From NCBI RefSeq assembly GCF_001590905.1, contig NZ_BCTT01000008.1:124001-188000 (forward strand): a stretch of DNA of 64,000 nucleotides, given 5' to 3'. The notes beneath the pieces were generated by a model. It ran no database searches and had not been told where the DNA came from. It saw nothing but the letters and a program-made list of their open reading frames with translations. Shown in pieces: positions 1 through 64,000 of the stretch. The stretch is from Serratia grimesii NBRC 13537. Its GTDB lineage: Bacteria > Pseudomonadota > Gammaproteobacteria > Enterobacterales > Enterobacteriaceae. The position numbers and the translations under genes are program-made. Position 1 is the stretch's first letter. Each line of letters starts with the position of its first letter.

Positions 1-270
1 TCTGTGTAGCCAGTGATAGCTACTGCAATCTTCCGCACTTTTGGTCAAAAGAACTTACCTTATTGAAATTACATAAATTTAACATCAAAAGATCGTTTTA
101 TAACCTGTTTTTATTCCTTTTAGTTATAAAAAATGAGTGACTCCATAATAAAGTTTCACTAGAAACTGTTAGCTAACTATTAATTTTTAGCGTTACTAGA
201 TGTATACTCATTTCCGTGACGTAAATCACAGTTCACTGGAACTGATAAAAGAATACGATGAGGTCAAACC
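1..270. other. AT-rich left-edge intergenic region
   Basis: No coding frame that I can support lies here. The sequence is AT-rich with several A and T tracts and ends in a promoter-like region directly before the first DUF1471 gene. The gene to the left is outside the window, so I cannot tell whether part of this serves a divergent gene. Confidence 0.6.
203..230 (+). promoter_or_regulatory. Putative promoter -10 with CRP-like palindrome
   Basis: TATACT at 203-208, preceded by TG, resembles an extended -10. It is followed at 215-230 by CGTGA-N6-TCACA, which fits the CRP half-site pattern TGTGA-N6-TCACA except for its first base. The palindrome lies downstream of that -10, so if both are real CRP would act at or after the start site, or another promoter is used. 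Seen by eye only. Confidence 0.4.
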
Positions 271-534
271 ATGAAAATTAAAGCTACCATTGCAACCATG
301 AGCGTTCTGTCCATGCTTTCTTTCGGCGCATTTGCAGCACAATCTGTTGATGCAAGCCAAGCAGAAAAAATGCAGGCTGCAGGCACAATTACCGTTAGCG
401 GCGTAGCCGGTGCACCTTCCGACATCCGTCAGGCACTGTCTGAGAAAGCCGATGCCAAAGGGGCAACCGCTTACCGTGTAATTGAAGCGCGTAACGAAGG
501 CAACTTCCACGCTACCGCAGAAATTTATAAATAA
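271..534 (+). CDS. DUF1471 (YhcN/BhsA-type) periplasmic protein
   Basis: An 87-residue secreted protein. Residues 1-22 form a signal peptide (Lys-rich start, hydrophobic core, cut near AFA-AQ). The mature part carries the DUF1471 core: a TITVSG strand, a helix with the ADAKGATAYRVIEA pattern and a final strand ending in ATAEIYK. Family members such as BhsA, McbA and YhcN respond to stress and affect biofilm or surface properties in E. coli; the molecular function is unknown. The next gene is a clear paralogue with the same C-terminus, so this is a tandem duplication. An AGGT-type ribosome site sits a few bases before the ATG. Confidence 0.85.
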   Translation: MKIKATIATMSVLSMLSFGAFAAQSVDASQAEKMQAAGTITVSGVAGAPSDIRQALSEKADAKGATAYRVIEARNEGNFHATAEIYK

Positions 535-657
535 GTACAAGGCGTTACCCGGAAACGGGCAATAGAACTCTGGAACCCAGTACCCCGATAACAGCCTTCA
601 AGTATAAAAACGCTGAAAAAGCCCTTCCAGGCGGTTATCGCAACAGGACTTAATATC

Positions 658-921
658 ATGAGCATGAAAACTACCCTCGTCGCACTCAGCCTGCTGTCAG
701 TTGTTTCCTTCGGTGCTTCTGCCGCTGCGTTAATCACAAATGACCAGGCCAATAATCTTCAGTCTGCCGGTACCATTACCGTCAGCGGCATTACCGGCGC
801 GCCTTCCGATATTCGTCAGGCACTGTCTGACAAGGCTGACAAACAAGGCGCTAAAGCCTACCGCGTGATCGAAGCCTACGAAAACGGCAACTGGCATGCG
901 ACTGCCGAAATCTATAAATAA
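658..921 (+). CDS. DUF1471 (YhcN/BhsA-type) periplasmic protein, tandem paralogue
   Basis: An 87-residue paralogue of the preceding protein with the same layout: signal peptide to about residue 23 (cut near ASA-AA), the TITVSG strand, the APSDIRQALS segment identical to the neighbour, and the end ATAEIYK. The start at 658 has AGGA about nine bases upstream; an in-frame ATG two codons later (664) is an alternative. The 123-base gap to the first copy shows no strong terminator, so the two may share a transcript, ended by the hairpin at 1037-1060. A role in envelope or stress response is inferred from the family only. Confidence 0.85.
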   Translation: MSMKTTLVALSLLSVVSFGASAAALITNDQANNLQSAGTITVSGITGAPSDIRQALSDKADKQGAKAYRVIEAYENGNWHATAEIYK

Positions 922-1036
922 CAATTCAGAGGACATGCTTACCGAACTGATTACCCTCGTCACTGCCACTGCCGAGTTCTGTCGTAAGCACTGATTCCCT
1001 GAAGAAGCTTCGTCGTCCTATCCGACGAACCCCGTT

Positions 1037-1060
1037 GCCCTCGCTCGCGAGGGCTTTTTT
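1037..1060 (+). terminator. Rho-independent terminator after the DUF1471 pair
   Basis: GCCCTC and GAGGGC pair around a six-base loop and are followed by six T residues on the plus strand. It closes the tandem DUF1471 unit. Confidence 0.85.
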
Positions 1061-1065
1061 ATGCG

Positions 1066-1090
1066 CAAAAAAGGGCCGCTGCCGGCCCTT
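1066..1090 (-). terminator. Rho-independent terminator of mpl
   Basis: GGGCCG and its complement form a GC-rich hairpin at about 1073-1089. On the minus strand it is followed by a run of six T residues. It lies just beyond the mpl stop codon. Confidence 0.8.
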
Positions 1091-1119
1091 AGAAAGGTTT
1101 TTAACGCCACCCTATATTA

Positions 1120-2499
1120 TCAATAGGTGACTTTCGGTTCCGACTTGTGAGCCAGAGCCTCCAACAGGCGATCGTGGATACCGCCGAAACCGCCGTTACT
1201 CATCACCAGAATATGGTCACCCGGCTGGGCCGTTTTCACAATCATCTCTACCAACGTGTCGAGATCGGCACTCCAATGGGCTGGCTGCACGCAGGCTTCG
1301 GCCACTTCCGCCACCTGCCAGGGGATATGGTGCGGCTGGAACAGGAATACTTCATCGGCACGGCCCAGCGACGGGGCCAGGTCGTTCTTGCTGATGCCCA
1401 TTTTCATGGTATTGGAACGGGGCTCAAGCACGGCAAGAATTCGGGCAGTACCGCCGACCTTGCCACGCAGCGCGGCCAGGGTCGCCAAGATAGCCGTTGG
1501 GTGATGGGCAAAGTCATCATAGACCGTCACACCATGGGCTTCACCACGTAATTCCAGACGGCGGCGCGCATTGACGAAATCACCGAGCGCACGGCAAGCA
1601 TCCGCAGGCATCACACCAACATGGCGCGTAGCGGCAATGGCCATTAAACCATTATGCATGTTGTGTTCACCCACCAGCGACCACTTAACTTCCCCCACCT
1701 GCTCACCATTAAGGAATACCGCATAATGGCTGGCGTCCGGTGTTAGCTTCTGTGCACGCCATGCGCCTTCTTCCCCGACCAGCTCCTGCTCGCTCCAGCA
1801 GCCCATCGCCATCACCTGTTTCAAGTGATTGTCGTTGTCAGGCAAAATAATTTTGCCCTTGCCTGGCACCAAACGCACTAAATGATGGAACTGTTTCTGG
1901 ATTGCTTTCAGATCATCGAAGATATCGGCATGATCAAACTCCAGATTATTCATGATCAGCGTACGTGGGCTGTAATGCACAAACTTGGAACGCTTGTCGA
2001 AGAACGCGCAGTCATACTCGTCAGCTTCGATCACAAAGAACGGGCTGTCGCCCAAGCGAGCAGAAACGTCAAAGTTGCCAGGAACACCGCCGATCACAAA
2101 GCCCGGTTTATATCCGCAGACTTCAAGGATCCAGGTTGCCATACCGGCAGTGGTCGTCTTACCGTGAGTCCCGGCAACGGCCAGTACCCAGCGATCGCGC
2201 AGCACATAGTCATGCAACCACTGTGGGCCAGAAACGTAAGGGATCCCCTGCTCCAGTACCGCTTCAACACAGGGGTTGCCGCGTGTCATGGCGTTACCAA
2301 TGATCACCAGATCCGGCATGGGATCCAACTGAGCAGGATCGTAGCCTTGGATCAGTTCGATCCCTTCTTTTTCCAACAGCGTGCTCATCGGCGGATAGAC
2401 ATTAGCGTCAGAGCCGGTCACCTCATGCCCTAGCGAACGTGCCAGCACCGCTAGCCCGCCCATAAAGGTGCCACAGATCCCAAGAATGTGAATGCGCAT
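1120..2499 (-). CDS. mpl: UDP-MurNAc:L-Ala-gamma-D-Glu-meso-DAP ligase
   Basis: A 459-residue Mur-ligase family enzyme that recycles cell-wall tripeptide by joining it to UDP-MurNAc with ATP in the cytoplasm. The N-terminus is a Rossmann-like UDP-sugar binding domain starting IHILGICGT. The ATP P-loop GTHGKTTT is at residues 110-117, and central and C-terminal Mur-ligase domains follow. Length matches E. coli Mpl (about 457). It is divergent from fbp, the same neighbour as in E. coli, and ends at its own terminator. Nothing is missing or truncated. Confidence 0.97.
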   Translation of the reverse strand: MRIHILGICGTFMGGLAVLARSLGHEVTGSDANVYPPMSTLLEKEGIELIQGYDPAQLDPMPDLVIIGNAMTRGNPCVEAVLEQGIPYVSGPQWLHDYVLRDRWVLAVAGTHGKTTTAGMATWILEVCGYKPGFVIGGVPGNFDVSARLGDSPFFVIEADEYDCAFFDKRSKFVHYSPRTLIMNNLEFDHADIFDDLKAIQKQFHHLVRLVPGKGKIILPDNDNHLKQVMAMGCWSEQELVGEEGAWRAQKLTPDASHYAVFLNGEQVGEVKWSLVGEHNMHNGLMAIAATRHVGVMPADACRALGDFVNARRRLELRGEAHGVTVYDDFAHHPTAILATLAALRGKVGGTARILAVLEPRSNTMKMGISKNDLAPSLGRADEVFLFQPHHIPWQVAEVAEACVQPAHWSADLDTLVEMIVKTAQPGDHILVMSNGGFGGIHDRLLEALAHKSEPKVTY

Positions 2500-2667
2500 A
2501 GTTTTCTCATAGAGTACGTCGAATGTTGGCTTATTCTAACGCCCAGAATCGTCCAGAAGAAATGGATTTGCCTATGAATAGCGCTCATCTTTGGGCTACA
2601 CTGCTCGCGAATACGTTGGCGGTATGTTAACAAACCGCTACCCATCCGTAGATTCAGGGATTGTGTC

Positions 2668-3672
2668 ATGAAAACGTTAGGCGAATTTATCGTCGAGAAA
2701 CAGCACGACTTCTCTCACGCCACCGGCGAGCTGACTGCGCTACTTTCTGCAATTAAACTGGGCGCCAAAATCATCCACCGCGATATCAACAAAGCGGGTC
2801 TGGTTGATATTCTGGGCACCAGCGGCGTTTCCAATGTACAGGGTGAAGTTCAGATGAAACTGGACCTGTACGCCAATGAAAAGCTGAAAGCGGCGTTGAA
2901 AGCGCGCGGTGAAGTTGCGGGTATCGCTTCCGAAGAAGAAGATGAAATCGTGATATTCGACGGCGAGCGGGCTGAAAATGCCAAGTATGTGGTACTGATG
3001 GATCCATTGGACGGTTCGTCCAATATTGATGTCAACGTCTCGGTCGGTACGATTTTCTCTATCTATCGTCGCATTACCCCGGTAGGCATTCCGGTGACCG
3101 AAGAAGACTTCCTGCAACCGGGCAGTGCTCAGGTCGCTGCTGGCTACGTAGTTTATGGTTCATCCACCATGCTGGTGTACACCACCGGTTATGGCGTGCA
3201 TGCCTTTACTTACGATCCGTCTCTGGGCGTGTTCTGCCTGTCCCATGAGAAAGTGCGCTTCCCAGCCACTGGCAATATGTATTCCATCAACGAAGGTAAC
3301 TACATCAAGTTCCCGCGCGGTGTGAAAAAATACATCAAGTATTGCCAAGAACAAGACGAAGCAACACAACGTCCTTACACCTCCCGCTACATCGGTTCAC
3401 TGGTTGCCGACTTCCACCGCAACCTGCTGAAAGGCGGCATCTACATTTATCCAAGCACCGCTAGCCACCCACAAGGCAAGCTGCGTCTGCTGTATGAATG
3501 CAACCCGATGGCGTTCCTGGCAGAACAAGCCGGTGGCAAAGCCAGTGACGGTAAAAACCGTATTTTGGACATTACCCCGGTGAAACTGCACCAGCGTGCA
3601 CCGTTCTTCGTCGGCACCAAATCTATGGTTGAAGACGCAGAACGCTTTATCGCCGAAAATCCGGACGAATAA
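2668..3672 (+). CDS. fbp: Class 1 fructose-1,6-bisphosphatase
   Basis: A 334-residue cytoplasmic enzyme that hydrolyses fructose-1,6-bisphosphate to fructose-6-phosphate, the committed step of gluconeogenesis. The metal-binding signature [10 protein letters not shown] is at residues 112-121 and the C-terminal [13 protein letters not shown] segment matches the family pattern. Length is close to the E. coli enzyme (332). The family is Mg-dependent and AMP-inhibited. It is transcribed away from mpl. A short palindromic repeat follows the stop instead of an ordinary T-tailed terminator. Confidence 0.98.
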
Positions 3673-3682
3673 AGCGTTCAAC

Positions 3683-3732
3683 GTAGGGGTTCTACATATT
3701 GACCCCAGGGGTGCAGCATGCTGCACCCCTAC
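3683..3732. repeat. 50-bp palindromic repeat element, copy A
   Basis: Bounded by GTAGGGG and CCCCTAC. Positions 3707-3730 form a perfect 24-base inverted repeat centred on GCATGC. A second, diverged copy in the opposite orientation lies at 52494-52550. It sits between the convergent fbp and chemoreceptor genes, where the hairpin may also stop transcription from either side, although no long T run follows. Probably a dispersed REP/MITE-like sequence; the family name is not known to me. Confidence 0.75.
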
Positions 3733-3733
3733 A

Positions 3734-5287
3734 TTATAATTTGAACGCCGCCATACTCTGCGCCAGTTGCTGAGCCTGATCCTCCAGCGATCGTGTCGCC
3801 GCCGCTGACTCTTCAACTAACGCCGCATTTTGTTGCGCCACCTGATCCATCTGAGCCACCGCGAGGTTTACCTGCTCAATCCCACTGCTTTGTTCACGCG
3901 TAGCCGCAGAGATTTCCCGCATCAACGCCGTTACACGCCCGACTTCGCCGGTAATGCCATTCATGGTTTTCGCCGCAGACTCTGCCATCTGCTCGCCTTC
4001 CTGCACGCGATTCTGTGACGCTTCAATCAGCCCTTTGATCTCTTTTGCTGACTGCGCACTGCGCTGGGCCAAACTGCGAACTTCACCCGCCACGACCGCA
4101 AAACCTCGGCCCTGTTCGCCAGCACGTGCCGCCTCTACAGCCGCATTCAGCGCCAAAATATTGGTCTGGAAAGCGATACCATCCATCACACTGATGATAT
4201 CAGCGATGCGACGTGAACTGTCGGTGATCGCCTGCATCTTGCTCATCACCTGACTCACCACCTCACTGCCCTGATTGGCAATGCCGGATACGCTCAACGC
4301 CAGTTGATTGGCCTGTTCGCAGTTTTCGGCATTCATTTTCACCGTCGAGGTCAATTGCTCCATACTGGCAGCCGTCTCTTCCAGCGAGGCGGCCGATTCT
4401 TCAGTGCGCTGGGCCAGATGCAGGTTGCCGGCAGCCAACTCGCGTGAACCGGTGTCAATCTGGCTGCTGGCGTCACGCACTTTACTAACCGAACTGGCCA
4501 GCGCCTGCTGCATACGCTGCATTGCGCGCACCAGACGGCCCATTTCGGTATTCCCTTCGCCAGTGATGGTGTGAGTCAGATCGCCACCTGCGATATATTC
4601 CAGTTGGGCAATAGATTCATCGAGTGGGCGCAGGATAATCATCCTCAATGCAAACCAGGCCAATACCGCCAGCAAGACACTAAGCAGACCGGCGATCACA
4701 ATCAGGGTAATCTTGGTACTGGCGTTGCTCTCCGCTTCATGTACCCGCTGCTGGCCAATCTTCATGGCAAAGCTGCGGAAATCGCTGAGGTCTTTTTCAA
4801 AAGCGATACTCAGGGCAGAGATTTTGGTTTCCTGGATGTCGTAATAGTCATCGACTTTGCCGGCCTTGATGGCGTCAGCCATCGGTCTGACACCCTGTTC
4901 CAGATAGGCGCGGTAACTATTTTGCAGGCGAGTGGACAGCTCACGCCCGCGTTCTGTGACGGTGCCGACACGGACAAAGCGCGCCATTTCCTGTTTCGAC
5001 TGTTCGAGGTAGTCATAAATACGGCCAACCGTCGCGTCGGATACCTCAATCTGACCGATTTCACGCTGACGTACTGCCAGCGAAGCAGCAGTTCTGGCTC
5101 GTAACGTCAGGTTGGAGCTACTGGCCAGCGAGCCCAGTTCTTCGCCTAAAATCTGGTTGAGGGTGTGCAACGATCGCGACCCTTCGTTAATGGCGTTGAC
5201 GCCGATGGTGCTGACCATAATCAGCAGCAGCGTCATCAGGCTCAACAAGGCAATCAGCCCTGCCTTGACCGTAATCTTTTTTAACAT
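3734..5287 (-). CDS. Methyl-accepting chemotaxis protein (chemoreceptor)
   Basis: A 517-residue inner-membrane chemoreceptor. TM1 is at about residues 9-30, then comes a periplasmic four-helix-bundle sensor domain, TM2 at about 192-214, a HAMP domain, and the cytoplasmic signalling coiled coil. The highly conserved hairpin tip (IAFQTNILALNAAVEAARAG) is near residues 370-390. The C-terminus ends AAFKL and lacks the NWETF-type pentapeptide that recruits CheR/CheB, so it may depend on other receptors for adaptation. The ligand cannot be read from the sequence. A sigma-28 type promoter lies upstream. It occupies the fbp-ppa interval where E. coli carries ytfQRT-yjfF. Confidence 0.95.
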   Translation of the reverse strand: MLKKITVKAGLIALLSLMTLLLIMVSTIGVNAINEGSRSLHTLNQILGEELGSLASSSNLTLRARTAASLAVRQREIGQIEVSDATVGRIYDYLEQSKQEMARFVRVGTVTERGRELSTRLQNSYRAYLEQGVRPMADAIKAGKVDDYYDIQETKISALSIAFEKDLSDFRSFAMKIGQQRVHEAESNASTKITLIVIAGLLSVLLAVLAWFALRMIILRPLDESIAQLEYIAGGDLTHTITGEGNTEMGRLVRAMQRMQQALASSVSKVRDASSQIDTGSRELAAGNLHLAQRTEESAASLEETAASMEQLTSTVKMNAENCEQANQLALSVSGIANQGSEVVSQVMSKMQAITDSSRRIADIISVMDGIAFQTNILALNAAVEAARAGEQGRGFAVVAGEVRSLAQRSAQSAKEIKGLIEASQNRVQEGEQMAESAAKTMNGITGEVGRVTALMREISAATREQSSGIEQVNLAVAQMDQVAQQNAALVEESAAATRSLEDQAQQLAQSMAAFKL

Positions 5288-5379
5288 GAGTTCTTCCCGG
5301 CTTCAGAAATAGTGAGATCTAACGTAGAGGAGGTAAAACGCAGAGTCAGACTTCGCCGACTCATTATTATTTAATGAAG

Positions 5380-5406
5380 TTATCGGCAACCGCGGTGAAA
5401 ACTTAA
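5380..5406 (-). promoter_or_regulatory. Sigma-28 (FliA) promoter of the chemoreceptor gene
   Basis: On the minus strand the bases read TTAAGTTT, then an 11-base spacer, then GCCGATAA. This matches the flagellar sigma-28 consensus TAAAGTTT-N11-GCCGATAA at 15 of 16 fixed positions with the exact spacer. It lies about 90 bases before the start codon, with no other gene between. Confidence 0.88.
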
Positions 5407-5497
5407 CATCGCCGGAGGATTAATCTGGAAATTCAATGGATGGCTCTGGGCCGGGACCACGTTGATGAAAAGGGCAGGAAATCGTAAAAGAGTCCGC

Positions 5498-5503
5498 TAT
5501 AAT
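5498..5503 (+). promoter_or_regulatory. Putative -10 element of ppa
   Basis: A consensus TATAAT hexamer lies 40 bases before the ppa ATG. No good -35 hexamer is visible 16-18 bases upstream, so only the -10 is supported. Confidence 0.4.
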
Positions 5504-5543
5504 AGCCGCCACTCCATTTCTGGTTTGATTAAAGGAAACCGAC

Positions 5544-6074
5544 ATGAGCTTGCTTAACGTCCCTGCTGGCAAAGACCTGCCAGAAGACATCTACGTAGTT
5601 ATCGAAATCCCGGCCAATGCCGATCCGATCAAATATGAAATCGACAAGGACACCGGCGCGCTGTTTGTTGACCGTTTCATGTCCACCGCGATGTTCTACC
5701 CGTGCAACTACGGTTACATCAACCACACCCTGTCTCTGGACGGTGATCCGGTTGACGTACTGGTGCCAACGCCATACCCGCTGCAGCCTGGCTCAGTGAT
5801 CCGTTGCCGTCCGGTGGGCGTACTGAAGATGACCGACGAAGCCGGTGAAGATGCGAAACTGGTTGCCGTTCCGCACAGCAAACTGAGCAAAGAGTACGAT
5901 CACATCAACGATGTGAACGACCTGCCGGAACTGCTGAAAGCACAGATCTCTCATTTCTTCGAGCATTACAAAGATCTGGAGAAAGGCAAATGGGTGAAAG
6001 TGGAAGGCTGGGCAGACGCTGCCGCTGCCAAAGCTGAAATCGTTGCCTCTTTCGAGCGTGCTGCCAAGAAGTAA
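5544..6074 (+). CDS. ppa: Inorganic pyrophosphatase, family I
   Basis: A 176-residue cytoplasmic enzyme that hydrolyses pyrophosphate to two phosphates and so pulls biosynthetic reactions forward. The signature DGDPVDVLV starts at residue 66, supplying metal-ligand aspartates D66, D68 and D71. Length equals the E. coli protein (176). AAAGGAAA lies before the ATG and a strong terminator follows the stop. The order ppa-ytfP-tamB-tamA is as in E. coli. Confidence 0.98.
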
Positions 6075-6093
6075 TTCTTAGCCGCCGTCCGAT

Positions 6094-6129
6094 AAAAAAA
6101 CACCGCTCAGTGAGCGGTGTTTTTTTTTT
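6094..6129. terminator. Bidirectional terminator between ppa and ytfP
   Basis: A perfect inverted repeat CACCGCTCA/TGAGCGGTG at 6101-6119 has seven A residues on its left and ten T residues on its right. It can therefore end both ppa (plus) and the tamA-tamB-ytfP unit (minus). Confidence 0.9.
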
Positions 6130-6475
6130 ACTTTTCGTCGAGACGCCTCAGCCAGTCACCGCTGTTAATCCGCGGGTAACCGTCCACACTGTGTTTATAC
6201 AGGTAGATCCACGCACTTCCATAAGGCGTCTGAATCAGCTCGCGCTTATAGTCCTTGGTGTTGCTTTTCAGTTCGTCCAGCTCAGCCAAAATCGATGAGT
6301 TGATGCGGTACACCTCACAATGTACCGTGCCCTCTCCAGGGATCGCCGCCGGGTAATGGCCCAGATTATAAATCTGATAGCCTTCGAGCTCATGCTCGCC
6401 TAACCATTGGGCGTTGGTCATCCAATGGCTGTTTCCCTGTTTGCGTCGTAAACTGCCGTAGACAATTATTCGCAT
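6128..6475 (-). CDS. ytfP: YtfP, gamma-glutamylcyclotransferase-like protein
   Basis: A 115-residue protein of the gamma-glutamylcyclotransferase (AIG2-like) fold. It begins MRIIVYGSLR, the conserved YGSLR nucleotide/peptide-loop motif of the family, followed by the G-GNSHW segment. Length agrees with E. coli YtfP (113). The substrate in bacteria is not established. It starts two bases after the tamB stop and so is translationally linked to tamA-tamB, an arrangement kept across Enterobacterales. Confidence 0.92.
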   Translation of the reverse strand: MRIIVYGSLRRKQGNSHWMTNAQWLGEHELEGYQIYNLGHYPAAIPGEGTVHCEVYRINSSILAELDELKSNTKDYKRELIQTPYGSAWIYLYKHSVDGYPRINSGDWLRRLDEK

Positions 6476-6477
6476 CG

Positions 6478-9400
6478 CTAAAACTCAAACTGATAGAGCA
6501 AATCTAATGCCTGGTCGAGACCAGACACCGCTTCAAGATACAATTTAGGCATCAGGCGGTAACGCAACGTCAGTGTGGCCAATGAGTCGAAAATGCCCAC
6601 CCCATATTTTACTTGTAAGCCTGGGAGAACATAACCGCTGACGACAACCTGGGAACTGTCGCCAACCCCCTGAGTATCCAGGGCCAAATTGCTTACGCCA
6701 AATGCCTCGCCGATTTTACCCACAAGTTGACCACTTTGTGCAACCCCCATCCCAATTAACATTGAGGTCATTGCGTTGCCATCAGCGCCGGAGCTACTCA
6801 ATCCTTGCCCGCGCAACAGATAAGACAGCGCTTCCTGCTGAGATTTGGCCGGATCCGAGAACACTTCCAACTTCGGCGCATCCGCCAACCCGGTGACGCG
6901 AACCCCGGCGGTAACGTCATCTTCGGTCGAGTCCGGATTACGGATCGCCTCAAGATTCAGCAACGGTTGGTCCGGCGGCCCCGAGAACATCAACTGGCCC
7001 TTGCGGACAATCAAATCCTGACCATAAGCATGGAAGCGACCGGAAGGGATGTCAATCTGACCGTTCAGGCCCAGGCCGTTCTTATCCTGCACCACTTTCA
7101 GATCCCCCTTCAGCCGCGCTTTGAGGCCAAAGGCATCCAACCGCACATCGTTGCCAACGTGGATCATCAGGTTGCTGTTGATCGGGATCGAAGCCGTTTT
7201 CGGCTGTATCGGTTTAAGCTGGTCGTCCAGCATCACTTCATCGGAAGAGACGCCGACCGCGCTTTCCGGCAGATCTTGTACCGTAATACGCGCCCACGGA
7301 ATGTCTACCGAACCATTGAGTGAGAACAGCTGCGGCGTGGCTTCGAATATCAAATCCGGCGAAACATCGATGCGGATCATCGGCGGCACCGTCACCCGTA
7401 ATTTATCGCCCTTGGCGGCAATGCGTGCACGCCATGCGTTGATATCACGCCAATCAGCGTCGCCGGACAGATTAAGCTGACCATGAGTCGTGCTAACCAA
7501 TCCTTCCAGCGTTGAGGTCATGCCGCCGAAATTCATCACCAACCGGCCTTCAGTCATGTCAAACGGCATCCAGTGCCCCTGCACCTTCACCTTATCCAAG
7601 GCCATCCGACCATACACTAAAGGCTTCAGTGCACTGCCACCCAGACGCAGATTGGCATTCAGCATACCTGCGGCTTTTTCCCCCTGCATCAGCGCAGGGT
7701 TAATCATTGCCAGTGAAAGGTTAGTGATATTGACGTTACCGCTGATATTACGGCGCACCTGCGGATCAGCCACCTGGATATTGCCGTCAAACTGGCCATT
7801 GTTATTTAGTTTGATCAACCAATCGGCCTGCGCACGGCCATGGGTTAGACCGGCATTGAGGTTCAACGTGTCAAAGGCAATCGGCAACGCATTGCCCTGT
7901 ACCTGCTGTACCACTTTAACCCCGTTCCCCACCAACGAGACCTTCGCCTCCGGCAGTGCACCACCAGGCTTCCAGCTCACGTCTGCCCGTCCGGTGAAGA
8001 CCCCACTCAGCGCCGTCTCCGGGCCAAGGAAAGGTTTAATCATTGCGAGATCAAAACGGTTCAACACGACGCTTGCCTGGCCGCTCTGACCAGCTTCGAT
8101 AGTTTTCGGCACGCACAGTTCGGCATTCGGGTTCTGCCAGCAGTGCGGCCCAATACTGATTTTCTGCGCAGTATTCAGGTAATCCAGCGCAATGGCGCGA
8201 GTCAATCGCCATTCGCCCACCGGCGTATCGAAACGTGTATTGTTCAGATTGCCGTGCCAGCGTTGCTGCTGACGGTCAAAACTACCTTGCAACGCCAGTT
8301 GACCGGATACCGGTTTCCCATCAATTTTCAGTTGTAACTGATGCTGTTTCTCACTGCCTTTGGCAGTAAGCTGAAGCAGGTTGATGTCCAGTGCATCTTG
8401 CTTCAACTGTTCGACACGTACCGCCAGTTGCCCCTGGATCTGGTCACTGGAACGCACGTCGCCGTCAATTTTCACCCGGTTGATGCGTAATGCCTGCCAC
8501 TGCAGGCCAGAAGCGGTCAGGTCAGCCAGCAACTGAGGCGCCTGCAGGTTGCCACGTAGTTTAAGCAGGCCTTTCGCCGTACCGCCCAGTCCCGGCAAGG
8601 CACCGTCCAGGCGCGGTGCGTCAATGTTCGCATCCAGATTCCAGCTCTTCTCGTCCAGTTGCCCTTTGACGTTCAGCTGGTTGCGTCCCAGGGTCAGATC
8701 GATACCCGGAATTTTCCACTGGCCGGCGGCATTGCCACTAAGCGTGCCACGTGCTGTGACCTTGTTCTGCTTCACGTTACCGTCGAGTTGCAACACGGGG
8801 ACCTGCAATTGCCAACTGCCACCGTGCAAACTGCCGCGAGTGGTGATCTTGCCGTCCAGCTTCGCCGGCCACTCAGGCCACTGTTTGGCGGTATTGATGC
8901 CGCTCAGCGTCAGCTGTGAATTCCAACTGATGGCCTTGCTCCAATCCACCAGCGCGGTCAGATCGGTATTACCCTGCAAGGCTGCCAGACGCAGGCGTTC
9001 CAATTTAAATTGCTCTATGTTGCCTTTACCGTCTAGCGTCAATACGGCTGGAGGCAGATCCTGGCCCTTGATATTGGCGCGAGTCGACAACGCATAGTCG
9101 GTTGCCTTGCCATTGAAACGCAGGCGGAAGTCATTGATCTGATATTGAGCTTCACCGCTCAGAGGCCATTTCAGTTGTTTACTTTGTAGCGTCAACGCCA
9201 GCGGCAAACCGGCTTCGGCCAGTTGGGTTTGCAGATCAAGCTGCGCGCCGACCGGACCGGACAGGTTTAGCGCTACCTTAAGTTCTTCACGCAGCCCGCC
9301 GCCAATGTTCAGTTTAATCTTTTCGCCTTTCAGCGGTTCAATGTTCACCGTACTGTTGGCTACCATCTCCACCGGCCAATTGCCGGTCAGCGTTGCCTGC

Positions 9401-10296
9401 CCCTGGGCCGACAGCGTGCCCTGTGGGGATTTCACATCGAAATTGTCCAGCTTGATATGCTGATCTTGAGTGCTGGCCTGCAACAGCAAGCTTGTGATCA
9501 GCACGTCGGTGTCCCCTGTCAGCCGCAGTTGTTCACCACTGATCTCCTTGACCGTGATGTCTAGCGGCAGGCGGATGTCCGGCAGGTCCGGCAGCAGCGG
9601 TTTCGCGAACAGTTCTTTCAATGTTTCGCCCAGTGGCTTCTCTACGGGCTGTGGTACTGGCTTCGCTGCCTGATTGGCCTTTTCCTCTACCTTTTTCGCT
9701 ACGTCAACCACCGGCTGCACAGCCTCCGGCAGTGGGTTTTGCGGCGTTTTCGGCAGTGCAATCAGTAATCCGCTAATTTTGGTGGGCAGCAGTGTCAACG
9801 CACGCTCCTGCCACTGTGCACCGGTACGGAATTCGCCGAGCGAAATGGCCGTGTCGTCTACGCTGACTTTAACGTTATTCAGCGCCAACATGCGCAAAGT
9901 AATCGGGTATGGCGTGCTCAGATTCGTCGTTGGTTCGCTGGTCTCTGTGACTGGTGCGGATGGCGTCATTTCTTTGGTTTTCACCACGACGTCCACGTCC
10001 TGTGCCGTCAATGCATTGACGCACAAAGAACTGTTTTTAAAGCAGGCCAGATCGAGTGATAAATGGAACTGCCCGGCATTCACGGTGACACCCGGCATTT
10101 GATATTTCACGCCTTTCAGCGTCAGATCACGCCAACCACCGCTGACACTGGTGATATCCAGTCCCGGCACCCAGCGTGCCGCACCGTTTATCACCATATG
10201 CAAACCACTGGTGGTGCCCAATAAGAACGCAATTCCGCCAATCAGCAGCAGCAGAACAATCAGGAAACCCAAACAAATCTTTTTTATCAGGCTCAT
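6478..10296 (-). CDS. tamB: TamB, inner-membrane subunit of the TAM complex
   Basis: A 1272-residue AsmA-like bridge protein. A single N-terminal membrane anchor spans about residues 7-27. A very long periplasmic region rich in beta-strand repeats follows, ending in the conserved DUF490/TamB domain whose last residue is Phe (LLYQFEF). TamB spans the periplasm, partners TamA, and is implicated in outer-membrane protein assembly and phospholipid transport. A Pro/Glu/Lys-rich linker lies near residues 180-235. Its start overlaps the tamA stop by four bases (ATGA), showing translational coupling. Confidence 0.96.
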
Positions 10297-12029
10297 AGTT
10301 CAGGCCCCAAACCAATATAGAACTGCACCCCGTGGGTATCTTTATCACCAACCGGAGCAGCGATATCCAGTTTCACCGGGCCGACCGGTGACTGCCAACG
10401 CACACCAAAGCCAGCACCGGTTTTGAAATTACTCTGAGTGATATCGTTCACCGCTTCACCGGAGTCTACAAACACTGCGCCCCACCATTTTCCGGTCACG
10501 TTGTATTGATATTCCAGCGAGCCAGTCAGCATTTTAGAGGCGCCGGTCAACTTGCCGTCGTCGTCTCGAGGAGAAATGCCCTTATATTTATAGCCGCGGA
10601 TACTGCGGTCCCCACCGGCGAAGAATCGCAGGTCTGGCGGGACTCTTTCAAAGTCGTTGGTTTCAATCCACCCCACCTGCCCACGCGCAACAAAACGGTG
10701 CTTGTCGGCCAACGTACGAATCCAGACGTTCTGTGCCTGCATCAGTGCGAAGTCCACATCAGAACCCCAGGTGCTGTCAGATACATCAATAGAATAACGT
10801 TGACTGTCGCCCCATGTCGGCATCAAACCACCACGGGACCGGGTCCGGTTTACACTCACACCGGGATACAGCAGCATAGTGGTATTGGTCACGGTACCTT
10901 GGGTAAAGTGGTCAAGACGCCAGGTGAGGTTTAACGCCCGCTGCCAGCCACTGGACAAATCCCAGTTACGGGAAACCACGGCTTTTGACGTAACAGATTT
11001 GGTATCGTTGAGATCAACGTTCTTGAACCCTCCTTGCAGCAGGTAGTACTGCTCAAGCGGATTCTTCAGCAACGGGATTTTATAGGTCAAATCGAGCTGT
11101 TGTTCTGGCGCCGAAACGCTGGCGCTGGTTTCCAGGCTGTGGCCACGATCGTTGAGCCACGGTTTTTTCCAGGTGCCCTTCACACGCGGGCCAACGTCAG
11201 TGGAATAACCCACCCCGGTTTCAATGGTGTTTCGGGTGCGTGGTGTCACCAACGCATCTAGCGGCAAAATCTTGTTCTCTTTGGCATCTTGGAAATCAGG
11301 GGATACGACCACCGAGTTAAACCAGTTGGTGGCGGACAAACGGCGGTTCAGCTCGGCCAAATCCTCCGAGCTGTAGTAATCCCCCTGATGAAAGGGCACC
11401 AGATTTTGCAGATAGTCTTCACGGATTTGCGAGCCGCTGAACTTCACTTGGCCAAAGCGATAACGCTGCCCACTATTGAAGTCGATGTCCCAATAGGCCT
11501 TATGCAGATCTTCTGCGACGCCGAGCTGGCTTTTGGTCATATCAGCATCGAAATAGCCCTTGCGAAGCGCCATGCCGGTCAATGACCCTTTAAAGCTGTC
11601 GTATTTGCCGTGATTGAGGATCTCACCTATCGTTGGCCTGCCTTTTTTAACCAGTGCCAGGTAGTCATCATCGGTTTTCGCGCCGCCTTCCAGCACGATA
11701 TTGGCACCGGCAATCCGCACGGGTTCACCTGGATTCACCTTGGCGTGCAGTATCGGACGCGACAGCCCAGGGCGATCATCCAAGGTAAAGTCGATCGTTG
11801 GCTGATAATAGCCAAGCGCTCGTAGCCCCTGACGGACGGCTTCATCCACACGTGCGCGGAAACGGCCGTCAGTGCTGACCTCTTCCGGCGTGATGGATGA
11901 CAAACGCACCCGGACGTTTTTTTCCAGTTCCCCGCTAAGTCCTTCAACCTGCAGCCGCACATTCGCCGAATACGCCGCAGGCGTCGCGAGCAGCGCACAC
12001 AAAAAGCACAGGGCTCGGTATCGTGGCAC
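10293..12029 (-). CDS. tamA: TamA, outer-membrane Omp85 protein of the TAM complex
   Basis: A 578-residue Omp85-family protein. The signal peptide runs to about residue 21 (cut near YSA-NV). Three POTRA domains occupy roughly residues 22-270, and a 16-strand beta-barrel follows, with the motif [15 protein letters not shown] and the end YIGLGPEL. It helps insert autotransporters and other outer-membrane proteins with TamB. The start is GTG with AAGGAG six bases upstream. Length matches E. coli TamA (577). Confidence 0.96.
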
Positions 12030-12315
12030 GCGTTCTCCTTAATTTATTTTACTTTCCTGTAATAACACTCGCTCTGGTACCAGGGCATACTCCGCGCTAT
12101 CAAGACGGCAACCCTTTCAGCATTATTCCAGACGCTGCATGTTACGGTTTTACTGTCGCAGTAAACTGGCGCATTCTTCGCTTTTGGCGCTCTAAATACT
12201 GCGTTAATCTGATACATAATCTGAATATGTAGCTTATTGTGGGCAAAGTTGCGGTTAGATACAACCGAACTGCCGCCTCTTAGGCCAATTCTTACTGTGA
12301 CAACAGGAGTCAACC

Positions 12316-12957
12316 GTGGTGCCATTTTTTGATAAAACACAAACCGTCGACAAGGCGAACGCACTGCCTGGCCGCACGACTCCCATGCCGGTTGCCACAC
12401 TCAATGTGGTCACCGATCATTCGATGACTCACGTGCCAGAGGGTATGGCGGTGGCGATCTTCGCCATGGGATGTTTCTGGGGGGTGGAGCGCCTGTTCTG
12501 GCAACAGCAGGGGGTATACAGCACTGCTGCAGGCTACAGCGGCGGCTATACGCCAAATCCAACCTACCGTGAAGTGTGCAGTGGCCAGACCGGCCATACC
12601 GAAGTGGTGCGTGTCGTGTTCGACCCGAAGATCATCAGTTATAAACAGTTGCTGCACGTCTTCTGGGAGAATCACGACCCGGCTCAGGGCATGCGCCAAG
12701 GTGGCGACGTTGGTACTCAGTACCGCTCGGCAATTTATACGCTAACGCCAGAACAGCAGGCCGAAGCCGAAAGCAGCCTACAGCGTTTCCAACAAGCCAT
12801 GAACGAAGCGGGTGACAAACGCGTCATCACCACCGAGGTCGTTCCGGCGCTGCCATTTTACTATGCCGAAGATGACCATCAGCAATATCTGTATAAGAAC
12901 CCAGAAGGGTACTGTGGCTTGGGCGGTATTGGTGTTTGCTTGCCCCCTCAACGCTAA
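12316..12957 (+). CDS. msrA: Peptide methionine-S-sulfoxide reductase A
   Basis: A 213-residue cytoplasmic repair enzyme reducing the S-epimer of methionine sulfoxide in proteins with thioredoxin. The catalytic motif GCFWG puts the nucleophilic Cys at about residue 53, and the resolving cysteines are near the C-terminus ([10 protein letters not shown], about C200 and C208). The start is GTG with AGGAG seven bases upstream; the E. coli protein has 212 residues and a similar N-terminus. It is divergent from tamA, as in E. coli. Confidence 0.97.
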
Positions 12958-12964
12958 CCCACTG

Positions 12965-12991
12965 GCCAGCGGTAATTTTTTAACCGCTGGC
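12965..12991. repeat. Inverted repeat after msrA
   Basis: GCCAGCGGT and ACCGCTGGC form a nine-base stem around an AT-rich loop eight bases after the msrA stop. No T run follows the stem on either strand, so it may be an mRNA end stabiliser or a weak terminator. Confidence 0.45.
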
Positions 12992-13134
12992 GGCTCCTGT
13001 GGGGCTGCTGCTATACTGTGCGGGCCGCATCTGCGGCCTGATAGCCTCCTTTCTGGTTGTTATCACTACTTTTTTTACAATGTACTACCCTTCCTCAAGA
13101 GCGCCGTCATCCCGTCGGCACGTATGGATAGATT

Positions 13135-14466
13135 ATGTTAAACAGTATTTTACTGATTCTTTTTCTGATCGCAGTGAGTGCGTTTTTCTCACTGTCGGAA
13201 ATATCTCTGGCCGCGTCACGCAAGATTAAACTGAAACTGATGGCTGACGAAGGTAACGTCAATGCCGCCAAAGTCCTCAAACTGCAGGAAACCCCGGGGC
13301 TGTTCTTTACCGTGGTACAAATTGGCCTGAACGCCGTGGCCATCCTTGGTGGTATCGTCGGTGATGCAGCCTTTTCTCCTAGTTTTAAAGTGTTATTTGA
13401 CCGTTTCTTATCCCCAGAGATGGCTGAGCAGGTTAGCTTCATCTGCTCGTTCGTGCTGGTGACCAGCTTGTTTATCCTGTTCGCAGATTTGACGCCGAAG
13501 CGCATCGGTATGATTGCACCAGAGACGGTCGCCGTCCGGATCATCAACCCGATGCGTTTCTCGATCATGATTTTCCGACCGCTGGTTTGGTTCTTCAACG
13601 GTATGGCAAACCTGATTTTCCGTCTGTTCAAACTGCCGATGGTACGTAAAGACGACATCACCTCAGACGATATCTATGCGGTGGTGGAAGCCGGCGCACT
13701 GGCTGGGGTTCTGCGTAAGCAAGAGCATGAACTGATCGAAAACGTTTTCGAACTGGAATCGCGCACAGTGCCTTCGTCGATGACCTCACGCGAAAGCGTG
13801 GTTTACTTTGATCTGCGCGAGAGCGAAGAAAGCATCATCGAAAAAGTCTCAACGCATCCGCACTCCAAGTTCCTGGTCTGTGACGGCAATATCGATCAGG
13901 TCGTCGGTTACGTTGACTCCAAAGACCTGTTAAACCGCGTGTTGGGTAATCAAAGTTTGGTGCTGAGCAGTGGCGTACAGATCCGCTCAGCGCTGATCGT
14001 GCCAGATACCCTGACGCTGTCTGAAGCATTGGAAAGCTTTAAAACGGCAGGTGAAGACTTTGCGGTCATTCTCAATGAATATGCGCTGGTCGTAGGCATC
14101 ATCACATTGAATGACGTAATGACCACGCTGATGGGCGATTTGGTTGGTCAGGGACAGGAAGAGCAGATTGTGGCACGCGATGAGAACTCATGGCTGATTG
14201 AAGGCGGTACGCCTATCGATGACGTGATGCGTGTGCTGGATATCGACGAGTTTCCGCAAGCAGGTAACTACGAGACCATTGGCGGCTTTATGATGTATAT
14301 GCTGCGCAAGATCCCTAAGCGTACCGACTTCGTCAAATATGCCGGCTACAAGTTTGAAGTAGTGGATATCGACAGCTACAAGATTGACCAGTTGCTGGTC
14401 ACTCGATTGGTCGATAAACCGGCGGCAACACTGCCAAAAGCGCCGGACGAAACCCCTTCAGTCTGA
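13135..14466 (+). CDS. ytfL: YtfL, CNNM/CBS/CorC-domain membrane protein
   Basis: A 443-residue inner-membrane protein. An N-terminal CNNM (DUF21) domain with about four hydrophobic segments covers residues 1-190. A pair of CBS domains lies at about 200-335, and a C-terminal CorC/HlyC transporter-associated domain at about 345-430. Family members act in divalent-metal or polyamine efflux; in E. coli YtfL has been linked to cadaverine/putrescine export. The annotation hemolysin for this family is historical. A clear terminator follows. Confidence 0.92.
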   Translation: MLNSILLILFLIAVSAFFSLSEISLAASRKIKLKLMADEGNVNAAKVLKLQETPGLFFTVVQIGLNAVAILGGIVGDAAFSPSFKVLFDRFLSPEMAEQVSFICSFVLVTSLFILFADLTPKRIGMIAPETVAVRIINPMRFSIMIFRPLVWFFNGMANLIFRLFKLPMVRKDDITSDDIYAVVEAGALAGVLRKQEHELIENVFELESRTVPSSMTSRESVVYFDLRESEESIIEKVSTHPHSKFLVCDGNIDQVVGYVDSKDLLNRVLGNQSLVLSSGVQIRSALIVPDTLTLSEALESFKTAGEDFAVILNEYALVVGIITLNDVMTTLMGDLVGQGQEEQIVARDENSWLIEGGTPIDDVMRVLDIDEFPQAGNYETIGGFMMYMLRKIPKRTDFVKYAGYKFEVVDIDSYKIDQLLVTRLVDKPAATLPKAPDETPSV

Positions 14467-14488
14467 CGACACCTACTGCAAAAACATA

Positions 14489-14515
14489 AACGGCCCCTTG
14501 GGGGCCGTATTTTTT
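14489..14515. terminator. Terminator between ytfL and ytfK
   Basis: CGGCCCC/GGGGCCG at 14491-14507 with a three-base loop, followed by AT and six T residues. It ends ytfL; the A-rich left flank could also serve the converging ytfK. Confidence 0.85.
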
Positions 14516-14535
14516 GACTGGGGCTCTGTGCCCAA

Positions 14536-14742
14536 TCACCCCATTTCGGATTGCAGCAGTAACACCTGACGGTTTACCTCTGACATCACACTGAAATGGC
14601 GCCTGTCGCGGATTTTTGGCAACAGGATTTTTCCTTCATCGAACTCAAACGCACCAACATCTTTGATGTACAGCCGACCACGGAACAAGGTCTTTACGTA
14701 CTTTGCCACTTTCAACGGATTATAACGCTGGAAGATTCTCAT
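14536..14742 (-). CDS. ytfK: YtfK (DUF1107), SpoT-activating small protein
   Basis: A 68-residue protein, the same length as E. coli YtfK and with near-identical N-terminal half ([20 protein letters not shown]). In E. coli YtfK binds SpoT and tips it toward (p)ppGpp synthesis during phosphate and fatty-acid starvation; the role here is by homology. GGAGGAGAG precedes the ATG, an unusually strong ribosome site. The ytfL-ytfK-ytfJ neighbourhood is conserved. An overlapping plus-strand frame is its shadow. Confidence 0.93.
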
Positions 14743-15065
14743 TCTATTACTCTCCTCCGTTTGTCCATGCGCTCAGCGAGCCGCCAAGGCAGCAGCTTCT
14801 AAAGTAAGAACGCAACGTGATTGCCATGTAGTAGACCCAGTAAAGACCATATCGTTCATTTGCGCTTGGAGATCTGCACTGGATTTACACTTTTTGACAG
14901 AATTGTATATGATAATATATAACTTTTTCAGTATATCCCTTCAAAATACAGGCATTTGCCCCCAGAAGGAAAAACTGCGATCCGGGTAACAGGACAGACC
15001 TCTGATCACCGCCTATGCTTTAGGCTATCGGGTGCTGTCGGCACCGTTTCCCCTTAGGAGAAGGC
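14743..15065. promoter_or_regulatory. ytfK-ytfJ intergenic region with candidate promoter
   Basis: A 323-base gap without a gene. At 14894-14899 there is TTGACA, then a 16-base spacer, then TATATA at 14916-14921, inside an AT-rich island. This is a credible sigma-70 promoter reading toward ytfJ with a leader of roughly 140 bases. I looked for a Pho-box direct repeat for ytfK and did not find a convincing one. Confidence 0.5.
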
Positions 15066-15623
15066 ATGAAAAAAAGCCACATGCTCATTGTATCCCTGCT
15101 GTTTGCTCCCCTTTTCGCCTCCGCGCACAACTTCCAGCTCCAGCAACGCGTCGCGCCAGTTGGCGTCAGCGATAAGGGAGAGTTGGATTACGCTAATAAT
15201 AAGTTTAGCTATCAAAACTGGAATAGCGCGCAGCTCAGTGGGAAAGTGCGAGTCATACAACATATTGCTGGCCGCAGCTCCGCCAAAGACATGAACGACC
15301 CACTGATAGAAGCGATCAAGAAAGCTAAGCTACCGCATGATCGTTACCAAACGACGACAATTGTGAATACCGACGATGCGCTGCTCGGCACCGCGATGTT
15401 TGTGCGCAACAGCATTGAAGACAGCAAGAAAGAATTCCCGTGGTCGCAGTTTATTGTCGACAGCAACGGCAACGTACGCAAAGCGTGGGATTTGCAGCCG
15501 AAGGGCTCAGCCATTGTTGTGCTGGATAATCAAGGCAGGATCCAGTTTGCCAAAGATGGCGCACTGACACCGGAAGAAGTGCAGCAGGTCATGACCCAAC
15601 TGCACCAACTTCTGGCAAAGTAA
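15066..15623 (+). CDS. ytfJ: YtfJ family periplasmic protein
   Basis: A 185-residue secreted protein: signal peptide of about 20 residues (cut near ASA-HN), then a thioredoxin-like fold of the YtfJ/TIGR01626 family. No Cys pair of the CxxC type is visible, so it is not an obvious disulfide oxidoreductase. Function is unknown in all species that I know of. AGGAGAAGGC lies directly before the ATG. It converges with cysQ; the two stop codons abut with no gap. Confidence 0.9.
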   Translation: MKKSHMLIVSLLFAPLFASAHNFQLQQRVAPVGVSDKGELDYANNKFSYQNWNSAQLSGKVRVIQHIAGRSSAKDMNDPLIEAIKKAKLPHDRYQTTTIVNTDDALLGTAMFVRNSIEDSKKEFPWSQFIVDSNGNVRKAWDLQPKGSAIVVLDNQGRIQFAKDGALTPEEVQQVMTQLHQLLAK

Positions 15624-16367
15624 TTAGAACAACGAAACCCGAAAGCCGGGGTTAAGGAACGATTCACGTGGCGTGTAGAGCAGAGGTTTACCCTGCCAAT
15701 CGTGGATCTGTGCCCCGGCCGCTACGGCGACTGCATGACCGGCAGCGGTATCCCAGATATTAGTTGGTCCAAACCGCGGGTAGAGCTGCGCTTTGCCTTC
15801 TGCGACCAGACAAAACTTTAACGAGGATCCGACAGAAACCGTCTGATGCTCACCCAACTGGTTCAGGTAATCTTTCAATTCTTCGTCACTGTGCGAACGG
15901 CTGACCACCACCAGTGGTGGATGGGCATTGCTGACGCCAATTGCCTGCCGCTGACCTTTTTCTTCTTTCCAGGCTTTACCACGTTCGGCCAAATACAGCA
16001 CGTCAATCGCCGGGGCGTAAACCACGCCCATCACCGCCTGCCCGTCTTCAATCAGCGCGATATTTACCGTGAACTCGCCGTTGCGATTCAGGAACTCCTT
16101 GGTGCCGTCCAACGGATCGACCAACCAGTAGCGCGTCCAGCTCTGCCGTTCAGACCACGCCGGTGGGTCTTCCTCCGACAGCAGCGGGATATCCGGCGTT
16201 AACGCCGCCAGGCCACGCTTGATAATGTGGTGCGCCGCCAGATCGGCCGCCGTCACCGGGGAATCATCTTTTTTCTGTGCAACATCAAGTGGTTGCTCAC
16301 CATTATACACCGCCATAATGGCGGCTCCCGCCTCGCGGGACAGTTGGCAAATTTTTTCTAACATCAT
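15624..16367 (-). CDS. cysQ: 3'(2'),5'-bisphosphate nucleotidase
   Basis: A 247-residue inositol-monophosphatase-superfamily enzyme that hydrolyses 3'-phosphoadenosine 5'-phosphate (PAP) to AMP, removing the inhibitory by-product of sulfate assimilation. The metal-binding motifs are visible: EED near residue 60 and [12 protein letters not shown] near 80-91, with WDTAAGHA near residue 205. Length matches E. coli CysQ (246). A 126-bp dispersed repeat lies 13 bases upstream of its start codon. Confidence 0.95.
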
Positions 16368-16380
16368 TCACCTCAGATAA

Positions 16381-16506
16381 ATACCCTAAATAATTGGAGC
16401 TGCATCGCGGCGGCAAGTTCTACAAATCCCCGGGAGCATAGCCCACTATGTGACCGCAGTGAGTAGGCGCTGCCAACAAAGAAGCAGCTTCAAATATGAC
16501 GGGTAT
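16381..16506. repeat. 126-bp inverted-repeat element, intact copy
   Basis: Starts ATACCC and ends GGGTAT. The outer 23 bases at each end are imperfect inverted repeats (18 of 23 paired), including GAGCTGC/GCAGCTTC. The middle has no coding frame. It resembles a short element I recall as repeated in Serratia and Yersinia genomes. A second copy, interrupted and diverged, lies at 52437-52621. It sits in the divergent cysQ-cpdB promoter interval. Confidence 0.75.
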
Positions 16507-16746
16507 ACGGTTCCGTGGGCCATTTCCCCTTTCTCATTGCTAGCAGCCTAGTTTTTTTCGCGTCGAATATCCATCATAACGATTTAACCTTCGGTAATTA
16601 CTCAAGTCTTTGCCGTCACAACTGTGACATTTCCTCAGATACCTCGGCCAATTTTCTGCCACACTTCACAGTTTGGTGAGACAACCAATGTTAATTACAT
16701 GTCCCTCTGCGATAAAACTCGAAAAATGGAATGGAGAAAGCCAAAA

Positions 16747-18699
16747 ATGATGAAGCGTTCGCTGACATTGTCTGCCCTTGCCGTGCTGGTTTGCGCCTCG
16801 GCGCAGGCGGCCACGGTCGATCTGCGCGTGCTGGAAACCACCGACCTGCACAGCAACATGATGGACTTCGATTACTACAAGGATAAACCAACCGATAAAT
16901 TCGGCCTGGTCCGTACCGCCAGCCTGATTGAACAGGCACGCCAACAAGCGGCTAATACGGTGCTGGTCGACAACGGCGACATTATTCAGGGCAGCCCGCT
17001 CGGCGACTATATGGCGGCCAAAGGCTTGAAACCCGGTGATGTACACCCAGTGTATAAAGCGATGAATACCCTGAACTATGTGGTTGGCAACATCGGAAAC
17101 CATGAATTCAACTACGGGCTCGACTACCTGAAAAATGCCATTGCCGGAGCCAAATTCCCGTATATCAACGCTAACGTCATCGACGCTAAAACGCAGAAAC
17201 CCCTGTTCACACCTTACATTATCGTCGATACACCGGTAAAAGACCGTGATGGCAAAGAACATACTTTGCGAATTGGCTATATCGGCTTTGTACCGCCACA
17301 AATTTTGGTATGGGATAAAGCCAACCTGCAGGGCAAAGTTACGGTTAACGACATCACAGAAACCGCAAAACGTTACGTGCCAGAAATGCGTAAACAAGGT
17401 GCCGATCTGGTGGTCGCGATTCCGCACTCCGGTTTGTCCAGCGAACCCTATAAAGCGATGGCGGAAAACTCGGTGTACTACCTCAGCCAAGTGCCAGGTA
17501 TTGACGCCATCATGTTCGGCCATGCTCACGCGGTGTTCCCGAGTAAGGACTTTGCCAATATCAAAGGCGCAGACATTGAACAAGGTACGCTCAATGGCAT
17601 ACCGGCGGTGATGCCGGGTCAATGGGGTGATCACCTCGGCGTAGTCGATTTGCAACTGAATAACGACGGGGGTGCCTGGAAAGTCACGGGGGCCAAAGCA
17701 CAAGCGCGGCCGATTTACGACAAAGAGAACAAAAAGTCACTGGCCGCGGAAGACGCCAATCTGGTGAAAGTACTGGCCGAAGATCATAAAGGCACACGTG
17801 ATTTCGTCAGTAAGCCCGTCGGCAAAGCAGATGACAACATGTACAGCTATCTGGCACTGATTCAGGATGATCCAACAGTACAAATCGTGAATAACGCGCA
17901 GAAAGCCTATGTAGAGCATTATATTCAGGGCGATCCGGATCTGGCTGACCTGCCAGTTCTATCAGCCGCTGCGCCGTTCAAAGTTGGCGGACGCAAAAAC
18001 GATCCGGCCAGCTTCGTTGAAGTGGAGAAAGGCCAGCTCACCTTCCGTAACGCTTCGGATCTCTACCTCTATCCCAATACATTGGTAGTGGTGAAAGCTA
18101 GTGGCAAAGAGGTGAAAGAATGGCTGGAATGTTCCGCCGGGCAATTCAATCAGATTGACATTAACAGCACCAAACCACAGGGTCTGATCAACTGGGATGG
18201 TTTCCGCACCTATAACTTTGATGTGATTGACGGGGTAAATTATCAGATCGACGTCAGCCAGCCTGCACGTTACGACGGTGAATGCCAGTTGATCAACGAT
18301 AAGGCGGAGCGTATCAAAGGTCTGACGTTCAAAGGCAAGCCTATTGATCCAAATGCCATCTTCCTGGTTGCCACCAATAATTACCGTGCCTACGGCGGTA
18401 AGTTTGCCGGCACAGGCGATCAGCATATTGCCTTCGCTTCACCGGATGAGAACCGTTCGGTACTGGCCGCTTATATCAGCGCTGAAACCAAGCAGCAGGG
18501 TGCAGTACGGCCACAGGTAGATAATAACTGGCGTCTGGCGACGTTCAGCAGCCCGCAGCCACTGGATATTCGCTTCGAAACATCACCAAGCGAAAAAGCC
18601 ACAGCGTTTATCAAAACCCATGCCCAGTATCCAATGAAATCAGAAGGTACGGATAACATCGGATTTGCAGTTTATCAGATTGATTTAAGAAGCAAATAA
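16747..18699 (+). CDS. cpdB: 2',3'-cyclic-nucleotide 2'-phosphodiesterase / 3'-nucleotidase
   Basis: A periplasmic bifunctional enzyme that degrades 2',3'-cyclic nucleotides and 3'-nucleotides for scavenging. I start at 16747 rather than the upstream in-frame ATG at 16624, because the 650-residue product then begins with a proper signal peptide (cut near AQA-AT) and matches E. coli CpdB (647). The metallophosphatase domain carries [16 protein letters not shown] and GHAHAVFP; the 5'-nucleotidase C-terminal domain carries [13 protein letters not shown]. It is divergent from cysQ and ends at a hairpin terminator. Confidence 0.96.
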
Positions 18700-18705
18700 G
18701 CAGCA

Positions 18706-18750
18706 GGCCGGAGGGGAAATTGCGTTTCCTCCGGCCATCTACCCCTTTTT
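18706..18750 (+). terminator. Terminator of cpdB
   Basis: GGCCGGA pairs with TCCGGCC and an inner GGAAA with TTTCC, forming a long hairpin at 18706-18736 followed by CCCCTTTTTC. Confidence 0.65.
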
Positions 18751-18768
18751 CTCTCTGGCGCGCCCTTT

Positions 18769-18791
18769 AAATTGCATTTAAAATGCATGTT
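18769..18791. promoter_or_regulatory. NsrR operator upstream of ytfE
   Basis: A 23-base near-palindrome made of AAATTGCATTT, a central A, and AAATGCATGTT. It agrees with the NsrR consensus (two 11-base halves AAGATGCATTT and its complement) at 20 of 23 positions. It lies 31 bases before the ytfE ATG and overlaps a likely -10 (TATGAT, 18791-18796). The repressor gene nsrR is in the same window. Confidence 0.88.
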
Positions 18792-18821
18792 ATGATTTTT
18801 TTCATTTAAAGAGGCTCTCCT

Positions 18822-19487
18822 ATGGATTACCGTAACCAATCCCTCGGCGCTCTCGCCATCGCTATTCCCCGGGCATCACGCCTGTTTCGCCTGAACGATT
18901 TAGATTTCTGCTGTGGTGGAAAACAAACACTGCAACGCGCTGCCGAGCGTAAAGGGCTGGATATCGAGCAACTGGAAAGCGAATTGGCCACCCTCGCCTC
19001 CACACCAGAACAACGTCATGACTGGCATACTGCGCCCCTCGGTGAAGTGATTGATTATATTCTGCCACGCTTCCATCAGCGGCATCGCGAACAGTTAGCC
19101 GAACTGGTACTCATGGCGGAAAAAGTCGAACGGGTTCATGCCGACAAACCCACCTGTCCGCGTGGCTTGGCGAAGCAGCTGAACCTGATCCGGCTGGATC
19201 TGGAAAATCATATGATGAAAGAAGAACAGATCCTGTTCCCGATGATCAAGCAAGGTATGGGACGCCAAGCGGCTGGACCGATCTCAGTAATGGAACATGA
19301 GCATGACGAAGCGGGCGAACAGTTGGAAGTGGTGAAGTTCCTCACCAACAACGTGACGCCACCAGAAGGTGCCTGCAATACTTGGCAGGCGCTGTATGGC
19401 GGCATCGACGAGTTCATCGATGACCTGATGGAACACATCAATCTGGAGAACAGCCTGTTGTTCCCACGCGCGCTGAACGGCGCATAA
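18822..19487 (+). CDS. ytfE: YtfE/RIC, di-iron protein for repair of iron-sulfur clusters
   Basis: A 221-residue cytoplasmic protein that restores iron-sulfur clusters damaged by nitric oxide or oxidants. The N-terminal ScdA domain holds DFCCGGK (Cys 30-31). The hemerythrin-like four-helix bundle supplies the di-iron ligands by position: H85, H106, H130, E134, H161, H205 and E209, each one residue beyond the E. coli numbering. The ribosome site is AGAGG. An NsrR operator lies upstream, so induction by nitric oxide is expected. Confidence 0.97.
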
Positions 19488-19511
19488 AACAAGGGCGCCA
19501 TTAAGGCGCCC
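19486..19511 (-). terminator. Terminator of fklB
   Basis: GGGCGCC/GGCGCCC at 19493-19511 with a short loop. On the minus strand it is followed by TTGTTTTATG. It lies between the converging ytfE and fklB genes. Confidence 0.65.
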
Positions 19512-19530
19512 AGAGAAACCTGTCAGAGGA

Positions 19531-20151
19531 TTACAGGATTTCCAGCAGTTCGACGTCAAACACCAGCGCGCTGAATGGCGGGATGGATGCGCCAGCACCA
19601 CGCTCGCCATAGGCCAGGTCGTGTGGAATATACAACTGCCATTTAGAACCGACCGGCATCAGGGTCAGCGCTTCGATCCAGCCTGGGATCACGCCGCTAA
19701 CCGGGAATTCTGCCGGTTGGCCGCGCTCTACAGAGCTGTCGAACACATCGCCGTTAATCAGACGACCGGTGTAATGCACACGCACGCGATCCTGACGGGA
19801 CGGGATTGGGCCATCACCCTGCTCCAGTACGGAGAACTGTAGACCAGATTCGGTCAGCGTCACTTCGTCACGCTTGGCGTTGTCTTCCAGGAATTTCTGG
19901 CCTTCAACAGCCATCGCCTGTTGACGATCACGACGCACGGCATCCGCACGTTCGTGGATTTCACGCAGCGCACGGTGCACCACGTCAACCGGAACCGCCG
20001 GGGCATTCCCTTCCAGCGCGTCACGCAAACCTGCCAGCAAAGCTTCCGGTTGTAAACCTTCCAGACCGGACTCTTGCAACTGCTGGCCGACCTGTAAACC
20101 AATCCCGTAGCTCGCCTGCGCTTCAACGCTGTCAAAAGAAGGGGTTGTCAT
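19531..20151 (-). CDS. fklB: FKBP-type 22 kDa peptidyl-prolyl cis-trans isomerase
   Basis: A prolyl isomerase with an N-terminal helical dimerisation domain (about residues 1-100) and a C-terminal FKBP domain (about 115-206) containing [18 protein letters not shown] and [20 protein letters not shown] start at 20151 (MTTPSFD), giving 206 residues as in E. coli FklB, rather than at the in-frame upstream ATG at 20205. Upstream lies GGAAAACCCC, a modest ribosome site. No signal peptide, so it is cytoplasmic. Confidence 0.94.
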
Positions 20152-20439
20152 GGGGTTTTCCTTTAGTCTGTAAAAAGTCGAAAGCGCAGCATAACAGCGC
20201 CGCAATGCCGGGTAAAATCTTGTGTGGAGAATGATGACTTTTGTCGTAGAAAAAGAAACAATAACCCTCAGTTAACACCCGCTCCCGCGAGCCCAGGCGA
20301 ATCGCCTGTCGCAACAGGTATGGGTTTGCTGCTGCCTTTCACTTCAATCAGTTAGCAGACTATACTGGAAGCAGGGCATCGGGTCGGCGGTACACCCTTT
20401 TGTACCGTGATATTTTTACGCCGTTGAAGAGAGGTTACC

Positions 20440-21114
20440 ATGGGCAGAATCTCGCCCAGGAGAAGGAAGACCACCCGAGTCTACCAGCCGTTGTTGCGCA
20501 CCTGGCTGAACTTCAGTCAGCGCCTGAAACCAGGCTCCGCGCCAGAGGCAGTAGAGGATCCGGATTCAGAACAGTCACCGGCAAGCGGTAAGGGGCAAAA
20601 CATCAAAGCGCTACTGCTGAAGATCTGGCACCTGCCGGACGGCTTCGGTTGGATGGAGCCATTACCCTATTTCCACCGTCGCTGGACCCTGATTTTCGGC
20701 ATTATCTTGCTGTTGGCACTGCTGTGGCCGTATTCATCAGAAAACAGCGAGCAGCCGTTCCCGGTCACCCAGCAGGGCAACAACATACCACTGCAGGCCG
20801 ATCTGCAAAATGATCCTCAGCAGCAGCACGCTGCCGAACCGGAGCCAGCCGGTAACTGGCAACGTTACCAAATCCAACCGGGGCAAACGCTGGCGCAACT
20901 GTTCCGCGACAATAGTCTGCCGGTGAATGAAGTCTTCGCGATGGCCCAGGTTGAAGGTAACGATAAGCCACTCAGCAACATGAAGGCCGGCCAGGAAGTG
21001 CGTATCGAACGTGACACTAACGGCGTGATTACTGCGTTATCGGTCACTGCCGCAGATAACACTCAGGTGTTGTTCCGCCGCCAGGCCGACGGCAGCTATC
21101 GCCGCGAGCGTTAA
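20440..21114 (+). CDS. ytfB: YtfB/OapA-family cell-division-associated membrane protein
   Basis: A 224-residue bitopic inner-membrane protein. A basic cytoplasmic region of about 75 residues, with the family motif WHLPDGFGWMEPLPYFHRR, precedes one membrane segment (about 86-103). A Gln/Pro-rich linker follows, then a C-terminal OapA/LysM-like domain (YQIQPGQTLAQLFRDNSL). E. coli YtfB binds glycan strands and localises to the septum. The N-terminus before the conserved motif is about 50 residues longer than in E. coli. GAGAGG precedes the ATG. Confidence 0.9.
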   Translation: MGRISPRRRKTTRVYQPLLRTWLNFSQRLKPGSAPEAVEDPDSEQSPASGKGQNIKALLLKIWHLPDGFGWMEPLPYFHRRWTLIFGIILLLALLWPYSSENSEQPFPVTQQGNNIPLQADLQNDPQQQHAAEPEPAGNWQRYQIQPGQTLAQLFRDNSLPVNEVFAMAQVEGNDKPLSNMKAGQEVRIERDTNGVITALSVTAADNTQVLFRRQADGSYRRER

Positions 21115-21162
21115 ATTCTGCCTCGTCATTGACCGCGTATTCACGCGCAATGGACAGGCAGC

Positions 21163-21516
21163 CTAAATCTGCGTCAATAAAAAGTCGCGCAGCACGATGC
21201 CGTGGTTGTGCTGTGTGTCTTTGCTGCCATAGAGCAAGGTTAAGGGCTCTCCCTGCCGTAATAACGCCACCAGTGGCTGCCAGGCGTCATTTTCTGCCAA
21301 TTGCAGCCGGTAACGGCTTTCAAATAATTCCCACTGATCTATGTGCTGGTGAAACCACTGTCGTAGTGCATTATCTGGCGCGACCTGCTTTAGCCATTGA
21401 ACCCCCTGTAGCCGCTCCTTGCTGATACCTCGTGGCCACAATCGGTCAATCAGATAACAGTTAACCGGCGCAGGGCCGGAAAAATCATACACTCGCTCTA
21501 AGTAAATCACTGCCAT
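21163..21516 (-). CDS. DUF488 (YeaO-type) protein
   Basis: A DUF488-family cytoplasmic protein of about 117 residues. It keeps the family core: the opening LERVYD, the motif YLIDRLWPRGISKERL, and the C-terminal LTLLYGSKDTQHNHG. The biochemical role of this family is unknown. I chose the start at 21516 because GAGGAG lies eight bases upstream; an upstream in-frame start at 21591 would add 25 residues not found in the family. It converges with ytfB. Confidence 0.85.
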   Translation of the reverse strand: MAVIYLERVYDFSGPAPVNCYLIDRLWPRGISKERLQGVQWLKQVAPDNALRQWFHQHIDQWELFESRYRLQLAENDAWQPLVALLRQGEPLTLLYGSKDTQHNHGIVLRDFLLTQI

Positions 21517-21578
21517 TTGCCACTGCTCCTCACCCAAGGTGCTAGCAGGGTAACGCGTTTTACTGGACGCAGAAAAGC

Positions 21579-21605
21579 AAAACGCCAGCACGAGGCTGGC
21601 GTTTT
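21579..21605. terminator. Terminator of the rpsF-priB-rpsR-rplI operon
   Basis: AAAACGCCAG/CTGGCGTTTT, a perfect ten-base stem with a seven-base loop just after the rplI stop. The minus strand ends in TTTT with further T residues downstream. Confidence 0.88.
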
Positions 21606-21625
21606 AACTTGGTGAACAGGAGCGA

Positions 21626-22078
21626 TTAAGCTTCTGCTACCACAACTACATTCAGCTGTGCGAATACGTCGCTGTGTACCTGGAATTGAACTTCGTGTTC
21701 ACCAGTGGTACGCAGAACGCCATTCGGCAGACGAACTTCGCTCTTGGCAACTTCAACGCCTGCCGCAGTAACTGCGTCAGCGATGTCGCGGGTGCCGATA
21801 GAGCCGAACAGTTTACCTTCGTCGCCTGATTTAGACGCGATGGTGACTGAACCCAGTTCGTTGATCTTGGTTGCGCGAGCTTCAGCAGCAGTCAGAATTT
21901 CAGCCAGTTTGGCTTCCAGTTCTGCACGGCGTACTTCGAAGAACTCTACGTTTTTCTTGGTAGCAGGAACAGCTTTGCCCTGTGGTACCAGGAAGTTACG
22001 GGCGTAGCCCGCTTTAACGTTAACTTGATCACCCAGGCTGCCCAGGTTTGCTACTTTATCAAGCAGAATAACTTGCAT
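21626..22078 (-). CDS. rplI: 50S ribosomal protein L9
   Basis: A 150-residue ribosomal protein. The N-terminal rRNA-binding domain opens [33 protein letters not shown] sequence with the L9 signature; a long connecting helix (about residues 40-75) and a C-terminal globular domain follow. L9 is a strut on the 50S subunit that limits frameshifting. Length is the same as E. coli L9 to within one residue. Last gene of the rpsF operon. Confidence 0.98.
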
Positions 22079-22117
22079 TACCTTATCCTCTCAAAGTCGT
22101 TAATGGACAGTGGCCGA

Positions 22118-22667
<550 letters not shown>

Positions 22668-22675
22668 GGCAGCAA

Positions 22676-23092
<417 letters not shown>

Positions 23093-23095
23093 TTA

Positions 23096-23162
23096 TTCAG
23101 CCTCCTGTCAGGGTCAACCGCGGCCCATGGAAGCAAGGAACGTGTATGTGTGTGCGGCTGAA
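23096..23162 (-). ncRNA. Candidate S6:S18 ribosomal-protein leader
   Basis: On the minus strand, TTCAGCC (23156-23162) pairs with GGCTGAA (23096-23102), closing a 67-base structure that ends 21 bases before the rpsF start codon. It contains an unpaired-looking GGGCCGCGG segment with the CCG used by S18 in the known motif. The S6:S18 leader is an autoregulatory element upstream of rpsF in many bacteria. Identified by position and closing stem; the fold was not computed. Confidence 0.6.
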
Positions 23163-23531
23163 AAAATGACGCGTAATCATACTTGCGCTAGCGAGGAAAC
23201 TCAAGGACCGAAGGGGATTTATTCTAGGTAATGCGAACCTGCTACGGAAATAGCACGATTTGCTGCCTGCGTAACCTATGTACACAGATCCATCACTTCA
23301 AAAAATCTTTCAATGAAATCATCACTGATTCGCAAATCTCATTCATTTTTTTTGAAAGAGGATGTCAAAATAGCCCCCTTTTTAATCCTGCATGAAGGTC
23401 TAAAATTGTACTTATCCGCCGCAGACAGCGCGACGAAAAAGATTCGAGGTTATTCAATACATGCAAATAACTTTTTGCTGCACTGGCACCGGCTGTCAGG
23501 CCGTTGAAGCAAACAGTTAAGAGAGGCACTT
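23163..23531. other. Intergenic region between rpsF leader and a DUF1471 gene
   Basis: About 370 bases without a supportable gene. It must contain the rpsF operon promoter on its left side and the promoter of the next gene on its right. It is AT-rich around 23300-23420 with a run of eight T residues near 23346. A GAGAGG ribosome site is at 23521. I see no clear operator. Confidence 0.5.
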
Positions 23532-23798
23532 ATGAAACGCATTACCATCGCTACTGCCATTGCTTTACTGTTTTCCGCCCATGTCATGGCCGCCACTGAA
23601 ATTACTTCACATCAGGCTGATCAACGCCAAAGCGTCGGGTTCGTCACGCTAAACCAGGACGTTGTCTCCCCTGATGATGCCAGTAGCCAAGTGAACAAAA
23701 TAGCCGAGCAACGTGGCGCTACTGCCTATCGGATCATTGCCCTGCATGAACCTGAAAACAACAGCACCATGCATGTTAGTGCCGAACTGTATCGCTAA
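23532..23798 (+). CDS. DUF1471 periplasmic protein
   Basis: An 88-residue secreted protein with a signal peptide of about 20 residues (cut near VMA-AT) and a DUF1471 core: QSVGFVTLNQ strand, a helix ending IAEQRGATAYRIIAL, and a last strand ending VSAELYR. It differs from the two copies at 271-921 by having LNQDVVSPDD in place of the SGITGAPSD turn. Function unknown; the family includes stress and biofilm proteins. GAGAGG precedes the ATG and a strong terminator follows. Confidence 0.85.
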   Translation: MKRITIATAIALLFSAHVMAATEITSHQADQRQSVGFVTLNQDVVSPDDASSQVNKIAEQRGATAYRIIALHEPENNSTMHVSAELYR

Positions 23799-23867
23799 GA
23801 GAAAATGCAACGCCAGGAAGTCAGCCGCGCCTAAAAGCGGTAAATAAAAATGTGAATGTCGTCGTCG

Positions 23868-23894
23868 GCCCCCTGGATACAGGGGGCTTTTTTT
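23868..23894 (+). terminator. Terminator after the DUF1471 gene
   Basis: GCCCCCTG/CAGGGGGC with a four-base GATA loop, followed by seven T residues. Confidence 0.9.
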
Positions 23895-24645
23895 ACAACG
23901 TGCGTATGAAGAAATCGGCCGTTGCGCTGAGCGCCTGCGGTGTAATGCGGTGCTTGACGTCAGGCTCCGTAAGCAACGTCAATTGCTGATCCCAGCCGCT
24001 CTGGCGAAGCTCCGTAGCCAATCGCAAGGTTTCTGCCACCGGGACCACATCATCCGCCTCCCCGTGCCACAACAACAGCGGACGATCGACAATTTTCGCC
24101 AACTGATGTTCCAAACCATAATCTGCTAGCACGGCAATACGCGCATCAAAGTCGCGGCTTGCCAAATGATGTCCTTGCTCATCTAACGGGGGGAATAACG
24201 TCTGCGCCAGGGACGTGTAATAACCGGCCCCCATTAAGCTGGCTGCCGCTTTCACCCATGAATAACGGGCAAAACAACCCAGTGTCGTCATACCGCCCAT
24301 TGACGCACCGGCAACGCCGATACGCTCTTCCACAAGCAGGCCACGTTGCTCAAAATGTGCCTTGAGCACAGGTAACTCATCAATATTACGCCGCAGGATC
24401 TCCCAAAAACTGGCCAGACGCTTTTGTTCATCACCGTCAAAGCGCTCACCGTGTAGATCGGCATCCGGCAACACCACGCGGAACCCAGCTTTGGCTAACG
24501 CATAGGCAAAGTAGGCATACACTTCTTTCGATGAGGTATAACCATGGTAGAAAAATATCGTCGGCAGCGGTTGATGATATTGCCCTGCAGGCACCGCGTG
24601 GATCACGGCAATATTCCCTGCCCGCTCGTCATAGATTTCAATCAT
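23893..24645 (-). CDS. yjfP: YjfP, alpha/beta-hydrolase carboxylesterase
   Basis: A 250-residue cytoplasmic esterase of the prolyl-oligopeptidase-like alpha/beta-hydrolase family; E. coli YjfP (249) hydrolyses short-chain esters. The oxyanion segment FYHGYTSS and nucleophile elbow GASMGG (Ser about 115) are present; HGEADDVVP and DVKHRITP supply the likely acid and histidine. I start at 24645 (MIEIYDE), which has AGAGGGA seven bases upstream and matches E. coli, rather than 33 bases further upstream. Confidence 0.93.
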   Translation of the reverse strand: MIEIYDERAGNIAVIHAVPAGQYHQPLPTIFFYHGYTSSKEVYAYFAYALAKAGFRVVLPDADLHGERFDGDEQKRLASFWEILRRNIDELPVLKAHFEQRGLLVEERIGVAGASMGGMTTLGCFARYSWVKAAASLMGAGYYTSLAQTLFPPLDEQGHHLASRDFDARIAVLADYGLEHQLAKIVDRPLLLWHGEADDVVPVAETLRLATELRQSGWDQQLTLLTEPDVKHRITPQALSATADFFIRTL

Positions 24646-24772
24646 CCGTTTTTCCCTCTGCATATTTGTTGCCTTCATAATGGCAAACTTGCGCTAAAAA
24701 GCATTAGCTCAATCTGTTCCAATTTATAATGGGTTACACTGAAATCATGCTGTCGACTTTCCCGAGGTGCTC

Positions 24773-25081
24773 ATGAAACGTTCCCGCCTGTTACTCCCTT
24801 TAACACTGGTTATGCTGCTTAGCGCCTGCGGTATGATGACCACAACACCAAAAGCACCACCACCACCGACCGGCCAAGCACAGGAGATCACCCGGGCACA
24901 AACCGGCAGCCTGGTGAAAATGGGTACCACCAGCGCGCTGGTCCGCGGTAGTCCAATGGATGTGGAAGCGGCAATACAGCAGAAAGCCAACGCCAGCGGG
25001 GCACGCTATTACATGATCATCATGAACAGTGAAACCGTGGTTCCCGGCCAATGGTATTCACAGGCGATCCTGTATCGGTAG
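24773..25081 (+). CDS. bsmA: BsmA-type DUF1471 lipoprotein
   Basis: A 102-residue outer-membrane-type lipoprotein. The lipobox LLSAC places the lipidated Cys at about residue 19; a Thr/Pro-rich linker and then a DUF1471 domain follow (SALVRGSPMDVEAAIQQKA, GARYYMII). E. coli BsmA (YjfO) is a biofilm and peroxide-stress protein. ATG 24773 is preferred to the GTG two codons earlier because GAGG lies five bases before it. The order yjfP-bsmA-yjfN is as in E. coli. Confidence 0.9.
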   Translation: MKRSRLLLPLTLVMLLSACGMMTTTPKAPPPPTGQAQEITRAQTGSLVKMGTTSALVRGSPMDVEAAIQQKANASGARYYMIIMNSETVVPGQWYSQAILYR

Positions 25082-25202
25082 CTCTTAGAGTTTTAATAAG
25101 ATTTACATTGGCTTTGCACAGACTGAAGTTGGATATTGCACACTGGCAAACAGCGCGCCGCACCCTGCGGCGTGGATCCAGGATCCGACGAAGGGGAACG
25201 CC

Positions 25203-25478
25203 ATGACACGCTCCGCCGCACTCACCGCCCTCCTGCTTTCCATGGGGTTACTCAGCGCCAGCGCCCAGTCCGCTGAACTGGCACCTGCAGATCGCGTTAC
25301 TCCGCTCAGTGAAATCGCTGAAATCACGCTAAATAACCTGTCCGGCTCACCTCAGGATGTAGAACAACTGATAGCCCGTAAGGCTGATGAGCACGGGGCC
25401 AGTTATTATCGCATCCTGAAGATGGAAGAACAGGCGCACCAACCTGGCTGGCGCGCCTCGGCAATACTCTATCTTTAA
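25203..25478 (+). CDS. yjfN: YjfN, DUF1471 periplasmic protein
   Basis: A 91-residue secreted DUF1471 protein; the same length as E. coli YjfN. The signal peptide runs to about residue 24 (AQSAE). The core reads ITLNNLSGSPQDVEQLIARKADEHGASYYRI. In E. coli YjfN is reported as a DegP protease activator; the role here is by homology. AAGGGGA precedes the ATG. Its stop codon overlaps that of the converging yjfL by two bases. Confidence 0.88.
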   Translation: MTRSAALTALLLSMGLLSASAQSAELAPADRVTPLSEIAEITLNNLSGSPQDVEQLIARKADEHGASYYRILKMEEQAHQPGWRASAILYL

Positions 25479-25873
25479 TAGGTCATGCAAGCCGCATTCA
25501 ATACGCCGCCGCTGATCGAAACGCCCCCCAGGAAAATCCCGGCGGCCACGTGATTAGATTCAATTTTGTCACTGATGCGCGGCATGTAGATTTTCACCGC
25601 CGCAAACAGCAGCAGTTGCACCACTAAAGCCACAACACCCCATAGCAAGTAATCCAACAGGCTGACAGAGTTGATCGCCGCACTGGCCAACGGGATCACA
25701 TAACCCAAGCAAGCACCAACGAATCCGAAAGCAGCAGATTGATTGTCGGCCTTAATCAGCGCCCATTCGTCGTGTGGCGTAATGCGGGTATAAACAAACA
25801 AGAACACCAGAACCATGGCAAAGCCACTGAAGAAATAAGAGGCGAATGCCGCCAACGCGCTAAGAATATCCAT
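25475..25873 (-). CDS. yjfL: YjfL, DUF350 membrane protein
   Basis: A 132-residue inner-membrane protein with four hydrophobic segments (about residues 8-28, 46-68, 74-93, 107-130), matching DUF350 and E. coli YjfL in length and in motifs such as LGYVIPLASAAINSVS. Function unknown. In E. coli it belongs to the yjfI-J-K-L-M-C group; here only yjfL remains, next to aidB. The acidic and basic residues between helices suggest a small channel-like or scaffold protein, but that is speculation. Confidence 0.88.
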   Translation of the reverse strand: MDILSALAAFASYFFSGFAMVLVFLFVYTRITPHDEWALIKADNQSAAFGFVGACLGYVIPLASAAINSVSLLDYLLWGVVALVVQLLLFAAVKIYMPRISDKIESNHVAAGIFLGGVSISGGVLNAACMTY

Positions 25874-25960
25874 GTCATGCTTCCTGGTCAGAGGTCAGTA
25901 TCCCTTACGGGCCAAGTGCTGAATTAAAAAGCTTTTCCCGCTGTAGCGCCACTCTTTTCC

Positions 25961-27595
25961 CTAGCCCCCCATCGCTCGGGTAAACAACGTTTCGCATAAC
26001 CGGTCTGGCAATGCCCTTTCACCACGGGCATCTAGCATCATTTGACACCAGGCCTCTGCCAGCGGGGGAGAGCTGTGACGCAGAAGCTGCGCCGCGGCGA
26101 ACAGATTGAATAACGCACCGGTGACCGCGCGCCCTTGTTCTTCCTGAGGTTTACGCATCAGTTGGAGCAGCCGTCGCCACTGATGATCAAAGTGGCGATT
26201 CTGTCCCCTGACCTCAACAAATTCGAGTTCCAGGGCCTCCTGCACCACCGGCAGCTTTCCCCAGGCACGCATCACGTCCAGACACATGATATTGCCTGAC
26301 CCTTCCCAAATGCTGTTTACCGGCATTTCACGGTACAGTCGCGGCAGCTCACTCTCTTCGCAGTAACCGATTCCACCTAACGCTTCCATCGCTTCACCGA
26401 CAAAAGGGATGCCTTGTCGGCAGACTTCAAACTTAGCAGCCGGGGTCATCACACGGCACAGTGCCTGCTCCAAAGGCGCACCGGTGCCAACGCTGTCGTA
26501 GGCACGCGCTAACCGCATCAGAGCCGCTGTCTGCCCTTCTAACCGCAATGCCATCCGCGCTAACACCTGGCGCATCATCGGTTGTTCGATCAGTGGTTTA
26601 CCAAACGCCTGTCGCTGCAAGGCATGATATAGCGCTACCGATAAGCCACGCCGCATCAAACCATGGCTACCCAATGCACAGTCAAATCGCGTCAGGCCAC
26701 CCATTTTTAGGATATGCCGCACACCATCCCCTTCCTCACCCACCAGCCAGGCGGCGGCGTCCTGGAATTCAACTTCACTGCTAGCATTTGAACGGTTGCC
26801 GAGTTTGTCTTTTAGACGTTCCAGCCGTATTGCGTTGCGTGTACCGTCAGGCAGAATACGCGGAAGAAAGAAACAAGATAGCCCACCGTCGGCCTGCGCC
26901 AGCACCAGATGCGCATCACTCTGTGGCACCGAGAAGAACCATTTGTGCCCTACCAGCCTGTAAGCTTCTCCCGGGCCACGTGCAGCCAAAGGCGTAGCTG
27001 TGGTCGTATTACTTAACACATCGGAACCACCTTGTTTCTCGGTCATCCCCATGCCAATTAGCAATCCGCGTTTTTGCCCGCCGGGTAACAAATGTGCATC
27101 GTAACGATCAGACAGCAGCGGCGTCAGCCAAGTCTGGAATTCAGCAGGCAATGAACGTTGCAGTAATGGAATTGCACCAAAAGTCATGGTCACTGGGCAC
27201 AAGGTGCCAGCTTCAACCTGGGCGTGCAGCACAAAACGCGCGGCGCGCGCCACGAACGAACCAATACGCGCATCCTCCTGCCACGGCAGGTTATGCACAC
27301 GGTTGGCGATCAACCCTTGCATCAGAATATGCCAGGCAGGGTGGAAGCGGACATCATCCAGCCGCTGACCGGTGGCGTCATAGCGCAGCAGTTCCGGCGG
27401 ATTGACGTTGGCCAACCGCCCCAGCTCCAGCGATTCCTGAGTACCCAACTGCTGCCCCAACGAAGCCAGCACCTCCGCATCCCAACCGGCTTGCTCGCGC
27501 TGTATGGCTTCATGCAACGGCGTGTCGGACAGGAATAGATTGCTGTTACCCAGCGGCTTCGGCTGATTAAAAACGGTGTGTGTATTCCAGACCAT
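25961..27595 (-). CDS. aidB: AidB, acyl-CoA dehydrogenase family DNA-repair flavoprotein
   Basis: A 544-residue FAD protein of the acyl-CoA dehydrogenase family (E. coli AidB 541). Visible motifs: GMGMTEKQGGSDV in the flavin/substrate region, KWFFSVPQSDAH, and YREMPVNSIWEGSGN near the C-terminus. In E. coli AidB is part of the adaptive response to alkylation, has weak isovaleryl-CoA dehydrogenase activity, and binds DNA through a basic C-terminal domain. A 365-base upstream interval to rlmB shows no Ada box that I can identify. Confidence 0.95.
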   Translation of the reverse strand: MVWNTHTVFNQPKPLGNSNLFLSDTPLHEAIQREQAGWDAEVLASLGQQLGTQESLELGRLANVNPPELLRYDATGQRLDDVRFHPAWHILMQGLIANRVHNLPWQEDARIGSFVARAARFVLHAQVEAGTLCPVTMTFGAIPLLQRSLPAEFQTWLTPLLSDRYDAHLLPGGQKRGLLIGMGMTEKQGGSDVLSNTTTATPLAARGPGEAYRLVGHKWFFSVPQSDAHLVLAQADGGLSCFFLPRILPDGTRNAIRLERLKDKLGNRSNASSEVEFQDAAAWLVGEEGDGVRHILKMGGLTRFDCALGSHGLMRRGLSVALYHALQRQAFGKPLIEQPMMRQVLARMALRLEGQTAALMRLARAYDSVGTGAPLEQALCRVMTPAAKFEVCRQGIPFVGEAMEALGGIGYCEESELPRLYREMPVNSIWEGSGNIMCLDVMRAWGKLPVVQEALELEFVEVRGQNRHFDHQWRRLLQLMRKPQEEQGRAVTGALFNLFAAAQLLRHSSPPLAEAWCQMMLDARGERALPDRLCETLFTRAMGG

Positions 27596-27693
27596 GAGCT
27601 TGCTCCCTGATAAAAGCGTCAGGAGTAAGTATGGTCGTCAGGGCGATTTCTGCCGCAGATGAGATCACAGGGTGGGAAATGAGGACCGAATTA

Positions 27694-27721
27694 ATAAGGG
27701 CGCAATACGTTGCGCCCTTAT
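27694..27721 (-). terminator. Terminator of the nsrR-rnr-rlmB unit
   Basis: ATAAGGGCGCAA/TTGCGCCCTTAT, a perfect 12-base stem with a four-base loop, followed on the minus strand by TAATT. It lies just after the rlmB stop. Confidence 0.8.
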
Positions 27722-27728
27722 GGGTAAA

Positions 27729-28460
27729 TCAACTGCGCTGACGTACTGCTTCGAACAAACAGATACCGGTAGCGACTGAAACGTTCAGTGAAGACACCGT
27801 CCCGGCCATCGGGATACTGATCAACTCATCACAGTGTTCACGGGTCAGACGGCGCATACCTTCGCCTTCTGCCCCCATCACCAGCGCCATTGGGCCCGTC
27901 ATTTTGCTCTGGAACAAAGTGTGATCGGCTTCGCCTGCCGTGCCGACGACCCAGACATTCATTTCTTGCAGTAAACGCAAGGTACGCGCCAGATTGGTGA
28001 CGCGAATCAACGGAACGTTTTCCGCCGCGCCGCAGGCCACTTTCTTGGCAGTCGCATTCAACTGGGCAGAGCGATCGCGCGGGACGATCACCGCGTGTAC
28101 ACCGGCCGCATCGGCACTGCGAAGACAGGCGCCAAGGTTATGCGGGTCGGTCACGCCGTCCAGTACCAGCAGGAACGGCGTATCCACGCTTTCCAACAGC
28201 GCCGGCAAATCATTTTCCTGATACTGACGCCCTTCACGCACCCGGGCGATAATCCCCTGGTGCACCGCGCCCTCGACTTTATCATCCAGCCACTGGCGGT
28301 TTGCCACCTGGATAACAATACCGGTCGCTTCCAGCTCCGCGATCAGCGGTTGCAAGCGGCGGTCATCGCGCCCTTTGAGGATAAACACTTCCAGGAAGCG
28401 TTGCGGATCGTTATCTAACAGGGCTTTGACGGCATGGATACCGTAAATAATTTCGCTCAT
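27729..28460 (-). CDS. rlmB: 23S rRNA (guanosine-2'-O-)-methyltransferase RlmB
   Basis: A 243-residue SPOUT methyltransferase that methylates G2251 in the ribosomal P loop. An N-terminal substrate-binding domain (about residues 1-75) precedes the trefoil-knot catalytic domain with motifs [28 protein letters not shown] and [10 protein letters not shown]. Length equals E. coli RlmB. It follows rnr in the same direction, as in E. coli. Confidence 0.97.
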
Positions 28461-28519
28461 GATGCTCTTTTAACTGTGCGGCTGGCGTTTGCCAGCCGGT
28501 GATAATGACGTGTGGCAGC

Positions 28520-31003
28520 TTAAGCCTGCTCAGCACCTTTCTTCTTGCCGGCGCGTTTGGCCTTGGTCGCCGCCGCTATTTTCCGGGTTTTGTCGGACAC
28601 TTTCTTGGCTTTCGCCTTTTTGTCTTTCTTCACCTTGTCAGCGGGTTTGGCTTCGTCTTTACGGAAGGCGCTGTCAGGCTCAAAATTGGCTGGCGCTTTG
28701 CCACCACGACGTTTACGTGGTGCTTGAGTACGACCTGCGCCTGCGCCACCACGCAGGGTGCGTTGGCCGCTCTTGGCACGATCGCGCTCAGTTTTACCTT
28801 CACCGCGCGGTTTACGGGTGCTGGAGACCAACGCGAAATCGATCTTACGCTCATCCATATGCACCGCTTCCACACGGATCTCAACGGTATCACCCAAGCG
28901 ATAAACCACGCCGGAAGATTCGCCAATCAGGCGCTGGCCGATATTATCGTAGCGATAGTAATCATTATCCAGCGATGATACGTGTACCAGACCGTCGATA
29001 AACAGATCGTTCAGGCGGACAAAGAAACCAAAACCGGTCACGCTGGCAATAATACCGCTGAACACTTCCCCGACGTGATCCTGCATAAAGTCGCACTTCA
29101 ACCAGTCAGCGACATTGCGTGTCGCCTCATCGGCGCGACGTTCAGCCATCGAACAGTGCTCGCCCAGTTGCAGCATCTCTTCGAACTCACTGTGCCAGCC
29201 GCCTGTCGGCGTCCAGCGCTCTTTCGGTTGACCGTGCTCTTTGGCAAGCACATATTTGATCGCGCGGTGCAGTGCCAGATCGGGGTAACGGCGGATTGGC
29301 GAGGTGAAGTGACCATAAGAAGCCAGCGCCAAACCAAAGTGGCCGCGGTTTTCAGGATCGTAGATCGCCTGCTTCATGGAGCGCAGCAACATGGTTTGCA
29401 GCATTTCATGATCGGGACGTTCGGACACTTCATCCATCAAGGTCGCGTAGTCTTTCGGTTGCGGCTTGTTACCGCCACCCAGTGTCAGGCCCAACTCGCT
29501 CAATACGCTTCTCAGTGCCGTAATGTGATCGTCGCTTGGGCGGTCATGCACACGGAACAGCGCTGGCTCGTTATGCTTTTCAACAAAGCGTGCAGCGGCA
29601 ACGTTCGCCATGATCATACACTCTTCGATCAGTTTGTGAGCATCGTTACGTACTGTTGGTTCGACGCGCTCAATACGACGTTCGGCGTTGAAGATAAACT
29701 TCGCTTCTTCAGTTTCGAAAGCAATACCCCCACGTTCCGCACGCGCTTGATCCAGCACCTTGTACATTGCGTGAAGTTCCTGCAGGTGTTTGACCAGCGG
29801 GTGATAATGCTCACGCAGCTCCTGATCGCCCTGCAGAATATGCCAGACTTTGTTATACGTCAGGCGAGCATGTGAACTCATTACCGCTTCATAGAACTTG
29901 GATGTCGACAGGCGCCCCTGAGCGGAGATGGTCATCTCACACACCATACACAGGCGATCTACCTGCGGGTTCAGCGAACACAACCCGTTGGACAGCACTT
30001 CCGGCAGCATAGGAATAACCTGCGACGGGAAGTACACCGACGTTGCACGGTTACGCGCTTCGTCATCCAGTGCAGTACGTGGACGTACATAATAGCTGAC
30101 GTCGGCAATGGCAACCCACAGGCGCCAACCGCCGCCACGTTTTTTCTCACAGTAGACTGCATCATCGAAGTCGCGCGCATCTTCACCGTCAATGGTCACC
30201 AGCGGCAGCTGACGCAGATCAACACGGCCTTTTTTGGCCGCTTCAGGCACTTGCTCGCTGAGATCGGCAACCTGCTTTTCCACCTGCGGTGGCCAAACAT
30301 GCGGGATTTCATGGGTGCGCAGCGCGATATCCACTGCCATGCTGGTACCCATTTTATCGCCGAGGATCTCAACGATCTTGCCAACCGCTTTGGTACGACG
30401 GGTCGGGCGCTGGGTCAGTTCAACCACCACCATAAAGCCCATGCGCGCACCGCTAACCGCATCGGCCGGGATCAGGATATCAAAGCTCAGGCGACTGTCG
30501 TCCGGTACGACAAAGCCAGTACCGGCATCCATAAAGAAACGGCCAACGATTTGGCTGGTTTTCGGTACCAACACGCGCACAATACGGGCTTCACGACGCC
30601 CCTTACGATCTGCGGCCATCGCCTGTGCCAGCACCACATCACCGTGGATCGCCATTTTCATCTGCTCGGCGGACAGGTACAGGTCGTCTTTGCTGCCTTC
30701 AATACGCAAGAAACCGAAGCCATCACGGTGGCCAATGACGGTACCGCGCAGCAGATCCAGGCGTTCCGGCAGTGCATAGCACTGGCGACGGGTAAATATC
30801 AATTGGCCGTCACGCTCCATTGCACGCAGACGACGGCGTAATGCCTCTAAAGGCTCTTCCCCGGTTAAATTCAGTTCTTTGGCCAGCTCTTCGCGGCTGG
30901 CCGGCGTTTCTCTTTTCGCCAGATGGGCCAGAATGAATTCACGGCTCGGGATTGGGGACTCATATTTTTCTGCTTCTCGTTCCAGGAATGGATCTTGTGA
31001 CAT
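28520..31003 (-). CDS. rnr: Exoribonuclease R (RNase R)
   Basis: An 827-residue 3'-5' exoribonuclease that degrades structured RNA and acts in rRNA quality control and cold shock. Order: helix-turn-helix region (about 1-85), two cold-shock domains, the RNB catalytic domain with [15 protein letters not shown] and its metal aspartates (about residues 270-285), an S1 domain ([14 protein letters not shown], about 650-730), then a Lys/Arg-rich tail ending KKKGAEQA. E. coli RNase R has 813 residues; the extra length lies mostly in the basic tail. Confidence 0.97.
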
Positions 31004-31062
31004 TGCGGTTCCTCCGTTGTCATCAGCAGGGTGCCGCTGAGCCTTGTCTTCTCAGCGACGCT

Positions 31063-31488
31063 TTATTCGACAAGCAATAGCTTGTAGAGCGATGGATTGT
31101 CTTCAACCATATCGGCCAGCGTGTGGCTGTCCAGCTCTTCAAGGAAATTCTGTACGCCCTGTTGCAGCACCTGCTTCAGGCGGCAGGCAGGGGTTATGTG
31201 GCAAAAGTCACTGTTGCAGTTAACCAGTGAGAGCGGTTCTAACGCCCTTACCACGTCGCCAAGGCGAATGGTTTCGGCCGGTTTGCCCAAACGGATGCCA
31301 CCGTTCTTACCGCGCACCGCGGTCACAAACCCAACCCTGCTTAACTGATTGATGATCTTTACCATATGGTTTCTGGACACACCGTAGACCTCAGTGACTT
31401 CCGAGATGCTGGTCATTTTGTCCGGTGGCAGCGAGGCCATGTAGATCAACGCCCGCAGGCCATAATCAGTAAAACTTGTTAACTGCAC
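31063..31488 (-). CDS. nsrR: NsrR, nitric-oxide-sensing Rrf2-family repressor
   Basis: A 141-residue Rrf2-family transcription factor holding an iron-sulfur cluster; nitric oxide damages the cluster and releases DNA. A winged helix-turn-helix occupies residues 1-75. The three cluster cysteines are C91, C96 and C102, the exact E. coli positions. It heads the rnr-rlmB group. Its likely target in this window is ytfE, which has a near-consensus NsrR site. Confidence 0.97.
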
Positions 31489-31673
31489 ATCTACCTCTGG
31501 GTGTCATTTTACCCGTCTGATACGCCGATTTTCGGCATTATTCAAAAGATTACTTATTGGATAATAAACCAGCCGGAGAGTTCGCCGCTAATTATTTAGC
31601 GCATGTCGGGCTCATGAACAGGTTAAGAAGGGAGTTTTTGACGTGAAACCGCAACTGAGGAGAATAATGATAA

Positions 31674-31703
31674 AAATAAACCGGGACACGCCCGGTTTAT
31701 TTT
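31674..31703 (-). terminator. Terminator of purA
   Basis: AATAAACCGGG pairs with CCCGGTTTATT around a five-base loop; the minus strand continues with T residues. Confidence 0.85.
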
Positions 31704-31712
31704 ATTGCCAGA

Positions 31713-33065
<1,353 letters not shown>

Positions 33066-33108
33066 TCAGCACTTTTAGCATAGGGTTGCGTATTTTTTAG
33101 GCTAAACT

Positions 33109-33312
33109 TTAAACCCCTGCGCGACTACGCAACATGTAGTAGATCACACAGCCCGCAACCACTATTCCACCACCAAATCGTCTCAGTGTGGCATCAGGTA
33201 ACTGGGTCATCGCCAGTATCATTTTACGCCAGGCCTGCGGAAACAGCATCGGGCCCAGCCCTTCCAGCACCAAAACTAACCCAAGTGCCAGCCAAATCGT
33301 TGAATTCATCAA
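33109..33312 (-). CDS. yjeT: YjeT, DUF2065 small membrane protein
   Basis: A 67-residue protein with two membrane segments (about 5-25 and 47-63) separated by a basic stretch with WRKMI and LRRFGGG, the DUF2065 pattern. E. coli YjeT has 65 residues and the same position after hflC. Function unknown; linkage to hflKC suggests a membrane role, which is inference. Confidence 0.9.
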   Translation of the reverse strand: MMNSTIWLALGLVLVLEGLGPMLFPQAWRKMILAMTQLPDATLRRFGGGIVVAGCVIYYMLRSRAGV

Positions 33313-33319
33313 TGACTCC

Positions 33320-33351
33320 CAAAAGAAAGGGCCCGCGTTTAAACGGGCCCT
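33320..33351 (-). terminator. Terminator of the hfl operon after hflC
   Basis: GGGCCCG/CGGGCCC at 33329-33350; the minus strand reads on into TTTCTTTTGG. Confidence 0.75.
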
Positions 33352-33371
33352 CGATCATTAACCTGTTGCGG

Positions 33372-34379
33372 TTACTTACGCGTGGAATCAGGCGACTTCA
33401 TGTAGCGGAAGAAATCGCTGTCCGGGCTCAGTACCATCACGTCTTGGTTATTACTGCTGAAGCTAGTTTCATACGCACGCAGGCTACGGATAAAGGCGTA
33501 GAAGTCCGGATCCTGGCTGAATGCGTTAGCAAACAGTTTGGCCGCTTCGGCATCGCCGTCACCACGAGTGATACGGGCTGTACGTTCGGCTTCTGCCAAG
33601 GTACGCGTGACTTCGTAGTCTGCAGTTGCACGCAACTTCTCAGCTTCTTCCTGACCCTGTGAACGGTGACGACGCGCTACAGCTTCACGCTCTGCACGCA
33701 TACGCTGATAAATTGCGTCAGACACTTCTGCCGGCAGGTTAATCTGCTTGATACGTACGTCGATGACTTCGATACCCAGTGCCGCCATGCTGTTCGGGTT
33801 AACCTTCGGCAGGTTGCCGGTGGTTTCCTTCTCAACACGCGCCGCAGCAGAAGCGATAGCATCATCAGCTTCCGTGGTTGCAACCTCTTGATCATCACCC
33901 ACAGTACCGGTGTTCAATGCATCGCGTACGTCGGACATCAGCTTACCGCGCGAATCGGTCACGATGTCTTTCACATCCAGACGACCAATCTCGGAACGCA
34001 GACGGTCACTGAATTTACGTTTCAGCAGAACTTCGGCTTGTGAAACATCACCGCCGCCAGTTGCCAGGTAGTAACGGCTGAAATCACTGATGCGCCATTT
34101 CAGATAAGAATCGACAATCAGGTCTTTCTTCTCGCTGGTCACAAAGCGGTCAGCCTGGTTGTCCATAGTCTGGATACGCGCATCCAGGGTTTTCACTGAT
34201 TCAATAAATGGAATCTTGAAGTGCAGACCCGGTGCATACACCAGCGGTTTGTTGTCGCTGTCACGCAATACCTTGCCGAAACGCAACACAATGCCACGTT
34301 GGCCTTCCTGAACCACGAACAAAGAGGCGTATAACGCCACCAGCACCGCGAGGACGATAACTATAAAAGACTTACGCAT
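33372..34379 (-). CDS. hflC: HflC, modulator of FtsH protease
   Basis: A 335-residue SPFH/prohibitin-family protein, length as in E. coli (334). One N-terminal membrane segment (about 5-22) anchors it, with the body in the periplasm. Conserved stretches include GQRGIVLRFGKV and REAVARRHRSQGQEEAEKLRA. With HflK it forms a cage around FtsH and limits its protease activity. It starts three bases after the hflK stop. Confidence 0.97.
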   Translation of the reverse strand: MRKSFIVIVLAVLVALYASLFVVQEGQRGIVLRFGKVLRDSDNKPLVYAPGLHFKIPFIESVKTLDARIQTMDNQADRFVTSEKKDLIVDSYLKWRISDFSRYYLATGGGDVSQAEVLLKRKFSDRLRSEIGRLDVKDIVTDSRGKLMSDVRDALNTGTVGDDQEVATTEADDAIASAAARVEKETTGNLPKVNPNSMAALGIEVIDVRIKQINLPAEVSDAIYQRMRAEREAVARRHRSQGQEEAEKLRATADYEVTRTLAEAERTARITRGDGDAEAAKLFANAFSQDPDFYAFIRSLRAYETSFSSNNQDVMVLSPDSDFFRYMKSPDSTRK

Positions 34380-34382
34380 TGA

Positions 34383-35642
34383 TTACTCTCTCCCTACGCG
34401 AGTGGTGTCGTCACGCTGCGCATTCGCCCGGCGCTGGTCCATGACCGAGCCGCTGCTTGTGCGCTGGCTGCTAGAGCTGGCGCCGCTGTTGGCAGACGGA
34501 GCGGGATTGAGACGAATCAGGCTGGTGTCTTTATTGCCGTCAGCCGCCGCGCCAGTTTGGCCGCGCAGCATTTGATCCAGCGGCAACACCATCAGATTGT
34601 TGCCTTTGTCATTCACCAATACCTTACGGGTATGGCTCAGGACTTTTTCCATGGTTTCGATATACAAACGCTCGCGGGTAATCTGCGGTGCGGACTTGTA
34701 TTCCGGCAACAGCTTGGCAAAGCGTGCAACCTCACCCTGAGCTTCCAGGACGGTACGGTCTTTATACGCTTTGGCATCTTCCAGCAAACGCTGTGCCTGA
34801 CCGTTCGCGCGTGGCTGAACTTCGTTGGCGTAAGCTTCTGCTTCACGGATGTACTGCTGCTCGTTTTCACGTGCGGCAATCGCATCATCAAATGCGGCTT
34901 TCACTTCTTCCGGCGGACGAGCAGCCTGGAAGTTAACGTCCAGCAGCGTGATACCCATGTTGTACGGACGAATTGTCTCTTCCAGTACGCGTTGAGTATC
35001 GCTACGTACGATAGTACGGCCTTCGGTCAGGATCTTGTCCATGGTGTACTTGCCGATAACGCCACGCAGGGCGCTGTCAGTCGCCTGGCTCAGGCTATCG
35101 TCGGCGTTCGTCACGCTGAACAAATACGCTTCCGGGTTAGTCACGCGATACTGTACGTTCATTTCTACACGCACCACGTTCTCATCCGAAGTCAGCATCA
35201 CGCCGGAGGCTGCCAGTTCACGTACTGACTCCACGTTCACCGGACGCACTTCATCGATGAAGGTTGGCTTCCAGTTCAGACCCGGCTGCACCAAGTGGCT
35301 GAACTTACCAAAACGGGTGACAACACCACGCTCGGCTTCTTTGATGGTGTAGAAGCCGCTAGCGGCCCAAATCACCACCACCGCAACTGCAGCAATGCCG
35401 ATGATACGACCACTAAAGCCCGGACCAGAGGTACCGGTACCGCCATTGTTATTGCTGTTGGAGCCTTTGCCTCCGCCCAAGCCGCTCAGTTTCTTGCTCA
35501 GCTTGCGGAAGATATCGTCCAAATCAGGTGGCCCTTGATCGCGACCGCCTTTGTTATTACCGCCAGAGTTGCCGCCATTATTATTGCTGCTCCCCCACGG
35601 GTCGCGGTCCTGTCCGTTATTACCGGGCTGATTCCACGCCAT
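34383..35642 (-). CDS. hflK: HflK, modulator of FtsH protease
   Basis: A 419-residue SPFH protein (E. coli HflK 419). An N-terminal Gly/Asn-rich cytoplasmic segment is followed by a membrane helix (about 80-100) and a periplasmic SPFH domain with ERGVVTRFGKF. The low-complexity C-terminus is rich in Ser, Asn and Arg. It partners HflC around FtsH. Its gap to hflX is widened to 204 bases by a short inverted-repeat element. Confidence 0.97.
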   Translation of the reverse strand: MAWNQPGNNGQDRDPWGSSNNNGGNSGGNNKGGRDQGPPDLDDIFRKLSKKLSGLGGGKGSNSNNNGGTGTSGPGFSGRIIGIAAVAVVVIWAASGFYTIKEAERGVVTRFGKFSHLVQPGLNWKPTFIDEVRPVNVESVRELAASGVMLTSDENVVRVEMNVQYRVTNPEAYLFSVTNADDSLSQATDSALRGVIGKYTMDKILTEGRTIVRSDTQRVLEETIRPYNMGITLLDVNFQAARPPEEVKAAFDDAIAARENEQQYIREAEAYANEVQPRANGQAQRLLEDAKAYKDRTVLEAQGEVARFAKLLPEYKSAPQITRERLYIETMEKVLSHTRKVLVNDKGNNLMVLPLDQMLRGQTGAAADGNKDTSLIRLNPAPSANSGASSSSQRTSSGSVMDQRRANAQRDDTTRVGRE

Positions 35643-35721
35643 GTTTTAGCTCCATATTCTGTGATTGGGTACTTCAGGCTTACGCTTAGTTACAGCAGGC
35701 TATCTTACTTGCCCGTTTTCG

Positions 35722-35831
35722 TTTGAGCAGTGCTCAGAATCCTCACGTACTTGATGTACGCTCCGATTCTTGCGCGCTGACCGCACCAAAAACGTGCTGC
35801 GCCGATAACGCCTGCGGACCGAGTGCTCAAA
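35722..35831. repeat. 110-bp element with terminal inverted repeats between hflX and hflK
   Basis: Bounded by TTTGAGCA and TGCTCAAA. Inside, AGAATC...CGTAC-TTGAT-GTACG...GATTCT forms a strong hairpin at 35736-35770. No coding frame. It lies between two genes that are normally co-transcribed, so it is probably carried in their mRNA. Looks like a non-autonomous dispersed repeat; only one copy is in this window, so repetition is not shown here. Confidence 0.55.
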
Positions 35832-35846
35832 TGTAACAGGATATGA

Positions 35847-37127
35847 TCATACTATAAAGTTAATCAGTTCCTGTTCCTGTTTGCAGAGGCGGCGCCATTC
35901 GACGATAGGCATACGAACCACCACGCCAATGCTGCCGTCTTCTTCGTTCCACTCTTTCTCAATTGCCTGAAGCTGGTAAAAACGGCTACGAAGACGGCCT
36001 GCTTCTGGCGGTAAGCGCAGCTCATAATGCGCGATTTCCCCCGATAAGCGCTCCGTCAACGCCTGATACAGCAACGGGATACCTTCACCGCTGGCGGCGG
36101 ACAGCCACACCCGGATCGGTAAGTTTTCATCGTTGCGGTCGATACGCGGGACAAAATCATCCAGCATATCTATTTTGTTCATCACTAGCAGTGTAGGGAT
36201 CTCATCCGAGTCAATCTCTGCCAACACGGTATTTACCGCTTCAATGTTTTCATCGACGCGGGTATCCGCGGCGTCGATTACATGTAACAGCAAAGATGCC
36301 TGACGCGTTTCTTGCAGCGTTGCCTTAAAGGCGGCCACCAAATCATGCGGCAGGTGTCGGATAAACCCTACGGTATCCGCCAACACGGTATCGCCCACAT
36401 CGGCGACGTCAATACGCCGCAGAGTCGGATCCAGGGTGGCAAATAGTTGGTCTGCCGCATATACATCGGCAGACGTTATTCGATTAAACAGGGTAGATTT
36501 GCCGGCGTTGGTATATCCCACCAGCGATACGGTTGGCACGTCAGCACGGGTACGCGCACGTCGGCCCTGTTCACGCTGCTTAGCTACCCGCTCCAGGCGG
36601 CGTAAAATCAAGCTAATGCGGTCACGTAACAGACGACGGTCGGTTTCTAACTGGGTTTCCCCTGGCCCGCGCAGGCCAATCCCCCCTTTTTGACGCTCAA
36701 GGTGCGTCCAGCCACGAACCAAACGCGTGGCGATGTGACGCAACTGCGCCAGCTCTACCTGCAGCTTACCTTCATGGGTACGGGCACGCTGGGCAAAGAT
36801 GTCTAGAATCAACCCGGTGCGATCAATCACCCGGCATTCGCACAGGCGTTCAAGATTTCTCTCTTGCGCTGCGGAAAGGGAGTGATCAAACAGGACAACA
36901 GATGCGCCACTGGCTTTTACCGCATCTGCGATTTCTTCGGCCTTTCCTTCACCGACAAAGTACTTGGGATGCGGGGCTTTGCGGCTACCAGTTACCACTT
37001 GCAAAGCTTCAACACCGGCAGAGGACACCAGGGATTCGAACTCACTGAGATCTTCTGTATCTTTGTCTTGCGAGAAATAGATATGAACCAGGACGGCCTG
37101 CTCACCGGCTTCATAACGGTCAAACAA
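35847..37127 (-). CDS. hflX: HflX, ribosome-associated GTPase
   Basis: A 426-residue GTPase (E. coli HflX 426) that binds 50S subunits and splits stalled ribosomes under heat stress. An N-terminal HflX domain with a glycine-rich segment and coiled coil (about 1-190) precedes the G domain: GYTNAGKST (G1), DPTLRR (G2), DTVGFI (G3), NKIDML (G4). A short C-terminal domain follows. It lies between hfq and hflK as in E. coli. Confidence 0.97.
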
Positions 37128-37222
37128 GCGTGCAACCTCTCAAACGGGAACCCGTGAGTTTGGGGGACATAAACAGCCCACGGCTGCTTATGCTCCCCGT
37201 CATGGTTGACTCGCAACGCGCT

Positions 37223-37543
<321 letters not shown>

Positions 37544-37645
37544 TTATTTGCTTGTTGTTTTTAACTAAGAACCTGTCGGCTCTAAAATAAACGACCTAAA
37601 AAATTTGCGCGCTGAATACTCATCAATTGTACACAATCACTCAAC

Positions 37646-38587
37646 CTATGCACTAACAACCTGTATTACCGAGTCCAAAGCCTCTCCCGGCTTCTCGCTG
37701 TCCAGCCAATGTACCGAGTTCCAGCCTCGTAACCAGGTCATTTGGCGCTTGGCCAACTGACGCGTTGCGCAAATACCACGATAAACCATCTCATCGTAAC
37801 TAATCTCACCAGATAAATATGACCACATCTGGCGATAACCGACACAGCGAATGGAAGGCAAATCCGTATGCAAATCACCCCGTGCAAAAAGTGCACGCGC
37901 TTCCGTCTCAAAACCCGCCGCCAACATTTGATTGTACCGCAGCTCAATGCGTTGATGAATCAACTCACGGCTGGTCGGTGCTATCGCAAATTGGTGAACA
38001 TGATACGGCAACGATTCACCCGAAATTTTAGTCAGTTCCGTTAAAGTTTTACCCGAAATAAAAAAAACTTCCAGTGCTCTGGACAGTCTCTGCGGATCAT
38101 TCGGATGAATTCTCAATGCCGCAACGGGATCAATCTCTTGTAACTGACGGTGTAAAGCGTCCCACCCCAGCTCTGCAGCCTGCTGTTCAATGCGTTCACG
38201 CACCACAGGATCCGCGGAGGGTAACGGCGATAATCCTTCCAACAGTGCTTTGAAATAGAGCATGGTGCCCCCCACCAACAGCGGGATACGTCCGGCAGCG
38301 GTGATTTCAGCCATCTCTTTCAACGCATCAGCGCGAAAATCCGCTGCTGAATAGGCTTCAACAGGATCGCGAATATCAATCAACCGGTGCGGTGCCTGCG
38401 CCAATTCCTCAGCGCTCGGTTTGGCAGTGCCGATATCCATGCCGCGATAAATCAGCGCGGAATCCACGCTGATCAATTCCACAGGCAGGCGTTCACGCAG
38501 CGCGATCGCCAACGCGGTCTTGCCCGAGGCGGTCGGCCCCATGATAAAAATAGCCGGGGGACGTGGTGTCATTTCAGTTTCAATCAT
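37646..38587 (-). CDS. miaA: tRNA dimethylallyltransferase
   Basis: A 313-residue enzyme adding a dimethylallyl group to A37 of tRNAs that read UNN codons. The P-loop GPTASGKT is at residues 17-24; [16 protein letters not shown] follows and the C-terminal half carries [15 protein letters not shown] start at 38587, overlapping the mutL stop by eight bases. An ATG five codons later or a longer version starting inside mutL is possible, and the ribosome site is weak, so the start is uncertain. Confidence 0.94.
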
Positions 38588-40454
38588 GCCTAAGGGCTGC
38601 CAGTGCAGCCTGTAAATCAACAGGTTGTAAAAGTCCGCTCGGTGGTGATTTGACCAGCTGCGGGCAAAGTCGTTCAACGTCGGTCAGTAATTGTATCGCT
38701 TGCGAGGTGTTCCACTGTTCGTGTTCACTGCCTAAATGGCGGGCGAACCATGTTGCCAACACCGCGGGCGACATCTCCTGATGCTCGGCCAAGTAGCCTA
38801 ACAGTTCGGGTATCAGTTTTTGTAAATTTTGTTGGCGCAATGGTAAAGGTACTGCGCGCAGCGTCACACGCCCATGATCAGACTGCAGGTCTAACCCCAT
38901 TTTGACCAACAACGGTTGATGATGCACACAGGCGGCCGCTTCTTTTTTGCTCAACGTCAGCTTGATAGGGATCAACAGCGGTTGCGGCCGTAACCCCTCT
39001 TCTGACGGATTAAGCTGCGCTTGGCGCAACCAGCGTTCAGCCACCGGTAAATTAAGTAACATCAGTTGCTGGCGGTTTTCAATCAACGCGTAGCAGGGTG
39101 AGTGGATCATCAGTACGCGTCCAAAGCTGTGCTGGCTACCAGACAGCGGTGTTTCCTGTGCGGACTTGGCCGGTGGAAACAGTGGTTGTTTCTGCGTTTC
39201 TTGCTGAGGTTCAGCCGTCGTAGTCGCTTGTAACAGCTTGCCGTACAGTTCGCCTTCACGCTTTTGATACCCACCGCCTGCATGATAGACAGGTTGCGGG
39301 GCACGTTCACGCACGACGGCGGGTTCGGCAGATTGCTGCTCGCGATACGGTGCCGGTTGTGAGAAATGGTTACCGCCGGCAGCAATGCGATTTTCAGGCT
39401 GCCAAACGGATACAGGTTCCTGATCCGGTTCATCAGCCAGCGGCAACGGCGCATTGCCGATCTGCTGCAACACGGTGGTTACCGCCTGATAAATAAAATC
39501 GTGCACCAGCCGCGCCTGATGGAATCGCACCTCGTGTTTAGCCGGGTGAACATTCACATCAACCTGATGGGGATCCACCTCGAGATACAGCACGTAAGCG
39601 GGCTGCTGGTCGTCTTTCAGTTGATCCTGATAGGCTTGGCGGATAGCGTGATTGATCAAACGATCGCGCATCATGCGACTGTTGACGTAGCAATACTGCA
39701 TTTCACCCAGTTGTCGTGCGCCCGCAGGATCGGCCACCCAACCACGAATGGTCAGATCGCCATGCTGCCATGAGATATTCAGCGCATGCTGCAAAAAGGC
39801 CGGGCCGCAAATACTGCCCAACCGTCGCTCATGCTGACTCTCGTCTTTCGCAGCGCGGTATTGGCGGATCAGTTTGCCGTTGTGGCTGAGGTTGATCGCC
39901 ACATCGAAACGCGCCAGCGCAATGCGGCGCACCACTTCATCGATATGGCCGAATTCGGTTTTCTCGGTACGCATGAATTTGCGCCGCGCTGGTGTGTTGT
40001 AGAACAAGTCCAGAACTTCCAGCGTGCTACCTATCGGATGTGCCGCCGGCTTGACCGTCACCGCCTGATCACGGCCTTCGGCGTAGGCCTGCCAAGCTTC
40101 GTTTTGTTCTGCGGTACGTGAGGTTAGTGTCAAACGCGAAACTGAGCTGATACTGGCCAGCGCTTCACCGCGAAAGCCGAGACTGACAATGGCTTCTAAA
40201 TCATCAAGCGTGCTGATTTTACTGGTGGCATGGCGGGCCAATGCCAGCGCCAGATCGTCCTTTCCGATGCCACAGCCGTTATCACGGATACGAATCAGCT
40301 TGGCACCCCCGCGTTCGATATCAATATCAATACGCGTCGCCCCAGCATCCAGACTGTTTTCCACCAGTTCCTTGACCACTGATGCAGGCCGTTCAACCAC
40401 TTCACCGGCGGCAATCTGGTTAGCAAGTTGGGGCGGTAACACCTGGATGGGCAT
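38580..40454 (-). CDS. mutL: DNA mismatch repair protein MutL
   Basis: A 624-residue GHKL ATPase coordinating MutS, MutH and UvrD in methyl-directed mismatch repair. ATP-site motifs are E29/N33 in [13 protein letters not shown]58 in RDNGCGI, and [14 protein letters not shown] Gln/Pro-rich linker (about 340-430) leads to the C-terminal dimerisation domain. No endonuclease motif DQHA(x)2E(x)4E is seen, as expected in a species that uses MutH. E. coli MutL has 615 residues. Confidence 0.97.
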
Positions 40455-40476
40455 GCTGACTCCTGTAATATTGGCG

Positions 40477-42273
40477 CTAGGCCTGCGGAATGGTCAACGT
40501 CCGATCCAGCGGCGCGACGTCCGACTTCAGTTTATTCACACGTTTAAGGTCACTGACACTGACACCATAACGGTTAGCAATAGATGTCAGCGTATCACCG
40601 CGGGCCACTTTATGCTTCGACGGCTTCTTCACGCTGGGTTTGGCCTTGGCGACCGTGCTAACTACGGCGGCGGATTTTCCCGCGGGCACTTTGAGGCGCT
40701 GACCGACCCACACGCCATCCTTCTTCAGCTTGTTCAGGTCACGCAACGCCGCCATGGTGGTGCCATAACTGTCGGCAATACCGGAGAGCGTCTCCGCCCG
40801 TTTCACCACATGAATCTGTGTTTTACCGCTAATACGGCTACCCCCGGCCGAACTAACGACCGGAGTAGGCTGACTGACGACGTCTGGTGTTGAGGATTTA
40901 ACCGCCGCTGCGACGTCCAGCGGTCGGTTTTCCACCTTTGGGTCGGCTTGTAGCGGATGCGCCAGGAAATAACTGCGCAGGCCATTGTGGATCGCCTTGG
41001 CAATTTTATCCTGATATGCGCTACTGCCGAGCAGCCGCTCCTCCGTGCTATTACTGATAAATCCTGTTTCCACCAGCAATGATGGAATGTCCGGCGAACG
41101 CAGTACGCCAAGGCTGGCGTGCTCTGGACGACGCTTATGTAATGAACCAACACTCTGCAACTGCTGCAATACTTTGACTGCGACATCGTAACCCACACGT
41201 TGTGAGTGACCGAATTGCAGATCCAGTACCGCTTGGCTCAAATAAGGATCCGCCTGGCTGTTGGCCAGTAAATCCCCCGCACCACCCAGTAATTCAGATT
41301 GTTTCTCATGTTGTTCCAGCCAACCCGCCATCTCACTGTTAGCTCGGCGGTTGGACAGAACCCAAACAGAAGCCCCATTAGCACTGCGATTTGGTGCAGC
41401 ATCAGCATGAATGGACACCAACACGTTTGCGCCCTGCTTACGTGCCACATCGGAACGCCCCATTACTGAGATGAAGTAGTCGCCATTACGCGTTAACACA
41501 GGTTTAAACTGGGGATCGGCATCCAACAGTGCTTGCAGACGACGCGCGATGGCGATAGTGACATTTTTCTCTTTCAGCCCGTTCGGGCCGATCGCCCCTG
41601 GATCCTGCCCGCCATGACCTGCGTCAATCGCCACTACCACCCGATCGCCAGAACCTGCGGAGACTCGGCTACTGCGCGGCGTAACTTCTGATGCGGTACC
41701 TGCAACAACGGTAGGTTTATTAGTGAAAGGATTCGAACCGCTTGGCGCTTTACGCACCGGTTCCGGCTCAGACTCTTCCACAACCACCGGTGCTTTACGC
41801 GTCGGCTGGCTTACAACCAGCGGCGCAGGCGCAGGGGCTTTACGTACGATGTTGGTACTAGCACTGCCTTCAGCAGCAATAGTGAACACCACGGTATAGA
41901 CACTGCCATTCTGACGAGTAGCGACCCGAGTCTTCGAGCGCTGAGTCAAATCAAACACCAAACGCACACTCTGGGCATCTTTCGGCGTACTGGAACGAAT
42001 GCTTTTCACCAGGTTCTGACCGCTAAAATTCAGCGGCAAACCACCGACCTTGCCTTTCTGATTAACGTCCAAAACCACGCGGTCCGGACCGTGTAACGGG
42101 AAGAAGGCATAGTCCGGCGGGCCGGTGAAACTCACAGATACCGTAGCTTCTCGCTGGGCATTGGTAACTTTAATATCTGATAGTGATGATGCAGCCAGCG
42201 CACTAGCCGCACCCAAAGGCCCCAATACGGCGATCAGGGCGATTACGAATAGTTTTCTCAACGCATACGTCAT
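40477..42273 (-). CDS. amiB: N-acetylmuramoyl-L-alanine amidase AmiB
   Basis: A 598-residue periplasmic Zn amidase that cleaves septal peptidoglycan during daughter-cell separation, activated by EnvC in E. coli. Order: signal peptide (to about 27), AMIN domain (about 30-130), Pro-rich linker, Amidase_3 catalytic domain ([15 protein letters not shown] near 215 and ETGFISN near 400), then two LysM domains ([13 protein letters not shown] about 490; [13 protein letters not shown] about 553). E. coli AmiB is 445 residues with one LysM, so this protein has an extra LysM and longer linkers. Confidence 0.96.
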
Positions 42274-42280
42274 TGCGGCG

Positions 42281-42751
42281 TCATTCCTGTGGCCCGTGAA
42301 TACGGTCTAAAAGCTGGCTGCCGTAGGCGGAAACCGCCTGAATTTTTGCCTCTCGGCCCTGATCCTGATAGCTGAGATGTAGCTCCAGATCCGGCTCCGG
42401 CAATACGCCTGTACCCTGCTGCGGCCATTCCACCAAGCAAATAGCATCCTGCGCAAAATAATCGCGAATGCCCATAAATTCGAGTTCTTCCGGATCGGCT
42501 AAGCGATACAGATCAAAATGGTATACCGCTAACGGTTGCAGCGCATAGGGCTCCACCAGCGTGTAGGTTGGGCTTTTAACGTTGCCCTGATGGCCTAATG
42601 CCTGCAGGAACCCACGGCTGAAGGTGGTTTTACCGGCGCCCAGGTCACCGTAAAGATAAATTACGCTGGCGCGATCGCACGCCTTAGCCAAGGCGGCACC
42701 CAATGCGACAGTCGATGCCTCATCCGACAGAGGTAAAACGAGTTCTTTCAT
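42281..42751 (-). CDS. tsaE: TsaE, ATPase for tRNA threonylcarbamoyl-A37 synthesis
   Basis: A 156-residue P-loop ATPase that works with TsaB-TsaD to make t6A37 in ANN-decoding tRNAs. The Walker A motif GDLGAGKTT is at residues 35-43, followed by [11 protein letters not shown] (switch region) and HFDLYRL. Length is close to E. coli TsaE (153). It starts 14 bases after nnr and ends seven bases before amiB. Confidence 0.97.
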
Positions 42752-42765
42752 TCGATAGTTTCTAT

Positions 42766-44277
42766 TTATGCCAACTCAGGATTAACGTAATAAGGAATTT
42801 CCGGCATTAAATCGCTCGCCAACATTCCCCTTATTCCTTGTCTTGCCGCCACACGATCGGCGGCTGCGCCATGCACCACACACCCGGCACAGGCTGCATC
42901 ATACAGCGAGAGCTTTTGCCCCACCAAACCGCCGATTATGCCTGACAGTACATCGCCCATACCACCGGAGGCCATACCAGCATTACCGACGTCAGCTATC
43001 GCCATCTGGCCCTGGTCGTCTGCGATCAGCGTACCCGCGCCTTTCAACACGGCAACGCCGCCGTAACGTGCCACCAGATTGCGTACTGCAAGTAAGCGGT
43101 CACTCTCAATATCAGCGGTACGGCACCCTAGTAGGCGGGCGGCCTCCCCAGGATGCGGGGTAATTACACGATTCTGACGCTTCTCGGGATTTAATGCCAG
43201 TAAGTTCAGCGCATCCGCGTCCCATAACGCCGGTTTATCACTGGCTTGCAATACTTTCAGCGCATTCCTAGCCCATTCCCCCTGGCCCAGCCCTGGCCCC
43301 ACGACCAGCACATCTGCCCAGTCGAGCGCCTGTTGCAGCGCATCGTCATTCAACGGTTGTACCATCAGTTCTGGTCTGGCGGTCAGTAAGGGGCCAACAT
43401 GCTCTATGTGAGTAAGCACTCGCACCAGTCCCGCACCGCTGCGTAAAGCCGCTTCTGCCGCCATACGTATTGCACCGCCAAAACCATGATCGCCTCCTAC
43501 CACCAACAGGCGCCCCTGTTCACCTTTATGCGAGCAAGGACGGCGTGGTTTTAACCACTGAGGCAACGATTGAGCAGTAAGCCGCTGAATCTGAGCCGGT
43601 TGCTTCACCAGCCAACCAGATAATCCTAGCGTACTCTGGTGAAGTTGCCCGACCCAATCACGTGCCTGGCCTGTCAACAAACCAGGTTTGAGGGCGATAA
43701 AAGTAATCGTGTGCATCGCGCGGATGACCGCACCGGGAGCGGCACCGCTTTCGGCCAATAGGCCTGAAGGAACATCGAGTGCGATCACGGGCGCAAGACT
43801 GCGATTCGCGGCTTCAATCAGAGCGTCGTACGGCGCCCGCGGCGCACTGCTTAATCCGGTACCTAGCAAACCATCGATAATCAAATCAATGCCTTCTGGC
43901 CAACGGGTGTTGGCCGGATGAATTTCACCACCGCTGGCCAGCCAAGCTTGCCTGGCTGCATCGGCTTCTGGCGGTAATGGACGTGTACCTTCACAGGCGA
44001 TCAAGCTCACCTTAACGCCAGTTGCCGCCGCCAGCCGAGCGACAACATAGCCGTCGCCACCATTGTTGCCATGGCCACACAACACCAACCAATGGTGGCC
44101 AGCCGGAAATTGGTCGCGCGCCAGGGCGTAAGCCGCCTCACCAGCGCGCTGCATCAGTTGATAGAGCGAGATACCCAGCGAAGCAGCGGCGCTCGCTTCC
44201 GAACGCCGGATCCAGTCCGCAGACCAGACAGAGTGTGATAAACTGTCAGAGTACTGTTTTTCACTGTGGCCCGTCAT
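42766..44277 (-). CDS. nnr: Bifunctional NAD(P)HX epimerase/dehydratase
   Basis: A 503-residue repair enzyme that restores damaged NAD(P)H hydrates. The N-terminal YjeF epimerase domain has [16 protein letters not shown]; the C-terminal ribokinase-like dehydratase domain has [14 protein letters not shown] and [15 protein letters not shown]. The E. coli protein has 515 residues. Its ATG shares the bases CATG with the divergent queG start codon, so the two start codons overlap by two bases. Confidence 0.96.
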
Positions 44278-45415
44278 GACTCACCCCCTCGATCTCAATC
44301 AACTCGCCCAACATATCAAGCAATGGGGTCAATCGCTAGGATTCCAGCAGGTCGGCATCTGCGACACCGATCTCAGTGCGGAAGAACCCAAACTGCAGGC
44401 ATGGTTGGACAAACAATATCACGGTGAGATGGAGTGGATGGCGCGCCATGGCATGTTACGTGCCCGCCCTCATGAGCTACTACCGGGGACATTGCGAGTG
44501 ATCAGCGTACGCATGAATTACCTGCCAGCCAAAGCGGCCTTTGCCAGCACACTCCAAAACCCTAATCTGGGCTACATCAGCCGCTATGCGCTGGGCCGTG
44601 ACTACCACAAACTACTGCGCCAACGGCTCAAAAAGCTCGGCGATCAGATCCAAGCCTATTGCGGGGAGCTTAATTTTCGCCCGTTTGTCGATTCCGCACC
44701 GGTGATGGAACGTGCACTGGCCTCCAAGGCCGGGATTGGCTGGGTTGGTAAACACTCACTTATTTTGAATCGTGAGGCTGGCTCCTGGTTTTTTCTCGGC
44801 GAACTGCTTATCGATTTGCCGTTACCGGTGGATGAACCACAGCAGGAGCAATGTGGCCGTTGTGTTGCCTGCATCACCACCTGCCCAACGGGGGCCATCG
44901 TCGCCCCTTATACTGTGGATGCCCGGCGCTGCATCTCCTACCTGACCATCGAGCTGGAAGGGGCTATTCCAGAAGAATTCCGCCCATTATTGGGCAACCG
45001 CATTTACGGTTGTGACGACTGCCAGCTGATTTGCCCGTGGAACCGCTTCTCACAGCTCACCGACGAAGATGATTTCAGCCCACGCGCCGCCCTGCATGCG
45101 CCACAACTCATAGACCTGTTTGGTTGGACCGAAGAAAAATTCCTACGCATCACCGAAGGTTCTGCCATCAGGCGAATCGGCCATTTGCGCTGGCTGCGTA
45201 ATATCGCCGTCGCACTGGGCAATGCCCCTTATCAGGATGCCGTGGTGATGGCACTGCGTTCCCGCTTAGAACAGAACGCCATGCTGGACGAACATATCCA
45301 TTGGGCTATTGAACAGCAATGGATACGGCGTGAGGCGCAAGGTGTAGAAGTGCAGACAATGCAGAAAAAACGATTGGTACGCGCTGTGGAAAAAGGATTA
45401 CCGAGGGATGCCTAA
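44276..45415 (+). CDS. queG: Epoxyqueuosine reductase
   Basis: A 379-residue cobalamin-dependent enzyme doing the last step of queuosine synthesis on tRNA. Two [4Fe-4S] motifs are visible: CGRCVACITTCP near residue 192 and CDDCQLICPWN near 244, the second closing the first-cluster ligand set. The DUF1730 domain is N-terminal and a HEAT-like helix region is C-terminal. E. coli QueG has 379 residues. It is divergent from nnr with overlapping start codons. Confidence 0.96.
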   Translation: MTHPLDLNQLAQHIKQWGQSLGFQQVGICDTDLSAEEPKLQAWLDKQYHGEMEWMARHGMLRARPHELLPGTLRVISVRMNYLPAKAAFASTLQNPNLGYISRYALGRDYHKLLRQRLKKLGDQIQAYCGELNFRPFVDSAPVMERALASKAGIGWVGKHSLILNREAGSWFFLGELLIDLPLPVDEPQQEQCGRCVACITTCPTGAIVAPYTVDARRCISYLTIELEGAIPEEFRPLLGNRIYGCDDCQLICPWNRFSQLTDEDDFSPRAALHAPQLIDLFGWTEEKFLRITEGSAIRRIGHLRWLRNIAVALGNAPYQDAVVMALRSRLEQNAMLDEHIHWAIEQQWIRREAQGVEVQTMQKKRLVRAVEKGLPRDA

Positions 45416-45634
45416 ACGCTTTCATCCTGACCCGAGAGTCACTCTGTGGATTTGTGCATAAAAATAAAAATGCTTTGTCTTTCAACTGCAACAAAAAGAG
45501 CAAGTGATCGGCATAACGTTTTCCGATAAATAAATATACTTACAAATCAATGTAATAAATATTTCATTTGTGTGGCGTTGATTTTTTGAGCTGACGGTAT
45601 TATGTACGCTACCTGTGGATAAGTCTGTTCACAA
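45385..45634. promoter_or_regulatory. datA-like cluster of DnaA boxes with an IHF-like site
   Basis: Perfect DnaA boxes (TTATNCACA on the minus strand) lie at 45453-45461 and 45614-45622. Weaker matches are at 45385-45393 (8/9, inside the queG end), 45445-45453 (7/9) and 45625-45633 (7/9, plus strand). Between the perfect boxes, 45545-45557 reads AATCAATGTAATA, one mismatch from the IHF core WATCAA-N4-TTR, in AT-rich DNA. The queG-glyV interval is where E. coli keeps datA, which promotes DnaA-ATP hydrolysis. The 298-base gap holds no gene. Confidence 0.65.
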
Positions 45635-45713
45635 CATTTCGACAGGATATGTATAACGGGGCAAGGAACCGCGCCGGTAAAGGCGTTGGACTGAGATAAA
45701 TCGAAGATAAAAT

Positions 45714-45789
<76 letters not shown>

Positions 45790-45843
45790 ATTGAGATGCT
45801 TTGGGCATCCGGCCATCAAACAAAACATGGCCTTTGAATTTTT

Positions 45844-45919
<76 letters not shown>

Positions 45920-45983
45920 GTCGCATGGGTACTACTTGATACTATTTTTATTCATCACGCCACAAAAGCAGCATTGTTGAATT

Positions 45984-46059
<76 letters not shown>

Positions 46060-46112
46060 CCGGCGTATCGATGTCGGAACTAAACGAAATTCTTCATCGG
46101 TACGGGGTGCGC

Positions 46113-46140
46113 ATTATACGAGAAATCCTTTTTGCCGCAA
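46113..46140 (-). promoter_or_regulatory. Promoter of the tRNA-Gly array
   Basis: On the minus strand TTGCGG, a 16-base spacer, then a perfect TATAAT followed by the GC-rich discriminator GCGCACCCC. Such discriminators mark stringently controlled stable-RNA promoters. About 55 bases lie between the -10 and the first tRNA. Confidence 0.8.
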
Positions 46141-46263
46141 GCCCCTGAAAGCAAAAAAACACGATTTTTGTTTGATTGCTGATTAAAACGGCAAACTGAT
46201 TAATTAAGCGGCGGATTAAAGCGCTTTTGGTAATACGGCCCCTGTCGAGGGGGCCCACATCCA

Positions 46264-46809
46264 TTACAACTGGATGAAATGCTCACGGTAATAGGCCAAC
46301 TCACCCACCGATTCACGGATGTCATCCATCGCCTGATGAGTCCCCTGCTTTTTAAAACCGCTCAGGATTTCCGGCTTCCAACGACGCGCCAACTCTTTCA
46401 GCGTGCTGACATCCAGATAGCGGTAATGGAAGTAAGCCTCCAGCTCTGGCATATAACGGAACAGGAAGCGACGGTCCTGGCCAACACTGTTGCCACAAAT
46501 CGGTGATTTGCCCGCAGGCACCCACTGCTGCAAAAAGGCAATGGTAGCCAGCTCAGCGGCATGGTCGTCGAACTGGCTGGCCTTCACACGCTCTACCAGT
46601 CCGCTGCCGGTATGAGTGCGCACGTTCCAGTCATCCATCAGCCCTAGCTGTTCATCAGATTGATGTACGGCGATTACCGGCCCTTCTGCAAGGATGTTCA
46701 GATTGGCGTCAGTGACCAATGTAGCGATCTCGATAATGCGATCGCGCTCAGGATCCAACCCAGTCATTTCCAGATCGATCCAAATCAGGTTATTTTCGTT
46801 TCCTGTCAT
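46264..46809 (-). CDS. orn: Oligoribonuclease
   Basis: A 181-residue DEDDh exonuclease that finishes RNA decay by degrading 2-5-mers and pGpG. D12 and E14 (WIDLEMTG) begin the active site, which ends with the [11 protein letters not shown] segment. I start at 46809, with AGGA upstream and the E. coli length (181), rather than 45 bases further upstream. It is transcribed opposite to rsgA. Confidence 0.97.
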
Positions 46810-46992
46810 GATATTTCCTGCGTAAAAGCCAAAAGATAAACAAACTGTGGACAAGGCGGCGACCGACGCTGGCTGTTTGCTGGCAGAGGTACGCTGCGCG
46901 TGGCGGCTAACAACGGTTATTTAATATAAAATAGCGTGTATCATAGTCTTTTTGGTCGCCATGAGCGATAAAGCGGATTCAAGTGAGGCGCA

Positions 46993-48042
46993 GTGAGCAA
47001 GAACAAACTGTCCAAAGGTCAAGAACGCCGCGTGCAGGCGAACCATCAACGTCGCCTGAAGCGCACTGATAACAAACCGGAACTGGATGATTCCCAACTG
47101 GGCGAGCCGCAGGACGGCATCGTAATCAGCCGTTTTGGTATGCACGCTGACGTTGAAGCAACGGATGGCACCCAGCATCGCTGTAATATCCGCCGTACGT
47201 TGCGTTCACTGGTAACCGGTGATCGCGTGGTGTGGCGTCCTGGTGTCGGTACCCATGAAGGGGTCAAAGGGATTGTCGAGGCGGTACATGAACGCACCTC
47301 GGTCCTGACACGCCCGGACTTCTATGACGGCGTGAAGCCAATCGCCGCTAATATCAACCAAATCGTTATCGTTTCGGCGATCTTACCCGAACTTTCTCTG
47401 AACATCATAGACCGTTACCTGGTGGCCTGTGAAACGCTGGAAGTTGAGCCGCTGATCGTCCTGAACAAGATTGATCTGTTGGACGCCGAAGCGCGCAAAC
47501 GGGTCGACGGTATGATGGATACCTATCGCAAGATTGGTTATCGAGTGTTGGAAGTGTCCAGCCAGACACGTGAAGGTATGGAAGCGTTTGAACAAGCGCT
47601 AGTCGGACGCATCAGCATCTTTGCAGGCCAATCCGGGGTCGGCAAGTCCAGCCTGCTTAACGCTTTGCTGCCAGCGTCCAAAGAGCAAATTCTGGTAAAT
47701 CAGGTTTCCGATGTCTCTGGCCTCGGGCAACATACCACTACCGCTGCACGGCTGTACCATTTCCAGCACGGCGGTGATGTGATTGACTCCCCAGGCGTAC
47801 GCGAGTTTGGTCTGTGGCACCTGGAACCGGAACAAATCACTCAAGGTTTTGTCGAATTCCGTAACTATTTAGGCGGTTGCAAATTCCGCGACTGCCGCCA
47901 CGATACCGATCCAGGTTGTGCCATCCGTGCAGCGATGGAGAAAGGCGATATCGCGAAAGAACGTTTTGACAACTACCACCGTATTCTGGAAAGCATGGCG
48001 CAAGTGAAGGTTCGCAAGAACTTCACGGACGCCGCAGACTGA
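46993..48042 (+). CDS. rsgA: RsgA, ribosome small-subunit biogenesis GTPase
   Basis: A 349-residue circularly permuted GTPase that checks late 30S maturation. A basic N-terminus and OB fold (about 40-110) precede the G domain in the order NKIDLLD (G4), GQSGVGKSS (G1), DSPGVREF (G3). The C-terminal zinc knuckle is [14 protein letters not shown]. The start is GTG with GAGGCG upstream. E. coli RsgA has 350 residues. It heads the rsgA-psd-mscM series. Confidence 0.97.
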
Positions 48043-48117
48043 TAATACCGGGCGGCGTTGACTGTGGCGGATCCACAGTTACAATGCGCGCCCTTTACCC
48101 CGATTTACGAGGTTAAC

Positions 48118-49014
48118 GTGCTGGATAGCATCAAAATTAAATTGCAGTATTGGTTGCCAAAGCTGGCACTCACCCGCCTGGCTGGCTGGGGTGCGGATAA
48201 ACAAGCTGGCTGGCTGACCCAACTGGTGGTTAAGGCTTTTGCCCGCTATTACCGCGTGGACATGCAGGAAGCACAAAACCCTGACCTGGCTTCTTATGGC
48301 ACTTTTAACGAGTTCTTTGTGCGGCCACTCCGTGACGGTGCGCGTCCGATTATCGACGACGCCAACTGGTTGGCGCTGCCTGCCGATGGCGCGATAAGCC
48401 AGCTCGGCCCGATCAACGACGATCAAATTTTCCAGGCTAAAGGTCATTACTACAGCCTGGAAGCGTTACTGGCCGGCAACTATATGTTGGCGGAACCCTT
48501 CCGTAACGGCTTGTTTGCCACCACTTACCTGGCTCCGCGTGATTATCACCGTGTGCATATGCCTTGCGCTGGCGTGCTCCGCGAAATGATTTATGTCCCG
48601 GGTGACCTGTTCTCCGTCAATCCGCTAACCGCCGCCAATGTGCCGAACCTGTTCGCACGCAATGAGCGTGTCATCTGCGTATTTGATACCGCCATCGGAC
48701 CAATGGTGCAGATTCTGGTCGGTGCCACAATCGTCGGCAGTATCGAAACGGTATGGGCCGGCACTGTAACTCCACCACGCGAAGGCGTGATCAAACGCTG
48801 GACCTATCCGGAAGAAGGCGCTGAAGGTGCTATCGCTTTGGAAAAAGGCGCTGAAATGGGTCGCTTCAAGCTCGGTTCTACCGTCATCAACCTGTTTACT
48901 CCAGGCAGCGTAGCCTTTGCTCCACAGTTAAATAACGGCACCGTGACCCGCATGGGTGAGGCCTATGCAGAAATCCCAGCCGCGCCTGCCGCCGCTGCAT
49001 CACCACAGATCTAA
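48118..49014 (+). CDS. psd: Phosphatidylserine decarboxylase proenzyme
   Basis: A 298-residue inner-membrane enzyme that makes phosphatidylethanolamine. The proenzyme cleaves itself in the motif LGST between G253 and S254 to form the pyruvoyl group; S254 is the E. coli position. I start at GTG 48118, with ACGAGG six bases upstream, so the first residues are [14 protein letters not shown]. The C-terminus is Ala-rich and about 24 residues shorter than in E. coli (322). It is followed 13 bases on by mscM. Confidence 0.96.
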
Positions 49015-49027
49015 AGGAATTGACGCT

Positions 49028-52000
49028 GTGCGCCTGATTATCACGCTATTGCTCGGTTGTTTACTGTCTCAACCGGTGCTGGCCGCTACGGTGCCCACTG
49101 AAGCTCAGATTAAGCAAGAGCTGAAGCAGGCCGAGAGCAACAAAAGCGCGCCTAATCAGGCGGAAACGACAGAGGCACTGCAAAGCGCCCTCAATTGGTT
49201 GTCGGAGCGTAAAGAGTCGTTAACGCGCGTTGAACAGTATCAACGCGTGATCGACGACTTCCCCAAGATGACGCAGGAGCTGCGCCGTCAGTTAACGCTG
49301 GAAGACAGTAAAATCTTGCCAAACGGCGATAACCTGCCGGCCAGCGATCTGGAACAGCAAATACTGCAGACCAGTAGTCTGCTGCTGGAACAGGCTCGCT
49401 TGCTTCAACAAGAACAGGATCGTACACGAGAGATCAGCGACTCTCTTGGTCAATTGCCGCAACAGCAGACCGATGCTCGCCGTGCGTTGACTGAAGTACA
49501 ACGCCGCCTGCAAGCTCAGCCCGCCAACCCAACTACCCCGCATGCGCAAGCAGCACTGGCGTTGTTGCAGGCAGAGGCCGCAGCGCGTAAAGCTAAGGTT
49601 GATGAACTCGAACTGGCGCAACTGTCGGCCAACAACCGCCAGGAACTGGCGCGAATGCGCGCCGAAGTCTACAAAAAGCGCCATGAGAAGATTGACGTCC
49701 AACTGCAAGCGCTACGCAACAACCTCAACGCGCAACGGCAGCGTGAAGCCGAACTGGCGTTGGAAAAGACCGAACAGCTCGCCGAACAAAATGGCGATCT
49801 GCCAAAAAGCATCAGTCAGCAGTTACAGATTAACCGGGAGCTTTCTGCCGCCTTGAATAATCAGGCCCAGCGTATGGACCTGATCTCATCCCAACAACGC
49901 CAGGCCGCCGCCCAAACACTGCAGGTGCGTCAGGCATTAAGTACCATTATCGAACAAGCTCAGTGGCTCGGTTCTTCATCGGCGCTCGGCGAAACCCTGC
50001 GCGCTCAGGTGGCAACACTACCGGAAATGCCCAAGCCACAGCAGCTCGATGGCGATATGGCTCAACTGCGCGTGCAACGGCTGCAGTTTGAAAGCCAGTT
50101 GGAGAAACTGCCTCAGCGAGAGTTCAAACGTGACGACGGCAGTGAACTGACTAGCGCGGAACGACGCATTGTCGACGCTCAGTTGCGTACCCAGCGTGAA
50201 CTCCTGAATTCACTGCTTTCTGGCTGCGATACACAAATTCTCGAGCTAACTAAGCTGAAAGTGGCCAATACCCAGCTGATTGAAGCACTGAACGAGATTA
50301 AGGACGCTACACACCGCTATCTGTTCTGGGTGCCGGATGTTAATCCGATTACCCTGTCCTACCCGATTAATGTGGCGCATGATCTCACGCTCTTGCTGTC
50401 TCTGGATACGTTATCGCAGCTCGGTGGCGCCTTTATGATGATGGTGACCAGCCGCGAAACACTGATCCCCATTTTCGGTGCTCTGCTGCTGGTCATTTTC
50501 AGCATCAGTTCCCGTAAGCACTATCACGACTTTCTGACACGAGCCAGCAGCCGGGTTGGTAAGGTCACCCAAGACGAATTTTTCCTGACCGTACGCACCG
50601 TGTTCTGGTCAATTCTGGTTGCTCTACCACTACCTGTACTGTGGGCAGCACTCGGGTTTGGCCTGCAAAGCGCCTGGAATTACCCGGTCGCCGAAGCAAT
50701 CGGCAAAGGAGTGACGGCCACACTGCCGATCCTCTGGGTATGTATGATCTGCGCCGCGTTTGCTCACCCGCAAGGGTTATTCATCGTGCACTTCCGCTGG
50801 CCGGCGAAGCAAGTTTCACGCGCCATGCGCTACTACAAAATGTCGATCTGGCTGATCGTGCCGCTGATTATGGCTCTGATCACCTTCGACAGCCTGAAAG
50901 AACGCGAGTTTGCCAACACCCTCGGCCGGTTGTGCTTTATCCTGCTGTGTTTAGCGCTGGCTATCGTCACCAACAGCCTGAAACGTGCCGGAATTCCGCT
51001 GTATCTGGACAAGAAAGGCTCCGGCGAGAACATGATCAACACCGCGCTGTGGGGGCTGCTGCTGTCGGCACCGGTGCTGGCGGCGCTGGCTTCCGCTGTC
51101 GGCTACCTGACTACGTCACAGGCGCTGCTGGCACGGTTGGAAACCTCGGTCGCAATCTGGTTCTTCCTGCTAGTGATTTACCATATTATTCGCCGTTGGA
51201 TGCTGATCCAGCGCCGCCGTATCGCCTTCGACCGCGCCAAACAGCGCCGTGCCGATATCCTGGCCCAGCGAGCGCGTGGTGAAGAGGAAACCTCACACGC
51301 CCCCAACAGCACCGAAGGTTCGATGGATCTGGATGACTCGGAGATCGATCTGGACACCATCAGTGCCCAATCACTGCGGTTGGTTCGCTCGATCCTGACA
51401 ATGATCGCACTCGTGTCAGTGATCGTCTTGTGGTCAGAAATTCATTCCGCCTTTAGCTTCCTGGAAAACATCACTCTGTGGAACGTCAGCTCGACGGTCA
51501 ATGGGGTGGATACCGCGCATCCAATCACCCTTGGTGCGGTATTGATCGCCATTCTGGTGCTGATCGTCACCATGCAGCTGGTGCGTAACCTGCCGGCGCT
51601 GTTGGAACTGGCAGTGCTTCAACACCTGGATCTGACGCCAGGCACTGGCTATGCCATCACCACCATCACCAAGTATCTGCTGCTGCTGTTCGGAGCATTG
51701 CTCAGTTTTGCCTGGATCGGCATCGAATGGTCGAAACTGCAATGGGTAGTGACTGCGCTCAGCGTGGGGTTGGGTTTTGGTATGCAGGAGATCTTCTCTA
51801 ACTTTATCTCCGGCCTGATCATTTTGTTCGAGAAACCGATCCGTATCGGCGATACGGTGACGATCCGCAACCTGACCGGTAGCGTCACCAAGATCAACAC
51901 CCGTGCTACGACGATTTCGGATTGGGATCGCAAAGAGATCATCGTGCCGAACAAGGCATTTATCACCGAACAGTTCATTAACTGGTCGCTGTCAGACAAC

Positions 52001-52375
52001 CTTACCCGTGTGGTACTGACCGTGCCGGCGCCTGCGGATGCCAACAGTGAAGAAGTGACCAAGATCCTGACAAACGCCGCTGAGCGCTGCTCGCTGGTGC
52101 TGGATAACCCGGCACCAGAAGTGTATCTGGTCGATCTACAGCAAGGTATCCAGATCTTTGAACTGCGTATCTACGCCGCAGAAATGGGCCACCGCATGCC
52201 ACTGCGTCACGAGATTCATCAGTTGATCCTGGCCGGTTATCGCGAGCACGGCATTACGCTGCCATACCCTCCGTTCCAGGTCCGCAGCGAGACGCTGTCG
52301 CGTTTGACCAGTAACGGTCGCACTCCGCCATCAACACCGACGCCAAGTACCAAACGAGAATCGGGCAGTTTGTAA
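49028..52375 (+). CDS. mscM: MscM, mini-conductance mechanosensitive channel (YjeP)
   Basis: An 1115-residue MscS/MscK-family inner-membrane channel that opens under hypo-osmotic stress. Signal peptide (cut near VLA-AT), a long periplasmic coiled-coil domain (about 25-450), about ten membrane segments (about 470-950), then the MscS pore helix and beta domain (VGLGFGMQEIFSNFISG, EKPIRIGDTVTI). GTG 49028 is chosen because AAGGA lies nine bases upstream and the E. coli protein (1107) starts with the same MRLIIT. It forms a unit with psd. Confidence 0.96.
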   Translation: MRLIITLLLGCLLSQPVLAATVPTEAQIKQELKQAESNKSAPNQAETTEALQSALNWLSERKESLTRVEQYQRVIDDFPKMTQELRRQLTLEDSKILPNGDNLPASDLEQQILQTSSLLLEQARLLQQEQDRTREISDSLGQLPQQQTDARRALTEVQRRLQAQPANPTTPHAQAALALLQAEAAARKAKVDELELAQLSANNRQELARMRAEVYKKRHEKIDVQLQALRNNLNAQRQREAELALEKTEQLAEQNGDLPKSISQQLQINRELSAALNNQAQRMDLISSQQRQAAAQTLQVRQALSTIIEQAQWLGSSSALGETLRAQVATLPEMPKPQQLDGDMAQLRVQRLQFESQLEKLPQREFKRDDGSELTSAERRIVDAQLRTQRELLNSLLSGCDTQILELTKLKVANTQLIEALNEIKDATHRYLFWVPDVNPITLSYPINVAHDLTLLLSLDTLSQLGGAFMMMVTSRETLIPIFGALLLVIFSISSRKHYHDFLTRASSRVGKVTQDEFFLTVRTVFWSILVALPLPVLWAALGFGLQSAWNYPVAEAIGKGVTATLPILWVCMICAAFAHPQGLFIVHFRWPAKQVSRAMRYYKMSIWLIVPLIMALITFDSLKEREFANTLGRLCFILLCLALAIVTNSLKRAGIPLYLDKKGSGENMINTALWGLLLSAPVLAALASAVGYLTTSQALLARLETSVAIWFFLLVIYHIIRRWMLIQRRRIAFDRAKQRRADILAQRARGEEETSHAPNSTEGSMDLDDSEIDLDTISAQSLRLVRSILTMIALVSVIVLWSEIHSAFSFLENITLWNVSSTVNGVDTAHPITLGAVLIAILVLIVTMQLVRNLPALLELAVLQHLDLTPGTGYAITTITKYLLLLFGALLSFAWIGIEWSKLQWVVTALSVGLGFGMQEIFSNFISGLIILFEKPIRIGDTVTIRNLTGSVTKINTRATTISDWDRKEIIVPNKAFITEQFINWSLSDNLTRVVLTVPAPADANSEEVTKILTNAAERCSLVLDNPAPEVYLVDLQQGIQIFELRIYAAEMGHRMPLRHEIHQLILAGYREHGITLPYPPFQVRSETLSRLTSNGRTPPSTPTPSTKRESGSL

Positions 52376-52387
52376 ACGCAGAATGCA

Positions 52388-52425
52388 AAAAGGGTTCGGC
52401 GTGCAATGCAACACCGAACCCTTTT
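52388..52425 (+). terminator. Terminator of rsgA-psd-mscM
   Basis: AAAAGGGTTCGG/CCGAACCCTTTT with a loop of about 14 bases immediately after mscM, ending in TTTT. The symmetric A/T flanks allow action from either side. Confidence 0.8.
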
Positions 52426-52436
52426 ATCACCACAAT

Positions 52437-52621
52437 ATACCCTATGGCTTTCAAATTGCAGCCAGGCGGCCAACTCGCTCATCCCCAGCTATTGTAGGGG
52501 CGCAGCATGCTACGCCCGCATTCATCAGGGCCAATTTATTCGCCCTCTACAGTAACTGAGGTTAGCGATAAATCTGTCAGGAACAGATTTGAACGCCTGC
52601 AGCTTTAAAGACGACGGGTAT
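52437..52621. repeat. 126-bp-type inverted-repeat element, diverged copy with an insertion
   Basis: Begins ATACCCTA and ends GACGGGTAT, like the intact copy at 16381-16506, with paired ends TTTCAAATTGCAG and CTGCAGCTTTAAAG. The left arm (GGCGGCCAA, ATCCCCAG) and right arm (CTGAGGTTAGCGA) still match the family, but the middle is occupied by the 57-bp element at 52494-52550. It ends six bases before the epmA stop codon. Confidence 0.65.
52494..52550. repeat. Palindromic repeat element, copy B, nested
   Basis: Bounded by GTAGGGG and CTCTAC and containing GCGCAGCATGCT. Read on the minus strand it aligns with copy A (3683-3732), sharing the ATATTG/AAATTG-CCC spacer and the GCATGC-centred arm ending CCCCTAC. 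It is therefore a second, inverted copy. It appears to have entered the larger 126-bp-type repeat. Confidence 0.65.
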
Positions 52622-52626
52622 CGCGG

Positions 52627-53604
52627 TTATGCGCGGTCGACCGGGAAGGCAATCACTTCGCTCAGGCTCTCGGCCCCCAACGCCAGCATAACCAACCGAT
52701 CAATCCCTAACGCCACACCAGAACATTCCGGCATGCCGTGCTGCAAAGCATCCAGCAGATTGTTATCAATTGGGTGCTGAGGCAAGCCACGTTCCGCACG
52801 TTTGCGGTTATCCTGCGCAAAACGCTGACCTTGCTCGCGGCTGTCCGTCAGTTCACGGAAGCCATTCGCCAGCTCAATGCCTTTGAAATAGACCTCGAAA
52901 CGCTCTGCCACCCGGTGATCTTCGGTGCTGATCTCCGCCAGCGATGCCTGGCTGGCCGGGAAATGATAAACAAACGCCGGCTTGTCACGGCCAATGTTAG
53001 GTTCAACACCAACGGTGAACAGCAACTGCAACAACGTATCGCGATCTTCTTCGGTATCGGCAATATTACTCAGATCAAGCTTGGCCGCAGCTTCACGCAG
53101 TTGTGCTTTCTCCGCTGACAGCGGATCAATATCCAGATGGCGTAAGAACGCCTGCTGATACGACAGAGTCTCCGCGCTGTCGCAATCCAATACCTGCTGC
53201 AACAGATCGTCCACTTCATTCATCAGCCGGTACATGTCGTAATGCGGACGGTACCACTCCAGCATGGTGAATTCCGGGTTATGGTGGCGACCAGCTTCTT
53301 CATTGCGGAAACTGCGCCCCATCTGATAGATCGGTCCGCTACCCGCAGCCAACAACCGTTTCATGTGGTATTCCGGGCTGGTCATCATGTACAGCGTCAG
53401 GCCATCCGCTGCACCTGGCCCGACGAAACGCGTCTGGAACGGGAACAGGTGGATATCGGTGACCGTCGCCTGGCTCATGGTTGGCGTTTCAACTTCCAAT
53501 ACGCCACGATCGGCGAAGAAACGCCGGATCTCAGTCAGGATCGCTGCGCGCTTCAACAAATTGGCGATGGGTGCACTTGGCTGCCAGCTTGCCGTTTCGC
53601 TCAT
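52627..53604 (-). CDS. epmA: EpmA, EF-P beta-lysyltransferase
   Basis: A 325-residue truncated class II lysyl-tRNA synthetase relative that transfers (R)-beta-lysine to Lys34 of EF-P rather than to tRNA. It lacks the anticodon-binding domain. Motif 2 ([20 protein letters not shown]) and motif 3 ([10 protein letters not shown]) are present. I start at 53604, with GGAG upstream and the E. coli length (325). Its partners epmB and efp are 5-6 kb away in this window. Confidence 0.97.
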
Positions 53605-53801
53605 GGTAATTACTCCGAAATCAAACAGGGGATGCAGTCTACTCGTATCCTGGCATGCAAACAAATTCTTAACAGCCCGGTGCCTTCAATGGCGGTATTT
53701 CCTGATAAATACTTAGCAACAAGGTTAATAAAAGGTGAATAAACGTTAAATACCCCTTGAAGGCAATTATCCTTCCTGCTTCGCGTTAAAAGGCAAAACA
53801 A

Positions 53802-53842
53802 TCGATCACATCAAATTTCTTCTACTTATCTTTAGGTATAGT
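53802..53842 (+). promoter_or_regulatory. frdA promoter with FNR-type site
   Basis: TCGATCACATCAAA at 53802-53815 resembles the FNR site of the E. coli frd promoter (TCGATCTCGTCAAA as I recall it). A -10-like TATAGT lies at 53837-53842, which puts the site near -41 of a start at about 53849. A 5' leader of about 140 bases follows. Anaerobic activation by FNR is expected. Confidence 0.65.
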
Positions 53843-53989
53843 TAATTCCACATTATTGGTGGGAGATATCTATCCTTAGTCTTTATGCAACGACAATGAA
53901 CTCAATTAGTTAGCACCCGAAGAATTTTTATAAATATTAAGCATAGATATTTAATTTGCCGTTCTTAACAAGAATATTGGAGGAATGCA

Positions 53990-55786
53990 GTGCAAACCTT
54001 TAACGCCGATCTTGCCATTATTGGGGCCGGGGGTGCTGGTTTACGTGCAGCAATAGCCGCAGCGGAAGCCAATCCCCAACTGAAAATCGCGCTGATCTCT
54101 AAAGTTTACCCGATGCGCAGTCATACCGTGGCCGCCGAAGGGGGCTCCGCCGCCGTTACTCAGGATCACGATACCTTTGACTACCACTTTAACGACACCG
54201 TTGCCGGTGGCGATTGGTTGTGTGAACAGGACGTCGTCGACCATTTCGTTCACAACTGCCCACGTGAAATGATCCAACTTGAACAGTGGGGTTGCCCGTG
54301 GAGCCGTAAACCAGACGGTTCAGTCAACGTGCGTCGCTTCGGCGGCATGAAGATTGAACGCACCTGGTTCGCCGCCGATAAAACCGGCTTCCATATGCTG
54401 CACACCCTGTTCCAGACGTCACTCAAATACCCGCAAATCCAGCGTTTTGACGAGCATTTTGTACTGGATATTCTGGTGGATGACGGTCAGGCCCGTGGCC
54501 TGGTGGCGATGAACATGATGGAAGGCACCCGCGTGCAGATCCGCGCCAATGCAGTGATTATGGCGACCGGTGGTGCTGGACGCGTATACCGCTACAACAC
54601 CAACGGCGGCATCGTTACCGGTGATGGCATGGGCATGGCGTTCCACCACGGCATACCGCTGCGTGATATGGAATTCGTCCAATATCACCCGACCGGCTTG
54701 CCAGGCTCCGGCATCCTGATGACCGAAGGTTGTCGTGGTGAAGGCGGCATTCTGGTGAATAAAGACGGCTATCGCTATCTGCAAGACTACGGTATGGGGC
54801 CAGAAACCCCACTGGGCGAACCGAAGAATAAATACATGGAACTGGGCCCGCGCGACAAAGTTTCGCAAGCTTTCTGGCACGAATGGCGTGCTGGCCGCAC
54901 CGTCCCAACACCGCGTGGGGACGTGGTTTATCTCGACCTGCGTCATCTGGGTGAGAAGAAACTGCTTGAGCGCTTGCCGTTTATTTGTGAACTGGCCAAA
55001 GCCTATGTCGGCGTCGATCCGGTGAAAGAGCCTATCCCGGTGCGTCCGACTGCGCACTACACCATGGGCGGCATTGAAACCGACCAAAACTGTGAAACAC
55101 GCATCAAAGGGCTGTTTGCCGTCGGCGAATGTTCTTCCGTCGGCCTGCATGGTGCTAACCGCCTGGGCTCCAACTCACTGGCAGAACTGGTGGTGTTTGG
55201 CCGAGTCGCCGGTGAACACGCAGCACGGCGGGCATTGGAAAGCGGTCCGGCCAACGGCAGTGCGCTGGATGCGCAAGGGCGTGACGTCGAAACCCGGCTA
55301 AGCAACCTGATGAAACAGGAAGGCAACGAGAACTGGGCCAAGATCCGCGACGAGATGGGTATGTCGATGGAAGAAGGCTGTGGCATTTACCGCACACCAG
55401 AATTGATGCAGAAAACTGTCGATAAACTGGCTGAGCTGAAAGAACGTTTCAAGCGCGTCAAAATCACCGACAGCTCCAGCGTATTCAATACCGATCTGCT
55501 GTACACCATCGAGTTGGGCTACGGCCTGGACGTGGCCGAATGCATGGCACACTCGGCCATAAACCGCAAAGAATCCCGTGGCGCCCACCAGCGTCTGGAT
55601 GAAGGCTGTACCGAACGTGACGACGTGAATTTCCTGAAGCATACACTGGCGTTCCATAACCCGAACGGTGCACCACGCCTGGAATACAGCGACGTGAAGA
55701 TCACCAAACTGCCACCGGCCAAACGTGTGTACGGCGCTGAAGCCGAAGCGCAAGATAAAAAGGATAAGGAGCAGGCAAATGGCTGA
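53990..55786 (+). CDS. frdA: Fumarate reductase flavoprotein subunit
   Basis: A 598-residue subunit with covalent FAD that reduces fumarate to succinate in anaerobic respiration. The dinucleotide fold GAGGAG is at residues 12-17, and the FAD-linking His is H45 in [10 protein letters not shown]. The GTG start has GGAGGA upstream. E. coli FrdA has 602 residues. First gene of frdABCD. Confidence 0.98.
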
Positions 55787-56513
55787 GATGAACACGCTAA
55801 AAATCGAGGTCATGCGCTATAACCCAGAACGTGATGCCGAACCGCATTTCGAGACCTTCGCAGTACCTTATGATGAGCAGACCTCGTTGCTCGACGCACT
55901 GGGCTACATCAAGGATAACCTGGCACCCGACCTTTCCTACCGCTGGTCATGCCGTATGGCGATCTGCGGCTCGTGCGGCATGATGGTCAACCGCGTGCCA
56001 AAACTGGCATGCAAAACCTTCCTGCGCGAATATACCGACGGTATGAAAGTAGAGGCATTAGGTAACTTCCCGATTGAACGTGATTTGGTGGTCGATATGA
56101 CTCACTTTATCGAAAGCCTGGAAGCCATTAAGCCTTATATCATCGGCAATAACCGTAAACCGGAAGATGGTCCTAACGTCCAAACCCCTGCGCAGATGGC
56201 CAAGTATCACCAGTTCTCCGGTTGCATCAACTGTGGTCTGTGCTACGCCGCCTGTCCACAGTTCGGTTTGAATCCAGAGTTTATTGGTCCTGCGGCTATC
56301 ACCCTGGCGCATCGCTACAACCTGGATAACCGCGACCACGGCCAGAAACAGCGCATGGCACAGCTCAACGGCCAGAACGGCGTCTGGAGCTGCACCTTTG
56401 TTGGCTATTGTTCTGAAGTCTGTCCAAAACACGTTGATCCGGCCGCTGCTATTCAGCAGGGCAAGGTGGAAAGCGCCAAAGACTTCATGATCGCCATGCT
56501 GAAGCCGCAATAA
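55779..56513 (+). CDS. frdB: Fumarate reductase iron-sulfur subunit
   Basis: A 244-residue subunit (E. coli 244) wiring quinol oxidation to FrdA. The [2Fe-2S] site is [10 protein letters not shown] with a distal Cys; the [4Fe-4S] and [3Fe-4S] sites use [12 protein letters not shown] and [15 protein letters not shown] 55779 overlaps the frdA stop by eight bases with AAGGAG upstream, indicating translational coupling. Confidence 0.98.
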
Positions 56514-56528
56514 GGGAGATAAACAGCA

Positions 56529-56921
56529 ATGACAACACAACGTAAGCCCTATGTGCGCACCATGACGCCGACCTGGTGGCAAAAGCTCGGCTTCTACCGT
56601 TTCTATATGCTGCGTGAAGGGACCTCGGTGCCAGCAGTGTGGTTCAGCATCGTGCTGATCTACGGCGTTTTTGCGCTGAAAGGCGGAGCGGATAGCTGGG
56701 CAGGTTTCGTCGGTTTTCTGCAAAACCCATTGGTGCTGCTGATTAACGTGGTCGCCCTGCTGGCGGCGCTGCTGCACACCAAAACCTGGTTCGATTTGGC
56801 ACCGAAAGCCGCCAATATCGTGGTCAACAGCGAGAAAATGGGGCCTGGGCCTATCGTCAAAGCGCTGTGGGCGGTAACGCTGGTCGCCAGCGTGGTCATC
56901 CTGGCCGTGGCCTTGCTGTAA
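56529..56921 (+). CDS. frdC: Fumarate reductase membrane anchor FrdC
   Basis: A 130-residue integral membrane protein with three helices (about 30-50, 63-85, 108-129) that with FrdD anchors FrdAB and binds menaquinol. N-terminal motif [21 protein letters not shown] is typical. Length equals E. coli FrdC to one residue. Confidence 0.97.
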
Positions 56922-56933
56922 TCCGGAGGAAAC

Positions 56934-57293
56934 ATGATAAATCAAGCACCTAAACGCTCAGACGAACCGGTTTTCTGGGGATTATTCGGCGCCGGAGGCA
57001 TGTGGGGGGCAATCATCGCGCCCGCTATCGTGTTGCTGGTCGGTATTCTGCTGCCGCTGGGATGGTTCCCCGGAGATGCACTCGGTTATGACCGCGTGCT
57101 GGCCTTCTGCCAGAGCCTGATCGGTCGCCTGTTCCTGCTGTTGATGATCATCCTGCCACTGTGGTGCGGTCTACACCGTATCCACCACGCGATGCACGAT
57201 CTGAAAATCCACGTGCCAGCGGGCAAGTGGGTATTCTACGGTCTGGCGGCAATCCTCAGCGTAGTCACCGTGATTGGCGTGGTTACTCTATAA
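56934..57293 (+). CDS. frdD: Fumarate reductase membrane anchor FrdD
   Basis: A 119-residue three-helix membrane protein (E. coli 119) with [16 protein letters not shown] near the N-terminus and [13 protein letters not shown] between helices. GGAGGAA precedes the ATG. In E. coli ampC directly follows and overlaps transcription; no ampC is present here, and blc is next. Confidence 0.97.
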
Positions 57294-57302
57294 AACACAT
57301 CT

Positions 57303-57345
57303 GGCGGCCAACTCCCGTTGGTCGCCTGCTTTGCCTTTAGGCTAA
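57303..57345 (+). terminator. Candidate terminator of frdABCD
   Basis: GGCGGCCAAC pairs with GTTGGTCGCC (one G-T pair) around a four-base loop at 57303-57326, followed by TGCTTTGCCTTT. The T tract is weak. It lies where the frd terminator/ampC attenuator is in E. coli. Confidence 0.55.
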
Positions 57346-57380
57346 ACTGTTTATTTCAATCCGGTAAACAGGAGTAACCC

Positions 57381-57914
57381 ATGCGTTTTCGGTCAAAGCT
57401 ATGCTCGATTATTCCCGCTTTACTTTCCGCCGCTTGCAGCGTTTCTCCACCACAGAATATCAAAGTAGTGAATGATTTCGACAGCAAACGTTACCTCGGT
57501 ACCTGGTATGAGATTGCTCGCTTTGATCATCGCTTTGAACGCGGCCTTGAGCAGGTCACCGCCCATTACAGCCCACGCGAAGACGGTGGCCTCAAAGTGG
57601 TTAATCGAGGTTTTAATGTGCAAAAACAACAATGGCAGGAAAGCACAGGCAAGGCCTACTTTACTGGATCACCGCAGGTAGCCGCACTTAAGGTGTCCTT
57701 TTTTGGGCCCTTCTACGGTGGTTATAACGTGATTGAGTTGGATGCGAATTATCGCTACGCACTGGTTTGCGGCCCAAACCGGGGGTATTTGTGGATTCTG
57801 TCGCGCACGCCGACGCTAGATGCCGCCACGCGCGACAGATTAGTACAAACCGCGAAAAACAACGGCTTTGATACGGATAAGCTAATCTGGGTGAAGCAAT
57901 CTCAGAATCAATGA
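57381..57914 (+). CDS. blc: Bacterial lipocalin, outer-membrane lipoprotein
   Basis: A 177-residue lipoprotein (E. coli Blc 177). The lipobox LSAAC places the lipidated Cys near residue 20. The lipocalin signature is [18 protein letters not shown] and the C-terminal strand [10 protein letters not shown] is conserved. It binds fatty acids or lysophospholipids and is stress-induced in E. coli. Its last seven bases overlap the converging gdx gene. Confidence 0.96.
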
Positions 57915-58225
57915 CTGCTGAACTTCAGCCCGAGTATGCCGACAACAATCAGGCACAGGCTGATAATACGTGCAATATTGGTCGACTCCCCCAGCAATAC
58001 CATCCCCATAATCGCCGCCCCCACAGCGCCGATCCCCGTCCACACGGCATAAGCGGTGCCCGCAGGTAGCGTTTTCATCGCGTTCGCCAACAGCACCATA
58101 CTGACCACCATTGCAACGACAGTAATGATGCTTGGCGTCAGGCGGGTAAATCCATGGGTGTATTTCAGGCCAATAGCCCATACAACTTCAAGTAATCCCG
58201 CGATAAGTAAAATAATCCAAGCCAT
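57908..58225 (-). CDS. gdx: Gdx (SugE), guanidinium exporter of the SMR family
   Basis: A 105-residue four-helix inner-membrane antiporter (E. coli SugE/Gdx 105) that exports guanidinium in exchange for protons. The essential Glu is E13 in [30 protein letters not shown] marks helix 3. I start at 58225 because GGAGG lies seven bases upstream and because any further upstream start would read through the guanidine-II riboswitch. The older name sugE implied a chaperonin suppressor. Confidence 0.96.
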
Positions 58226-58244
58226 GAGACGGCCTCCATAACTG

Positions 58245-58289
58245 TGGGGTCGTCCCCGAACAATGACACGCAAACGGGTCGTCCCGTTC
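58245..58289 (-). promoter_or_regulatory. Guanidine-II (mini-ykkC) riboswitch controlling gdx
   Basis: On the minus strand two hairpins share the loop ACGA: AACGGG-ACGA-CCCGTT (58273-58288) and GGGG-ACGA-CCCC (58246-58257), 15 bases apart. Twin ACGR-loop hairpins define the guanidine-II class. The second hairpin is eight bases upstream of the GGAGG ribosome site, which suggests control of translation. It sits before the guanidinium exporter, as expected. Confidence 0.93.
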
Positions 58290-58376
58290 AGTTTTATGAG
58301 AAGTGACGGGCAAGGAGAGCCGCCAGAGGCAGGATATCAGGCCCGTAAACAGGCAGGCAAGCAGGTTTGACGATGC

Positions 58377-58405
58377 GGTGGTATCCCACCGAGGGAAATA
58401 CCACC
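58377..58405. repeat. Inverted repeat between ecnB and gdx
   Basis: GGTGGTAT and ATACCACC form an eight-base stem around a 13-base loop just after ecnB. No T run follows on the minus strand, so it is at best a weak terminator. Confidence 0.4.
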
Positions 58406-58422
58406 AGGATCAAGAATGCGGG

Positions 58423-58554
58423 CTATTCCGCGCTGCGCTGGATGGCCTTACCGCCAGCCTGAATATCTTCGCCCACGCCTTGAGTGGTATTGCATGCGGT
58501 CAATGAGGCTAAGAACATCAAAGAGAAAATCGCGATAATACTTTTCTTCAGCAT
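58423..58554 (-). CDS. ecnB: Entericidin B-type lipoprotein
   Basis: A 43-residue lipoprotein found by reading the minus strand: it opens [14 protein letters not shown], has lipobox SLTAC (Cys at residue 21), and continues [17 protein letters not shown], the entericidin pattern. E. coli EcnB has 48 residues and is described as a bacteriolytic lipoprotein paired with EcnA. AAGGAC lies upstream of the ATG. The order efp-ecnA-ecnB-gdx is as in E. coli. Confidence 0.88.
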
Positions 58555-58676
58555 ATGAAAGTCCTTATTTGTCAGTGATGAATAAGTACAGCTTTCTAAG
58601 CTTAGTAAATATTAACGGGAGTTGCTGTTTAAAATGGTTTTATTTCGCACAAATACATTAATTAAATTAATAGTTA

Positions 58677-58805
58677 TTAACTGGCCGTACGCGAGATAGC
58701 GCCACCCAGGTGCTGAACGTCTTCACCGAAGCCACGGAAAGTATTACAACCGCTAAGGGACATCAGTAACAATAAGGAGACAACGGCTAACAGCGTTTTC
58801 TTCAT
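58677..58805 (-). CDS. ecnA: Entericidin A-type lipoprotein
   Basis: A 42-residue lipoprotein on the minus strand: it opens MKKTLLAVVSLLLL, has lipobox SLSGC (Cys at residue 20), then NTFRGFGEDVQHLGGAISR, very close to E. coli EcnA (41 residues), which is called an antidote to EcnB. It lies between efp and ecnB. About 120 bases, including an AT-rich stretch that may carry the ecnB promoter, separate it from ecnB. Confidence 0.9.
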   Translation of the reverse strand: MKKTLLAVVSLLLLMSLSGCNTFRGFGEDVQHLGGAISRTAS

Positions 58806-58840
58806 TATGCAGATTCTGCCAACAATATACGGGAAGGGAT

Positions 58841-58870
58841 AAAACAAAGGAGCCAAGCTTGGCTCCTTTG
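58841..58870 (-). terminator. Terminator of efp
   Basis: A perfect 26-base inverted repeat, CAAAGGAGCCAAG and its complement, at 58845-58870. The minus strand continues with TTTTATCC. Confidence 0.85.
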
Positions 58871-58879
58871 TGTTGAAAC

Positions 58880-59446
58880 TTATTTAACGCGTGAAACGTA
58901 TTCGCCAGAGCGGGTGTCAACACGGACAACTTCGCCAATCTGTACGAACAATGGAACCTTAACCACAGCGCCAGTGCTCAGGGTAGCAGGCTTGCCGCCG
59001 GTACCAGCAGTGTCGCCTTTCAGGCCTGGATCGGTATCAGTGATTTCAGCTTCGATGAAGTTCGGCGGCTGAACCGCGATAGGACGACCGTCCCACAGGG
59101 TAACGATACATTCTGCGTTATCTTGCAGCCATTTTGCCGCATCAGAAACAGTTTTTTCTTCAACACCGTGCTGCTCGAAAGTCTCAGGGTGCATGAAGTG
59201 GTAGAACTCACCGTCGTTGTACAGGTAGTTCATGTTGGTATCTACAACGTCTGCGCCTTCGCAAGAGTCAGTAGATTTGAAGGTTTTTTCAACGCGGCTG
59301 CCGGTCAGCAGACGACGCATTTTAACGCGTGCAAACGCCTGGCCTTTGCCCGGCTTAACGAACTCACTGGATTCGATGGCGTAAGGTTCACCCTCGAACA
59401 TGATTTTAAGACCCGGACGGAAATCGTTGCTAGAATAAGTCGCCAT
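58880..59446 (-). CDS. efp: Elongation factor P
   Basis: A 188-residue translation factor (E. coli 188) that rescues ribosomes stalled on polyproline. Domain I carries the modified lysine K34 in [10 protein letters not shown]; domains II and III are OB-like. The beta-lysylation enzymes EpmA and EpmB are both in this window, so K34 is very likely beta-lysylated. Divergent from epmB with 42 bases between starts. Confidence 0.99.
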
Positions 59447-59488
59447 GATGGCCCTCTGAATATTTAAACTGGTAGCTTAGCCAAAAAA

Positions 59489-60517
59489 ATGGCACACATT
59501 ATAACCCAAAGTACGGCATATAGAGAAGATTGGTTGCATCAACTCGCCGATGTTATTACCGATCCCGATGAATTACTGCAGCTTTTATCACTGAATACGC
59601 ATCCAGAGCTGCCGCAGGGCCGCGAAGCCCGACGCCTGTTCGCACTGCGCGTACCACGCGCCTTCGCCGCACGCATGCGTCCCGGCGATCCCGATGACCC
59701 CTTACTGCGCCAGGTACTGACTGCCAGCGAAGAGTTCATCAATGCGCCTGGCTTCACAAACGACCCACTGGATGAACAACGTAGTGTGGTGCCAGGCCTG
59801 CTGCATAAATACCGTAATCGTGCTTTGCTGTTGGTTAAAGGCGGCTGTGCGGTCAACTGCCGTTACTGCTTCCGCCGCCATTTCCCGTATCAGGACAACC
59901 AGGGCAACAAGGCCAACTGGCGTCAGGCGCTGGATTATATCCGCCAACACCCAGAACTGGATGAGATTATTTTCTCCGGTGGTGACCCGTTGATGGCGAA
60001 AGACCATGAACTGGACTGGCTGATCGGCGAGTTAGAAGCCATTACGCACCTGAAACGGCTGCGTATTCATACCCGCTTACCCGTCGTTATCCCTGCACGT
60101 ATTACGCCTGAGCTATGCCAGAGGCTATCAGCATCACGCCTACAGGTGTTGATGGTAACGCATATCAACCATGCCAATGAGATTGACCGTGAACTTCAGG
60201 CCAGCATGGCACAACTGCGTCTGGCCGGTGTCACGTTGCTGAATCAAAGCGTGCTGCTGCGTGGCATTAATGACAATGCTGACACGCTGGCGGCGCTGAG
60301 TAACGCGTTATTCGACGCCGGTATTCTGCCGTACTATATCCACGTGCTAGATAAGGTACAGGGAGCCGCGCACTTTATGGTCAGTGATGACGAGGCGCGT
60401 AAGATCATGCAGTCACTGCTGAGCAAGGTTTCTGGCTATATGGTGCCTCGCCTTACCCGTGAAGTCGGCGGTAAGCCAAGCAAAACCCCGCTCGATCTGC
60501 ACCTGATGCAAGACTGA
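59489..60517 (+). CDS. epmB: EpmB, lysine 2,3-aminomutase for EF-P modification
   Basis: A 342-residue radical-SAM, PLP-dependent enzyme (E. coli 342) that makes (R)-beta-lysine for EpmA. The [4Fe-4S] cysteines are C120, C124 and C127 (CAVNCRYCFRR). FSGGDPLMAKD and a C-terminal PRLTREVGGKPSKTP (PLP-lysine region) are visible. It is divergent from efp and ends at a strong terminator. Confidence 0.97.
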   Translation: MAHIITQSTAYREDWLHQLADVITDPDELLQLLSLNTHPELPQGREARRLFALRVPRAFAARMRPGDPDDPLLRQVLTASEEFINAPGFTNDPLDEQRSVVPGLLHKYRNRALLLVKGGCAVNCRYCFRRHFPYQDNQGNKANWRQALDYIRQHPELDEIIFSGGDPLMAKDHELDWLIGELEAITHLKRLRIHTRLPVVIPARITPELCQRLSASRLQVLMVTHINHANEIDRELQASMAQLRLAGVTLLNQSVLLRGINDNADTLAALSNALFDAGILPYYIHVLDKVQGAAHFMVSDDEARKIMQSLLSKVSGYMVPRLTREVGGKPSKTPLDLHLMQD

Positions 60518-60537
60518 CCGTGACGGTTTATCGATAC

Positions 60538-60571
60538 AAAAAGAGGCATGCCTGAGCATGCCTCTTTTTTA
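60538..60571 (+). terminator. Terminator of epmB
   Basis: AGAGGCATGC/GCATGCCTCT with a three-base loop, followed by TTTTTT and preceded by A residues. Confidence 0.9.
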
Positions 60572-60595
60572 TGCCATGTTGTAAACAGTATTATG

Positions 60596-60940
60596 TTACG
60601 GGCACTTATAAACCTGGCCGACCATTTTGCTGTCTAATGGGGCAAAGCTTGATAGCAAGTTCTGGCTTGGGCTGGTTGCACCATAAATCACATTGCCACC
60701 CATTGCCGCAGCTTTATTACGCAGATCGTTTGCCGCCCCACGCATGGAACTACCTTCACCACCGTTACCTGACAACCAGTTGCTCTGAGTGCCGGTCACT
60801 TCGCCCACCAGCTGGCATTCTGCTGCCGGTTTGGTGTCAGTGAATTTAACCTGTTGGCCTGCGGCGGACAGTTCATTGGTGCTGCTGCAACCTGCCAGCA
60901 GCACGGCTGCCGAAAGACCCAGTAAGGCTTTAATCCGCAT
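60596..60940 (-). CDS. yjeI: YjeI, DUF4156 lipoprotein
   Basis: A lipoprotein of about 114 residues. The lipobox VLLAGC puts the lipidated Cys near residue 18; conserved stretches are NELSAAGQ, KQSNWLSG-like SNWLSGNGGEG, and NKAAAMGGNVIYGATSPSQ. E. coli YjeI has 117 residues. Function unknown. I start at 60940 because GGGGA lies just upstream; an ATG four codons earlier is the alternative. Confidence 0.9.
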   Translation of the reverse strand: MRIKALLGLSAAVLLAGCSSTNELSAAGQQVKFTDTKPAAECQLVGEVTGTQSNWLSGNGGEGSSMRGAANDLRNKAAAMGGNVIYGATSPSQNLLSSFAPLDSKMVGQVYKCP

Positions 60941-61121
60941 CTTGTTCCCCATCTATTTGAGAATTTCGCAAAAGCTTATCAGAAAGCGTTGCCATCTCTT
61001 AAGCATCCGTTGCCACTGGTGCTGGCCAACGTCTTGAGCGACAGCTGATGAAAGATCAGTTTACCAGCTAAATCAGTCCGGTCTGCAAAAATATCATCAA
61101 AAGCCGTGCGATAAAGCACGC

Positions 61122-61155
61122 AAAAAAAAGCCCCGACCAATTGGCCGGGGCTTTT
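61122..61155 (-). terminator. Terminator of groSL
   Basis: GCCCCG...CGGGGC with an inner CCAATTGG arm at 61130-61151; on the minus strand it is followed by eight T residues. Confidence 0.9.
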
Positions 61156-61178
61156 GCACACGCTAACGTGGGGGATGA

Positions 61179-62837
<1,659 letters not shown>

Positions 62838-62870
62838 TCAACTCGTTCAGTTCAGAAGATAAAAGCGTAA

Positions 62871-63164
62871 TTACGCTTCAACAATTGCCAGAATGTCGCT
62901 TTCGGACATGATCAACACTTCTTCATTGTCGATCTTCTCTGCTTTCACGCCGTAGCCGTCGTTGAAAATCACGATATCGCCAACTTTTACATCCAGCGGC
63001 TGGATGTTGCCGCTTTCCAGAACACGTCCTTTACCAACTGCAACTACTTCACCACGAGTAGATTTACCCGCTGCAGAGCCAGTCAGAACGATGCCGCCAG
63101 CAGATTTTGATTCAACTTCTTTGCGCTTGACGATAACGCGGTCATGCAATGGACGAATACTCAT
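62871..63164 (-). CDS. groS: Co-chaperonin GroES
   Basis: A 97-residue heptameric lid for Gro[16 protein letters not shown] opens the protein, the mobile loop is about residues 16-32 ([14 protein letters not shown]), and [17 protein letters not shown] ends it. Length equals E. coli GroES. AGGAGAG precedes the ATG. Heat-shock promoter upstream. Confidence 0.99.
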
Positions 63165-63241
63165 TGAACGCTCTCCTGTAAGAAGGTCTCTATCAGATTT
63201 AGGGTTGTCACCGGATTGTTATTACCGGCCTCGTGGAATTT

Positions 63242-63270
63242 GAAATGGGGGCATTCCATCCCCCTTCAAG
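63242..63270 (-). promoter_or_regulatory. Sigma-32 heat-shock promoter of groSL
   Basis: On the minus strand CCCCTTGAAG supplies the -35 (CTTGAA at 63265-63270) and CCCCATTTC the -10 (63242-63250), with 14 bases between. This is very close to the E. coli groE heat-shock promoter. It lies about 80 bases before the groS start. Confidence 0.92.
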
Positions 63271-63323
63271 GGGCCGGCCAAAAAAATTTTCGCTTTTAAT
63301 GGCAATACTGGGCTACAGATACA

Positions 63324-63352
63324 AAAAACGCGGCCTGAGCCGCGTTTTTTCA
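63324..63352 (-). terminator. Terminator of fxsA
   Basis: ACGCGG/CCGCGT with a six-base loop at 63328-63345, flanked by A and T runs. It touches the fxsA stop codon and separates fxsA from groSL. Confidence 0.85.
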
Positions 63353-63841
63353 GCGATCGTTACGCTTGTCATGATCGTCAGGTTGGTGATCCAACGTATA
63401 ACGATCGTCATTCTTACGCTGAAATTCGCCGTCGAAGGTGTTGCCATTGGCAGCGTCGCCCCCTTGTCCCCAACCACCAGGGCGGTAGACGGACAGATGC
63501 GGCATCAACTTCAACGTCAGCGACTTCTGCACTGGCGGCAATAGCAACAGCAGACCGAGGAAGTCAGTAAAGAAGCCCGGGACCAGCAGCAGGAAGCCCG
63601 CCAGCACCAGCGAAACACTCTTCACCATCTCCGCTGCTGGGCTTTCACCGGCGGCCAGTTTCTGTTGCATTTGCATGAAAGTTTTCATGCCCTGATTGCG
63701 CACCAACGAAATACCGACACAGGAGGTGAACACCACCAGCAACAGAGTAATCGCCACACCCAATACGGCGGCAACTTTGATAAATAGGGATATTTCTATG
63801 TAAGCCAACAGAAATATCAGCAGTAACGGTAACCAGCGCAC
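63350..63841 (-). CDS. fxsA: FxsA, cytoplasmic-membrane protein
   Basis: A 163-residue inner-membrane protein with hydrophobic segments at about 2-20, 25-45 and 68-98. In E. coli overproduced FxsA relieves F-plasmid exclusion of phage T7; its normal role is unknown. Motifs FTSCVGISLVRNQGMK and VPGFFTDFLGLLLLLPP are conserved. I start at GTG 63841, with GAGGAGA upstream, matching the E. coli MRWLP start; the tail NTFDGEFQRK is also conserved. Confidence 0.94.
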   Translation of the reverse strand: MRWLPLLLIFLLAYIEISLFIKVAAVLGVAITLLLVVFTSCVGISLVRNQGMKTFMQMQQKLAAGESPAAEMVKSVSLVLAGFLLLVPGFFTDFLGLLLLLPPVQKSLTLKLMPHLSVYRPGGWGQGGDAANGNTFDGEFQRKNDDRYTLDHQPDDHDKRNDR

Positions 63842-64000
63842 CTGGTTCTCCTCTGGTAGCGTTGCGCAGCCGCACAAGGGCGACAACGCGGAAAAAGAGG
63901 CCGGTAAACGGCCGACCTCAATACAATGGGGTCAGCCGGTAGCCATTTCAACCAAAGGCCCTTTTTTATTGCTAAAGTTAGTAAACGTGAATGAGATCAC
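63842..64000. other. Right-edge intergenic region
   Basis: No gene is seen. A small hairpin GGCCG/CGGCC lies near 63900-63914 and a run of T residues near 63961. In E. coli aspA is the next gene and is divergent from fxsA; it would begin beyond the window, which I cannot check. Confidence 0.4.

Follow-up and report, generated by a model that had tools for sequence, protein, structure and literature searches.

A probable datA locus between queG and the tRNA-Gly genes of Serratia grimesii

Features of the interval between queG and the tRNA-Gly genes

We focused our attention on a 64,000-nucleotide stretch of the genome of Serratia grimesii NBRC 13537 (hereafter, the window), and specifically on the interval between queG and three tRNA-Gly genes, which contains the probable datA site (Table 1). 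Over its best segment, the encoded QueG protein shares 97% identity with S. quinivorans QueG. The order orn, three tRNA-Gly, datA and queG is identical in the window and in E. coli MG1655 (orn-glyV-glyX-glyY-datA-queG). The original prediction had placed the site in the same queG-glyV interval as E. coli datA, and the gene order confirms it: datA of E. coli K-12, which contributes to inactivating the replication initiator DnaA following each replication round, is a DDAH element in the glyVXY-queG interval, with its box 2 at position 4,392,744 of MG1655, and the window shares that gene interval.

Table 1. Coordinates of genes and sequence elements around the queG-tRNA-Gly interval; positions are those of the window.
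Feature	Coordinates	Strand	Remarks
queG, tRNA epoxyqueuosine(34) reductase	44276..45415	+	TIGR00276, 513.9 bits (cut-off 200)
8/9 box TTTTCCACA	45385..45393	-	inside the queG reading frame
7/9 DnaA box AAATCCACA	45445..45453	-	+8 bp from box 3 start, same direction; place of E. coli inverted box 4
DnaA box 3 TTATGCACA	45453..45461	-	perfect; +161 bp from box 2 start, same direction
AT tract ATTTTTATTT	45462..45471	-	fused to box 3; conserved
TTGAnnnnCAA (TTGAAAGACAA)	45475..45485	-	conserved, 31/45 rows of alignment A1
Conserved block GTTATGCCGATCACTTG (GTTAnnnnGATCRCTTG)	45501..45517	-	+105 bp from box 2 start; one GATC (Dam) site
IHF-binding-type site AATCAATGTAATA	45545..45557	+	one mismatch from WATCAANNNNTTR; +65 bp from box 2 start
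DnaA box 2 TTATCCACA	45614..45622	-	perfect box; 15-bp context ACAGACTTATCCACA
Low-affinity DnaA box 7 TTGTGAACA	45626..45634	-	7/9; 12 bp upstream of box 2 start
8/9 box TTATACATA	45648..45656	-	34 bp upstream of box 2, i.e., away from where box 1 is found in E. coli (67 bp upstream)
Three tRNA-Gly(GCC) genes	45714..46059	-	counterpart of E. coli glyV-X-Y; transcription runs towards datA
orn, oligoribonuclease	46264..46806	-	NF003765, 305.1 bits (cut-off 106)

Two perfect DnaA boxes with an IHF-like site between them had been predicted, and all three were found at the expected positions. A further 8/9 and two 7/9 matches had been counted in the cluster; these are present as well, but the 8/9 match is within queG, and a few additional 7/9 matches exist. 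Likewise, positions 45385-45634 had been described as AT-rich, gene-free DNA. The composition agrees, with a GC content of 0.38 across the 298 bases from queG to the first tRNA gene (45416-45713) as compared to 0.53 for the whole window, but as queG ends at 45415, the first 31 bases of that stretch, 8/9 box included, are coding. This box, which scores 9/9 under the consensus TTWTNCACA, was consequently rejected as part of the datA element, and probably lies outside it. The 7/9 box next to box 3 also occurs in loci L001 and L002. Two more perfect TTATNCACA boxes are found in the window, at 27291 and 40532 (plus strand), each solitary and distant from datA.

Box arrangement in related bacteria and in E. 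coli

To what extent such a cluster could arise by chance was judged from the genome of S. grimesii itself and from related loci. In the 5,072,299 bases of the genome, TTATNCACA occurs 112 times, compared to 66 for a reversed control pattern. At that density, 0.03 same-direction pairs of perfect boxes with a gap of 140-165 would be expected, and exactly one was found, which is the datA locus; the reversed control pattern gave no same-direction pair at that gap in the same genome. Among the 100 of the 112 places listed, two perfect boxes within 250 bp occur at three spots: oriC (contig C14), the datA locus, and upstream of nrdD. The last of these (L109:971-1035, contig C8 at about 53.5 kb, outside the window) carries two opposed perfect DnaA boxes together with an 8/9 box. 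It directly precedes an nrdD-type gene for anaerobic ribonucleotide reductase, of which the stretch covers the first part, and from its sequence it is possibly a DnaA-regulated nrdD promoter.

For the comparison with other bacteria, 80 queG loci were kept of 596 candidates: 43 from Enterobacterales, 19 from Vibrionaceae and 18 from others. In the 43 Enterobacterales loci, perfect boxes reach 5.95 per kb in the first 420 bases 3' of queG, a density well above the 0.04 per kb found both in queG and upstream of it. Of the 18 loci outside Enterobacterales and Vibrionaceae (Shewanella, Alteromonas, Pseudoalteromonas, Pseudidiomarina, Psychromonas, Oceanimonas and others), not one has a perfect box in the first 1 kb 3' of queG; for one of these loci, the sequence examined was 377 bases long.

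The 43 Enterobacterales loci, none dropped, were aligned with the window and MG1655 (alignment A1, 45 rows; all counts are by row, ignoring kinship). Box 2 followed by a same-direction box scoring at least 8/9 was present in 43/43 loci, with a box 2-box 3 distance of 159-165 bp across the 45 rows, and of exactly 161 in 29 of them. The sequence ACAGASTTATCCACA around box 2 is invariant (S apart) in all 45 rows, and the invariant columns of the alignment cover ACAGA.TTATCCACA as well as two positions in the IHF core and another four at the box 3 end. An IHF-type site scoring at least 7/9 was found at +60..69 in 42/45 rows (at least 8/9 in 36/45; 10-bp bins), while the eleven other bins reached those scores in 1-14 and 0-2 of 45 rows, respectively. 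Boxes and IHF-type site are therefore both conserved among relatives, even if the perfect YAANNNNTTGATW match is restricted to 18/45 rows and three loci (L029, L032 and L035) score below 7/9 for the IHF-type site.

Conservation is concentrated in the elements themselves. Three groups were hand-picked from the rows with a spacing of 161: six rows (window, L003, L005, L006, L007 and L011), 12 Enterobacteriaceae and four Pantoea. Between the first two, identity was complete (1.00) at box 2 and reached 0.87 at box 3, 0.83 for the AT tract and 0.81 at box 7. The block (103-121) scored 0.74 and the IHF core 0.63, as compared to 0.28-0.29 for upstream and spacer DNA. It could still be argued that AT-rich spacer DNA merely accumulated DnaA boxes by chance, as partial matches rise in AT-rich intergenic DNA and 7/9 matches are common. 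Nevertheless, one pair against 0.03 expected, and an arrangement kept in 43/43 loci whose flanks are near chance identity, leave this explanation with next to no probability, and it is refuted by the conservation.

The window and E. coli datA have in common boxes 7, 2 and 3 and their directions, the spacing (162 in E. coli, 161 in the window), a single IHF-type site at +65, the AT tract before box 3, and GATCACTTG; in MG1655, box 7 reads TTGTAAACA, box 2 TTATCCACA, the IHF site TAACCTATTGATA and box 3 TTATTCACA. The IHF core of the window has one mismatch to the consensus. The two loci differ in that E. coli box 4, an inverted TCATCCACA at +12, is replaced in the window by the direct AAATCCACA at +8, and in that the window lacks both E. 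coli box 1 at -67 and a recognizable tRNA attenuator. The predicted difference in box order is thus correct for boxes 1 and 4, but the essential set of box 7, box 2, IHF site and box 3 is identical. According to the text available for these sources, E. coli requires the IHF site together with boxes 2, 3 and 7 (PMC10950094, PMC5742627, PMC5835720), with box 7 being needed for DDAH in particular (PMC10950094; PMC5835720). Box 4 has a stimulatory effect in vitro but is not essential in vivo (PMC5742627), and DDAH can proceed without box 1 (PMC10950094).

Loci of Yersinia, Pantoea, Xenorhabdus, Photorhabdus, Morganella, Proteus and the remaining Enterobacteriaceae have box 1, counted as a match of at least 8/9 at -65 to -68. 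This box is absent from those of Serratia, Rahnella, Rouxiella, Pectobacterium, Brenneria, Sodalis, Limnobaculum, Pragia and Edwardsiella, and likewise from L011, Kluyvera L019 and Leclercia L043. The possibility that yjeV coding accounts for the conserved AT tract was rejected, since the column of the E. coli yjeV start codon (ATG) reads AAG in the window. No terminator-like site was found in 45300-46300 of the window, and folding of the sequence that follows the last tRNA did not exceed that of shuffled sequences (z -0.17, vs -2.29 in MG1655). Unlike MG1655, the minus strand of 45640-45713 shows no recognizable terminator or attenuator after the last tRNA-Gly gene, and read-through into datA may be stronger.

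The context of box 2 also connects datA with oriC. MG1655 oriC contains ctgacagagttatccacag, presumably box R4, and thereby the ACAGASTTATCCACA 15-mer found without variation at box 2 of datA. As 264 of 394 genomes of the order carry this 15-mer, and no listed genome carries its reversed control, box 7-box 2 of datA looks like an oriC-type module. In S. grimesii, the 15-mer occurs once, at datA, and the corresponding box of its own oriC reads ttagttatccacaatc. E. coli oriC has an unwinding element and more boxes, unlike datA. DARS1 and DARS2 are, similarly to datA, non-coding DnaA-box clusters that regulate DnaA, and DARS2 likewise uses IHF; however, the DARS cores, which reactivate DnaA, have boxes I and II in opposite orientation, as stated in the available part of PMC8682772, whereas all essential boxes of the locus in the window point in one direction. 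DnaA-box clusters of Bacillus subtilis and Streptomyces coelicolor are called datA analogues and repress untimely initiation, according to the accessible text of PMC5742627 and PMC10950094.

Distribution in the order and a related cluster in Vibrionaceae

A sequence-only model built from A1 (R1) scores the window, itself among its 45 rows, at E = 9.1e-31. Searching 394 genomes of the order, 34 of which belong to the same family as the window, R1 recovered 30 of these 34 at E <= 6.4e-14; the remaining four are genomes of 0.8-1.2 Mb. In a larger sample of the family, 166/246 genomes matched at E <= 1e-3, four of them more weakly than 1e-6. Among the 20 listed of the 80 misses, 18 genomes have at most 1.4 Mb, one has 2.0 Mb and one (G415, family f1) has 4.9 Mb. 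G415 is the only genome above 2 Mb among those 20, and possibly reflects either loss of the site or an assembly gap.

Outside the family, R1 matched 98 genomes weakly (E from 8e-7 to 1e-3), and these matches were not counted as datA. One of these other families (f5) includes G004, a genome of 2.5 Mb in which boxes 7, 2 and 3 are found at -12, 0 and +161 beside queG (L103, 796-2262); no tRNA gene is present in that 5-kb stretch, and no IHF-type site was detected by a relaxed pattern. The element can thus persist without the tRNA operon. The weak match of G202 (L104) was rejected as datA, as its stretch has neither queG nor box 3, and that of G361 (L105) corresponds to a Vibrionaceae-type cluster adjoining queG. 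A second R1 match of G324 (L106) has neither the 15-mer nor queG.

Distances between oriC and datA were determined where both sites are on one contig, without wrap-around; 14 genomes were searched, five more of which would need a rounded genome size. The distance is 373 kb in G324, the only genome of the same genus measured, 407, 475, 474, 415, 469, 444 and 678 kb in seven other genomes, and 467 kb in MG1655. The S. grimesii assembly itself is in 40 contigs, with oriC on C14 and datA on C8.

In Vibrionaceae, a family with two chromosomes, another DnaA-box/IHF cluster adjoins queG in 19/19 loci (L041-L074; e.g., L058:3663-3964, minus strand). It is composed of the ACAGASTTATCCACA 15-mer, an inverted box at +18/+19, an IHF-type site, an inverted TTAANCACA-type box and, at +273..281, a box of the TTTTCCACA type in forward orientation. 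The IHF-type site falls at +120..129, scoring at least 7/9 in 19/19 loci and at least 8/9 in 14/19, while 23 other bins reached those scores in 1-12 and 0-2 of the 19 loci, respectively. A model of these clusters (R2) matched 147/150 genomes sampled from the family of G361, which we infer to be Vibrionaceae, 145 of them at E <= 1.9e-12. The best 30 of the 147 matched genomes all have a locus adjoining queG with the 15-mer, the inverted and the forward box, and 25 of these 30 loci contain an IHF-type site by the relaxed pattern. Among 295 genomes of the order, R2 matched 22 at E <= 4e-22, all from the family of G361, and six others at 7.6e-9 or weaker.

The Vibrionaceae cluster departs from the datA layout, as it has no box 3 about 161 bp after box 2 and its boxes are of mixed direction; for this reason, we term it datA-like rather than datA. 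From its sequence, it may work like datA, and is a candidate rearranged datA. In the available part of PMC3937223, V. cholerae is compared with E. coli datA. Searches of the open literature listed no work dealing with datA of Serratia or Vibrionaceae, and no report of datA outside E. coli appeared among the listed titles and beginnings of abstracts; earlier E. coli datA papers may contain enteric alignments. The cross-genome datA study PMC4585315 covers, in the text available, E. coli strains only.

Proposed function and the conserved block

The original prediction of a probable datA agrees with the position, the box identity, orientation and spacing, and the IHF-type site, all of which match the layout of E. 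coli datA. The minimal E. coli set (box 7, box 2, one IHF-type site and box 3) is present in the same directions and with a spacing within 1 bp. Judging from these sequence features, the interval 45445-45634 is very probably the datA locus of S. grimesii NBRC 13537, and since every part essential in E. coli is present, the same mechanism is the best explanation; we infer that DnaA-ATP would be hydrolyzed at this locus with the aid of IHF.

In the accessible portions of the E. coli work, the bending of datA by IHF allows DnaA molecules on box 2 and box 3 to come together, and the ATP bound to DnaA is hydrolyzed (PMC10950094, PMC5742627, PMC5835720), the release of IHF needs glyVXY read-through plus a further factor (PMC10950094), and YgfZ reduces datA-IHF binding (PMC13036160). 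By analogy, in S. grimesii, IHF would bind after initiation and bend the DNA between boxes 2 and 3, and ATP-DnaA would assemble head to tail on boxes 7, 2 and 3 across the bend. Hydrolysis of ATP would then yield ADP-DnaA, unable to re-initiate at oriC, and tRNA-Gly operon transcripts reading through into datA would contribute to clearing IHF ahead of the following initiation. As the locus has no E. coli-type box 1 and no recognizable tRNA attenuator, basal read-through may be higher in S. grimesii.

Two other functions have to be weighed against this one. The boxes could hold DnaA passively, with IHF taking no active part: titration was the role initially ascribed to datA, the available text of PMC5835720 continues to accept direct titration by the datA boxes, and the box density at the locus is high. 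However, titration alone needs no near-fixed spacing of 161 bp, no fixed directions and no IHF-type site at a single offset, and since all three are conserved, we consider passive titration very improbable as the sole function. The boxes could also act primarily as a DnaA roadblock, or attenuator, for the tRNA-Gly operon, with replication control being secondary. In E. coli, box 2 and the tRNA terminator reduce read-through (as given in the accessible part of PMC10950094), and in 45300-46300 of the window, where no terminator-like site was found and the tRNA-end fold does not surpass shuffled sequences, it could be mainly the boxes that stop transcription. A roadblock would, however, have no need of box 3 or of an IHF site as far as 160 bp beyond, and in L103 boxes 7, 2 and 3 persist beside queG with no tRNA gene in the stretch; such a role as the primary one is, therefore, likewise very improbable. 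Regulated DnaA-ATP hydrolysis thus remains the preferred function of the locus.

Besides boxes and IHF-type site, alignment A1 contains a conserved block between the IHF-type site and box 3. GATCRCTTG is present in 28/45 rows and the full GTTANNNNGATCRCTTG in 23/45, while MG1655 retains only GATCACTTG. The block is absent from the Pantoea and Xenorhabdus rows, and its identity between either group and the four Pantoea rows (0.38 and 0.44) is no better than that of the AT-rich flank of the IHF site, while the boxes hold. Together with the 17/45 rows missing GATCRCTTG, this argues against the block being a general part of datA. In the S. grimesii genome, GTTANNNNGATCRCTTG occurs at three places, the other two being inside open frames (ackA at L111, and a frame without family match at L110), and in a sample of 60 genomes of the family, many of the 60 being reduced, it occurs in 23, as compared to 3/60 for the reversed control.

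The examined portions of the datA literature give no role for the block. Judged from sequence, it may be a site for a further factor, a low-affinity DnaA region or a Dam-sensitive element; it also appears to resemble the oriC 13-mer (GATCTnTTnTTTT). We tentatively propose, as a possibility still rather unlikely to hold, that minimal datA has a fourth protein site, in which the block would either bind a protein distinct from both DnaA and IHF, or be read through Dam methylation, to time the binding and release of IHF, with the same logic applying to a rearranged datA of Vibrionaceae. A cAMP-CRP-like protein is a weak candidate binder. When a CRP 22-mer was compared with the 45 rows, the best match fell at the block in 24/45, and the mean best score was 13.49, as compared to 12.25 (sd 0.33) for 1000 permuted palindromes, four of which reached 13.49. 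Against CRP, the best match is elsewhere in both the window and MG1655, and the left half of the block keeps GTTA where CRP needs a G. Moreover, a literature search for datA together with CRP listed a single paper, on an antisense RNA of Salmonella.

Altogether, these comparisons suggest that the datA site is old and widely retained among related bacteria. The parts kept are boxes 7 and 2, the IHF site, the block, and the AT tract with box 3, at a nearly fixed spacing, and the parts dropped in some lineages are box 1, box 4, the tRNA attenuator and the yjeV start. This distinguishes the datA mechanism from features peculiar to E. coli, and draws attention to one element within minimal datA, the block, which, if the proposal above is true, would be the site of the further factor called for by Kasho et al. 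2024. Moreover, the cluster adjoining queG, for which the literature search found no paper, suggests that a related control site lies beside queG across Vibrionaceae.
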